Positions 1 through 32,479 of a stretch of 32,479 bases of DNA are shown here, piece after piece. The stretch's first letter is position 1. Each line of letters opens with the position of its first letter. Position numbers and translations under genes: made by a program. The notes below the pieces were generated by a model that was given only the letters and a program-made list of their open reading frames with translations, did not search any database and had not been told where the DNA came from. The DNA lies in NCBI GenBank assembly GCA_947631115.1, contig CANRKB010000016.1:1-32479 (forward strand), given 5' to 3'. Source of the stretch: an uncultured Clostridia bacterium. Lineage in GTDB: Bacteria; Bacillota; Clostridia; Oscillospirales; Ruminococcaceae.

Positions 1-52
1 ATTCAGGCAAAAGCCACTGTTTGAATTGTTCTCTTTTTTGTTGCTCTTTCAT
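1..52 (-). CDS. Possible 5' end of a gene running off the left edge
   Basis: On the minus strand an ATG at 52 opens a frame that stays open to the window edge, beginning MKEQQKREQFKQWLLPE. The stretch is charged and Gln-rich and matches nothing I recognise. No good Shine-Dalgarno sequence precedes it. A TATAAT-like hexamer lies about 30 bases upstream on the minus strand, without a convincing -35 box. With 17 codons visible it may be chance. Confidence 0.25.
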   Translation of the reverse strand, partial: MKEQQKREQFKQWLLPE

Positions 53-105
53 TTGACCGACTTAACGGATTCAGGTATTATAAATAAGTGTCCGTTGCGG
101 GATTT

Positions 106-132
106 CCCGTCAACGGGTTTTCCGTTGACGGG
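106..132. repeat. Perfect 11-bp inverted repeat
   Basis: CCCGTCAACGG (106-116) and CCGTTGACGGG (122-132) form a perfect 11-bp stem with a GTTTT loop. Related degenerate arms flank it (CCGTTGCGGGATTTCCCG before, TTTCCCGACGACGG after), so the hairpin sits in a small cluster of similar arms. There is no T tract, so it does not look like an intrinsic terminator. Confidence 0.5.
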
Positions 133-180
133 TTTCCCGACGACGGTGAAAAACGTGTACGGTAAAAGCCCTGCGGGAGG

Positions 181-242
181 TTAGAGGTAAGAAGTAAGCG
201 CATTATCCGCCTTACGGCGGATAACGCTGTAAGAGGTAAGAA
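181..242. repeat. Family C repeat: GTAAGAAG units flanking a hairpin
   Basis: Two copies of AGAGGTAAGAAG (183-194, 231-242) flank the hairpin TTATCCGCC (203-211) TTAC GGCGGATAA (216-224). The same GTAAGAAGTAAG string reappears at the end of hemW, and the ATCCGCC/GGCGGAT hairpin reappears inside the repeat at 4009-4242, so this is part of a dispersed intergenic family. I see no gene between 53 and 914. Confidence 0.55.
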
Positions 243-294
243 GTCGGGGAGCTTTTGAGATTTAAAGTTATTTGATTATCAAAAGAAGAAGCTG

Positions 295-330
295 GAGGCT
301 AGAGTGAATTTAACTCTAGCCTCTTTTTTT
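295..330 (+). terminator. Intrinsic terminator
   Basis: GAGGCTAGAGT (295-305) pairs perfectly with ACTCTAGCCTC (313-323), followed by seven T residues (324-330). The form is right for a rho-independent terminator reading rightwards, but no upstream gene is visible on that strand. The arm resembles the GAGGCTAG repeats at 32279-32325, so it may be repeat-derived. Confidence 0.65.
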
Positions 331-371
331 GTGCGTCAAATCAGGCAAACAGTCTTTAGCTTCTTACCGGA

Positions 372-520
372 TACTGTAAATTGTCAACTGCCAACAGCGG
401 GTGCAGGGCGCGCAGCGCACTGCAATTTTCCCCCTTCCCCCTCGGGGAAGGGGGTAGGGGGTTGGGGCGAGTAAACGTTATTTAGAAAAACAGCGTTTGA
501 AAAGAACAACTTTTATACAA
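372..520. repeat. Composite B-end/D repeat (copy 1) with G-rich hairpin
   Basis: The unit starts with a family B end (TACTGTAAATTGTCAACTG), followed by a GC-rich spacer and the hairpin CCCCCTTCCCC (430-440) CTC GGGGAAGGGGG (444-454). The right arm runs on into two more G runs ending at 467, giving four runs of at least four G separated by two bases, a G-quadruplex motif. The same order (B end, D hairpin, GGGCGAG, ACGTTATT, then a TTTGAAAAG..ACAAC string) recurs at 26738-26925, which shows a repeated composite unit. Confidence 0.65.
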
Positions 521-562
521 GCGGAACGAAATTTCTTTCCCGCTCAAAGGTTTTTTCACACT

Positions 563-812
563 TAAGGTTGTTCTCCGTTTAAAACATCTTTGTAAGATTG
601 AGATTTTCAAAATAATGATTTTGAAAATCTCAATGTGGGGAAAACTCTTGTTTTCCCCACACCCTTTAGCGCCTTTGGAAGCGTTATTGAGGGAAAACTT
701 TTTTGAAAAAAAGTTTTCCCTCAAACTCCCTTTCAAAAAACTTTCGTGCCGCCGCCTGAAATGCGGTTTTGATGTTAAACGATGTTCGCCGCTCGAAACA
801 AATTCTAGTCTC
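563..812 (+). repeat. Family A multi-hairpin repeat, copy A1
   Basis: This is a block of about 250 bp with three perfect hairpins. Hairpin a is 597-613 with 618-634 (17 bp, loop AATG). Hairpin b is TGTGGGGAAAAC (634-645) with GTTTTCCCCACA (650-661). Hairpin c is 687-702 with 709-724 (16 bp). A conserved tail follows, containing TTTCAAAAAACTTTCGTGCC and GTTCGCCGCTC. The same order occurs at 10156 and 27626. Hairpin a has a different sequence here but keeps its pairing. Short open frames across it read through the hairpins and are not credible genes. Strand is arbitrary. Confidence 0.8.
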
Positions 813-914
813 TTGCCTCTAAATTTCTAGCCTCTGGTTGCAGTTTTTTGCAGTCATTTCCCGTTTACTATCTGCCTAGCGGAAAGAAAACCGCAAATAA
901 ACAGTAAAGGAGGA

Positions 915-2282
915 ATGAGTTTGGGTCTTATGGATCTGCTGTTCGGAAGAAACAGGCTAACGAGCGCGGGCGTTCTCTCGGAGTTCTATTCGGGCGACCT
1001 CGCAAAATGGAAGGACATCTATTCGGGCGGCGGGAGCTGGCGTTATGTCAGAAAAGGCGGCTTGAACAGCGGCGGTATGCGAAAAATAGCGTCGCTCGGC
1101 GCGGCAAAGGCAGTTTGCGCGGAGCTTTCAAGGCTATGTTTTACGGAAACTTCGGGAGCAACGTCCGCCGACAACGAAACCGCGCAGTTCATTCAAAAAG
1201 TCCTCTCCGACAACAATTTCGCGGAACGCTTCGCAGACTTCACCGAAAAGATGTTTGCGCTGGGCGGCGGGGCAATCAAGGTCTACTATGACGGCGGCGT
1301 TAAGCTCGATTTTGTTCCCGCGGACAGGTTTGTCCCGACAAAATGGGACGCGGGCGGCATTTATGCGGGAGCGTTCGGCTCGGCAGTTTGCGCGGACGGA
1401 AAGAACTACGTTCTCGCGGAAACGCAAAGGCTTTCGGACGAGGGGCTTGTAATTGAAAATAAGCTCTACCGCGAGAGCGGCTCTGAAGCGGAGCTTAAGG
1501 AGGTATATCCCGGGCTTGCGGAAAAGACGGTAATAAAGGGGCTTGAAAAGCCGCTGTTCGTTTATTTTCGGGCAGGCGCCGGCTCTGTAAAGCAATGCGG
1601 CGCGCTCGGGACTTCGGTCTTTGCGGGAGCGGAGGACACCTTAAAATCGCTCGACATCGTCTTTGACAGTCTTTCGAGAGAATTTGTCCTCGGCAAAAAG
1701 CGCATTATTGTGCCGAGCTATGCGGTGCGCGGAGAGTATGACGAAAACGGAGAGCTGAAACGTTATTTCGACGTGAACGACGAAGTGTTCGAGGCGTTTT
1801 CCACTTCCGACACGGAGGACCTTAAAATTGCAGACAACACTGCCTCGCTTCGTGTAACGGAGCATATCGAGGCGCTCGGAGAGCTGCTTGACCTGCTTTG
1901 TATGCAGGTAGGACTGTCGGAGGGCGCGTTGTCCTACAAAAACGGAACGATACGCACCGCTACCGAAGTTGTCAGCAGAAACAGCCGCACCTACCGCACG
2001 GCTGCATTTTACAGAAAGCTTATAGCAAGAGGACTTGAAGAAGTCGCAAGAAAGATCTGCCTGCTCGGAAAGATGTCGGGCGAGCTTTCGCAAAGCGCTT
2101 CGGAAAACATTGTGTTCGGCTTTGCCGATGGGGTGTGCGAGGACGACAGCGCAAAGTCCGAGCGTGCGAGAGCTTTATATTCAAGCGGACTTATTTCAAG
2201 AGCGAGAGCGCTTTCGGAAATTTACGGCGTTTCGCTCGCTGACGCAAAAGCAATGGAAAGAGAGGATTTTAATGCAGACTGA
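915..2282 (+). CDS. Phage portal protein, A118/SPP1-gp6-like
   Basis: This is a 455-residue protein with the character of portal proteins from A118/SPP1-type siphoviruses. In such phages the portal forms the dodecameric ring at one capsid vertex through which DNA is packaged. Supporting features are the length, a conserved C-terminal segment with TATEVVSRNSRTYRT (about residues 359-373) that resembles the A118 portal family, and its position directly before scaffold and capsid genes. AAGGAGG (907-913) is too close to the ATG at 915, so the in-frame TTG at 921, with 7-nt spacing, may be the true start. No terminase gene precedes it; repeats fill the upstream region. The frame is fully open, which suggests it has been maintained. 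The family assignment is from recollection of the family, not from a search. Confidence 0.8.
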   Translation: MSLGLMDLLFGRNRLTSAGVLSEFYSGDLAKWKDIYSGGGSWRYVRKGGLNSGGMRKIASLGAAKAVCAELSRLCFTETSGATSADNETAQFIQKVLSDNNFAERFADFTEKMFALGGGAIKVYYDGGVKLDFVPADRFVPTKWDAGGIYAGAFGSAVCADGKNYVLAETQRLSDEGLVIENKLYRESGSEAELKEVYPGLAEKTVIKGLEKPLFVYFRAGAGSVKQCGALGTSVFAGAEDTLKSLDIVFDSLSREFVLGKKRIIVPSYAVRGEYDENGELKRYFDVNDEVFEAFSTSDTEDLKIADNTASLRVTEHIEALGELLDLLCMQVGLSEGALSYKNGTIRTATEVVSRNSRTYRTAAFYRKLIARGLEEVARKICLLGKMSGELSQSASENIVFGFADGVCEDDSAKSERARALYSSGLISRARALSEIYGVSLADAKAMEREDFNAD

Positions 2283-2712
2283 TGTAACCGAAAACAATAA
2301 AACTGCCGAGAATGAAAAGCCCGGCGATATTTCAGAAAGCAAGGCGGGCGCCGAACAAAAGCAAAATGCCGACCAAACCGCCGAGCAGACCGCCGAGCAA
2401 AATGCGGAGCAGAAGCCCGAAACCTCGCCCGAAGCAAAGCGCATAGAGGAACTTAGCGAAAAGCTTTCGGACGCGGAGACAAAGCTTTATCTGCTTCTTG
2501 CGGGGATAGCCAAAGAGAAGCTCCCCGAGGCAACTAGGCTTTTTCGCCTGATGTCCAAGGAGGGCAGAACTCCCGAAGAAGCCGCGCAGTTGATAGCCGA
2601 ATCCTATCCCTATCTCAGAAGCGTAAGGCATGAAGTGCCGCGCTTTTCCGCGAGCGGCTCGGGCGACGGCGACGGGTTTACGGCGATACGCAGCATTTTT
2701 GCGAAACGCTGA
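2272..2712 (+). CDS. Phage capsid scaffold protein (probable)
   Basis: A 146-residue acidic protein starts at the ATG at 2272, preceded by AGAGAGGA, and overlaps the portal stop by 11 nt, suggesting translational coupling. Residues about 25-50 are a low-complexity stretch of repeating A-E-Q (QTAEQTAEQNAEQ). A helical segment (EELSEKLSDAETKLYLLLAG) follows, and a short basic C-terminus ends FAKR. A small, acidic, coiled protein between portal and major capsid is the standard place and look of a scaffold, which directs capsid assembly through its C-terminal helix and then leaves. The usual length is nearer 180-200, so this one is short. Function is inferred from position and composition. Confidence 0.65.
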   Translation: MQTDVTENNKTAENEKPGDISESKAGAEQKQNADQTAEQTAEQNAEQKPETSPEAKRIEELSEKLSDAETKLYLLLAGIAKEKLPEATRLFRLMSKEGRTPEEAAQLIAESYPYLRSVRHEVPRFSASGSGDGDGFTAIRSIFAKR

Positions 2713-2721
2713 ACGTTTCGC
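2701..2721 (+). other. Hairpin around the scaffold stop codon
   Basis: GCGAAACG (2701-2708) and CGTTTCGC (2714-2721) form a perfect 8-bp stem whose loop (CTGAA) contains the scaffold stop codon. No T tract follows, so it is not a normal terminator. It could protect the 3' end of a processed mRNA or mark the edge of the repeat that begins just after it. Confidence 0.45.
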
Positions 2722-2901
2722 AGTATACAGTTGAAAGTGTATAGTATGCAGCATAGGTGTCCGCCTTTCGGCGGACGGCATTTAGATTGTTTTTAATCAA
2801 TAGGCATACAAAAACTTTTATACTTGATAACAATCAAAAAATGTCCGCTTAAGCGGACACATTATACTGAATACTGTACATTGTAAACTGTCAACTGACA
2901 A
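2721..2901. repeat. Family B palindromic repeat, copy B1
   Basis: An imperfect palindrome of about 180 bp fills the scaffold-capsid gap. Outer ends are CAGTATACAGTTGAAAG and, inverted, CATTGTAAACTGTCAACTG. Inside are GTCCGCC (2759-2765)/GGCGGAC (2770-2776), then GATTGTT (2785-2791)/AACAATC (2829-2835) enclosing ATCAA (2796-2800)/TTGAT (2824-2828), then the perfect palindrome TGTCCGCTTAAGCGGACA (2842-2859). The same plan occurs at 4009-4242 and, as a left half, at 9993-10127. It looks like a non-autonomous mobile or palindromic unit. No gene is seen here. Confidence 0.75.
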
Positions 2902-2930
2902 CGGGGAGGGTGCGGCGGGGTTTATATATA

Positions 2931-3019
2931 GCTTAGTGGTTCTTCGGCAGCAACGGCGCGAATTACGGAGATTATCCGAAGAAGAATGTTAGGCGTGACG
3001 GTTGTTGCCGAGCCGAAGC
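2931..3019 (+). ncRNA. Candidate structured leader RNA upstream of the major capsid gene
   Basis: An 89-nt segment can fold with a multi-part closing stem: GCTT (2931-2934)/AAGC (3016-3019), GGTTC (2938-2942)/GAGCC (3010-3014) and GGCAGCAAC (2946-2954)/GTTGTTGCC (3001-3009, one G-U pair). Inside lies the hairpin CGGA GATTA TCCG (2966-2978). It is not part of the family B repeat and ends about 50 nt before the capsid start, so it would lie in that gene's leader. It fits no RNA family I know. It could be a phage translation or assembly signal, or the remnant of a lost small gene. Pairing was found by eye. Confidence 0.45.
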
Positions 3020-3070
3020 GATATGTAAGTTGATATTAACTTTTTAAATTTTGAAAGGAGTAATTTTATT

Positions 3071-3964
3071 ATGGCAAATACAATTGAATATGCAAAGGTT
3101 TTTCAGAAAGAGCTTGACAAGCAGATAACCGAGGGTTCTACCTCGGGTTGGATGGAGGACAATGCCTCTCAGGTAATTTACAGCGGAGGAAACGAAATTA
3201 AGATTCCGAAAGTTACGCTTGTGGGTCTTGCAAATTACGACCGTGACGACGGTTATACGGGCGGCGCGGTAACGTACGCTTATGAAACGCAGAAGATGAC
3301 TATGGACAGAGGCAGACGTTTTCGCATTGACGCGCTCGATGTTGACGAAAGCAGCTTCGGGCTTGCGGCGGCGAATGTAGCTTCCGAGTTTCAGCGCACA
3401 AAGGTAATTCCCGAAATTGACGCTTACCGTTATTCAAAGCTCGGAGAAGCTGCGGGGATAACAAAATATTCCTACACTCCCGACAAGGACACCGTTCTTT
3501 CGACCCTTATCGGTCAGATAACGGCGGTGCGCGAGGTCGTAGGCGGCGAGGGAGAACTTGTTGTGACAATGGCGCGATCGGTTTACGATATGCTCATGCT
3601 TTCGAGCGAGGTCACTCACTCTATCGACAGCGGCAGCTTTACTCAGGGCGAACTTTCGCTTGACGTAAAGACAATTTGCGGAGCGGCGATAATTCCCGTT
3701 CCCTCTTCAAGAATGAAGAGCAAGTACACTTTCAGTGCGACAGACGGCTTTTCCGAGGCGGGCGGCGCTTCTCAGATAAACTGGATCATCTGCCCGAAGG
3801 ACGCGCCCATTGCAGTCTCAAAGACCGACAATGTAAAGATAATCGCTCCCGACCAGAACCAGTTCGCCGACGCGTGGGATATAGACTACCGCAAATATCA
3901 CGACCTCTTTATCCCCGAAAACAAGAAAGCGGCGATTGCCGTCTGCAGTGCCGGTGCCGAATAA
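3071..3964 (+). CDS. Phage major capsid protein, A118-like (HK97 fold expected)
   Basis: A 297-residue protein is preceded by a clear GAAAGGAG site. The start (MANTIEYAKVFQKELDKQ), the segment EIKIPKVTLVGLANYDRDDGY and the later RRFRIDALDVDE fit capsid subunits of A118-like siphoviruses that lack a long cleaved delta domain. It would form the icosahedral shell together with the upstream portal and scaffold. The coding sequence is intact, with no frameshift. Unusually, repeats bound it on both sides (B1 upstream, B2 downstream), so it is probably not expressed from a normal compact phage operon. I am confident of capsid identity from context and motifs, less so of the exact subfamily. Confidence 0.8.
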   Translation: MANTIEYAKVFQKELDKQITEGSTSGWMEDNASQVIYSGGNEIKIPKVTLVGLANYDRDDGYTGGAVTYAYETQKMTMDRGRRFRIDALDVDESSFGLAAANVASEFQRTKVIPEIDAYRYSKLGEAAGITKYSYTPDKDTVLSTLIGQITAVREVVGGEGELVVTMARSVYDMLMLSSEVTHSIDSGSFTQGELSLDVKTICGAAIIPVPSSRMKSKYTFSATDGFSEAGGASQINWIICPKDAPIAVSKTDNVKIIAPDQNQFADAWDIDYRKYHDLFIPENKKAAIAVCSAGAE

Positions 3965-4008
3965 AAGAAGTTTTAGCCATTAAGGGTTAAACTCGCTCAC
4001 GGGCGTCG

Positions 4009-4242
4009 GCAGTGTACAGTGTACGCATTGAACGCCTCGCGTGCAACGCTGGGTACAGTATTCAGTAGAATGTGTCTGCTGACGCAGACATTATTAGATT
4101 GTTATCGGACTGAAGCGTTTTGGAGCACAACCGTAAAAGGTTTTCTCGTGTGCTTATTGTTCAAAAACAATCTAATATTATCCGCCGCAAGGCGGATACC
4201 ATAACTGAATACTTTACCCTGTACACTGTAAACTGTCAATGC
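4009..4242. repeat. Family B palindromic repeat, copy B2
   Basis: This is the longest family B copy and fills the gap between the capsid and connector genes. The left end CAGTGTACAGTGTACGCATT mirrors the right end ending CACTGTAAACTGTCAATGCG. Nested arms are TGTCTGC (4073-4079)/GCAGACA (4084-4090), ATTAGATTGTT (4093-4103)/AACAATCTAAT (4166-4176), a central AGCACA/TGTGCT with AACC/GGTT, and TATCCGCC (4179-4186)/GGCGGATA (4191-4198). Short open frames over it are artefacts. It ends about 20 nt before the next gene's ribosome binding site. Confidence 0.75.
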
Positions 4243-4285
4243 GCGTGGCTAACAAAGATGAAAAAGGAGAGGAACTACATAATAT

Positions 4286-4675
4286 ATGATAATAACGGTT
4301 GATGAATTTAAGGAAATGGGTTTTCAGGCGGTTGACGAAGAACTTGCGGCGGACTGTATAAAGCGCGCGGAGTTTGTTCTGAACGCGCTTAGCGGAGGGA
4401 AAGCAATTCCCACCGCCCTTGCGGGAGGATCCGCGGGGGATTATGTAAAACAAGCCTGCGCGTTTCAGGCGAACGCCATAATGCGCAATGAAAACGCGCT
4501 CAGAACGGAAAACGGAGAACTGAAAACCGAAAAGGTTTCTATCGGGGATTTTTCCTATCAGAGCAGCGCCGAAAACGACAGCTCCGCCGATGAGCCGTTC
4601 GACACAAACTTTACCGTCATAAGGCTTTTGAGAGCGGCAGGCTGTCTTTATACGGGAACGGAGGTCTGCGAATGA
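4286..4675 (+). CDS. Phage head-tail connector protein (probable)
   Basis: A 129-residue protein beginning MIITVDEFKEMGFQAVDEE. Its mostly helical N-terminal half and position right after the major capsid fit the small adaptor proteins (SPP1 gp15 / HK97 gp6 type) that dock beneath the portal. A strong AAGGAGAGG lies at 4264-4272, about 13 nt from the ATG, somewhat long. Its last codons overlap the next gene by 4 nt (ATGA), as is usual in phage head-completion modules. The sequence NENALRTENGELKTEKVSIG lies mid-protein, followed by the common DFSYQSS-type turn seen in connector proteins. The role is inferred from order and size. Confidence 0.65.
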   Translation: MIITVDEFKEMGFQAVDEELAADCIKRAEFVLNALSGGKAIPTALAGGSAGDYVKQACAFQANAIMRNENALRTENGELKTEKVSIGDFSYQSSAENDSSADEPFDTNFTVIRLLRAAGCLYTGTEVCE

Positions 4676-5007
4676 ACCCTATCCCGAATGGTCTTCTGGG
4701 CGATGAAATTACGCTATCAATGCCGACCGAAAGCGGCTGGTCGGATACGAGAATATCGAACGTCAGAGCGGAGAAAGTAAGCGCCATAGAGGACAACTAT
4801 AACATTCCGCAGGAAAAGACCGAGCTTTTTGTCTGGTATGACTGCGTGAATTCATATCCTAACGCCGATTTTGAGGCGGGCATGAGGATAAAATTCAGAG
4901 GAGAAGTTTTTGAAATAGTAAAGGTGAGGGAATATAAAGCAAATTCGCCCCACCACATAAAGATAACCGCGGAAAAAACAGGAAATTATAAGGCTGAGGA
5001 GGAGTAA
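4672..5007 (+). CDS. Phage head-closure / minor capsid protein (probable)
   Basis: A 111-residue, mostly beta protein overlaps the connector gene by 4 nt. The C-terminal half (FEAGMRIKFRGEVFEIVKVREYKA, then HHIKITAEK) has the pattern of small beta-barrel head-closure or minor capsid proteins, SPP1 gp16-like, which seal the connector after DNA packaging and receive the tail. It ends with an acidic tail (KAEEE). A GAGGAGG ribosome binding site for the next small gene lies across its final codons. Assignment rests on fold-like pattern, size and order. Confidence 0.6.
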   Translation: MNPIPNGLLGDEITLSMPTESGWSDTRISNVRAEKVSAIEDNYNIPQEKTELFVWYDCVNSYPNADFEAGMRIKFRGEVFEIVKVREYKANSPHHIKITAEKTGNYKAEEE

Positions 5008-5009
5008 AA

Positions 5010-5165
5010 ATGAGTGAAGAAAATGAAAAGACAAATATCGTAAAGGACAAGCAGCTCGGCAAGGCTTCCGACGAGGACGGATATAACATAGCAAAGCTCA
5101 TTCGACTCGGAAACAGGGAGCTTGAACGCCAGCTCAACGACAAGAAAACAACAGGCTTTCGCTGA
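5010..5165 (+). CDS. Small 51-residue protein in the phage cassette
   Basis: A short frame follows a strong GAGGAGG site with good spacing and starts ATG at 5010: MSEENEKTNIVKDK, later NIAKLIRLGNRELERQLNDK, ending TTGFR. It is charged, probably helical, and matches no family I know. It sits where complete phages of this type carry tail-completion, tail-tube and tape-measure genes, so it may be a small phage protein or what is left after an internal deletion. Coding is supported by the ribosome binding site and by spacing of 2 nt upstream and 18 nt downstream. Confidence 0.6.
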   Translation: MSEENEKTNIVKDKQLGKASDEDGYNIAKLIRLGNRELERQLNDKKTTGFR

Positions 5166-5183
5166 TCTACGGGAGGGCGTTTT

Positions 5184-5525
5184 ATGACATTAACTATCGG
5201 CAATACAGAGTATAACTGTAAAAAACTGGATATAAAGCGCGAGCTGAGGTGTACGGATGTAAACTACAACACGCAGGGCGATATGCTCATAGACCTTGTA
5301 AAAAGAAAATATCTTATAGAAGCGACCTTTGAGCCTATGACGGGAAAAGAGCTTGCGGCATTGAGAGAAAGCTGCGGGCAGATATTTGTAACCGTAGGTT
5401 TTGACGCTCCCGAGGGGTATCTCGAAAGGGAGTTTCATGTCATGAACGAGCCTGCGCCCGAGTTTATATCCGTAAACGGCGTTAAAATGTACGGCGGCGT
5501 AAAGCTCGAATTTAAAGAGAAATGA
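5184..5525 (+). CDS. DUF6711-like phage tail protein
   Basis: This 113-residue protein follows GGGAGGG by a short spacer. It contains NTQGDMLIDLVKRKYLIEAT, then a -PMTGKELAAL- segment and FVTVGFDAPEG. This matches the pattern of a small siphoviral tail protein family (DUF6711), in which a conserved G-D-(M)-x-x-D-x-x-x-x-K-R-K motif precedes a 'P-L-T' turn. In complete phages the gene is close to the tape measure and tail-tip genes. Here the tape measure and tube genes are absent and the next gene is the tail-tip protein, 9 nt downstream. The family call is by recollection of the motif pattern. Confidence 0.6.
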   Translation: MTLTIGNTEYNCKKLDIKRELRCTDVNYNTQGDMLIDLVKRKYLIEATFEPMTGKELAALRESCGQIFVTVGFDAPEGYLEREFHVMNEPAPEFISVNGVKMYGGVKLEFKEK

Positions 5526-5534
5526 GGTGATATT

Positions 5535-7031
5535 TTGGTTAAGGTTTCCGATAAATTTATTGAGCTTTCAAAAAGCAACGGCAGAGAGGTTTTCTGCAAG
5601 ATAATAGCGGGGAACGAAGTCTTTCTTGACGACAGGATAATTGAATTTGATTTCGACGACGTTATCCATCCGAACTGGTATACGATAGGTTCTACCTGCT
5701 CAAACCGCTTTGCTTTTTCCGTGAGGTATACGGGAGAGCTTGAGGTGCATGACGAGGTAAGACCTTTCATAAGCTTCGACGGCGAAGAATGGTGTCCGCT
5801 CGGAGTTTTTTATGTGGCAAGAAGATATGTCCGCGGAAACTATGCGTCTATCATATGCTATGACAAAATGTACTCCCTCGAAATGGAGTATATCCCGAGG
5901 ATAACCGCGCCGACAGATGTAATGGAGCTGCTTAAAGACATCTGCGAAAACTACGGTCTGGAGCTTAAGCATGACATATTCAGATTTGACGTCACGGAAA
6001 TACCGCTCGGCGTAACGGTTCGCGATATGCTCGGTTATATTGCGGGGGTAGCGAGCGGAAATGTTAAATTCGACAGAGAAGGAAAAATTGATGTGCGGAT
6101 ATATTCGGAGATGAACCATTTTGATATATCGGACGAAAACTGTATAGACTACAGCAGAACGATGTCCCCCGCAAAAATTGAACACATCATAGTCGACACG
6201 GGAAAAGAAATAATCGAAGACGGAAAAGGCGGCGAGCTTATAACGCTCAAAGTTTACAATCCGCTTATGACGCAAAACTATTTAAGAAATTTCATCGCCA
6301 AATTTTCAATGATGTCGTTTTACGGCGCGGATATAATGATGCAGGGACTGCCTTATCTCGAATCGGGAGATCATATTTTCTTCAGAGATCCCCAGAAAAA
6401 GTACTATCCCATAGCCGTAAGCGAGATAGAATTTCACTATGACGGAGCTTTTACGGCGAGGCTTTATTCAAAGATACGCACCTATACGGACGCCGCGGAA
6501 CATCAGGACGACCTTAGCGTTGTCCTTGAGCAGCTTAAAAATTCTTTGGGCAATATCTGCCTTAAAAGCGTAAACGCCGAGGACGTCGTATTATCCGAAG
6601 AGGAAACAAAAGTAGCGGAGTTTAAATTTACTACTAGAGCAAGCGGAACGTTTGCGCAGGCGGATATAAACTTTACGCTTGACAGCGCCTCGGAAGTCGG
6701 CATAAGAGCCTATGTAAACGGAGAACTTTTGCGCGAAACGATACATAAATGCGTTCACATGGAAGACCTCGTTCATTTTTATTTTCTCGTGCAGGATATT
6801 CCGAGGGGAGAAAACGAAATTTATGTGACGATGAGGTCGATAAACGGAGAAATGACCATAAAAAGCGGCGCGCTTGAAGCAACGCTTGTTTGCAGGGGAG
6901 CGGCGGGCGGGGCGGAAAAAGTGCATGACAGGGAAATTATCTCCGAGAAAATCGGAACGCTGAATATACCGACAAAGCTTTTCTTTTGCGGTATAAAAGG
7001 CGACAGTATCACAACAACCGAAGGAGAGTGA
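5535..7031 (+). CDS. Phage tail-tip / baseplate protein
   Basis: A 498-residue protein starts at TTG 5535 after GAGGTGA. The N-terminal third has the architecture of Clostridia prophage tail-tip proteins: residues 1-20 SDKFIELSKSNGREV, then NRFAFSVRY (about 55-63), a stretch with CPLGVFYVARRYVRGNYASI and CYDKMYSLE, and a domain about 135-230 (DVMELLKDICENYGLEL onward). This suggests a Tal-like hub or adsorption protein. The C-terminal part (about 360-470) is rich in beta strands, as expected for a carbohydrate-binding or appendage domain. It would sit at the distal end of a siphovirus tail. No tape measure is present to specify a tail. Confidence 0.65.
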   Translation: MVKVSDKFIELSKSNGREVFCKIIAGNEVFLDDRIIEFDFDDVIHPNWYTIGSTCSNRFAFSVRYTGELEVHDEVRPFISFDGEEWCPLGVFYVARRYVRGNYASIICYDKMYSLEMEYIPRITAPTDVMELLKDICENYGLELKHDIFRFDVTEIPLGVTVRDMLGYIAGVASGNVKFDREGKIDVRIYSEMNHFDISDENCIDYSRTMSPAKIEHIIVDTGKEIIEDGKGGELITLKVYNPLMTQNYLRNFIAKFSMMSFYGADIMMQGLPYLESGDHIFFRDPQKKYYPIAVSEIEFHYDGAFTARLYSKIRTYTDAAEHQDDLSVVLEQLKNSLGNICLKSVNAEDVVLSEEETKVAEFKFTTRASGTFAQADINFTLDSASEVGIRAYVNGELLRETIHKCVHMEDLVHFYFLVQDIPRGENEIYVTMRSINGEMTIKSGALEATLVCRGAAGGAEKVHDREIISEKIGTLNIPTKLFFCGIKGDSITTTEGE

Positions 7032-7035
7032 AAAA

Positions 7036-8328
7036 ATGCAGGGCAAAACAACTTTTATTCTTAAAGACAAGGACACGGGGAAAATCGTTGACGAGCGCGA
7101 AGAACACAACATGGTGACAAATGCTTTAAGAGATATTTTTGATTTTCCCAAGATAATGTTATTTACTTTAAACAGCAATTCCATGATGGGCAATTATCTC
7201 CCGATCTATAAAAACCTTTTACACGGGCTTATGCTTTTCGGAGAAAATATTCCCGAGAGAAAAGACGATTATTTCATGAACGAAAGGTATAATATAGTAG
7301 GAACGGCGGGTTCGGCTTATACCGGCACCGACCCGAAGCGCGGAACCTTTAACGAGAGCGCCTCGGGTTCCATAGAAAACGGCTATCGGCTTGTCTGGGA
7401 TTTCGCGCCCGAAAAGGCGATAGGAACAATTAACTGCGCGGGGCTTTCGTGCATACATTCTGGCAACCGAGGTTCGACTTTTTCGGCGGGCGACATATAT
7501 ACAAGCGCGATGGATTTTGGAAATTCATCGAACGGCAAAGTGTTTGCGCTGACGGGGTCTTTTCAGGGAACGTATATAATGAACCGGGGGGACTATCATT
7601 ACTATTATCAGTATACTACTGCGGGCAAGGCCCTGACCCTCAGAAAATACATTGCGCCCGACCCCGAAAAGATACATATTACTACGCAAAGCGTAGCCGC
7701 TCTCGTAGAAACAAAGGCGCTGAATCTTCCGATTAATATGAACGAGTTTTCGGTAGATGAAGACAACGGAAAGCTCTATATTATGGAACTTACTTTGAAT
7801 TCAAGCAAAAGAGTATGCGTAAAGGTAGCGGTTTTAGACGTGACAACTTATGAAATTGAGCTTATTACGGAAGAACCCGTAGAAACTCTTGCTTCGACGT
7901 CAAACACGTCTATATGCAACGCCGCTATAAATAACGGCAAGATCTGCATCGAAATAAATTCGCAGCTGTATATACACAATCTTGACGGAACTCTTGAAAA
8001 ACAATACTCGCTTCTTACGTCAAGCGTTTCGTCAATGTTTATAAAAGACGGCGTGGTCTGGCTATGCGGAAGATACAGTTCGTCGGCTTCGCCATGTTAT
8101 GTGGCGATAGAGGACGAGCCGGTATATCTTCCCAATATTTCGGGTTATAACGATTTTCGTTTTCATAAAAACAAGAACATCCGCGATCCGTTCGTCGCTG
8201 CAGGCAACAGTCAGAGCCTTTATATCATGATGAGAACGGACTATCTTGCGACTATAAACAATCTTTCCGAGCCGTTGGTAAAGACGGATCAGCACGCGCT
8301 TCAGGTAAGATACGAACTGACTGAATAA
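7036..8328 (+). CDS. Phage distal tail / receptor-binding protein (probable)
   Basis: A 430-residue protein lies 4 nt after the tail-tip gene and is preceded by GAAGGAGAG. Its N-terminus (KTTFILKDKDTGKIVDEREEH, then NMVTNALRDIF) resembles structural proteins following the tail-tip gene in Clostridia prophages. From about residue 150 there are repeated short beta-like segments with phrases such as NGKVFALTGSF, NGKLYIMELTLN and NGKICIEIN, consistent with a beta-propeller or other repetitive binding fold. It is the last gene of the cassette and is followed by a strong terminator. No lysis genes follow. Host receptor binding is an inference from position and repeat character. Confidence 0.55.
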   Translation: MQGKTTFILKDKDTGKIVDEREEHNMVTNALRDIFDFPKIMLFTLNSNSMMGNYLPIYKNLLHGLMLFGENIPERKDDYFMNERYNIVGTAGSAYTGTDPKRGTFNESASGSIENGYRLVWDFAPEKAIGTINCAGLSCIHSGNRGSTFSAGDIYTSAMDFGNSSNGKVFALTGSFQGTYIMNRGDYHYYYQYTTAGKALTLRKYIAPDPEKIHITTQSVAALVETKALNLPINMNEFSVDEDNGKLYIMELTLNSSKRVCVKVAVLDVTTYEIELITEEPVETLASTSNTSICNAAINNGKICIEINSQLYIHNLDGTLEKQYSLLTSSVSSMFIKDGVVWLCGRYSSSASPCYVAIEDEPVYLPNISGYNDFRFHKNKNIRDPFVAAGNSQSLYIMMRTDYLATINNLSEPLVKTDQHALQVRYELTE

Positions 8329-8332
8329 TAAA

Positions 8333-8373
8333 AAATCGGAGCTTAAAGTTTTCAAAAGCTCCGATTTATTTTA
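8333..8373. terminator. Bidirectional intrinsic terminator
   Basis: AAATCGGAGCT (8333-8343) pairs perfectly with AGCTCCGATTT (8357-8367), flanked by A-rich sequence on the left and TTATTTTATT on the right. It can end the phage cassette on the plus strand and the small minus-strand gene that converges on it. Confidence 0.85.
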
Positions 8374-8374
8374 T

Positions 8375-8506
8375 TCAGAATTTCTCCTCATAATATCTGC
8401 ACTTTGACGAGGGATTGAGCGACAGACACGCGCGCGAAAGATCTTCGAGCGCGCAAAGTCCGTCTTTTTGCCATCGGCAGTTTTCACCGCAAGTTATAAA
8501 ATTCAT
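8375..8506 (-). CDS. 43-residue Cys-rich small protein
   Basis: On the minus strand an ATG at 8506 follows AGAGGTG by a good spacer and encodes 43 residues: MNFITCGENCRWQKDG, then LCALEDLSRACLS, then SSKCRYYEEKF. Five cysteines in a C-x3-C ... C ... C ... C-x-Y-Y pattern resemble the very short Clostridia proteins often labelled 'hydroxymyristoyl-ACP dehydratase', a label that looks wrong for so small a protein. Metal or iron-sulfur binding is possible. The shared terminator at 8333-8373 and the ribosome binding site support a real gene. Confidence 0.7.
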   Translation of the reverse strand: MNFITCGENCRWQKDGLCALEDLSRACLSLNPSSKCRYYEEKF

Positions 8507-8568
8507 TTCGCACCTCTTTTCGTAGGTCTATAATGTGAATTTTAAGTATTCTTTATTCGGCAAGATGA

Positions 8569-8597
8569 TTGACAAATATTTCAATCGGTTGTATAAT
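8569..8597 (+). promoter_or_regulatory. Promoter for the lipase-like gene
   Basis: TTGACA (8569-8574) and TATAAT (8592-8597) are separated by exactly 17 nt. The start codon at 8630 lies about 25 nt after the expected transcription start, with AGGAG at 8619-8623. This is a full-consensus housekeeping promoter. Confidence 0.85.
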
Positions 8598-8629
8598 GTT
8601 TATATAATCTGTAAATTTAGGAGTTCATC

Positions 8630-9967
8630 ATGAAAAAAATCTTACTACGTTTTCTCAATTTCATTGTTCTCACCGCTGCAGTAAACTGTCCGTTTATTCT
8701 CGATCCCGTGCCGCTTTTGCCGAAGATTTCCGTGATGATGGCGCTGGGGATATTGTTTTTTGTCATAAACGTTTTCCCGACCGCGGAAAAATACCCGACA
8801 TTCCGGTTGAGGCTTTTGGGCGACGGCGCGGAGCTTATCTTGTTTTTCTTTATGACCTGTATAGCCTCCGCCGTGTTTGTGACGATAAGCATTGTGGAGC
8901 TTGTAAACGGAAACGACGACTACGGGAAGTATATTTTCCAGCTCGTCCTGCTCATAATAGCCGAGGCGATAATATTCTGGAACGGCATAATAAGGGTATA
9001 TGTGACATCCGTTCAGCTGGGCATAAAGCTCAGAGTTTTAGGGATAGCGTTCGGATTTGTGTTTCCCGTAAACCTTGTAATGCTGATGATCATTTATATC
9101 ACCGTAAGCAGGGAGTGTAAGTTTGAATGTGAGAAAGCAAGGCTCAACGAAAGCAGGAAAGACGAAAAGATATGCTCTACGAAATACCCGATACTTTTGG
9201 TACACGGAGTATTTTTCCGCGACAGCAAGCTTCTAAACTACTGGGGAAGAATACCAGCGGAGCTTCAGAAAAACGGCGCGGAAATTTACTATGGCGAGCA
9301 GCAGAGCGCGCTTTCGGTAGAGGAAAGCTCAAGGGAGCTTGCGAAAAAGATAAAGGACGTCTGCGCGAAAACGGGCTGCGGAAAGCTTAATATTATCGCC
9401 CACTCAAAGGGCGGGCTTGATTCGCGCTATGCAATTTCAAAGCTCGGCTGCGACAAGTATGTTGCTTCGCTTACGACAATCAACACTCCGCATAGGGGCT
9501 GCATTTTTGCCGAATATCTCTTACAGCAGGCGCCCGACAAGCTGAAGCGTTTTATTGAAAAGACCTACAACAACGTCTTTTCTACTCTTGGCGACGATTC
9601 TCCCGATTTTATGTCGGCGGTAAAGGAGCTTACCGCGGGATTTTGCGAGCAGTTCAACAAAGACGTCCCCGACAGCCCCGACGTATACTATCAATCCGTA
9701 GGCTCAAAGGCTAAAAGCCGCAGAAGCGGACGTTTCCCGCTTAACATAAGCTATCCTGTCGTAAAGAAATACGACGGCGACAACGATGGGCTTGTCGCTA
9801 TCGAAGCCACCGAATGGGGAGAAAAATGGACAAAGCTATATCCGAAAGGAAACCGCGGCATAACCCACGCCGACATGATAGACCTCAACCGCGAGGACAT
9901 AAAAGGCTTTGACGTCAGGGAGTTTTATGTTCAATTAGTTGCGGAGCTGAAAGAGCGCGGTTTGTAG
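8630..9967 (+). CDS. Membrane-anchored alpha/beta hydrolase (lipase-like)
   Basis: A 445-residue protein. Residues 1-160 hold about four or five hydrophobic helices (around 8-24, 33-50, 67-91, 101-122 and 135-159), followed by a cytoplasmic or extracellular hydrolase domain. PILLVHG (187-193) is the oxyanion-hole strand of lipases. IAHSKGG places the nucleophile at Ser259 in the elbow form A-H-S-K-G. DGDNDG (about 382-387) could supply the acid, and the His in GITHADM (413) the catalytic base. That completes a plausible triad for hydrolysis of a lipid or peptide ester. It has its own consensus promoter and stands alone. The lipase fold is well supported; the substrate and the side of the membrane are not known. 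Confidence 0.75.
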   Translation: MKKILLRFLNFIVLTAAVNCPFILDPVPLLPKISVMMALGILFFVINVFPTAEKYPTFRLRLLGDGAELILFFFMTCIASAVFVTISIVELVNGNDDYGKYIFQLVLLIIAEAIIFWNGIIRVYVTSVQLGIKLRVLGIAFGFVFPVNLVMLMIIYITVSRECKFECEKARLNESRKDEKICSTKYPILLVHGVFFRDSKLLNYWGRIPAELQKNGAEIYYGEQQSALSVEESSRELAKKIKDVCAKTGCGKLNIIAHSKGGLDSRYAISKLGCDKYVASLTTINTPHRGCIFAEYLLQQAPDKLKRFIEKTYNNVFSTLGDDSPDFMSAVKELTAGFCEQFNKDVPDSPDVYYQSVGSKAKSRRSGRFPLNISYPVVKKYDGDNDGLVAIEATEWGEKWTKLYPKGNRGITHADMIDLNREDIKGFDVREFYVQLVAELKERGL

Positions 9968-9992
9968 GCGAGAGGTAATTTCACCCCGCTGA

Positions 9993-10127
9993 CAGTTCAT
10001 AGTGCACAGTGTACGCATTATGCGCTTCGCGCAAAACGCTGTGGACAGTGGACAGTGTACAGTTGTGGTGTCCGCTTCGCGGACAGATTTAAATTGTTTT
10101 AAGTCAATAGGCACACGAGCCGTTTTA
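9993..10127. repeat. Family B repeat, left half only (B3)
   Basis: CACAGTGTACGCATT and GTGGACAGTGTACAG begin the unit. It continues with GTCCGC/GCGGAC (TTC-type loop), AAATTGTTTTAAGTCAATAGGCACACGAG-like inner sequence, and then stops. The expected mirror half is missing, and family A copy A2 starts about 30 nt later. So A2 either inserted into B3 or the two were joined by recombination. No gene is present between 9968 and 10472. Confidence 0.6.
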
Positions 10128-10155
10128 TATTACGCACAAAGACAAATGAATTTTT

Positions 10156-10451
10156 AAGGGAGTTCCCCGCTCAATACCTCTTTGTAGGATTGCCGTTTCA
10201 AATGCTTGCATTTGAAACGGCAATGCGGGGAAAACTCTTGTTTTCCCCGCACCCTTTAGCGCTTTTTTAGCGTTATTGAGGGAAAACTTTTTTGAAAAAA
10301 AGTTTTCCCTCAAGCTCCCTTTCAAAAAACTTTTGTGCCGCCGCCTGAGAGGTGGTTTTGATGTTAAACATTGTTCGCCGCTCAGAACAGGTTCTTGCCT
10401 GTAGTTTCCAATCTCTTTCAAAAAACTTTCGTGCCGCGCCTTGCGGCGCGG
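10156..10451 (+). repeat. Family A multi-hairpin repeat, copy A2, with extra tail
   Basis: Hairpin a is 10189-10205 with 10208-10224 (17 bp). Hairpin b is 10224-10235 with 10240-10251. Hairpin c is 10276-10291 with 10298-10313. The conserved tail with TTTCAAAAAACTTTTGTGCC and GTTCGCCGCTC follows. A second tail fragment (CTTTCAAAAAACTTTCGTGCC, split by design here at 10416-10436) then leads into CCGCGCC (10434-10440)/GGCGCGG (10445-10451). The GC-rich hairpin ends 21 nt before the phoH start, so the repeat forms the phoH leader. I see no clear promoter for the phoH operon outside the repeat. Confidence 0.8.
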
Positions 10452-10472
10452 TCGAAAAAGGATAGGATCTTT

Positions 10473-11456
10473 ATGAATGAAAAAACCATAATGACAGAAA
10501 GCGCCGAGCAAACCCGGGCGGTTTTCGGCGACCTCGACAAAAACGTAAACCTTATTCAAAAGGCGTTTTCCGTCACCGTCTTTTCCCGCGGCGAGGAAGT
10601 CAGGATCTGCGGAGAGGACGAGCTTTCCGTAAACAACGCCGCAAAAGCCGTTAAAACCCTCTGCGGCTACTACGACCGCAACGAACCCATAGAAGAACAA
10701 CAAGTGAGGTATGCAATCGCAATGGTAAACGAAGGCTCGGAAAATGAAATTGCGTCCGTTTCGGGCGACTGCGTCTGCGTTTCATACGCGGGAAAGCCCA
10801 TAAAGCCGAAAACCGTCGGGCAGAAGAAATACTGCGACCTTATCCGAAAAAACACCGTCACTTTCGGCGTTGGCCCTGCGGGTACGGGAAAAACGTATCT
10901 TGCCGTTGCGCTTGCCGTTACTGCCTTTAAGCAAAAGCAGGTGCAGCGAATAATCCTCACCCGCCCCGCCGTAGAAGCGGGCGAAAAGCTCGGTTTTCTC
11001 CCCGGCGATCTCCAGAACAAGGTAGACCCGTATCTAAGACCGCTTTATGACGCGCTTTTTGAAATGCTCGGGCAGGAGAGCTTTACAAAGCTTCACGAGA
11101 GGGGAGTTATTGAGGTCGCGCCGCTTGCGTATATGCGCGGAAGAACTCTGGACGACAGCTTTATTATCCTCGACGAAGCGCAGAACACCACGCGCGAGCA
11201 GATGAAGATGTTTTTAACGCGCCTCGGCTTCAACTCGAAAATGGTCATAACGGGCGACGTAACGCAGATAGACCTCCCCGAAACGAAAAAGTCGGGGCTT
11301 GTGGAGGCGCTGAAGATTCTCAAAAACGTTGACGACATAGGGCAGAATTTGTTTACGGAAAAGGATGTTGTCCGTCACAGGCTCGTTCAGGATATTGTAA
11401 AAGCTTATGCCGAGTATGCCGAGCAGGAAGACAGAAGAAACAGGAGAAGAAGATAG
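10473..11456 (+). CDS. phoH: PhoH-like P-loop ATPase
   Basis: A 327-residue PhoH-family ATPase. The start ATG at 10473 follows AGGAT; an upstream open extension lies within the repeat and is not part of the gene. Walker A GPAGTGKT begins near residue 134, Walker B FIILDEAQN near 230, and sensor-type ITGDVTQIDLP follows near 248. The family is an RNA-linked ATPase of the superfamily-1-like fold; in Firmicutes the gene regularly lies beside ybeY, and a role in RNA or ribosome metabolism is generally inferred. The C-terminus is very basic (RRNRRRR), fitting nucleic-acid binding. It shares one base with the next gene (TAGTG). The usual yqfF (HD hydrolase) between phoH and ybeY is absent. Confidence 0.92.
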   Translation: MNEKTIMTESAEQTRAVFGDLDKNVNLIQKAFSVTVFSRGEEVRICGEDELSVNNAAKAVKTLCGYYDRNEPIEEQQVRYAIAMVNEGSENEIASVSGDCVCVSYAGKPIKPKTVGQKKYCDLIRKNTVTFGVGPAGTGKTYLAVALAVTAFKQKQVQRIILTRPAVEAGEKLGFLPGDLQNKVDPYLRPLYDALFEMLGQESFTKLHERGVIEVAPLAYMRGRTLDDSFIILDEAQNTTREQMKMFLTRLGFNSKMVITGDVTQIDLPETKKSGLVEALKILKNVDDIGQNLFTEKDVVRHRLVQDIVKAYAEYAEQEDRRNRRRR

Positions 11457-12241
11457 TGGCGGACTGGAACAGCGAACAATATCTCAGGTTCAAGGCGCAG
11501 AGAACGCAGCCCTCTGTTGACCTTGCGGCGAGGATAACGGCAAAAGACCCGCGCGACATTATCGACATTGGCTGCGGTCCGGGAAACAGCACGAGGGTGC
11601 TGAAAGACCGCTTTCCGAATGCGCATATTATCGGCGCGGATAAAAGCGAGAATATGCTCGAAAGCGCTCGGAAAAACGTTCCCGAATGTGAGTTTATAAA
11701 GCTTGACGCGGGCGGGGAGCTTAAAGCGTTTAAAGGAAAATTTGACGTTGTATTTTCAAACGCTTGTTTACAATGGATACCAAACCACGAGCGGCTTATC
11801 CCGAGCTTGTTTACAATGCTGAAAATCGGCGGGGCTTTAGCCGTTCAGATACCCGTGCAGTTTGAAGAGCCTATACATAAAATTATAGCGAAGACGGTAG
11901 AAAGCGACAAATGGCGCGGAAAATTTACAGATCCGCGTATTTTTTACACGCTTCCCGACGGAGAATATTTTGATATTCTCTCGGAACTTACGGACAATTT
12001 TGAAATCTGGAGAACGGTATATTTCCACAGAATGGCGGGCGTTGAAAGTATAATCGAATGGTATAAGTCAACTGGTCTTAAGCCGTATCTTGAAGCGCTC
12101 TCCGAAGCCGAAAGCGAAGATTTTTTAGGCGAGATACGCCTGCAGCTTGAAAAGGAATACACAAAGCAGAAAAACGGAGAAGTCATTTTCAGATTTCCGA
12201 GGCTGTTTTTTATTGCCACGAAAAATGAGGAGCGGTTATGA
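11456..12241 (+). CDS. tam: Trans-aconitate 2-methyltransferase-like SAM methyltransferase
   Basis: A 261-residue class I methyltransferase with a GTG start sharing a base with the phoH stop. The N-terminus ADWNSEQYLRF, motif I DIGCGPGNST (about residues 38-47), FSNACLQWIPNHERL and LAVQIPVQFEEP follow the Escherichia coli Tam sequence pattern closely. Tam uses S-adenosylmethionine to methylate trans-aconitate, a by-product of the citric acid cycle that inhibits aconitase. The substrate here is inferred from similarity. It is placed between phoH and ybeY with 1-nt and 4-nt overlaps, so it is co-translated with genes of RNA metabolism, an unusual context. It could therefore act on another small carboxylic acid. 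Confidence 0.8.
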   Translation: MADWNSEQYLRFKAQRTQPSVDLAARITAKDPRDIIDIGCGPGNSTRVLKDRFPNAHIIGADKSENMLESARKNVPECEFIKLDAGGELKAFKGKFDVVFSNACLQWIPNHERLIPSLFTMLKIGGALAVQIPVQFEEPIHKIIAKTVESDKWRGKFTDPRIFYTLPDGEYFDILSELTDNFEIWRTVYFHRMAGVESIIEWYKSTGLKPYLEALSEAESEDFLGEIRLQLEKEYTKQKNGEVIFRFPRLFFIATKNEERL

Positions 12242-12708
12242 AGATTTACATTGATCTCAGCGACGAGCAGGAGAAAATAAAACTCGATTTTCCCGCGGAA
12301 AGTCTGATAGAGGACTGCGCGAAAGCGGCTCTCAAAGAGGAAGAAATAGAGGACGACGCGGAAGTGTCTGTCATGTTTGTCGACAACGTGCGAATATGCG
12401 AGCTTAATAAACTCCACCGCAACATCGACCGCGAAACGGACGTGCTTTCGTTTCCGCTGGGCGACGAAAACGGGTTTGAAGTAAACTGCGACAACGACGC
12501 GATACTGCTTGGAGATATAGTTATCTCGCTTGAAAAAGCGGCGGCGCAGGCTGAAGAATACGGGCATTCGCTAAGGCGCGAGGTCGCTTTTTTAATCACA
12601 CATTCGCTCTTTCATCTTCTGGGCTACGACCATGAAACGCCCGAAGAGGAAAAAGAGATGTTTCAGAAGCAGGAAAAAGTTTTAGAGAAGCTGGGAATAA
12701 CGAGATGA
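12238..12708 (+). CDS. ybeY: Endoribonuclease YbeY (16S rRNA maturation)
   Basis: A 156-residue member of the UPF0054 family. The zinc site H-x3-H-x5-H is present in THSLFHLLGYDH (about residues 121-132), preceded by the conserved DVLSFPLGDE segment (about 67-76) and LLGDIVIS. YbeY is a single-strand-specific metallo-endoribonuclease required for 16S rRNA 3'-end maturation and 70S quality control. It overlaps tam upstream and dgkA downstream by 4 nt each. Length and motifs are typical of the family. Confidence 0.95.
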   Translation: MKIYIDLSDEQEKIKLDFPAESLIEDCAKAALKEEEIEDDAEVSVMFVDNVRICELNKLHRNIDRETDVLSFPLGDENGFEVNCDNDAILLGDIVISLEKAAAQAEEYGHSLRREVAFLITHSLFHLLGYDHETPEEEKEMFQKQEKVLEKLGITR

Positions 12709-13181
12709 AATTTTTTAAAAGTTTTTACTATGCGGCGCGCGGCGTTGTTGAAATCGCGTCGGGATTAAATTTCAGGATAATGATGTTTATAGGCGGGCTG
12801 GTGGCGTTATTTGCAAAAACGTTTTGTTATCTGACGGACGCGGAGTGGGGCGTTTTAGGAGTGACAATAGGGGCGGTGCTTAGCGTTGAGGGCTTGAACA
12901 CGGCGATCGAGCGGCTCGCAAACAAGGTCTGCCGCGAAAAGGACGAGCTTATAGAAAACGCAAAGGACTGCGCCGCGGGAGCGTCGCTCACTATTTCGGT
13001 AATGTCGGTTTTTGTCGGGATAAAGATCTTATGGTGCGAAGGGCTGTTTGGCAGGGTCGCGGAGTTCTTTTCCGATCCGCTAAGGACATTGCTGACGATA
13101 GTCATTATCGCGGCGGTATTGATCATATTTATAATAGCGCCCGAGATAATGAAGAAAAAATATGAAGACGATGACGAATAA
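12705..13181 (+). CDS. dgkA: Diacylglycerol/undecaprenol kinase family protein
   Basis: A 158-residue membrane protein with the DgkA signature: VEGLNTAIERLAN (about residues 65-77) and KDCAAGASL (about 88-96), with hydrophobic helices around 27-42, 48-65, 97-110 and an extra strongly hydrophobic one around 127-147. The family phosphorylates undecaprenol in Gram-positives, recycling the lipid carrier for cell-wall synthesis. It is 25-35 residues longer than most members, owing to the extra C-terminal helix and a charged tail (KKKYEDDDE). The phoH-ybeY-dgkA order is typical of Firmicutes; the era gene that normally follows is not here. Confidence 0.88.
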   Translation: MKFFKSFYYAARGVVEIASGLNFRIMMFIGGLVALFAKTFCYLTDAEWGVLGVTIGAVLSVEGLNTAIERLANKVCREKDELIENAKDCAAGASLTISVMSVFVGIKILWCEGLFGRVAEFFSDPLRTLLTIVIIAAVLIIFIIAPEIMKKKYEDDDE

Positions 13182-13206
13182 GCAGGCGGTATACGCCAAA
13201 AAACAA

Positions 13207-13238
13207 AAGAGGTAAGAGCTTTTAAACTCTTACCTCTT
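13207..13238. terminator. Hairpin between dgkA and hemW, overlapping the hemW stop
   Basis: AAGAGGTAAGAG (13207-13218) pairs perfectly with CTCTTACCTCTT (13227-13238). The hairpin ends both converging operons, but T tracts are weak. It is built of family C repeat sequence (GTAAGAAGTAAGAGG on the minus strand), and the hemW stop codon lies inside it. Confidence 0.6.
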
Positions 13239-14297
13239 ACTTCTTACATCTAAAAGCATCGCTATTATCTCATTCGACACCAGAAACCCTTTCGGCGTAA
13301 GCGACATCCTGCCGCCGCTTATTCGGTAATATTCCCGCGGAATAAACTTAAGCCGCGCGGCTATTTCTTCCCTAAGCTCTATCCCTTCGCAGAGCCTTAG
13401 CCCGAGCATTATCCGCTCTTCTTCGCGGTCGGGAAATTCCTCGGTTATTTCCTCGGTCTGAAATTCACTGCCGAGAAAATTTTCAAGACTTTTCTTGACG
13501 GCAAAACGCTTTCCTTTATAATAAGAGTGAGCCGACGGACCAATTCCTACATATTCTTCCGCGCGCCAGTATTTCAGATTGTGGCGGCTCTCATAGCCCG
13601 ATTTCGCGAAGTTGCTTATTTCGTATTGTTTAAAACCGCGCTTTTTGAGAGCCTCAACTGCCGCCAGATATAACTCGGCTTGAAAGTCCTCATTCGGCAA
13701 CTTGTCGGAAATTTCGGCGTACTTTTTCCCGAAAACCGTGTTTTCTTCTATCTTCAGCAGATACGCCGAAACGTGAGTTATCGGAAGCTTGCAAAGCTCG
13801 TCTATTGTTTGTTCAAGAGAACGCTCCGTCTGATTTAAAACCCCGAGCATAATATCGGCGGAGATATTTTCAAAACCCGCTTTGTTTGCGAGCAATATCG
13901 CGTTTTTCGCCTCGTCCGCGCTGTGCCTTCTGCCGAGGGCGTTAAGCTCGGCATTGTCGAGCGACTGAACGCCTATCGAAAGGCGGTTTATTCCCGCGCT
14001 TTTCAGCTCCTCTAAAACCTCTTTGCCTGCGCTTTCGGGATTACATTCGGCGGTTATCTCGGCGTTGTGCGTATAATTGACATTGCTTAATATTTCGGCA
14101 ATATGCTTGTAAAGAAGCACGGGAGTGCCGCCGCCGAAATAGACCGTGTCGAATTGCTCGTTATTATACCGTGCAAGATTTCTGACAACGGCGTTTTTAT
14201 ATTCCTCGGCTCGTCTTTCGGAAAACGGAAGCGAATAAAAATCGCAATACGGGCATTTTTTAAGGCAGAACGGAACATGGATATATAATCCCCTCAT
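13230..14297 (-). CDS. hemW: HemW, radical-SAM heme chaperone
   Basis: A 355-residue protein starts at ATG 14297, which shares a base with the lepA stop (TGATG). A longer upstream reading is only lepA in another frame. The N-terminus [18 protein letters not shown] has the radical-SAM cluster C11-x3-C15-x2-C18, then DFYSLPF, GGGTP (about 60), ECNPES and SIGVQS, as in HemW (formerly an HemN homologue). HemW binds heme and a [4Fe-4S] cluster and is thought to deliver heme to membrane enzymes. The lepA-hemW order is common in Firmicutes. The last residues (DVRSKR) are encoded by the family C repeat, so the C-terminus appears to have been changed by a repeat insertion. Confidence 0.93.
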   Translation of the reverse strand: MRGLYIHVPFCLKKCPYCDFYSLPFSERRAEEYKNAVVRNLARYNNEQFDTVYFGGGTPVLLYKHIAEILSNVNYTHNAEITAECNPESAGKEVLEELKSAGINRLSIGVQSLDNAELNALGRRHSADEAKNAILLANKAGFENISADIMLGVLNQTERSLEQTIDELCKLPITHVSAYLLKIEENTVFGKKYAEISDKLPNEDFQAELYLAAVEALKKRGFKQYEISNFAKSGYESRHNLKYWRAEEYVGIGPSAHSYYKGKRFAVKKSLENFLGSEFQTEEITEEFPDREEERIMLGLRLCEGIELREEIAARLKFIPREYYRISGGRMSLTPKGFLVSNEIIAMLLDVRSKR

Positions 14298-16111
14298 CAG
14301 TCGTCCTCGAGCTTTAATACCGCCATAAACGCCTCTTGCGGAACGGCTACGGTTCCGAACTGACGCATGCGCTTTTTGCCCTCTTTCTGCTTTTCGAGGA
14401 GCTTTTTCTTTCGCGTTATGTCGCCGCCGTAGCACTTCGCGAGAACGTCTTTTCGGAGCGCTTTTATCGTTTCGCGGGCGATTATCTTTCCGCCTATGCA
14501 GGCTTGAATGGGAATTTCAAAAAGCTGGCGCGGAATATGCTCTTTGAGCTTTTCCGCCATTTTCCGCGCGCGCTCATAGGCGCTGTCTGCGTGGATAATA
14601 AACGAAAGCGCGTCTATTACCTCGCCGTTCAGCATAATATCGAGCTTTACAAGCTTTGACGGCTCGAAGCCTTTCATCTCGTAATCATAGCTTGCATAAC
14701 CGCGCGTTCTGGATTTAAGCACGTCGAAGAAGTCGTAGACAATCTCGTTCAGCGGCAATTCATAGTGCAGGTCGACGCGCTTTTCGTCTATATACTTCAT
14801 ATCCTTGAAAATTCCGCGCCGATTCTGGCAAAGCTCCATAATGCTCCCAACGTATTCCGACGGAGAATAAACGTGGGCGTTTACAACAGGCTCGAAGCTT
14901 TGCGCGATAAGCGAAGTGTCGGGGTAGTTTGTGGGGTTGTCTATCATCTTTGTCGTGCCGTCGGTCATTTCAATTTTGTAGACGACAGACGGCGCGGTCG
15001 TTATTATGTCGAGGTTATATTCCCGTTCAATGCGCTCTTGAATAATGTCCATGTGCAACAATCCCAAAAATCCGCACCTGAAGCCGAATCCCAGCGCAAC
15101 GGAACTTTCCGGCTCGTAGGACAGCGACGCGTCGTTTAACTGCAATTTTTCGAGAGCGTCGCGCAGGTCGCCGTATTTCGCGCCGTCTGCGGGATAAATT
15201 CCGCTGAACACCATGGGGCTTACCTCGCGGTAGCCGGGGAGCGCCTCGCTCGCGGGCTTGGCGGCGTTTGTAACGGTGTCGCCGACTTTTGTGTCGCCTA
15301 TTGATTTAATTGAAGCGGCGATATAGCCGACTTCTCCCGCCTTCAGACCGCCCGCGGGAACAAGCTCGGTAGCTCCCATATATCCCGTTTCAACAACAGT
15401 AAATTCCGCGCCCGAAGCCATCATTTTTATCCTGTCGCCCGGTTTTACTTCGCCCTCTTTAACTCTTACATATACGATAACGCCCTTGTAGCTGTCATAA
15501 TAGCTGTCGAAGATAAGGGCTTTGAGCGGGGAAGTTGTATCGCCCTTTGGCGCGGGAATTTTCTTTACAATTTCTTCCATGACCGCGCGGATATTTATTC
15601 CCATTTTCGCGGAAATTTCGGGAGCGTCCATTGCCTCAATGCCGATAACGTCCTCGATTTCGTGCTTTACTTCTTCGGGGTGAGCCGAGGGCAGGTCGAT
15701 TTTATTCACCACGGGAACAACTTCGAGATCGTTTTCTACCGCAAGATAGGTATTGGCAAGCGTCTGCGCTTCAATTCCCTGCGAAGCGTCGACTATAAGC
15801 ACCGCGCCCTCGCATGCCACCAGCGACCGCGAGACCTCGTAGTTAAAGTCGACGTGACCGGGAGTGTCAATGAGGTTGAAGATGTATTCCTCTCCGTCGT
15901 CAGCCTTGTATTTAAGCCTTACGGCGCGGGCTTTTATGGTTATTCCTCTTTCACGCTCGATGTCCATATTGTCGAGCAGCTGTTCTTCCATATCGCGCAG
16001 AGCTACTGTTTCGGTCTGCTCTAAGATACGGTCGGCAAGGGTTGACTTTCCGTGGTCGATATGCGCGATTATGCAGAAGTTTCTTATTTTATCAAGGTAA
16101 TTGTCAGACAA
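14297..16111 (-). CDS. lepA: Elongation factor 4 (LepA)
   Basis: A 604-residue translational GTPase. The start is TTG at 16111, placed 7 nt after AAAGGAG; this gives the normal family length, while upstream in-frame codons lack a ribosome binding site. G1 AHIDHGKST (about 16-24), G3 DTPGH, G4 NKIDLP, and the LepA-specific C-terminal region with [10 protein letters not shown] and [10 protein letters not shown]-type ends are present. LepA acts on ribosomes during initiation and biogenesis and can back-translocate stalled complexes. It lies 25 nt after the membrane-protein gene and overlaps hemW by one base, forming one minus-strand operon. Confidence 0.96.
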
Positions 16112-16136
16112 TGTTTTTCTCCTTTTCCGTATTCTG

Positions 16137-16751
16137 TCAGTTGTCCTCGATATATTCCGTATCAAGGCGCCATTCGAGAAGCTCGAGGTTTTTGAGAAAG
16201 TCCTCCTCGCTCTCCCATGACGGCAGGTCGAAGGTCTTGTATTGCTCGTTTTTCAGCAGTTGGCGCACGACGTATAGGTCGTTCTTGCGCTTGGTGGCGC
16301 TTTCTTTAAATTCGCGAAGCGGCGCAAATACGCCGTATTCTCCTTCGAGCCTGTAAATGACAAACTCGCCGAATTGCATAGCGGTAAGCTCGGTTGAGCT
16401 AATCAGCGTTTTGACGGTTGTGTTTTCCATGTCGAGCGGCGTTTCGTTGAGGGTGAAAATGGCGATGGGGTCGTCCCTCAGGTGCGTTTTGTCATGCTCC
16501 GAGGCAACGTTGTTGTAATTCTCGCTGTTGAAAACATAATCCCCCGCAAAGACATAATAGTGGCTGGACGGATTCTGATAACACTGCACCACAACAAACT
16601 TTTCGTCGCCGTAGGTTTTTTCATATACGGTGTCCTTCGGGTCGTAAAAAATGCCGATGACGAATTTTATCGCGAACATAAAAATTCCCGTAGATACAAG
16701 AACAATAAGCATCGGCAGAAGTTTTAAAAAGATCTCTTTAGCTTTTGACAT
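16137..16751 (-). CDS. Hypothetical single-pass membrane protein
   Basis: A 204-residue protein starts at ATG 16751 ([11 protein letters not shown]) after AAAGGGAA. One strong membrane helix spans about residues 11-33 ([21 protein letters not shown]), and the rest is a soluble domain with many acidic residues, ending DTEYIEDN. I do not recognise a family. The topology, with a short basic N-terminus followed by a helix, suggests the domain is outside the cell. It is the first gene of the operon with lepA and hemW, behind its own promoter, but nothing in the sequence ties it to translation. The upstream extension contains several codons without a start signal and was not used. Confidence 0.75.
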
Positions 16752-16781
16752 AATTTCCCTTTCTATAAAACATACACCATA

Positions 16782-16810
16782 ATTATACCATAAGAAGGTG
16801 GTTTTGAAAA
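16782..16810 (-). promoter_or_regulatory. Promoter of the membrane protein-lepA-hemW operon
   Basis: On the minus strand TATAAT (16787-16782) lies 17 nt after TTTTCA (16810-16805). The -10 box is perfect, the -35 box matches 4 of 6. It is divergent from the ylxM promoter 40 bp away. Confidence 0.6.
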
Positions 16811-16850
16811 GCGGTTTTTTTAATTTTTTAAGAAAATTCGCAGATACCCC

Positions 16851-16879
16851 TTGACAAATCGGAAAGTATCTGTTATAAT
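16851..16879 (+). promoter_or_regulatory. Promoter of the ylxM-ffh operon
   Basis: TTGACA (16851-16856) and TATAAT (16874-16879) with a 17-nt spacer give a consensus promoter. Transcription should start near 16886, about 37 nt before the ylxM ATG. Confidence 0.88.
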
Positions 16880-16922
16880 AGCATTTGTCGGTGTAAAGCA
16901 TTTTTATGATACAGAGGCGCTT

Positions 16923-17270
16923 ATGGAAGAAAATTTTGCGCTGCTGCTGGATATATACGGAGAATTGCTCTCGAAAAACCAGCGCGAGGCGGTAGATCTG
17001 AAATATAATTCCGATCTGTCGCTGTCGGAAATCGCCGAGGAAATGGGCGGCATAACCCGTCCCGCCGCAAACGACGCGCGGAAAAAGGGCGAAAAGCGGC
17101 TTTTGGAGCTTGAAGAAATTCTCGGAAACGCAAAGCGGCTGAAGCTTGTTTCGGAGAAAACCGCAAGGGCAAGAGAGCTTCTGGCGCGGCTGGAAAATGA
17201 TACCGACAAAAAAGAAAAGTTTATCTCGGAGCTTTCGGAGATACTTTCCGAAATTGAAAACGCAATGTAA
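16923..17270 (+). CDS. ylxM: YlxM/p13-like helix-turn-helix protein
   Basis: A 115-residue protein with ATG at 16923 after GAGG. The N-terminal LLLDIYGELLSKNQREAVDLKYNSDLSLSEIAEEM pattern (here described in segments of residues 6-40) is the sigma-70 region 4-like helix-turn-helix of the YlxM family. The family is encoded next to ffh in Firmicutes and is reported to bind the signal recognition particle. The usual SRQAVxDAIKR recognition helix is altered: it reads GGITRPAANDARKK, with an extra Gly. The C-terminal half is a long charged helix. It is 32 nt upstream of ffh and shares its promoter. Confidence 0.88.
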   Translation: MEENFALLLDIYGELLSKNQREAVDLKYNSDLSLSEIAEEMGGITRPAANDARKKGEKRLLELEEILGNAKRLKLVSEKTARARELLARLENDTDKKEKFISELSEILSEIENAM

Positions 17271-17302
17271 AGCGAATTAAAGCGGAAAAAGAGGTGGGCA
17301 AA

Positions 17303-18673
17303 ATGGCTTTTGAGGGACTATCACAAAAACTGAACAACGTTTTCGGCAGGCTTAAAAACCACGGAAAGCTCACCGAAAAGGATATAAAGGACGCGATGCG
17401 CGAGGTCAGGATGGCGCTTCTTGACGCGGACGTCAGCTTTAAGGTCGCAAAAGACTTTGTAAATAAGGTCAGCGAAAAGGCGCTCGGCGCGGAGGTTATG
17501 GAAAGCCTTACGCCCGCCCAGCAGGTCATTGACATTGTCCGCGGCGAGCTTATAGAGCTTATGGGTTCGTCTACCGCGAAGCTCGATTTCCCGTCGAAGC
17601 CGCCGTGCGTTATTATGATGTGCGGACTTCAGGGCGCAGGTAAAACGACGCATTGCGCGAAGCTTGCGAAATGGCTCGAAGGACAGAACCGCAGACCGCT
17701 TCTGGTCGCGTGCGACGTATACCGTCCCGCGGCTATCGAACAGTTGAAGATAGTCGGCGCAAAGGTCGGCGCGCACGTCTTTGAGGAGGGGCAGGGAAAC
17801 CCCGTTGAAATTGCCGAACACGGAATTAAGTTCGCGAAAGATCAAGGTTTCGACACGGTGCTGCTCGATACGGCGGGTCGTCTGCATATCGACGAAACGC
17901 TTATGGAGGAGCTTAAAAACATAAAGGTAAGGACAACACCGAATGAAATTCTGCTCGTTGTCGATTCAATGACGGGACAGGACGCGGTGAATGTCGCGGA
18001 GAGCTTTAACGAGGCGCTCGACATAACGGGCGTTATCCTGACAAAGCTCGACGGCGACACAAGAGGCGGCGCGGCGCTTACGGTGCTTGCGATAACGGGA
18101 AAGCCGATAAAGTTTGCGGGCATAGGCGAAAAGCCCGACGATATAGAGCCGTTTTATCCCGACAGAATGGCTTCGAGAATACTCGGCATGGGCGACGTTT
18201 TGACGCTTATAGACAAGGCAAAGGCTTCTCTTGACGAAAAAGAAGCGGCAAAGGCTGTAAAAAAGCTCGAGGAAAACAAGTTCGACTTAAACGACCTTTA
18301 CGCGCAGTTTGAGCAAATTGAAAAAATGGGCAACATAAAGAGCCTGCTCAATATGATACCGGGCGTTGCGGGAAAGATAAAGGACGAGGACATCGACGAA
18401 AAGAAAATGCCTCACACAAAGGCGATAATTACTTCTATGACTAAGCGAGAGCGCGAAAAGCCGTCGATAATCGACGCAAAGAGAAAGCGCAGAATAGCCG
18501 CAGGCTCGGGAACTTCCGTAGAAGAAGTAAACCAGCTTTTAAGACAGTTTGAGCAGATGCAGAAGGTAATGAAGCAAATGGGCTTTACGGGAAAGGGAAA
18601 GAAAAAACGCTTCCCGAAATTCCCCATGAACATGAATGGCATGGGCGGTATGGGCGGCTTTCCTGGAATGTAA
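17303..18673 (+). CDS. ffh: Signal recognition particle protein Ffh (SRP54)
   Basis: A 456-residue protein starting at ATG 17303 after GAGGTGG. NG domain: GLQGAGKTTHCAKLA (about 108-122), DVYRPAA, DTAGRLH (about 190), TKLDGDTRGGAA (about 249-260). M domain: MGNIKSLLNMIPG, RKRRIAAGSGTS, QLLRQFEQMQKVMKQM, and a Met/Gly-rich end (MNGMGGMGGFPGM). Ffh with 4.5S/6S-type SRP RNA binds signal sequences on translating ribosomes and hands them to FtsY at the membrane. No SRP RNA gene was seen in this window. Length and motifs are standard. Confidence 0.97.
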   Translation: MAFEGLSQKLNNVFGRLKNHGKLTEKDIKDAMREVRMALLDADVSFKVAKDFVNKVSEKALGAEVMESLTPAQQVIDIVRGELIELMGSSTAKLDFPSKPPCVIMMCGLQGAGKTTHCAKLAKWLEGQNRRPLLVACDVYRPAAIEQLKIVGAKVGAHVFEEGQGNPVEIAEHGIKFAKDQGFDTVLLDTAGRLHIDETLMEELKNIKVRTTPNEILLVVDSMTGQDAVNVAESFNEALDITGVILTKLDGDTRGGAALTVLAITGKPIKFAGIGEKPDDIEPFYPDRMASRILGMGDVLTLIDKAKASLDEKEAAKAVKKLEENKFDLNDLYAQFEQIEKMGNIKSLLNMIPGVAGKIKDEDIDEKKMPHTKAIITSMTKREREKPSIIDAKRKRRIAAGSGTSVEEVNQLLRQFEQMQKVMKQMGFTGKGKKKRFPKFPMNMNGMGGMGGFPGM

Positions 18674-18717
18674 GAAGGACAGCCTGTGAAAGACGAAGCG
18701 TTTTTTAATGTGATAAA

Positions 18718-18927
18718 ATGACTTGGTGGCTTGGTCCTTTGTTTATCGCGGCGGGAATATTCAATATTTTCGCGGCAGTATTCGACCTTAAACGGTATGT
18801 CGATTTTTGGAGCTTTCGGCGTGGAAGACCAAAGCCGCGACTTAAAAACCGCAACGTACTCAGATTTTTTATAGGATCTGCAGGCGGCGCGATGATATTT
18901 TTGGGGATCGCGGCGGTTGTCTGTTAA
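18718..18927 (+). CDS. Small two-helix membrane protein (Imm17-like?)
   Basis: A 69-residue protein with hydrophobic helices at about 3-22 and 51-68 separated by a basic loop (RRGRPKPRLKNRN). The helical hairpin with AGIFNIFAAVFD near the start and a GGAMIFLGIA end recalls small immunity-17-type membrane proteins, but that is only a resemblance. The ribosome binding site is weak; the gene lies 44 nt after ffh and about 100 nt before rpsP on the same strand, so it probably rides on their transcript. The basic loop should face the cytoplasm. Confidence 0.5.
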   Translation: MTWWLGPLFIAAGIFNIFAAVFDLKRYVDFWSFRRGRPKPRLKNRNVLRFFIGSAGGAMIFLGIAAVVC

Positions 18928-19026
18928 ATGCTTTTATTCGGGTAAGCCGAGGAAGACGACATAATTGTTTTGAATAAAACGGAACAAACCGTTTTTATAC
19001 AAACTTTTAAGAAAGGAGAAAACAAA

Positions 19027-19257
19027 ATGGCAGTAAAGATAAGACTTAGAAGAATGGGCGCAAAGAAAGCTCCGTTCTACCGCGTAGTTGTTGCGGACAG
19101 TCGCTATCCGAGAGACGGTCGTTTTATCGAGGAGATAGGATATTACGATCCGACAAAGGAGCCTGTTGTCGTAAATATTGACAAGGAAAAGGCTGAAGAA
19201 TGGATAAAGAAAGGCGCGCAGCCTACAGACACGGTAAAGCGTCTGCTTAAGGGCTGA
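19027..19257 (+). CDS. rpsP: 30S ribosomal protein S16
   Basis: A 76-residue protein after a clear [27 protein letters not shown], then [22 protein letters not shown] and a C-terminal [16 protein letters not shown] are diagnostic for S16, which stabilises the 16S rRNA 5' and central domains. It follows ffh and precedes khpA; the rimM, trmD and rplS genes that usually complete this cluster are missing after khpA. Confidence 0.97.
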
Positions 19258-19295
19258 TAACAAAAAAGCGCTATTTGAAACGGAAGGGCAAGGAT

Positions 19296-19532
19296 ATGTT
19301 AAAAGAACTTCTTATTACTATCGCGACGGCGCTTGTTGAGGATAAGAGCGCAGTTGCGGTAACAGTCGACGCGCCTGACGAAGAGGGCGTCACGGTTTAT
19401 CATCTTCATGTTGGCGCGGACGATATGGGACGCGTTATCGGAAAACAGGGAAGAATAGCGAAGTCTATTCGCACGGTTATGCGCGCAGGCGCTGTAAGAG
19501 CCAACGAGAAGATAATGGTGGAAATTGATTGA
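19296..19532 (+). CDS. khpA: KhpA, KH-domain RNA-binding protein
   Basis: A 78-residue single KH-domain protein (YlqC family). The start ATG at 19296 follows GGAAGGG by 7 nt. The GxxG loop is in VIGKQGRIAKSIRTVM (about residues 48-63). KhpA forms a heterodimer with KhpB/Jag, whose gene is at 31342-32274 in this same window; the pair binds many RNAs and affects cell elongation in streptococci. It sits directly after rpsP, as in most Firmicutes, and ends at a terminator. Confidence 0.93.
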   Translation: MLKELLITIATALVEDKSAVAVTVDAPDEEGVTVYHLHVGADDMGRVIGKQGRIAKSIRTVMRAGAVRANEKIMVEID

Positions 19533-19555
19533 TCACGGCTGTTGATAGATCTTAG

Positions 19556-19583
19556 CAAGGGAAACCTTTATGGGTTTCCCTTG
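19556..19583 (+). terminator. Hairpin terminator after khpA
   Basis: CAAGGGAAACC (19556-19566) pairs perfectly with GGTTTCCCTTG (19573-19583), and outer bases GATAGAT/ATCTAT can extend it. A weak TCTATTTTA follows. It lies 24 nt after the khpA stop and should end the ylxM-khpA transcript. Confidence 0.75.
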
Positions 19584-19643
19584 TCCATCTATTTTAGAGA
19601 AATTTTCCTCGGTTTTGACCTCTAATTTTCAGAATAATGCGTG

Positions 19644-19672
19644 TTGACTTTTTTTATTATTTGTGCTATAAT
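19644..19672 (+). promoter_or_regulatory. Promoter for the activase fusion gene
   Basis: TTGACT (19644-19649) and TATAAT (19667-19672) are 17 nt apart. The expected start near 19680 gives a leader of about 330 nt before the gene at 20012. Three TTTGACA-type strings follow at 19690-19725, and a hairpin CGGGCT (19954-19959)/AGCCCG (19968-19973) lies shortly before the gene. Confidence 0.75.
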
Positions 19673-19787
19673 AAATCTAAGCGCGATAATTTGACAAGAT
19701 AAAAAATTGACAAAATTTGACAATAAACGCCGTCCGACTGTTCGGGATATAATTTGTCCGCGAATATCGGGCTATAATTATCATATT

Positions 19788-19915
19788 CAGACTGTATATA
19801 AAGCCCCATCTGCGGCGTCAGCGTCACTGCAACAGCCACAAAGGCTAGTTGCAGTAACGCTTCCTAGCATCTGGGACTTTCTATACAGTCTGAAGTCGGA
19901 TTTTTATACAAGCTG
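19788..19915. mobile_element. 128-bp MITE-like element with 11-bp target duplication
   Basis: The direct repeat ATTATCATATT occurs at 19777-19787 and again at 19916-19926, exactly bordering this segment. The left end CAGACTGTATATAAA and the inverted right end CAGCTTGTATAAAAA match at 12 of the first 15 positions, so the segment has terminal inverted repeats just inside a target-site duplication. Inside, TTCAGACTGTATA (19786-19798) pairs perfectly with TATACAGTCTGAA (19882-19894), and GCGTCACTGCAAC (19821-19833)/GTTGCAGTAACGC (19848-19860) with AGCC/GGCT make a long imperfect hairpin. There is no room for a transposase. The TSD length recalls IS4-type elements. It lies in the leader of the downstream gene. 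Confidence 0.75.
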
Positions 19916-20011
19916 ATTATCATATTTTGGTTAGTTTACATATAAAGTAATTACGGGCTGTCTGAAAAGCCCGAAGATATTGACCTATTTATTTTGGAGA
20001 GTGATTTCACC

Positions 20012-23000
20012 TTGAAACGAGTTGGACTTGATATAGGTTCGACAACAGTAAAAGCGGCTGTCATCGACGAGAACAAAAACCTTATCTTCAGCCGCTATCA
20101 AAGACATTTTTCCGATATAAGAAAAACGGTTTCGGACATCTTAAACGCCGTCGGAGAAGAACTTAAAGGAGAGCATGCGCTCGTCGCCGTTACGGGGTCG
20201 GGCGGTATCTCCGTGTCTAAATGGCTCGGGATTCCCTTTGCGCAGGAAGTTGCCGCGGGAACTACCGCCATAAAAGCGCTTATCCCCAAAACAGACGTAG
20301 CTATAGAGCTTGGCGGCGAGGACGCGAAAATTACATACTTGACGGGCGGTCTCGAGCAGAGAATGAACGGCTCTTGCGCGGGCGGCACGGGCGCGTTTAT
20401 CGACCAGATGGCGGCGCTTTTAAATACCGACATCGGCGGCTTAAACGAGCTTTCCAAAGAGCATACCACCATTTATCCCATAGCTTCGCGCTGCGGAGTG
20501 TTCGCAAAAAGCGATATTCAGCCGCTTTTAAACGAGGGTGCAAAGAGAAGCGACATTGCCGCGTCCGTTTTCCAGTCGGTGGTAAACCAGACGATAAGCG
20601 GGCTTGCCTGCGGAAAGCCTATCAGAGGAAACGTTGCGTTTCTTGGCGGACCGCTGCATTATCTTTCGGAATTAAGACAGCGCTTTATCGAAACGCTTGA
20701 CTTAAAGCCCGAAAACATCATATTCCCCGAGAATGCGAATTTGTTTGTGGCAATGGGCTGCGCGCTTTCCGAAGAAGCGGAGGAGTTTTCGATAGACGAT
20801 CTTTGCGAAAAGGGAAGCGCTCTCGGCGAAAACCAGCTCCGCGAGGTGGAGAGACTTGCGCCGCTGTTTAAAAACGAAGACGAGCTTAACGAGTTCCGCG
20901 CGCGCCACGCAAAAGCGGTTATTCCTACGGCGGAGCTTTCCGAGGCAAAGGGCGCATGCTATCTCGGAATAGACGCGGGTTCGACGACGACAAAGGCTGT
21001 CCTTATCGACGAGAACGCCAATATCCTCTATTCGCATTATGACAGCAACCACGGCGACCCGCTTAAATCCGTCATCGGCATTTTAAAGGAACTCTATCCG
21101 CTTATCCCGAAAGACGCGTATATTGCAAAGACCTGCGCGACGGGCTACGGCGAACATCTGATAAAAGCCGCGCTCGGAGCGGATTTCGGAGAAATTGAAA
21201 CAATGGCGCACTATAAGGCTGCCGAAAGGATACTTCCCGGAGCGGAATTTATCCTCGACATCGGCGGTCAGGATATGAAATGCATGCGCGTTAAAAACGG
21301 GGAAATAGAGAGCATTTTGCTGAACGAAGCCTGCTCGTCGGGCTGCGGAAGTTTTATAGAAAACTTCGCGAACGCTCTCGGAATGACAAGCGCGGAGTTT
21401 GCCGTTCTGGGACTTTCGGCGGAAAACCCCGTTGACCTGGGTTCAAGATGTACGGTATTTATGAACTCCCGCGTAAAACAGGCGCAGAAAGAGGGCGCGA
21501 CCGTCGCGGATATTTCCGCGGGACTTTCCTATTCCGTCTGCAAGAACGCGCTCTTTAAAGTTATAAAGCTCCGCGATACCGACTCTATGGGCGACAAGAT
21601 AATCGTTCAGGGCGGAACGTTTATGAACGACAGCGTTCTTAGGGCGTTTGAACTTATCATAGGGAAAAACGCCGTCCGCCCCGACAAGGCGGGACTTATG
21701 GGCGCATACGGCTCGGCGCTTGCTGCGCTGGAGCGCGACGACAAAAAGGGAAGCGCCATTGCGCCGCTTGAAAAGCTCGAGGATTTCAAGGTCGAAAAGA
21801 CCGCCGCGCGCTGCGGAAAATGCTCGAACAACTGCCTGCTGACCATTACAAAATTCCCCGACGGAAAGCGCTATATCAGCAACAACCGTTGTGAGCGCGG
21901 CGCGGGAAACGTCTATTCCGGCACCAAAATGCCTAATCTTTACGACTATAAATACCACCTTTTGTTTGACAGAGAGTGCCTGCCCGAGGATAAAGCGCCG
22001 AGGGGAGTTATAGGGCTTCCGCGCGTTCTCGGAATGTACGAGAACTATCCTTTCTGGCACAAGCTGTTTACGGAGCTGGGTTTTTCCGTAAAGCTCTCGC
22101 CGAAATCTTCGAGAGCGATTTATGACAAGGGCATTGAAACAATGCCGAGCGAAAGCGTCTGCTATCCCGCAAAGCTGGCTCACGGACACATACAGTCGCT
22201 CATAAACGACGGAGTAAAGCTCATTTTCTACCCGTCCATGCCGTATGAAATGAACAACGAAAACGGCGGCGACAACCACTACAACTGCCCCGTTGTCGCT
22301 ACATACAGCGAGGTAATTAAAAACTCCGTTCCCGAGCTTCGCGAGGACGTAAAGTTCTTAAATCCGTTCTTGCCCATATTCCATGAAAAGAGAATGGGCG
22401 AAAGGCTTTTCGAGGAATTTTCAAAGAACCTCCCCGAGTTGAACATAACGAAGCACGAGATAAAAGAAGCCCTTTCAAAGGCATACGCCGAGGACACGGC
22501 GTTTAAGAACGAAATGCGCAGAAAGGGCGAGGAAACTCTCGAATTCCTGAAAGCGAACAACAAGCGCGGAATCGTCCTCGCGGGCAGACCGTATCACATA
22601 GACCCCGAAATAAACCACGGACTTCCCGAAATGGTTTCGGGATACGGCTTTGCGGTGCTTACAGAGGACAGCGTCGCGCACCTCGAAAAGGTCGTAAGAC
22701 CCATAAGAGTCGTAGACCAGTGGACGTATCACACGAGGCTTTATGCGGCGGCGCACGTTGTCGGGCATAACGACTGCCTTGAACTGGTACAGCTGAATTC
22801 CTTCGGCTGCGGACTTGACGCGGTAACGACCGACGAAGTCCAGGAGATCCTCCATAGTTTCGGAAAGCTGTATACCTGCCTTAAAATCGACGAGGTAAAT
22901 AACCTCGGCGCGGCAAGAATACGCCTGCGCTCGCTCATCTCCGTAGTTGACGAGCGCGAAAGGCATTGTTATAAGCCAGTCCGCGGACATATCGGCTACA

Positions 23001-24301
23001 TAAAACAGCCCGAGTTCACCGAGGAAATGCGCAAAAAGCATACCATCCTCTGCCCGCAGATGGCGCCGATACATTTCGACCTGCTCGAAGCGGCGTTTAT
23101 ACATTCGGGCTACAATATCGTCATTCTCCGCGACTGCTCAAAGGCAGTAGTTGACGAGGGACTGAAGTATGTAAACAACGACGCCTGCTATCCGTCGATA
23201 CTTATCGTCGGACAGCTTATACACGCCCTGAACAGCGGAAAGTACGACCTCGACAACACTTCCGTTATGATAACCCAGACGGGCGGCGCCTGCAGAGCGA
23301 CAAACTATGTCGGCATGCTGAAAAAGGCGCTCAAAGACGCGGGCTATGACAACGTCCCGCTTATATCGCTGAACGTTGTCGGACTTGAAAAACAGAGCGG
23401 CTTCAGAATTACCGCGGGAATGGCTGTCAGAGCTTTTATGAGCATAATCTACGGAGACGTTCTCCAGAGGTGTTTGTATAAAGTAAGACCCTATGAGGTC
23501 GAAAAAGGCTCGGCAAACGCGCTTTACGAAAAATGGCGGCTGTTTTTGCGGGACGAGCTGAAATCCATCTCGCTTCCGCGCTTTAACGAAAACGTCCGCA
23601 ATATAGTAAAGGAATTTTCGGAATTCCCCGTCAGGGATATTAAAAAGCCGAAGATCGGACTTGTCGGGGAGATACTCGTAAAGTTCCACCCCGTGGCGAA
23701 CAATAATATAATCGGCTTGCTCGAAAACGAGGGCTGCGAAGTTGTCGTTCCCGATCTTATGGGATTTTTCTACTATATCTGTTCTCACGGCGTTACAAAA
23801 CGCAAGCTCCTCTATTGTTCAAGACTTAAAAAGTTTGCGGAAAACTCGGCGATAAGAGCGTTTAATTTCATGGAACGCAGCTACAGAAAAGCCGTTAAAG
23901 GCACAAAGTTCGGTTGTCCTTCGGACATCTTCGACATGATGGAATCGGTAAAGCCGATAGTTTCAAACGGAAATATCGCGGGCGAGGGCTGGTTCTTGTC
24001 GGCGGAGATGCTGGAGCTTATACACGAGGGCGTTCCGAATATCATATGTATGCAGCCGTTCGCCTGCCTGCCGAACCACGTTACGGGAAAGGGCGTTATA
24101 GGCGAGCTTCGCAGACAGCACCCCGAAAGCAATATAGTTGCCGTCGATTTCGACCCCGGAGCGTCCGAGGTAAACCAGGTGAACAGAATTAAACTTATGC
24201 TGACGCAGGCATTTGCAAACGAGGGCATAAGCAGAAAATCGGTCGTATCGCAGATGACCGTAAGCGACAAGTATTCCGAGCTTATCGCAAGCAGCAATTA
24301 A
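20012..24301 (+). CDS. Fused 2-hydroxyacyl-CoA dehydratase activase-type protein
   Basis: A 1429-residue protein. The start chosen is TTG 20012 (MKRVGLDIGSTTVKAAV), with GGAG 12 nt upstream; an in-frame TTG at 19994 is possible. Domain 1 (about 1-265) is a BadF/HgdC ASKHA ATPase with AIELGGEDAK and iron-sulfur Cys122 (GSCAGGTGAF) and Cys161 (SRCGVF). Domain 2 (about 310-580) repeats it: GIDAGSTTTKAV, DIGGQDMK, Cys441/Cys445 and Cys480. Next a CGKCSNNC motif (about 601-608), a DUF2229-like region, and a HgdB/BcrC-like domain with FGCGLDAV (about 930). Activases use ATP to send an electron from a [4Fe-4S] cluster to a dehydratase. Such giant fusions are widespread in anaerobes but their substrate is unknown, and none is suggested by the neighbours. 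Confidence 0.88.
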   Translation: MKRVGLDIGSTTVKAAVIDENKNLIFSRYQRHFSDIRKTVSDILNAVGEELKGEHALVAVTGSGGISVSKWLGIPFAQEVAAGTTAIKALIPKTDVAIELGGEDAKITYLTGGLEQRMNGSCAGGTGAFIDQMAALLNTDIGGLNELSKEHTTIYPIASRCGVFAKSDIQPLLNEGAKRSDIAASVFQSVVNQTISGLACGKPIRGNVAFLGGPLHYLSELRQRFIETLDLKPENIIFPENANLFVAMGCALSEEAEEFSIDDLCEKGSALGENQLREVERLAPLFKNEDELNEFRARHAKAVIPTAELSEAKGACYLGIDAGSTTTKAVLIDENANILYSHYDSNHGDPLKSVIGILKELYPLIPKDAYIAKTCATGYGEHLIKAALGADFGEIETMAHYKAAERILPGAEFILDIGGQDMKCMRVKNGEIESILLNEACSSGCGSFIENFANALGMTSAEFAVLGLSAENPVDLGSRCTVFMNSRVKQAQKEGATVADISAGLSYSVCKNALFKVIKLRDTDSMGDKIIVQGGTFMNDSVLRAFELIIGKNAVRPDKAGLMGAYGSALAALERDDKKGSAIAPLEKLEDFKVEKTAARCGKCSNNCLLTITKFPDGKRYISNNRCERGAGNVYSGTKMPNLYDYKYHLLFDRECLPEDKAPRGVIGLPRVLGMYENYPFWHKLFTELGFSVKLSPKSSRAIYDKGIETMPSESVCYPAKLAHGHIQSLINDGVKLIFYPSMPYEMNNENGGDNHYNCPVVATYSEVIKNSVPELREDVKFLNPFLPIFHEKRMGERLFEEFSKNLPELNITKHEIKEALSKAYAEDTAFKNEMRRKGEETLEFLKANNKRGIVLAGRPYHIDPEINHGLPEMVSGYGFAVLTEDSVAHLEKVVRPIRVVDQWTYHTRLYAAAHVVGHNDCLELVQLNSFGCGLDAVTTDEVQEILHSFGKLYTCLKIDEVNNLGAARIRLRSLISVVDERERHCYKPVRGHIGYIKQPEFTEEMRKKHTILCPQMAPIHFDLLEAAFIHSGYNIVILRDCSKAVVDEGLKYVNNDACYPSILIVGQLIHALNSGKYDLDNTSVMITQTGGACRATNYVGMLKKALKDAGYDNVPLISLNVVGLEKQSGFRITAGMAVRAFMSIIYGDVLQRCLYKVRPYEVEKGSANALYEKWRLFLRDELKSISLPRFNENVRNIVKEFSEFPVRDIKKPKIGLVGEILVKFHPVANNNIIGLLENEGCEVVVPDLMGFFYYICSHGVTKRKLLYCSRLKKFAENSAIRAFNFMERSYRKAVKGTKFGCPSDIFDMMESVKPIVSNGNIAGEGWFLSAEMLELIHEGVPNIICMQPFACLPNHVTGKGVIGELRRQHPESNIVAVDFDPGASEVNQVNRIKLMLTQAFANEGISRKSVVSQMTVSDKYSELIASSN

Positions 24302-24358
24302 GCTCTGTAAATATGTGACTTTTGCGCCTGACGGAAACGACAGCGAGTGAGGTAGAAA

Positions 24359-26710
24359 TTGAATTATACAGAATTAAAAAAGCAGGCTCTTGAAAGTTAT
24401 TTTTCAAAAGCCAACGATATGCAGAAAACGGCGATTTTCCGCATAAAAGGTCCGCAGCTCATTATCGCGGGCGCGGGCAGCGGAAAAACGTCCGTTCTTG
24501 TAAACAGGATCGCGAACATGACGCGCTTCGGAAACGCCTATCACGACGAGGAAGTACGCAGACTGAGCGCGGAGAAAAGGCGCTTTCTGGAGGAATTTCC
24601 CACTATGGAAAAGACTCCCGAAAACGCAAAAAAGCTTGCGGAAATAATAGCCGTCGAGCCTATAGCGCCGTGGAATATCCTCGCCATAACCTTTACTAAC
24701 AAGGCCGCGGGAGAGCTTCGCGAAAGGCTTAAGCAAATGCTCGGAGAGGACGCGGGCAGAGTAAACGCCTCGACGTTTCATTCGGCGTGCGTAAGGATAT
24801 TGCGCAGGGAAATAGAAAAGCTCGGCTATCATTCGGGCTTTACCATCTATGACGACGACGATTCAAAGCGGCTGATAAAGAACATTCTTAAAGAACTTAA
24901 CGTTGACGAAAAGACGTTCCCGCCAAAGTCGGTGAAAAACAGGATTTCGTCGCTTAAAGACAGGCTCGTTTCCGCAGAGGACTATGCGAAGGACTATCTC
25001 GACGGCAACGACTTTCTCGAAAAGCTGACCGCCAAAATTTACCTGTCATATCAGAAAGCGCTTGTCAGTGCGAACGCCGTTGATTTTGACGACATTATCT
25101 TTCTGACGGTAAAGCTGTTTCAAGAATTTCCCGACGTTCTCGAACATTATCGTAACTTGTACAAGTATATAATGGTCGACGAGTATCAGGACACGAACGT
25201 TGCGCAGTATAAGTTCGTTTCGCTGCTTGCGGGGGAGAACGGAAACCTCTGCGTTGTGGGCGACGACGACCAGTCGATTTACAGCTTCAGAGGCGCGACA
25301 ATTGAAAACATCTTAAATTTTGAAAAGCAGTACAAGGGCTGCGCGGTGGTAAGGCTGGAGCAGAATTACCGCTCCACCGAAACGATATTGAACGCCGCGA
25401 ACGCCGTTATTTCGCACAATGCCCGCAGAAAAAAGAAAAAGCTCTGGAGCGAGCTTGGCGAGGGCAATAAAATTCACATCGTAAAATTTCCGAGCGAACA
25501 GAGCGAGGCAAAGGGTATTGCCGACATAATAAACGAGGAAGCGGCAAAGGGCGCGAAGTATTCGGATTTTGCGCTTTTATACCGCACAAACGCGCTTTCA
25601 AGAAGCGTAGAAACCGCGCTTTCAAGACAGAAGATACCGTATAAAATGGTCGGCGGTCTGCGCTTTTACGACAGAAAAGAAATAAAGGACATTTTGTCAT
25701 ATCTTGCGCTTTTAAATAATCCCTACGACGCTGTAAGGTTCAGGAGAGTAATAAACGAGCCTAAGCGCGGTATAGGCGACGCGACTGTAGAAGAAATAAT
25801 CCGCGTTTCGGAGGGTCTGGGAATCGATCCGATAGAAGTATGCAGAAATGCGGCGCAGTATGAAACGCTCTCGCGAAAGGCAAATCCGCTTAAAGCGGCG
25901 GCAAATCTTTTCGACGAGCTTGACGAGCTTGCGGACGCGCTCCCGCTCGACGAGCTTATTGACGCCGTAGCGGAGAAAACGGGCTATTCGGCTATGCTTA
26001 AAACCCAGGGCGACGAGGGAATGACGAGGCTCGAAAACATTGCCGAGCTTAAATCAAACGCCGTTCAGCTTATGCTGGACGACCCTAATGCAACGCTCCC
26101 CGATTTTCTCGAACAGACGGCGCTTGTTTCGGACATAGACGGCTACGACGGCGAAAGCGACCGCGTTTCGCTTATGACAATGCACAGCGCAAAGGGACTT
26201 GAATTTCCCGTTGTGTTTATAGTTGCGGCGGAGGACAATGTTTTCCCGTCGATGATGACATTGAGCGACCCCGGCGAAATGGAAGAAGAACGCAGGCTCG
26301 CATATGTCGCGATAACCCGCGCGAAGAAAGAACTGTACATAACCCACACGGCATACAGAATGTTATACGGGCGCACCTCGGCGAACAAGCTCTCGACGTT
26401 TGTAAGGGAGATACCCGGAATATTCGTCGAGGAAAAAGAAGAGGGCGCGGCGTTTATGAGAGCGTCCTCGATCCAAAAGCCTCTGCCGCACAGCTTTTTA
26501 AAGGAGCAGTCGGAAAAGCTGAAAAACCCCATGGCTCAGGGTTCTTCGGACAATTTCGAGGTCGGCGACAGGGTAAGGCACGTAAAGTTTAAAGACGGCG
26601 TTGTAATTAAAATCCAGCAAATGGGAAACGACGCCATGATAACCGTAAACTTCGACGACTTCGGCGTGAAAGCCGTAATGAGAAACTTTGCAAAAATGGA
26701 AAAGCTATAA
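24359..26710 (+). CDS. pcrA: PcrA/UvrD-type superfamily 1 DNA helicase
   Basis: A 783-residue 3'-5' helicase starting at TTG 24359 after GTGAGGT. Motif I AGAGSGKT (37-44), Ia ITFTNKAAGELRERL (about 110), II VDEYQDTN (about 273), III GDDDQSIYSFRGA, IV QNYRSTETI, V TMHSAKGLEFPVV and VI EERRLAYVAITRAKKELY are all intact. The C-terminus has the Tudor-like domain (VGDRVRHVKFKDGVVIKI...) that contacts RNA polymerase in PcrA. A charged insertion of about 50 residues lies between motifs I and Ia (about 52-103). The protein unwinds DNA in repair and removes RecA or stalled polymerase. It lies 57 nt after the activase gene, probably co-transcribed. Confidence 0.95.
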   Translation: MNYTELKKQALESYFSKANDMQKTAIFRIKGPQLIIAGAGSGKTSVLVNRIANMTRFGNAYHDEEVRRLSAEKRRFLEEFPTMEKTPENAKKLAEIIAVEPIAPWNILAITFTNKAAGELRERLKQMLGEDAGRVNASTFHSACVRILRREIEKLGYHSGFTIYDDDDSKRLIKNILKELNVDEKTFPPKSVKNRISSLKDRLVSAEDYAKDYLDGNDFLEKLTAKIYLSYQKALVSANAVDFDDIIFLTVKLFQEFPDVLEHYRNLYKYIMVDEYQDTNVAQYKFVSLLAGENGNLCVVGDDDQSIYSFRGATIENILNFEKQYKGCAVVRLEQNYRSTETILNAANAVISHNARRKKKKLWSELGEGNKIHIVKFPSEQSEAKGIADIINEEAAKGAKYSDFALLYRTNALSRSVETALSRQKIPYKMVGGLRFYDRKEIKDILSYLALLNNPYDAVRFRRVINEPKRGIGDATVEEIIRVSEGLGIDPIEVCRNAAQYETLSRKANPLKAAANLFDELDELADALPLDELIDAVAEKTGYSAMLKTQGDEGMTRLENIAELKSNAVQLMLDDPNATLPDFLEQTALVSDIDGYDGESDRVSLMTMHSAKGLEFPVVFIVAAEDNVFPSMMTLSDPGEMEEERRLAYVAITRAKKELYITHTAYRMLYGRTSANKLSTFVREIPGIFVEEKEEGAAFMRASSIQKPLPHSFLKEQSEKLKNPMAQGSSDNFEVGDRVRHVKFKDGVVIKIQQMGNDAMITVNFDDFGVKAVMRNFAKMEKL

Positions 26711-26737
26711 TTTAATCAAAAGTTTTTGCATTAGAAA

Positions 26738-26925
26738 TACGTGTTGGCAGTATACTGTACACTCTACACTGTCAACTGTCAACAGGGGTTCGGGGGCGGC
26801 AGCCCCCGAGGCGGGTCGCAGGGCGCGCCAGCGCCCCGAATCTCCCCCTTCCCCTCCGGGGAAGGGGGCAGGGGGTTAGGGCGAGATAACGTTATTAAGA
26901 GAAACAACTTTTGAAAAGGACAACA
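26738..26925. repeat. Composite B-end/D repeat (copy 2) with G-rich hairpins
   Basis: The family B end CTACACTGTCAACTGTCAAC is followed by the hairpin TCGGGGGC (26790-26797)/GCCCCCGA (26802-26809). Then comes CCCCCTTCCCC (26844-26854)/GGGGAAGGGGG (26858-26868), continuing to two more G runs ending at 26881, a G-quadruplex motif. The order and flanks match 372-520. Nothing coding is seen between the pcrA stop and the XRE gene. Confidence 0.65.
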
Positions 26926-26944
26926 AATAGGCATTATACAAAAT

Positions 26945-26972
26945 AAAAGAGCGCTCGGGCGCTCTTTTTTAT
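26945..26972 (-). terminator. Intrinsic terminator of the XRE gene
   Basis: AAAAGAGCGC (26945-26954) pairs perfectly with GCGCTCTTTT (26959-26968), loop TCGG. On the minus strand it runs into TTTTATTT just past the regulator's stop codon; on the plus strand TTTTTT follows too, so it works both ways. Confidence 0.85.
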
Positions 26973-27268
26973 TTCTCCGTGTGATATTTTTTCAGACAGT
27001 CTACAAGGTTGAAAACCGCCTGTTGTTCTTCTTTGGTGAGGTCGGTTATGTCAATGATAACTTTTGTAGAAACGTTTAATATCCCGTCCACCGTTATGCC
27101 GAAGATCTTTGACATCTCGACAATGTGCTTTAGTTGAGGAGTAGCAAAGCCGAGTTCCCAAGCGTTTACCGAACTTCTCGTAACTCCGAGCCGCTTTGCA
27201 AGTTCGGATTGAGTAATGCCGAACTGAGTTCTCAGCTCGCCTATTCGCTGACAAAGATTGTAGTTCAT
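26969..27268 (-). CDS. XRE-family transcriptional regulator
   Basis: A 99-residue protein starting at ATG 27268 after AAGGAGAA. Residues 5-60 form a Cro/CI-type helix-turn-helix: GELRTQFGITQSELAKRLGV, TRSSVNAWELGFATPQL, then IVEMSKIFGITVDGIL. The last 35 residues (DITDLTKEEQQAVFNLVDCLKKY) are a short helical tail likely used for dimerisation. Two TTTATTGATNATA sites directly upstream look like its operator, suggesting autoregulation. It faces away from the small-RNA candidate whose promoter is about 100 bp away and could control it. A phage repressor role is possible, but no integrase or Cro partner is present. Confidence 0.88.
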   Translation of the reverse strand: MNYNLCQRIGELRTQFGITQSELAKRLGVTRSSVNAWELGFATPQLKHIVEMSKIFGITVDGILNVSTKVIIDITDLTKEEQQAVFNLVDCLKKYHTEK

Positions 27269-27288
27269 AGCGTTTCTCCTTTTTATCC

Positions 27289-27322
27289 TTTATTGATAAT
27301 ATTCTATCATTTATTGATGATA
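27289..27322. promoter_or_regulatory. Paired operator-like sites upstream of the XRE gene
   Basis: TTTATTGATAATA (27289-27301) and TTTATTGATGATA (27310-27322) are 12/13 identical direct repeats, with starts 21 nt apart, two helical turns. They lie between the regulator's start and the divergent promoter at 27373, the expected location of binding sites for the XRE protein. Confidence 0.6.
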
Positions 27323-27372
27323 TTTTTGTATACTTTTTGTGATGTAATTACTGACAAAAAAGATGAAAATAC

Positions 27373-27401
27373 TTGACAAATCAAAAAAGGAGTGCTATAA
27401 T
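27373..27401 (+). promoter_or_regulatory. Consensus promoter driving a non-coding region
   Basis: TTGACA (27373-27378) and TATAAT (27396-27401) are 17 nt apart, a perfect match to consensus. No reading frame of any size with a ribosome binding site follows before a terminator at 27525, so the product is probably an RNA. Confidence 0.85.
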
Positions 27402-27407
27402 ATGCTT

Positions 27408-27557
27408 GGAAAGTACTTAAAGGAACAAAATTCGCCGACAGCAATTCTTTAAACAGCGAAGTTATTTCTTGAAAGAAACGCTGATAACTTCAGACGTTTT
27501 CATAATACCCTTCTCTAACAGGCGCACCCAAGCTTCGGCTTGGGTGATGCTCTTTTA
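27408..27557 (+). ncRNA. Candidate small RNA of about 150 nt
   Basis: Bounded by a perfect promoter (start near 27408) and an intrinsic terminator ending near 27557. CAGCG (27454-27458) can pair with CGCTG (27479-27483), while GAAGTTAT (27458-27465) can pair with ATAACTTC (27484-27491), around the inner hairpin TTTCT/AGAAA (27465-27478). The two outer pairings cannot form as one simple nested stem. A third option is TTCGC (27431-27435)/GCGAA (27456-27460). This is the pattern of an RNA with alternative folds. I do not recognise the family; 6S RNA, a regulatory antisense RNA and a leader that lost its gene are possible. Confidence 0.6.
27525..27556 (+). terminator. Intrinsic terminator of the small RNA
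   Basis: CACCCAAGC (27525-27533) TTCG GCTTGGGTG (27538-27546) is a 9-bp stem with a stable UUCG-type loop, followed after five bases by CTTTT. Confidence 0.8.
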
Positions 27558-27625
27558 ATTTGTGCTATAGATTGACAAGAAGCCGAAAGGAACTAACATT
27601 CACGCTCTACTGTTCATTCATTTTC

Positions 27626-27889
27626 AAGGTTGTTTTCCGTTCAAACCCTCTTTTAGGATTGCCGTTTCAAATGCTTGCATTTGAAACGGCAATGCGGGGA
27701 AAACTCTTGTTTTCCCCGCACCCCGGGTTCAATGCCGTAGGCATTTAACCCGATGCGCTAAGAATCGTTATTGAGGGAAAACTTTTTTGAAAAAAGTTTT
27801 CCCTCAAGCTCCCTTTCAAAAAACTTTCGTGCGCCGCCCGCCAGGTGGTTTGAACGGAAAAGCGCTTCGCCGCTCGGAACAGTTTCTAG
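27626..27889 (+). repeat. Family A multi-hairpin repeat, copy A3
   Basis: Hairpin a (27658-27674/27677-27693) is identical to A2. Hairpin b is 27693-27704/27709-27720, hairpin c is 27771-27786/27792-27807. A fourth hairpin unique to this copy, CGGGTT (27724-27729)/AACCCG (27747-27752) with AATGCC/GGCATT, is inserted between b and c. The tail ends TTTCTAG next to the coaX stop codon. With the small RNA upstream it fills the 27269-27890 gap; no protein gene is supported there. Confidence 0.8.
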
Positions 27890-27890
27890 C

Positions 27891-28664
27891 TCACTTGTTC
27901 TTCTTATATATTGCCAGCAATCCTTTGAAAATCAGCTCGTCGTCGAGTATGAAGTCCGCCTTGCAGAGCGGTTTTATCACGCTTGAAAAGCCGCCTGTTG
28001 CGACTACGGTGCATTTCTCCCCAAGCTCCTTTTCAAAGCTCTCGACCATTCCGTCTATCATAAACGCGTTTCCGTAGAGCAATCCCGACCGCATACAATC
28101 CCCCGTGTTCTTCCCGATAACGTGAGGTCTCGGCTCGCTTGAAACGCCTATCAGCGGCAGAGCGGCGGTCTTGTCCGCGAGCGCCTCTGCGGAGATCTTT
28201 ACCCCCGGCGCTATTATTCCTCCGACAAACGCCCCGCTCTTGTCAATGGCAAGAACTTTCGTAGCCGTTCCCATATCGATAACTATCGCAGGCAGCGGGT
28301 AGTTTTCCTTTGCACCAACCGCGACCGCCGCCAAGTCCGCGCCGAGCGACGCAGGCTCGTCGATTTTTATGTTAAGCCCCGTCTTTAATCCCGGTCCTAC
28401 TGTCAGCACCTTACACCCGCATATCTTTTCAACAGCGGGCTTTATCTGCACCGTAACCGGCGGCACTACCGACGACAGCGCCGCGCCCGAAATTTCCTCT
28501 GCTTTTATCCCGTAAAGCCTCAGAATATCCGCTAAAAGTATGGCGTATTCGTCCTCCATTCGCAAACGGTCGGTCGCTATCCTCGACTGAAACTTCGGCT
28601 CGTCGTTTTCGTCAAATCCGCAGAAAACAATGTTTGTGTTTCCAACGTCAATTGTAAGTATCAT
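27891..28664 (-). CDS. coaX: Type III pantothenate kinase (CoaX)
   Basis: A 257-residue protein starting at ATG 28664 after GAGGTAAC. ASKHA-fold motifs are in order: DVGNTN (6-11), SSVVPP, GADLAAVAVGA, DMGTATK (about 130), GGIIAPGV, TAALP and ATGG near the C-terminus. CoaX phosphorylates pantothenate with ATP in the first step of coenzyme A synthesis, needs a monovalent cation, and is not inhibited by CoA. Family A repeat copy A3 abuts its stop codon. Monocistronic here with its own promoter. Confidence 0.95.
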   Translation of the reverse strand: MILTIDVGNTNIVFCGFDENDEPKFQSRIATDRLRMEDEYAILLADILRLYGIKAEEISGAALSSVVPPVTVQIKPAVEKICGCKVLTVGPGLKTGLNIKIDEPASLGADLAAVAVGAKENYPLPAIVIDMGTATKVLAIDKSGAFVGGIIAPGVKISAEALADKTAALPLIGVSSEPRPHVIGKNTGDCMRSGLLYGNAFMIDGMVESFEKELGEKCTVVATGGFSSVIKPLCKADFILDDELIFKGLLAIYKKNK

Positions 28665-28707
28665 GTCTTGTTACCTCGATTTTTCAAAACTATTCCGGTT
28701 TTTATTG

Positions 28708-28737
28708 ATTATATCATTTTTACAATCGCATTGTCAA
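28708..28737 (-). promoter_or_regulatory. Promoter for coaX
   Basis: On the minus strand TTGACA (28737-28732) and TATAAT (28713-28708) are separated by 18 nt; the coaX start lies about 44 nt further. Confidence 0.8.
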
Positions 28738-28777
28738 GGCGTTTTTTTAAAAATTCATTATTATTTTGAAAAACCTA

Positions 28778-28806
28778 TTGACAAAGAGATTTATTTAAGG
28801 TATAAT
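28778..28806 (+). promoter_or_regulatory. Promoter for the rpmH operon
   Basis: TTGACA (28778-28783) and TATAAT (28801-28806) are 17 nt apart. The resulting leader of about 100 nt carries the direct repeat noted separately. Confidence 0.88.
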
Positions 28807-28888
28807 AATTAAATGCCGACACCTTTTACAGTAGATGTAAAAGCAAAAAATGGTAATTCCGTCAAATTGACGATAATAATTAAATGCC
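28802..28888 (+). repeat. 16-bp direct repeat in the rpmH leader
   Basis: ATAATAATTAAATGCC occurs at 28802-28817, including the -10 box, and again at 28873-28888. Between them are the hairpin CTTTTACA/TGTAAAAG (about 28822-28842) and the palindrome CGTCAA-A-TTGACG ending at 28872. It could be a promoter-region duplication, a short insertion that duplicated its target, or a leader regulatory element. Confidence 0.55.
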
Positions 28889-28912
28889 TATATAAGTGAG
28901 GAGGAAAATGAA

Positions 28913-29047
28913 ATGAAAAGAACATACCAGCCCAAAAAGCTCCAGAGAAAGCATGAACACGGCTTTATGAAGAGAATGGCTACAAAGAACGGAAGAAAAG
29001 TTCTTTCGCGCCGCCGTGCAAAAGGCAGAAAAAGATTAAGCCACTAA
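28913..29047 (+). CDS. rpmH: 50S ribosomal protein L34
   Basis: A 44-residue, very basic protein: [18 protein letters not shown], then [20 protein letters not shown] and a RKRLSH end. It is a perfect family match in length and sequence. The start at 28913 follows GAGGAGG; an ATG at 28908 gives only two codons. The rpmH-rnpA pair near dnaA is the classic bacterial origin-side arrangement, but dnaA is not in this window. Confidence 0.97.
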
Positions 29048-29055
29048 TTTAATTG

Positions 29056-29415
29056 ATGCACGAGCTTAAAAAAAGATACGTTGTTATCAAAAGCGCCCGC
29101 GATTTCAGCTTTTTGTTTAAGAAAGGCGAAAGCGTCGTGACCTACGGGTTTGTTTGCTATATCCGTCCGAGAAGGGCGGGAAAGAACAGGCTCGGTATCG
29201 TCACGGGAAAAAAGGTTGGAAACGCGGTCAAGAGAAATCGGGCGAGGCGGATAATCAGAGAAGCGTTCCGCCTTTTAGACCCGATAATTCGTGAAAGCAC
29301 CCAAAGGCGTTTCGATTTTGTTTTTGTGGCAAGATCAAAGACCCCGTCGCTCGGATCGGGGCAGCTGCTGGGGCTTATGAAAAAGAATGTTTTGCCGAAA
29401 ACGCTGCAACTATAA
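29056..29415 (+). CDS. rnpA: Ribonuclease P protein component
   Basis: A 119-residue basic protein. The start is ATG 29056, 8 nt after the rpmH stop, with no obvious ribosome binding site, so translation is probably coupled. The signature GIVTGKKVGNAVKRNRARRIIREAFR (residues about 48-73) holds the RNR motif. It helps the RNase P RNA bind and cleave pre-tRNA 5' leaders. The stop shares a base with the yidD start (TAATG). Confidence 0.94.
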   Translation: MHELKKRYVVIKSARDFSFLFKKGESVVTYGFVCYIRPRRAGKNRLGIVTGKKVGNAVKRNRARRIIREAFRLLDPIIRESTQRRFDFVFVARSKTPSLGSGQLLGLMKKNVLPKTLQL

Positions 29416-29729
29416 TGAAGTATATTCTTTTGGGAATTATAAAGCTGTACAGGCTGACGCTTTCAAAGATCCTGCCGCCGTGCTGCCGCTTTTATCCGAC
29501 TTGTTCCGAATACGGGCTTATTGCCGTTCGGCGGTTTGGTGCGGTAAAGGGCGGTTATTTGGCATTATGGAGAATTTTGAGGTGCAACCCTTTTGGAAAG
29601 TGCGGCTATGATCCCGTGCCGAAAAAATTTACCCTAAGACCCGAAAAGTATACGGTCGCTTCGCGCGGCTGGGACGACTGGGAAGAACTGTACTCGGACA
29701 TGATTTCAAACGACGGCTCGGGAATTTGA
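29415..29729 (+). CDS. yidD: Membrane protein insertion efficiency factor YidD
   Basis: A 104-residue protein with the YidD pattern: amphipathic N-terminal LGIIKLYRLTLSKIL, then PPCCRFYPTCSEY (about 21-33), KGGYLALWRILRCNPFG and GYDPVP. YidD is a small inner-face membrane protein that assists YidC. It has an extra C-terminal stretch (about 75-104, ending SDMISNDGSGI) beyond the usual end. It shares a base with rnpA and lies 51 nt before yidC. Confidence 0.94.
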   Translation: MKYILLGIIKLYRLTLSKILPPCCRFYPTCSEYGLIAVRRFGAVKGGYLALWRILRCNPFGKCGYDPVPKKFTLRPEKYTVASRGWDDWEELYSDMISNDGSGI

Positions 29730-29780
29730 ACTGCCGTTATGGCAAACGTTTTGTAAAAATGTGGAACGCCTTGAAAGGAC

Positions 29781-31313
29781 GTGGACGTTATTCAATTTTT
29801 GTATAGTATTATAGGCACGCCGCTGGGATATGTGCTGTATTTTATCTACCATTTTATTACAAAGAACGTAGGCTTGGACATAATCCTCTTTACGTTCATC
29901 ATAAAGGGCGCAATGATACCCCTTTATATCAAACAGCAGAAATCCATGGCGGTTTCGGCGGCTTTTGCCCCGAAGATAAAAGAGATCCAGACAAAATACG
30001 CCAATAACAGCGAAAGACAGCAGCAGGAGCTTATGAAGCTCCAACAGCAGGGCTATAAGCCGACCGCGGGCTGTCTGCCGATGATTTTGTCGTTTGTGAT
30101 ACTTTTCGGAGTCATCGACGTTGTTTACAAGCCGCTTACGCATATCGTTCATGCAACGAGCGAGGAAATAAGCGCGTTTGTTGAAGAATCGTACAATGTC
30201 GAGATGTCGTCGATATTCGCGGAGGAATGTGCAAAGACCGACGCGGAAATCGCGGAGCTTGACGAAAACGCGCTCAAAAAGCACGACCATATCGTAAACG
30301 ACGCGAAGAAGATACTTGCATTTTACAATGAAAACTGCCTCAAAGACGGCGAAGAACCCAAGACCTTTGAGGATCTGCAAAAACTCGACGCCGACGCCGT
30401 AAAGATGTTCAAGACGGCTGTTCATGATATTATCGCCAAAGAATACGCCGCGAACAACAGCAGCACCGCTCTTGCCGACGCGGATATTTACAAGATAACC
30501 GACGACGAGCGCGCCGAAATGGACAAACTTTCCGATGCGGAAAAAGAGACATATAGGCTCGAACATTCGTTCAGCGACGAAACGATAAACGCGTTTAATA
30601 CGCTTCAGATCCATTACGGTCAGTATAGAGCGCAGAGCGCGGACGCTATAGTGTTTACGGCTACGTCTTCGCTCCAGAGAGAGCTTTACTCCCTCGAATG
30701 TTTCGGCACGACGAGCGACAAGTTCGTCTACAGAACCGCCTACAGCGACGCGGCGGTACGTCCCGAAGCGAGAGCGAATTACGACGAGCTTTATGACAAT
30801 CTGAACTTTGTGGGTATCCCGCTCGGACGCGTTCCGTCGGAGCATCTCGGTTTCCCGATAATACTTGTCCCGATAATTTCGTTTATACTTTCGCTTCTTC
30901 AGACGTTCATATCGAACTACAACATGAAGAAGAACAATCCCGAAGCGGCGCAGATGGGCGGCTCGATGAAGATCATGATGTATATCATGCCGTTTATTTC
31001 GCTCTGGATAGCGTTTACGGTCCCCGCGGGAGCAGGTTTCTACTGGGCGGTAAGCTATTTGTTCGGAATATTGCAGACGCTTATTCTCGACAAGCTCTAC
31101 AATCCGAGAAAGCTCAGAGAGATCGCGGCGGCGGAGCTTGCGGCAAAAGACAAGCTGATAAAGGTAAAAGCGGATAAGGAAAAACACATATCGAGAGAAG
31201 AAGCAATTTCACAAAAAGAGGAAAACCGCAGAAAGCTTGCAGAGGCGAGAAAAGCCGACGCTCTTAAATACGGTGAGGAATATAAAGAGGACGACGATGA
31301 CGACAACATCTAG
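29781..31313 (+). CDS. yidC: YidC/Oxa1 membrane protein insertase with large insertion
   Basis: A 510-residue insertase; Gram-positive YidC proteins are normally about 260-290. Start GTG 29781 is the only usable upstream codon (an in-frame stop lies just before), though AAAGGA is only one base away. TM1 about 27-48 with Lys42 where many family members have the groove Arg; cytoplasmic hairpin loop about 51-95; TM2 about 98-115 (GCLPMILSFVILFGVIDVV); then a hydrophilic 215-residue insertion (about 125-340); TM3-5 about 358-460 (FVGIPLGR, PIISFILSLLQTFISNY, FTVPAGAGFYWAVS); and a charged tail ending DDDDNI. The insertion should lie outside the cell, between TM2 and TM3. The protein inserts and folds membrane proteins with SecYEG or alone. 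Confidence 0.93.
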   Translation: MDVIQFLYSIIGTPLGYVLYFIYHFITKNVGLDIILFTFIIKGAMIPLYIKQQKSMAVSAAFAPKIKEIQTKYANNSERQQQELMKLQQQGYKPTAGCLPMILSFVILFGVIDVVYKPLTHIVHATSEEISAFVEESYNVEMSSIFAEECAKTDAEIAELDENALKKHDHIVNDAKKILAFYNENCLKDGEEPKTFEDLQKLDADAVKMFKTAVHDIIAKEYAANNSSTALADADIYKITDDERAEMDKLSDAEKETYRLEHSFSDETINAFNTLQIHYGQYRAQSADAIVFTATSSLQRELYSLECFGTTSDKFVYRTAYSDAAVRPEARANYDELYDNLNFVGIPLGRVPSEHLGFPIILVPIISFILSLLQTFISNYNMKKNNPEAAQMGGSMKIMMYIMPFISLWIAFTVPAGAGFYWAVSYLFGILQTLILDKLYNPRKLREIAAAELAAKDKLIKVKADKEKHISREEAISQKEENRRKLAEARKADALKYGEEYKEDDDDDNI

Positions 31314-31341
31314 TTGCTCGAAAGGGGTAGAAAGTTAGAAA

Positions 31342-32274
31342 ATGGAAAAAGAATTTACAGCCAAGACCATAGAAGAAGTGAAGAAGCTCGCCGCAAAAGA
31401 ATTCGGCGTGAGCGAGGACGATATTGATTTCGACATTCTCGAACAACCCCGAAAGACGCTTTTCGGGGGCATGAAAGGCGAATTCCGCGTAAACGCCGTT
31501 TATGAGCCTGAGGAAGAGAAAGAGCGCATTTACGAAGCGGACGAAGAAGACCTCAGAGAAGACGCGGAATATGAAAGAGCAGAAAGCGCTGACGAATCCG
31601 ACGACGAGCAGACTCTCCCCGACGATTTTGACGTCAATAAGAGCGTAAAGGTCAGGGCGGCTATAGAGTATCTGACGGCGGTAATGAAAGCTCTCGGAAT
31701 GGACGGCTTTACCATAACGCCCGAAAAGCGCGGGGGAATGGTAGTGCTGGATATAAGCGGAGAGAAGCTCGGAATTATTATCGGAAAGCGCGGAGAAACG
31801 CTTGACAGCCTGCAGTATCTGACGATACTCGCGAGCAACCGTTCGGAAGAAAGCTTCTGCAGGATCTCGCTTGACTGCAACGGCTATCGTGAAAAGCGCC
31901 GTGAAGCGCTTATAGCTCTTGCGAAAAAGACCTCGGCAAAGGTAATAAAGCAGGGCAGGAAGATAGCGCTTGAGCCGATGAATCCGTATGAGCGCAGGAT
32001 AATTCATAGCTGCGTTGCGGAGATAGAGGGCGTGTCGAGCCGTTCGACGGGGAGCGAGCCTTATAGAAAGGTAGTGATCTACGCCGACAGACCGAAGTTC
32101 GACAACCGCAGACGCAGCGACGGGAGAAAGCGCAGTTATCACCGTTCGGAGAATTATTCGGGCGGATATGACCGTAAGCGCATGGATACTGTCGAAGAAA
32201 GCGGAGTTGAGTTTTCAAAGGAAACGGTAGACGCAGAGAAGAATGCTACGCTTTATGGGAAGATTGAGCTTTAA
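31342..32274 (+). CDS. khpB: KhpB (Jag), KH-R3H RNA-binding protein
   Basis: A 310-residue protein after GAAAGGGG. Jag-N domain 1-50 (EFTAKTIEEVKKLAAKEFG, FDILEQPRKTLFG), an acidic linker about 55-95, KH domain with GIIIGKRGETLDSLQYL (about 143-159), R3H domain with NPYERRIIHSCVAEIEGV (about 213-230), and a basic, disordered Arg/Ser-rich tail from about 250. It partners KhpA (19296-19532) and is generally next to yidC (SpoIIIJ-associated). mnmE, which usually follows, is not here; repeats and an insertion-sequence end follow instead. Confidence 0.93.
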   Translation: MEKEFTAKTIEEVKKLAAKEFGVSEDDIDFDILEQPRKTLFGGMKGEFRVNAVYEPEEEKERIYEADEEDLREDAEYERAESADESDDEQTLPDDFDVNKSVKVRAAIEYLTAVMKALGMDGFTITPEKRGGMVVLDISGEKLGIIIGKRGETLDSLQYLTILASNRSEESFCRISLDCNGYREKRREALIALAKKTSAKVIKQGRKIALEPMNPYERRIIHSCVAEIEGVSSRSTGSEPYRKVVIYADRPKFDNRRRSDGRKRSYHRSENYSGGYDRKRMDTVEESGVEFSKETVDAEKNATLYGKIEL

Positions 32275-32275
32275 T

Positions 32276-32403
32276 TCTAGAGGCTAGACGTTAGAGGCAA
32301 AAGGCAAGAGGCTTAGAGGCTAGAAGCTGTTTTGAGCGGCGAACAACGTTTTATTTCCAAAACACCAAATGAGCGGCGCACGAAAGTTTTTTGAGGAAGA
32401 GAC
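32276..32403 (-). repeat. Family C repeats and inverted partial family A copy (A4)
   Basis: TTCTAGAGGCTAGA and AGAGGCTTAGAGGCTAGA units run from 32276 to 32325. They are followed by GAGCGGCGAACAACGTTTT and GGCGCACGAAAGTTTTTTGAG, the reverse complement of the family A tail (compare 735-812 and 10412-10436). The order is the exact inverse of the end of A1, where the family A tail is followed by TTCTAGTCTCTTGCCTC. The hairpins of family A are missing; an insertion-sequence end begins about 10 nt later. Confidence 0.6.
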
Positions 32404-32412
32404 CAGATGAAC

Positions 32413-32479
32413 TGCCCCCAAAAAGTTAGACAAAGTTAAAAAAGAAGATTTGTGAAAAGCGACTAAGAGCGATCTTGGT
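32413..32479 (+). mobile_element. Left end of a probable IS3-family (IS150-type) element, cut by the window edge
   Basis: TGCCCCC followed by AAAAAGTTAGACAAAG is the terminal inverted repeat pattern of many IS3/IS150-group elements, which begin TG and contain C4-5, A4-5 and GTTAGACA. No transposase start is reached before the window ends. It lies next to the truncated family A copy. Only one end can be seen, so identity and completeness are unproven. Confidence 0.5.

Follow-up and report, generated by a model that had tools for sequence, protein, structure and literature searches.

Family A, a modular, hairpin-rich interspersed repeat in an uncultured Clostridia genome and its relatives, is probably a non-autonomous mobile DNA element

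The repeat that we call family A is probably a non-autonomous, modular, hairpin-rich interspersed mobile DNA element, and on our best reading it appears closest in kind to the BOX elements of pneumococci. It is a mostly intergenic unit of about 300 letters with several near-perfect hairpins, judged to be non-coding, and its dispersed copies are polymorphic between close relatives, as those of a classical MITE would be. The matched changes in its hairpin arms look more like the outcome of copying at the DNA level than like proof of a functional RNA. The window analysed, 32,479 nucleotides long, is the whole of contig C16 of its genome (G000; 2.06 Mb in 60 contigs), and the genomes compared are draft MAGs.

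Three copies, A1, A2 and A3, had been reported in the window by an initial annotation, at 563-812, 10156-10398 and 27626-27889, and all three lie where it placed them. It located the core correctly but left out the left modules, which start about 25 bases upstream of 563 and can be 150 bases or more in extent. The order H1, H2, H3 that it described is present in each copy, but an extra hairpin in A3, M1, had not been separated. The parts of the three copies are as follows.

534..596, + strand: A1 left module (TTTCCCGCTCAAAGG ... CCGTTTAAAACATC)
597..634, + strand: A1 H1, 17-bp stem, ATTGAGATTTTC type
635..660, + strand: A1 H2, whose inner 20 bases (638-657) have 90 exact occurrences in the genome
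687..724, + strand: A1 H3, TTGAGGGAAAAC form
725..812, + strand: A1 right module (CTCCCTTTCAAAAAACTTTCGTGC ... CCGCTCGAAAC) and TCTAG-type tail
10130..10188, + strand: A2 left module, joined to part of a family C intergenic repeat
10189..10224, + strand: A2 H1, ATTGCCGTTTCAAATG type
10225..10250, + strand: A2 H2
10276..10313, + strand: A2 H3
10314..10410, + strand: A2 right module and tail
27598..27657, + strand: A3 left module
27658..27693, + strand: A3 H1
27694..27719, + strand: A3 H2
27724..27752, + strand: A3 optional hairpin M1 (CGGGTTCAATGCC GTA GGCATTTAACCCG), with one C.T mismatch
27771..27807, + strand: A3 H3
27808..27890, + strand: A3 right module, abutting the stop codon of the minus-strand ORF 27891-28664

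The H1 arm is ATTGAGATTTTCAAAAT in A1 and ATTGCCGTTTCAAATG in A2 and A3, with every change matched in the opposite arm. The earlier figure of 8 differences in 17 arm positions is correct for an ungapped comparison; with gaps, the stem is 17 bp in A1 and 16 bp in A2 and A3, so that part of the difference is a single paired indel. The swap in the outer pairs of H2, T-A in A1 and C-G in A2 and A3, had been read correctly.

An alignment of 30 copies gives the general order as left module, H1, H2, optional hairpins, H3, right module and a TCTAGCC-type tail. The left module is marked by TTCCCGCTCAAAGG... and ...CCGCTCAAAACATC, and some copies carry alternative left modules. The loop of H2 is fixed. 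After H2 comes ACCC, with small variants, and then one of three continuations: TTTAGCGC or TTTAACGC in 49 of the 90 copies, the M1 hairpin in 31 and GTTGGCAGTTGACAG in 8 (the remaining 2 are cut or unclassed). Further GC-rich hairpins lie between this part and H3, which has two main forms. The right module (CTCCCTTTCAAAAAACTTTCGTGC...) has CCGCTC at its end and is followed by a TCTAGCCTCTAG-like tail. No terminal inverted repeats of the kind that mark a classical MITE were seen by eye in the alignment; direct CCGCTC words stand at the ends instead, and the ends of family A are blurred by adjoining repeat families. Some copies form tandem arrays with a period near 219, and arrays share one junction, ACCC to GTTGGCAG, at 8 of 90 places. 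Divergent pairs also occur, eight of them 313-364 bases apart and one 464. Near the contig end, at 32314-32394 of the window, lies a right module of family A in reverse orientation, and several MAG contigs end within family A or its neighbours.

The existence of further copies in the genome had been set as a test beforehand, and they were found. The 20-base core of H2 occurs in G000 at 90 places exactly and at 3 with two mismatches (none with one), and a reversed control pattern gave 0 matches. BLASTN with A2 gave 105 matches in the same genome, a number that counts in overlapping and palindromic ones. With about 90 dispersed copies, a single conserved RNA gene was rejected. At no more than one mismatch, 20 of the 43 genus genomes contain the core and the other 23 do not. 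The four closest genomes hold 97 (G005), 92 (G009), 90 (G000) and 71 (G002); G065, G001 and G011 hold 51, 47 and 40, and 13 others of the genus hold fewer. A covariance model built from 29 copies has matches in 27 of the 43 genomes, but its counts are inflated because the palindromic parts also match the opposite strand of the same elements, and we therefore used counts of the H2 pattern instead. In diverged species of the genus H1 is often unrelated in sequence, yet most of the copies shown still have a long hairpin there, and most retain the H2 core with its CCCTTTAGCGC-like tail (one locus, L064, is a weak and atypical match).

Among 394 genomes sampled from the order, 3 contained the core (again with at most one mismatch), all of that same genus, and no genome outside the genus did. 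Exact matching against 84,980 species genomes found at least 93 stretches with the core; among the matches listed (80 loci), the titles are those of uncultured Clostridia, Oscillospiraceae or Ruminococcus MAGs, many of them marked Lapin. The exact core was found in 0 IMG/VR contigs, and blastn with A2 found nothing among 50,697 phage and 72,556 plasmid records, which rejects, or at least weakens, a phage or plasmid origin.

The arms of H1 pair far better than other stretches of the same copies. The stem score at the H1 anchor has a median of 16 (lowest 2), against a median of 3, a 95th percentile of 6 and a maximum of 15.5 at 611 control anchors. In a 29-copy alignment 98.9% of cells pair, and 15 of 41 pairs are changed on both sides, with 70 double-changed cells against 4 single-sided ones, all 4 in H3. 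None of 500 shuffles reached the observed values for pairing and double change, and 4 of 500 did so for a fifth measure, further pair types, although related sequences can exceed such shuffles even without structure. When the alignment was slid by 1-3 columns, only 1-6 pairs were doubly changed, compared with 15 in register. The initial annotation was right that arm changes are compensated, as most of them are in the further copies too, and the many copies with covarying pairs that it had named as support were found, with significant covariation. Neither of the outcomes that it had named as refuting was seen.

It had also taken conserved pairing with changed sequence as the signature of a selected structure, and here we disagree: such pairing is not by itself that signature, given the kinds of pair that H1 contains. 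Across 168 copies H1 has 2,662 Watson-Crick pairs, 0 G-U, 2 A-C and 12 others (2,676 pairs); the stem finder favours the greatest number of Watson-Crick pairs and cuts back stem ends, so that every non-Watson-Crick count, that of G-U among them, comes out too low. The 87 copies of G000 contribute 1405 Watson-Crick, 0 G-U, 1 A-C and 4 other pairs from 18 arm sequences (2 of the 90 copies had too little sequence on the left and 1 has no H1). The 81 copies from other genomes contribute 1257, 0, 1 and 8 from 34 arm sequences, after 15 of 96 without a stem of score 9 were left out. H3 in 80 copies of G000 has 1503 Watson-Crick, 2 G-U, 10 A-C and 10 other pairs, that is, 22 non-Watson-Crick in 1,525. 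Stepwise evolution of an RNA would be expected to go by way of G-U intermediates, which arm-to-arm copying or swaps of whole hairpins would bypass. Covariation was found, but wobble intermediates are absent from H1 and rare elsewhere (2 G-U in H3 and 1 in M1), and the pattern of family A is not that of a slowly evolving RNA.

Three further observations weaken the signature claim: chimeric arms, loops found both ways round, and the exchange of modules between orthologous copies. Only four H1s in G000 are mismatched; two of these (C24:7207 and C39:151) are chimeras of two known arm types across the loop, and the other two each contain one odd base. In 6 arm classes the same arms enclose a loop in either orientation: CAAG, for example, stands in 5 copies and CTTG in 5, and ACG in 28 and CGT in 2, although with 3-base loops some such pairs are expected. 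Most of the A-C pairs belong to one chimera type of H3. In M1 the C.T mismatch is retained in 25 of 30 copies, which indicates that arm copying does not correct every hairpin; four other M1 copies are perfectly paired, one way or the other. The H1 pattern and the module swaps could be explained by copying, both between arms and from copy to copy, without selection on an RNA. Selection for the folded shape of family A is compatible with the data as well.

Comparison of orthologous loci shows family A present in some close species and absent in others. At the A2 locus it is present in G000, G005 and G009; G002 has a family C repeat there and no family A, and G006 has a 37-base spacer. At the A3 locus a copy stands at the same place in G000, G002 and G009 with different inner modules, while in G005 the two halves of the locus lie at the ends of two contigs; beside the gene that adjoins A3, no copy was seen in G006 or G001. 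The copy at C13:42475, upstream of a tgt-like gene in G000, is absent there in G002 and G009. A few copies (A1, A3) are common in position to close species. In the loci compared from G005, G009 and G002, both flanks could be tested for 33 copies, and 16 of these lack, on either side, a match to any stretch around a family A copy in G000 (7 of 12 in G005, 6 of 12 in G009 and 3 of 9 in G002); with copies that have a single testable flank included, the numbers are 13 of 21, 12 of 25 and 6 of 14.

Another such site lies between a tgt-like and a HAD-like gene, names that are our own reading of these genes. The pair overlaps in five relatives (G009, G033, G012, G006 and G022), and composites with two family A copies separate it, with 964 bases between the same points in G000 and 1,185 in G005; in G002 the insertion is seen on two contigs. 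AAAGGTG or AAAAGGAG precedes the start codon. In these three genomes ATGA stands on both sides of the site; this may hint at a target duplication, but ATGA overlaps the start codon, which may simply have been kept. In G065 the two genes are close together with no element between them, and in G031 and G001 another gene lies downstream of the tgt-like gene. None of the seven outgroup loci compared here contains an exact H2 core. Clean insertion edges are unreadable at A1, A3 and L140 because modules there are heavily reshuffled.

Whole hairpin modules are exchanged between orthologous family A copies. At the C6 locus, G002 and G000 share H1 and the near flanks, and M1, immediately behind ACACCC, is present in G002 only. 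H3 has been exchanged at C1:78141, together with the hairpin that precedes it. The M1 position at C8 that is mismatched (C.T) in G005 is a C-G pair in G000.

The position of copies relative to genes is uneven at one end only. The right end faces the 3' end of a gene in 48 of 70 cases and a gene start in 22 (two-sided binomial p 0.0025), whereas the left end faces a 3' end in 30 of 55, with no bias. These counts use ORFs of at least 130 codons, none overlapping elements, and leave out 14 of the 90 copies, which have no gene nearby, and 6 more that are inner members of arrays; they replace an earlier count that included spurious ORFs within elements (39 of 62, p 0.056). The stop codon often lies within or adjoins the TCTAG tail. 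The bias could reflect an insertion preference, tolerance or a role in 3'-UTRs, and we would regard any influence on nearby genes, for instance through hairpins in 3'-UTRs or newly created ribosome-binding sites, as secondary. Automatically called ORFs overlap 21 of the 90 copies and were judged spurious by length and position. By eye, no run of T follows H1, H2 or H3 on either strand in A1-A3, which rejects, or at least weakens, intrinsic terminators as a candidate.

Of the three options that the initial annotation offered, a structured RNA, a mobile element or an extended REP-like unit, the presence and absence of copies between close species fits the mobile element best. For a selected RNA, copies in 3'-UTRs would be transcribed, and their stacked hairpins would block exonucleases or attenuate transcription and so select for pairing. 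The strong covariation, the 3' bias of the right end beside an unbiased left end, and the retention of the H2 core in several diverged species of the genus all speak for such a role, and so does the excess of A-C over G-U among the odd pairs of H1, H3 and M1 in G000 (12 against 3), A-C being G-U on the opposite strand. Yet most of those A-C pairs trace to the one H3 chimera type, H1 is free of G-U, many positions are unshared between close species, modules are swapped between orthologous copies, and nearly a third of right ends face gene starts. Rfam adds nothing in its favour: the window has 0 matches at the gathering score, in line with the earlier remark that the repeat fits no nameable family, and the best weak match, of A2 to NsiR9, has an E of 0.0028 and 24.7 bits against a threshold of 90. 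We consider a selected RNA unlikely.

Two more specific forms of mobility seem less likely again. Were H2 an attC-like single-strand hairpin, site-specific recombination could swap cassettes at the ACCC after it. That idea accommodates the three continuations behind the same ACCC-type sequence, the tandem period of about 219 with its one junction, the clean exchange of M1 at the ACCC point, and an orientation of the H2 loop relative to the ACCC tail that is constant in 90 copies; but exchanges also occur elsewhere, in the left module and H3, as ordinary gene conversion would give, and we think it improbable. A REP/BIME-type repeat moved by a RAYT (Y1, HUH) transposase would share the high copy number, the palindromes, the divergent pairs and the direct tandems of family A. 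However, its palindrome is 20-40 bp long, compared with a unit of about 300 bp with several hairpins here, and no PF01797 protein was found in G000, G002, G005 or G009, the copy-rich genomes nearest the window, although a Y1 gene could be missed because these are draft MAGs. Such proteins are present in 9 of the 43 genus genomes, G065 and G006 among them. The strict REP/RAYT case is very improbable, and RAYT is an unlikely mobiliser of family A.

How might the mobile element that we favour spread? In G000, 90 of 93 H2 cores share one sequence, whereas pairwise identity has a mean of only 53% in the left segment (90 copies) and 74% in the right (61 copies), which makes H2 the natural recognition site. 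It would likely be recognised by a trans-acting recombinase or transposase, probably when folded out of single-stranded DNA; its constancy could alternatively be due to host selection. DNA-level copying may keep the arms of H1 and H3 matched: template switching would act between the arms of a hairpin and gene conversion from one copy to another, perhaps with some help from selection for the ability to fold during transfer. Next to an H2 core that hardly varies, H1 varies freely in sequence yet is almost perfectly Watson-Crick. It is possible, and we offer this only as a tentative extension, that H2 is recognised by sequence and H1 by shape alone, and that the repeat is exchanged as single-strand hairpin cassettes at a fixed point after H2. 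If that were true, standard tests would read the covariation as a conserved RNA where none exists.

Among known systems, the BOX elements of Streptococcus pneumoniae and S. suis offer the nearest parallel. The BOX study reports 125 elements made of 422 modules in one genome, with variable module number, predicted stem-loops and clusters with other repeats; about half of the insertions were common to all strains compared, the elements are thought to be parasitic, and a candidate mobilising IS was proposed (PMC3049150). Family A is likewise modular, hairpin-rich and partly shared in position, and its optional M1 and other hairpins, two H3 forms, alternative left modules and tandem arrays are modularity of the BOX type. 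The likeness is one of kind, so we do not claim BOX membership; family A differs in pairing a near-invariant H2 with a sequence-free, almost perfectly paired H1. REP sequences are described as high-copy extragenic palindromes that alternate in orientation in BIMEs (PMC2817692, PMC3116915). Compared with REPs, BIMEs and REPINs, family A is a longer, multi-hairpin unit, and the four copy-rich genomes nearest the window have no Y1 protein. In mitochondrial DNA, double-hairpin elements and similar palindromic repeats are mobile, and their stems change in sequence without losing their pairing. The stems of family A vary in the same way, but those elements belong to organelle genomes, and we know of no invariant neighbouring hairpin in them. 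In a yeast study, template switching is reported to equalise the arms of inverted repeats and to invert their spacers (PMC8604942). The H1 pattern fits such homogenisation, but this is a mutation process and not a family of elements.

In the literature searched, which most subscription journals lay outside, nothing but papers on MITEs came up for comparable repeats in Ruminococcaceae, Ruminococcus, Faecalibacterium and Clostridia. As far as the literature searched goes, constant and sequence-free hairpins side by side, with covariation almost without wobble, are new. If our reading is right, RNA discovery calls for caution: through arm copying and module exchange, a mobile palindrome present in many copies can produce highly significant covariation without selection on RNA. 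Missing wobble pairs together with inverted loops would then be a simple test to tell a mobile palindrome from a selected RNA. The same reading would point to an enzyme of gut Clostridia by which hairpin cassettes are spread and overlapping genes can be split.

Several other repeats share the window with family A. Family D (19785-19917) is about 130 bp long with 28-bp inverted ends (TTCAGACTGTA...); a copy lies beside the C8 family A copy in G000, and in G005 that copy is not there and one is found elsewhere nearby. Family D is a MITE-like element with insertion polymorphism. Family C (4010-4239, 2826-2894 and 10001-10120) is an intergenic repeat with ACAGTGTACAGTGTA ends, has many matches in close species and is fused to family A at A2. 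Family B (399-514 and 26752-26941) consists of a CCCCTTCCCC...GGGGAAGGGGG hairpin and AACGTTATT...AACAAC; it too has many matches in close species, and it is among the sequences that alternate as left neighbour of family A. Elsewhere, at L021, L175 and L177, two divergent family A copies enclose a central module that carries a terminator-like hairpin (AAAAGGCGCATTTCC...GGAGTGCGCCTTTTT). A derivative junction, GCGGGGAAAACCCCT(A/G)CTAGAGGT, joins a shortened H2 to an inverted right end and is the same at two loci in two species, L031 at about 1350-1420 (G002) and L034 (G009).
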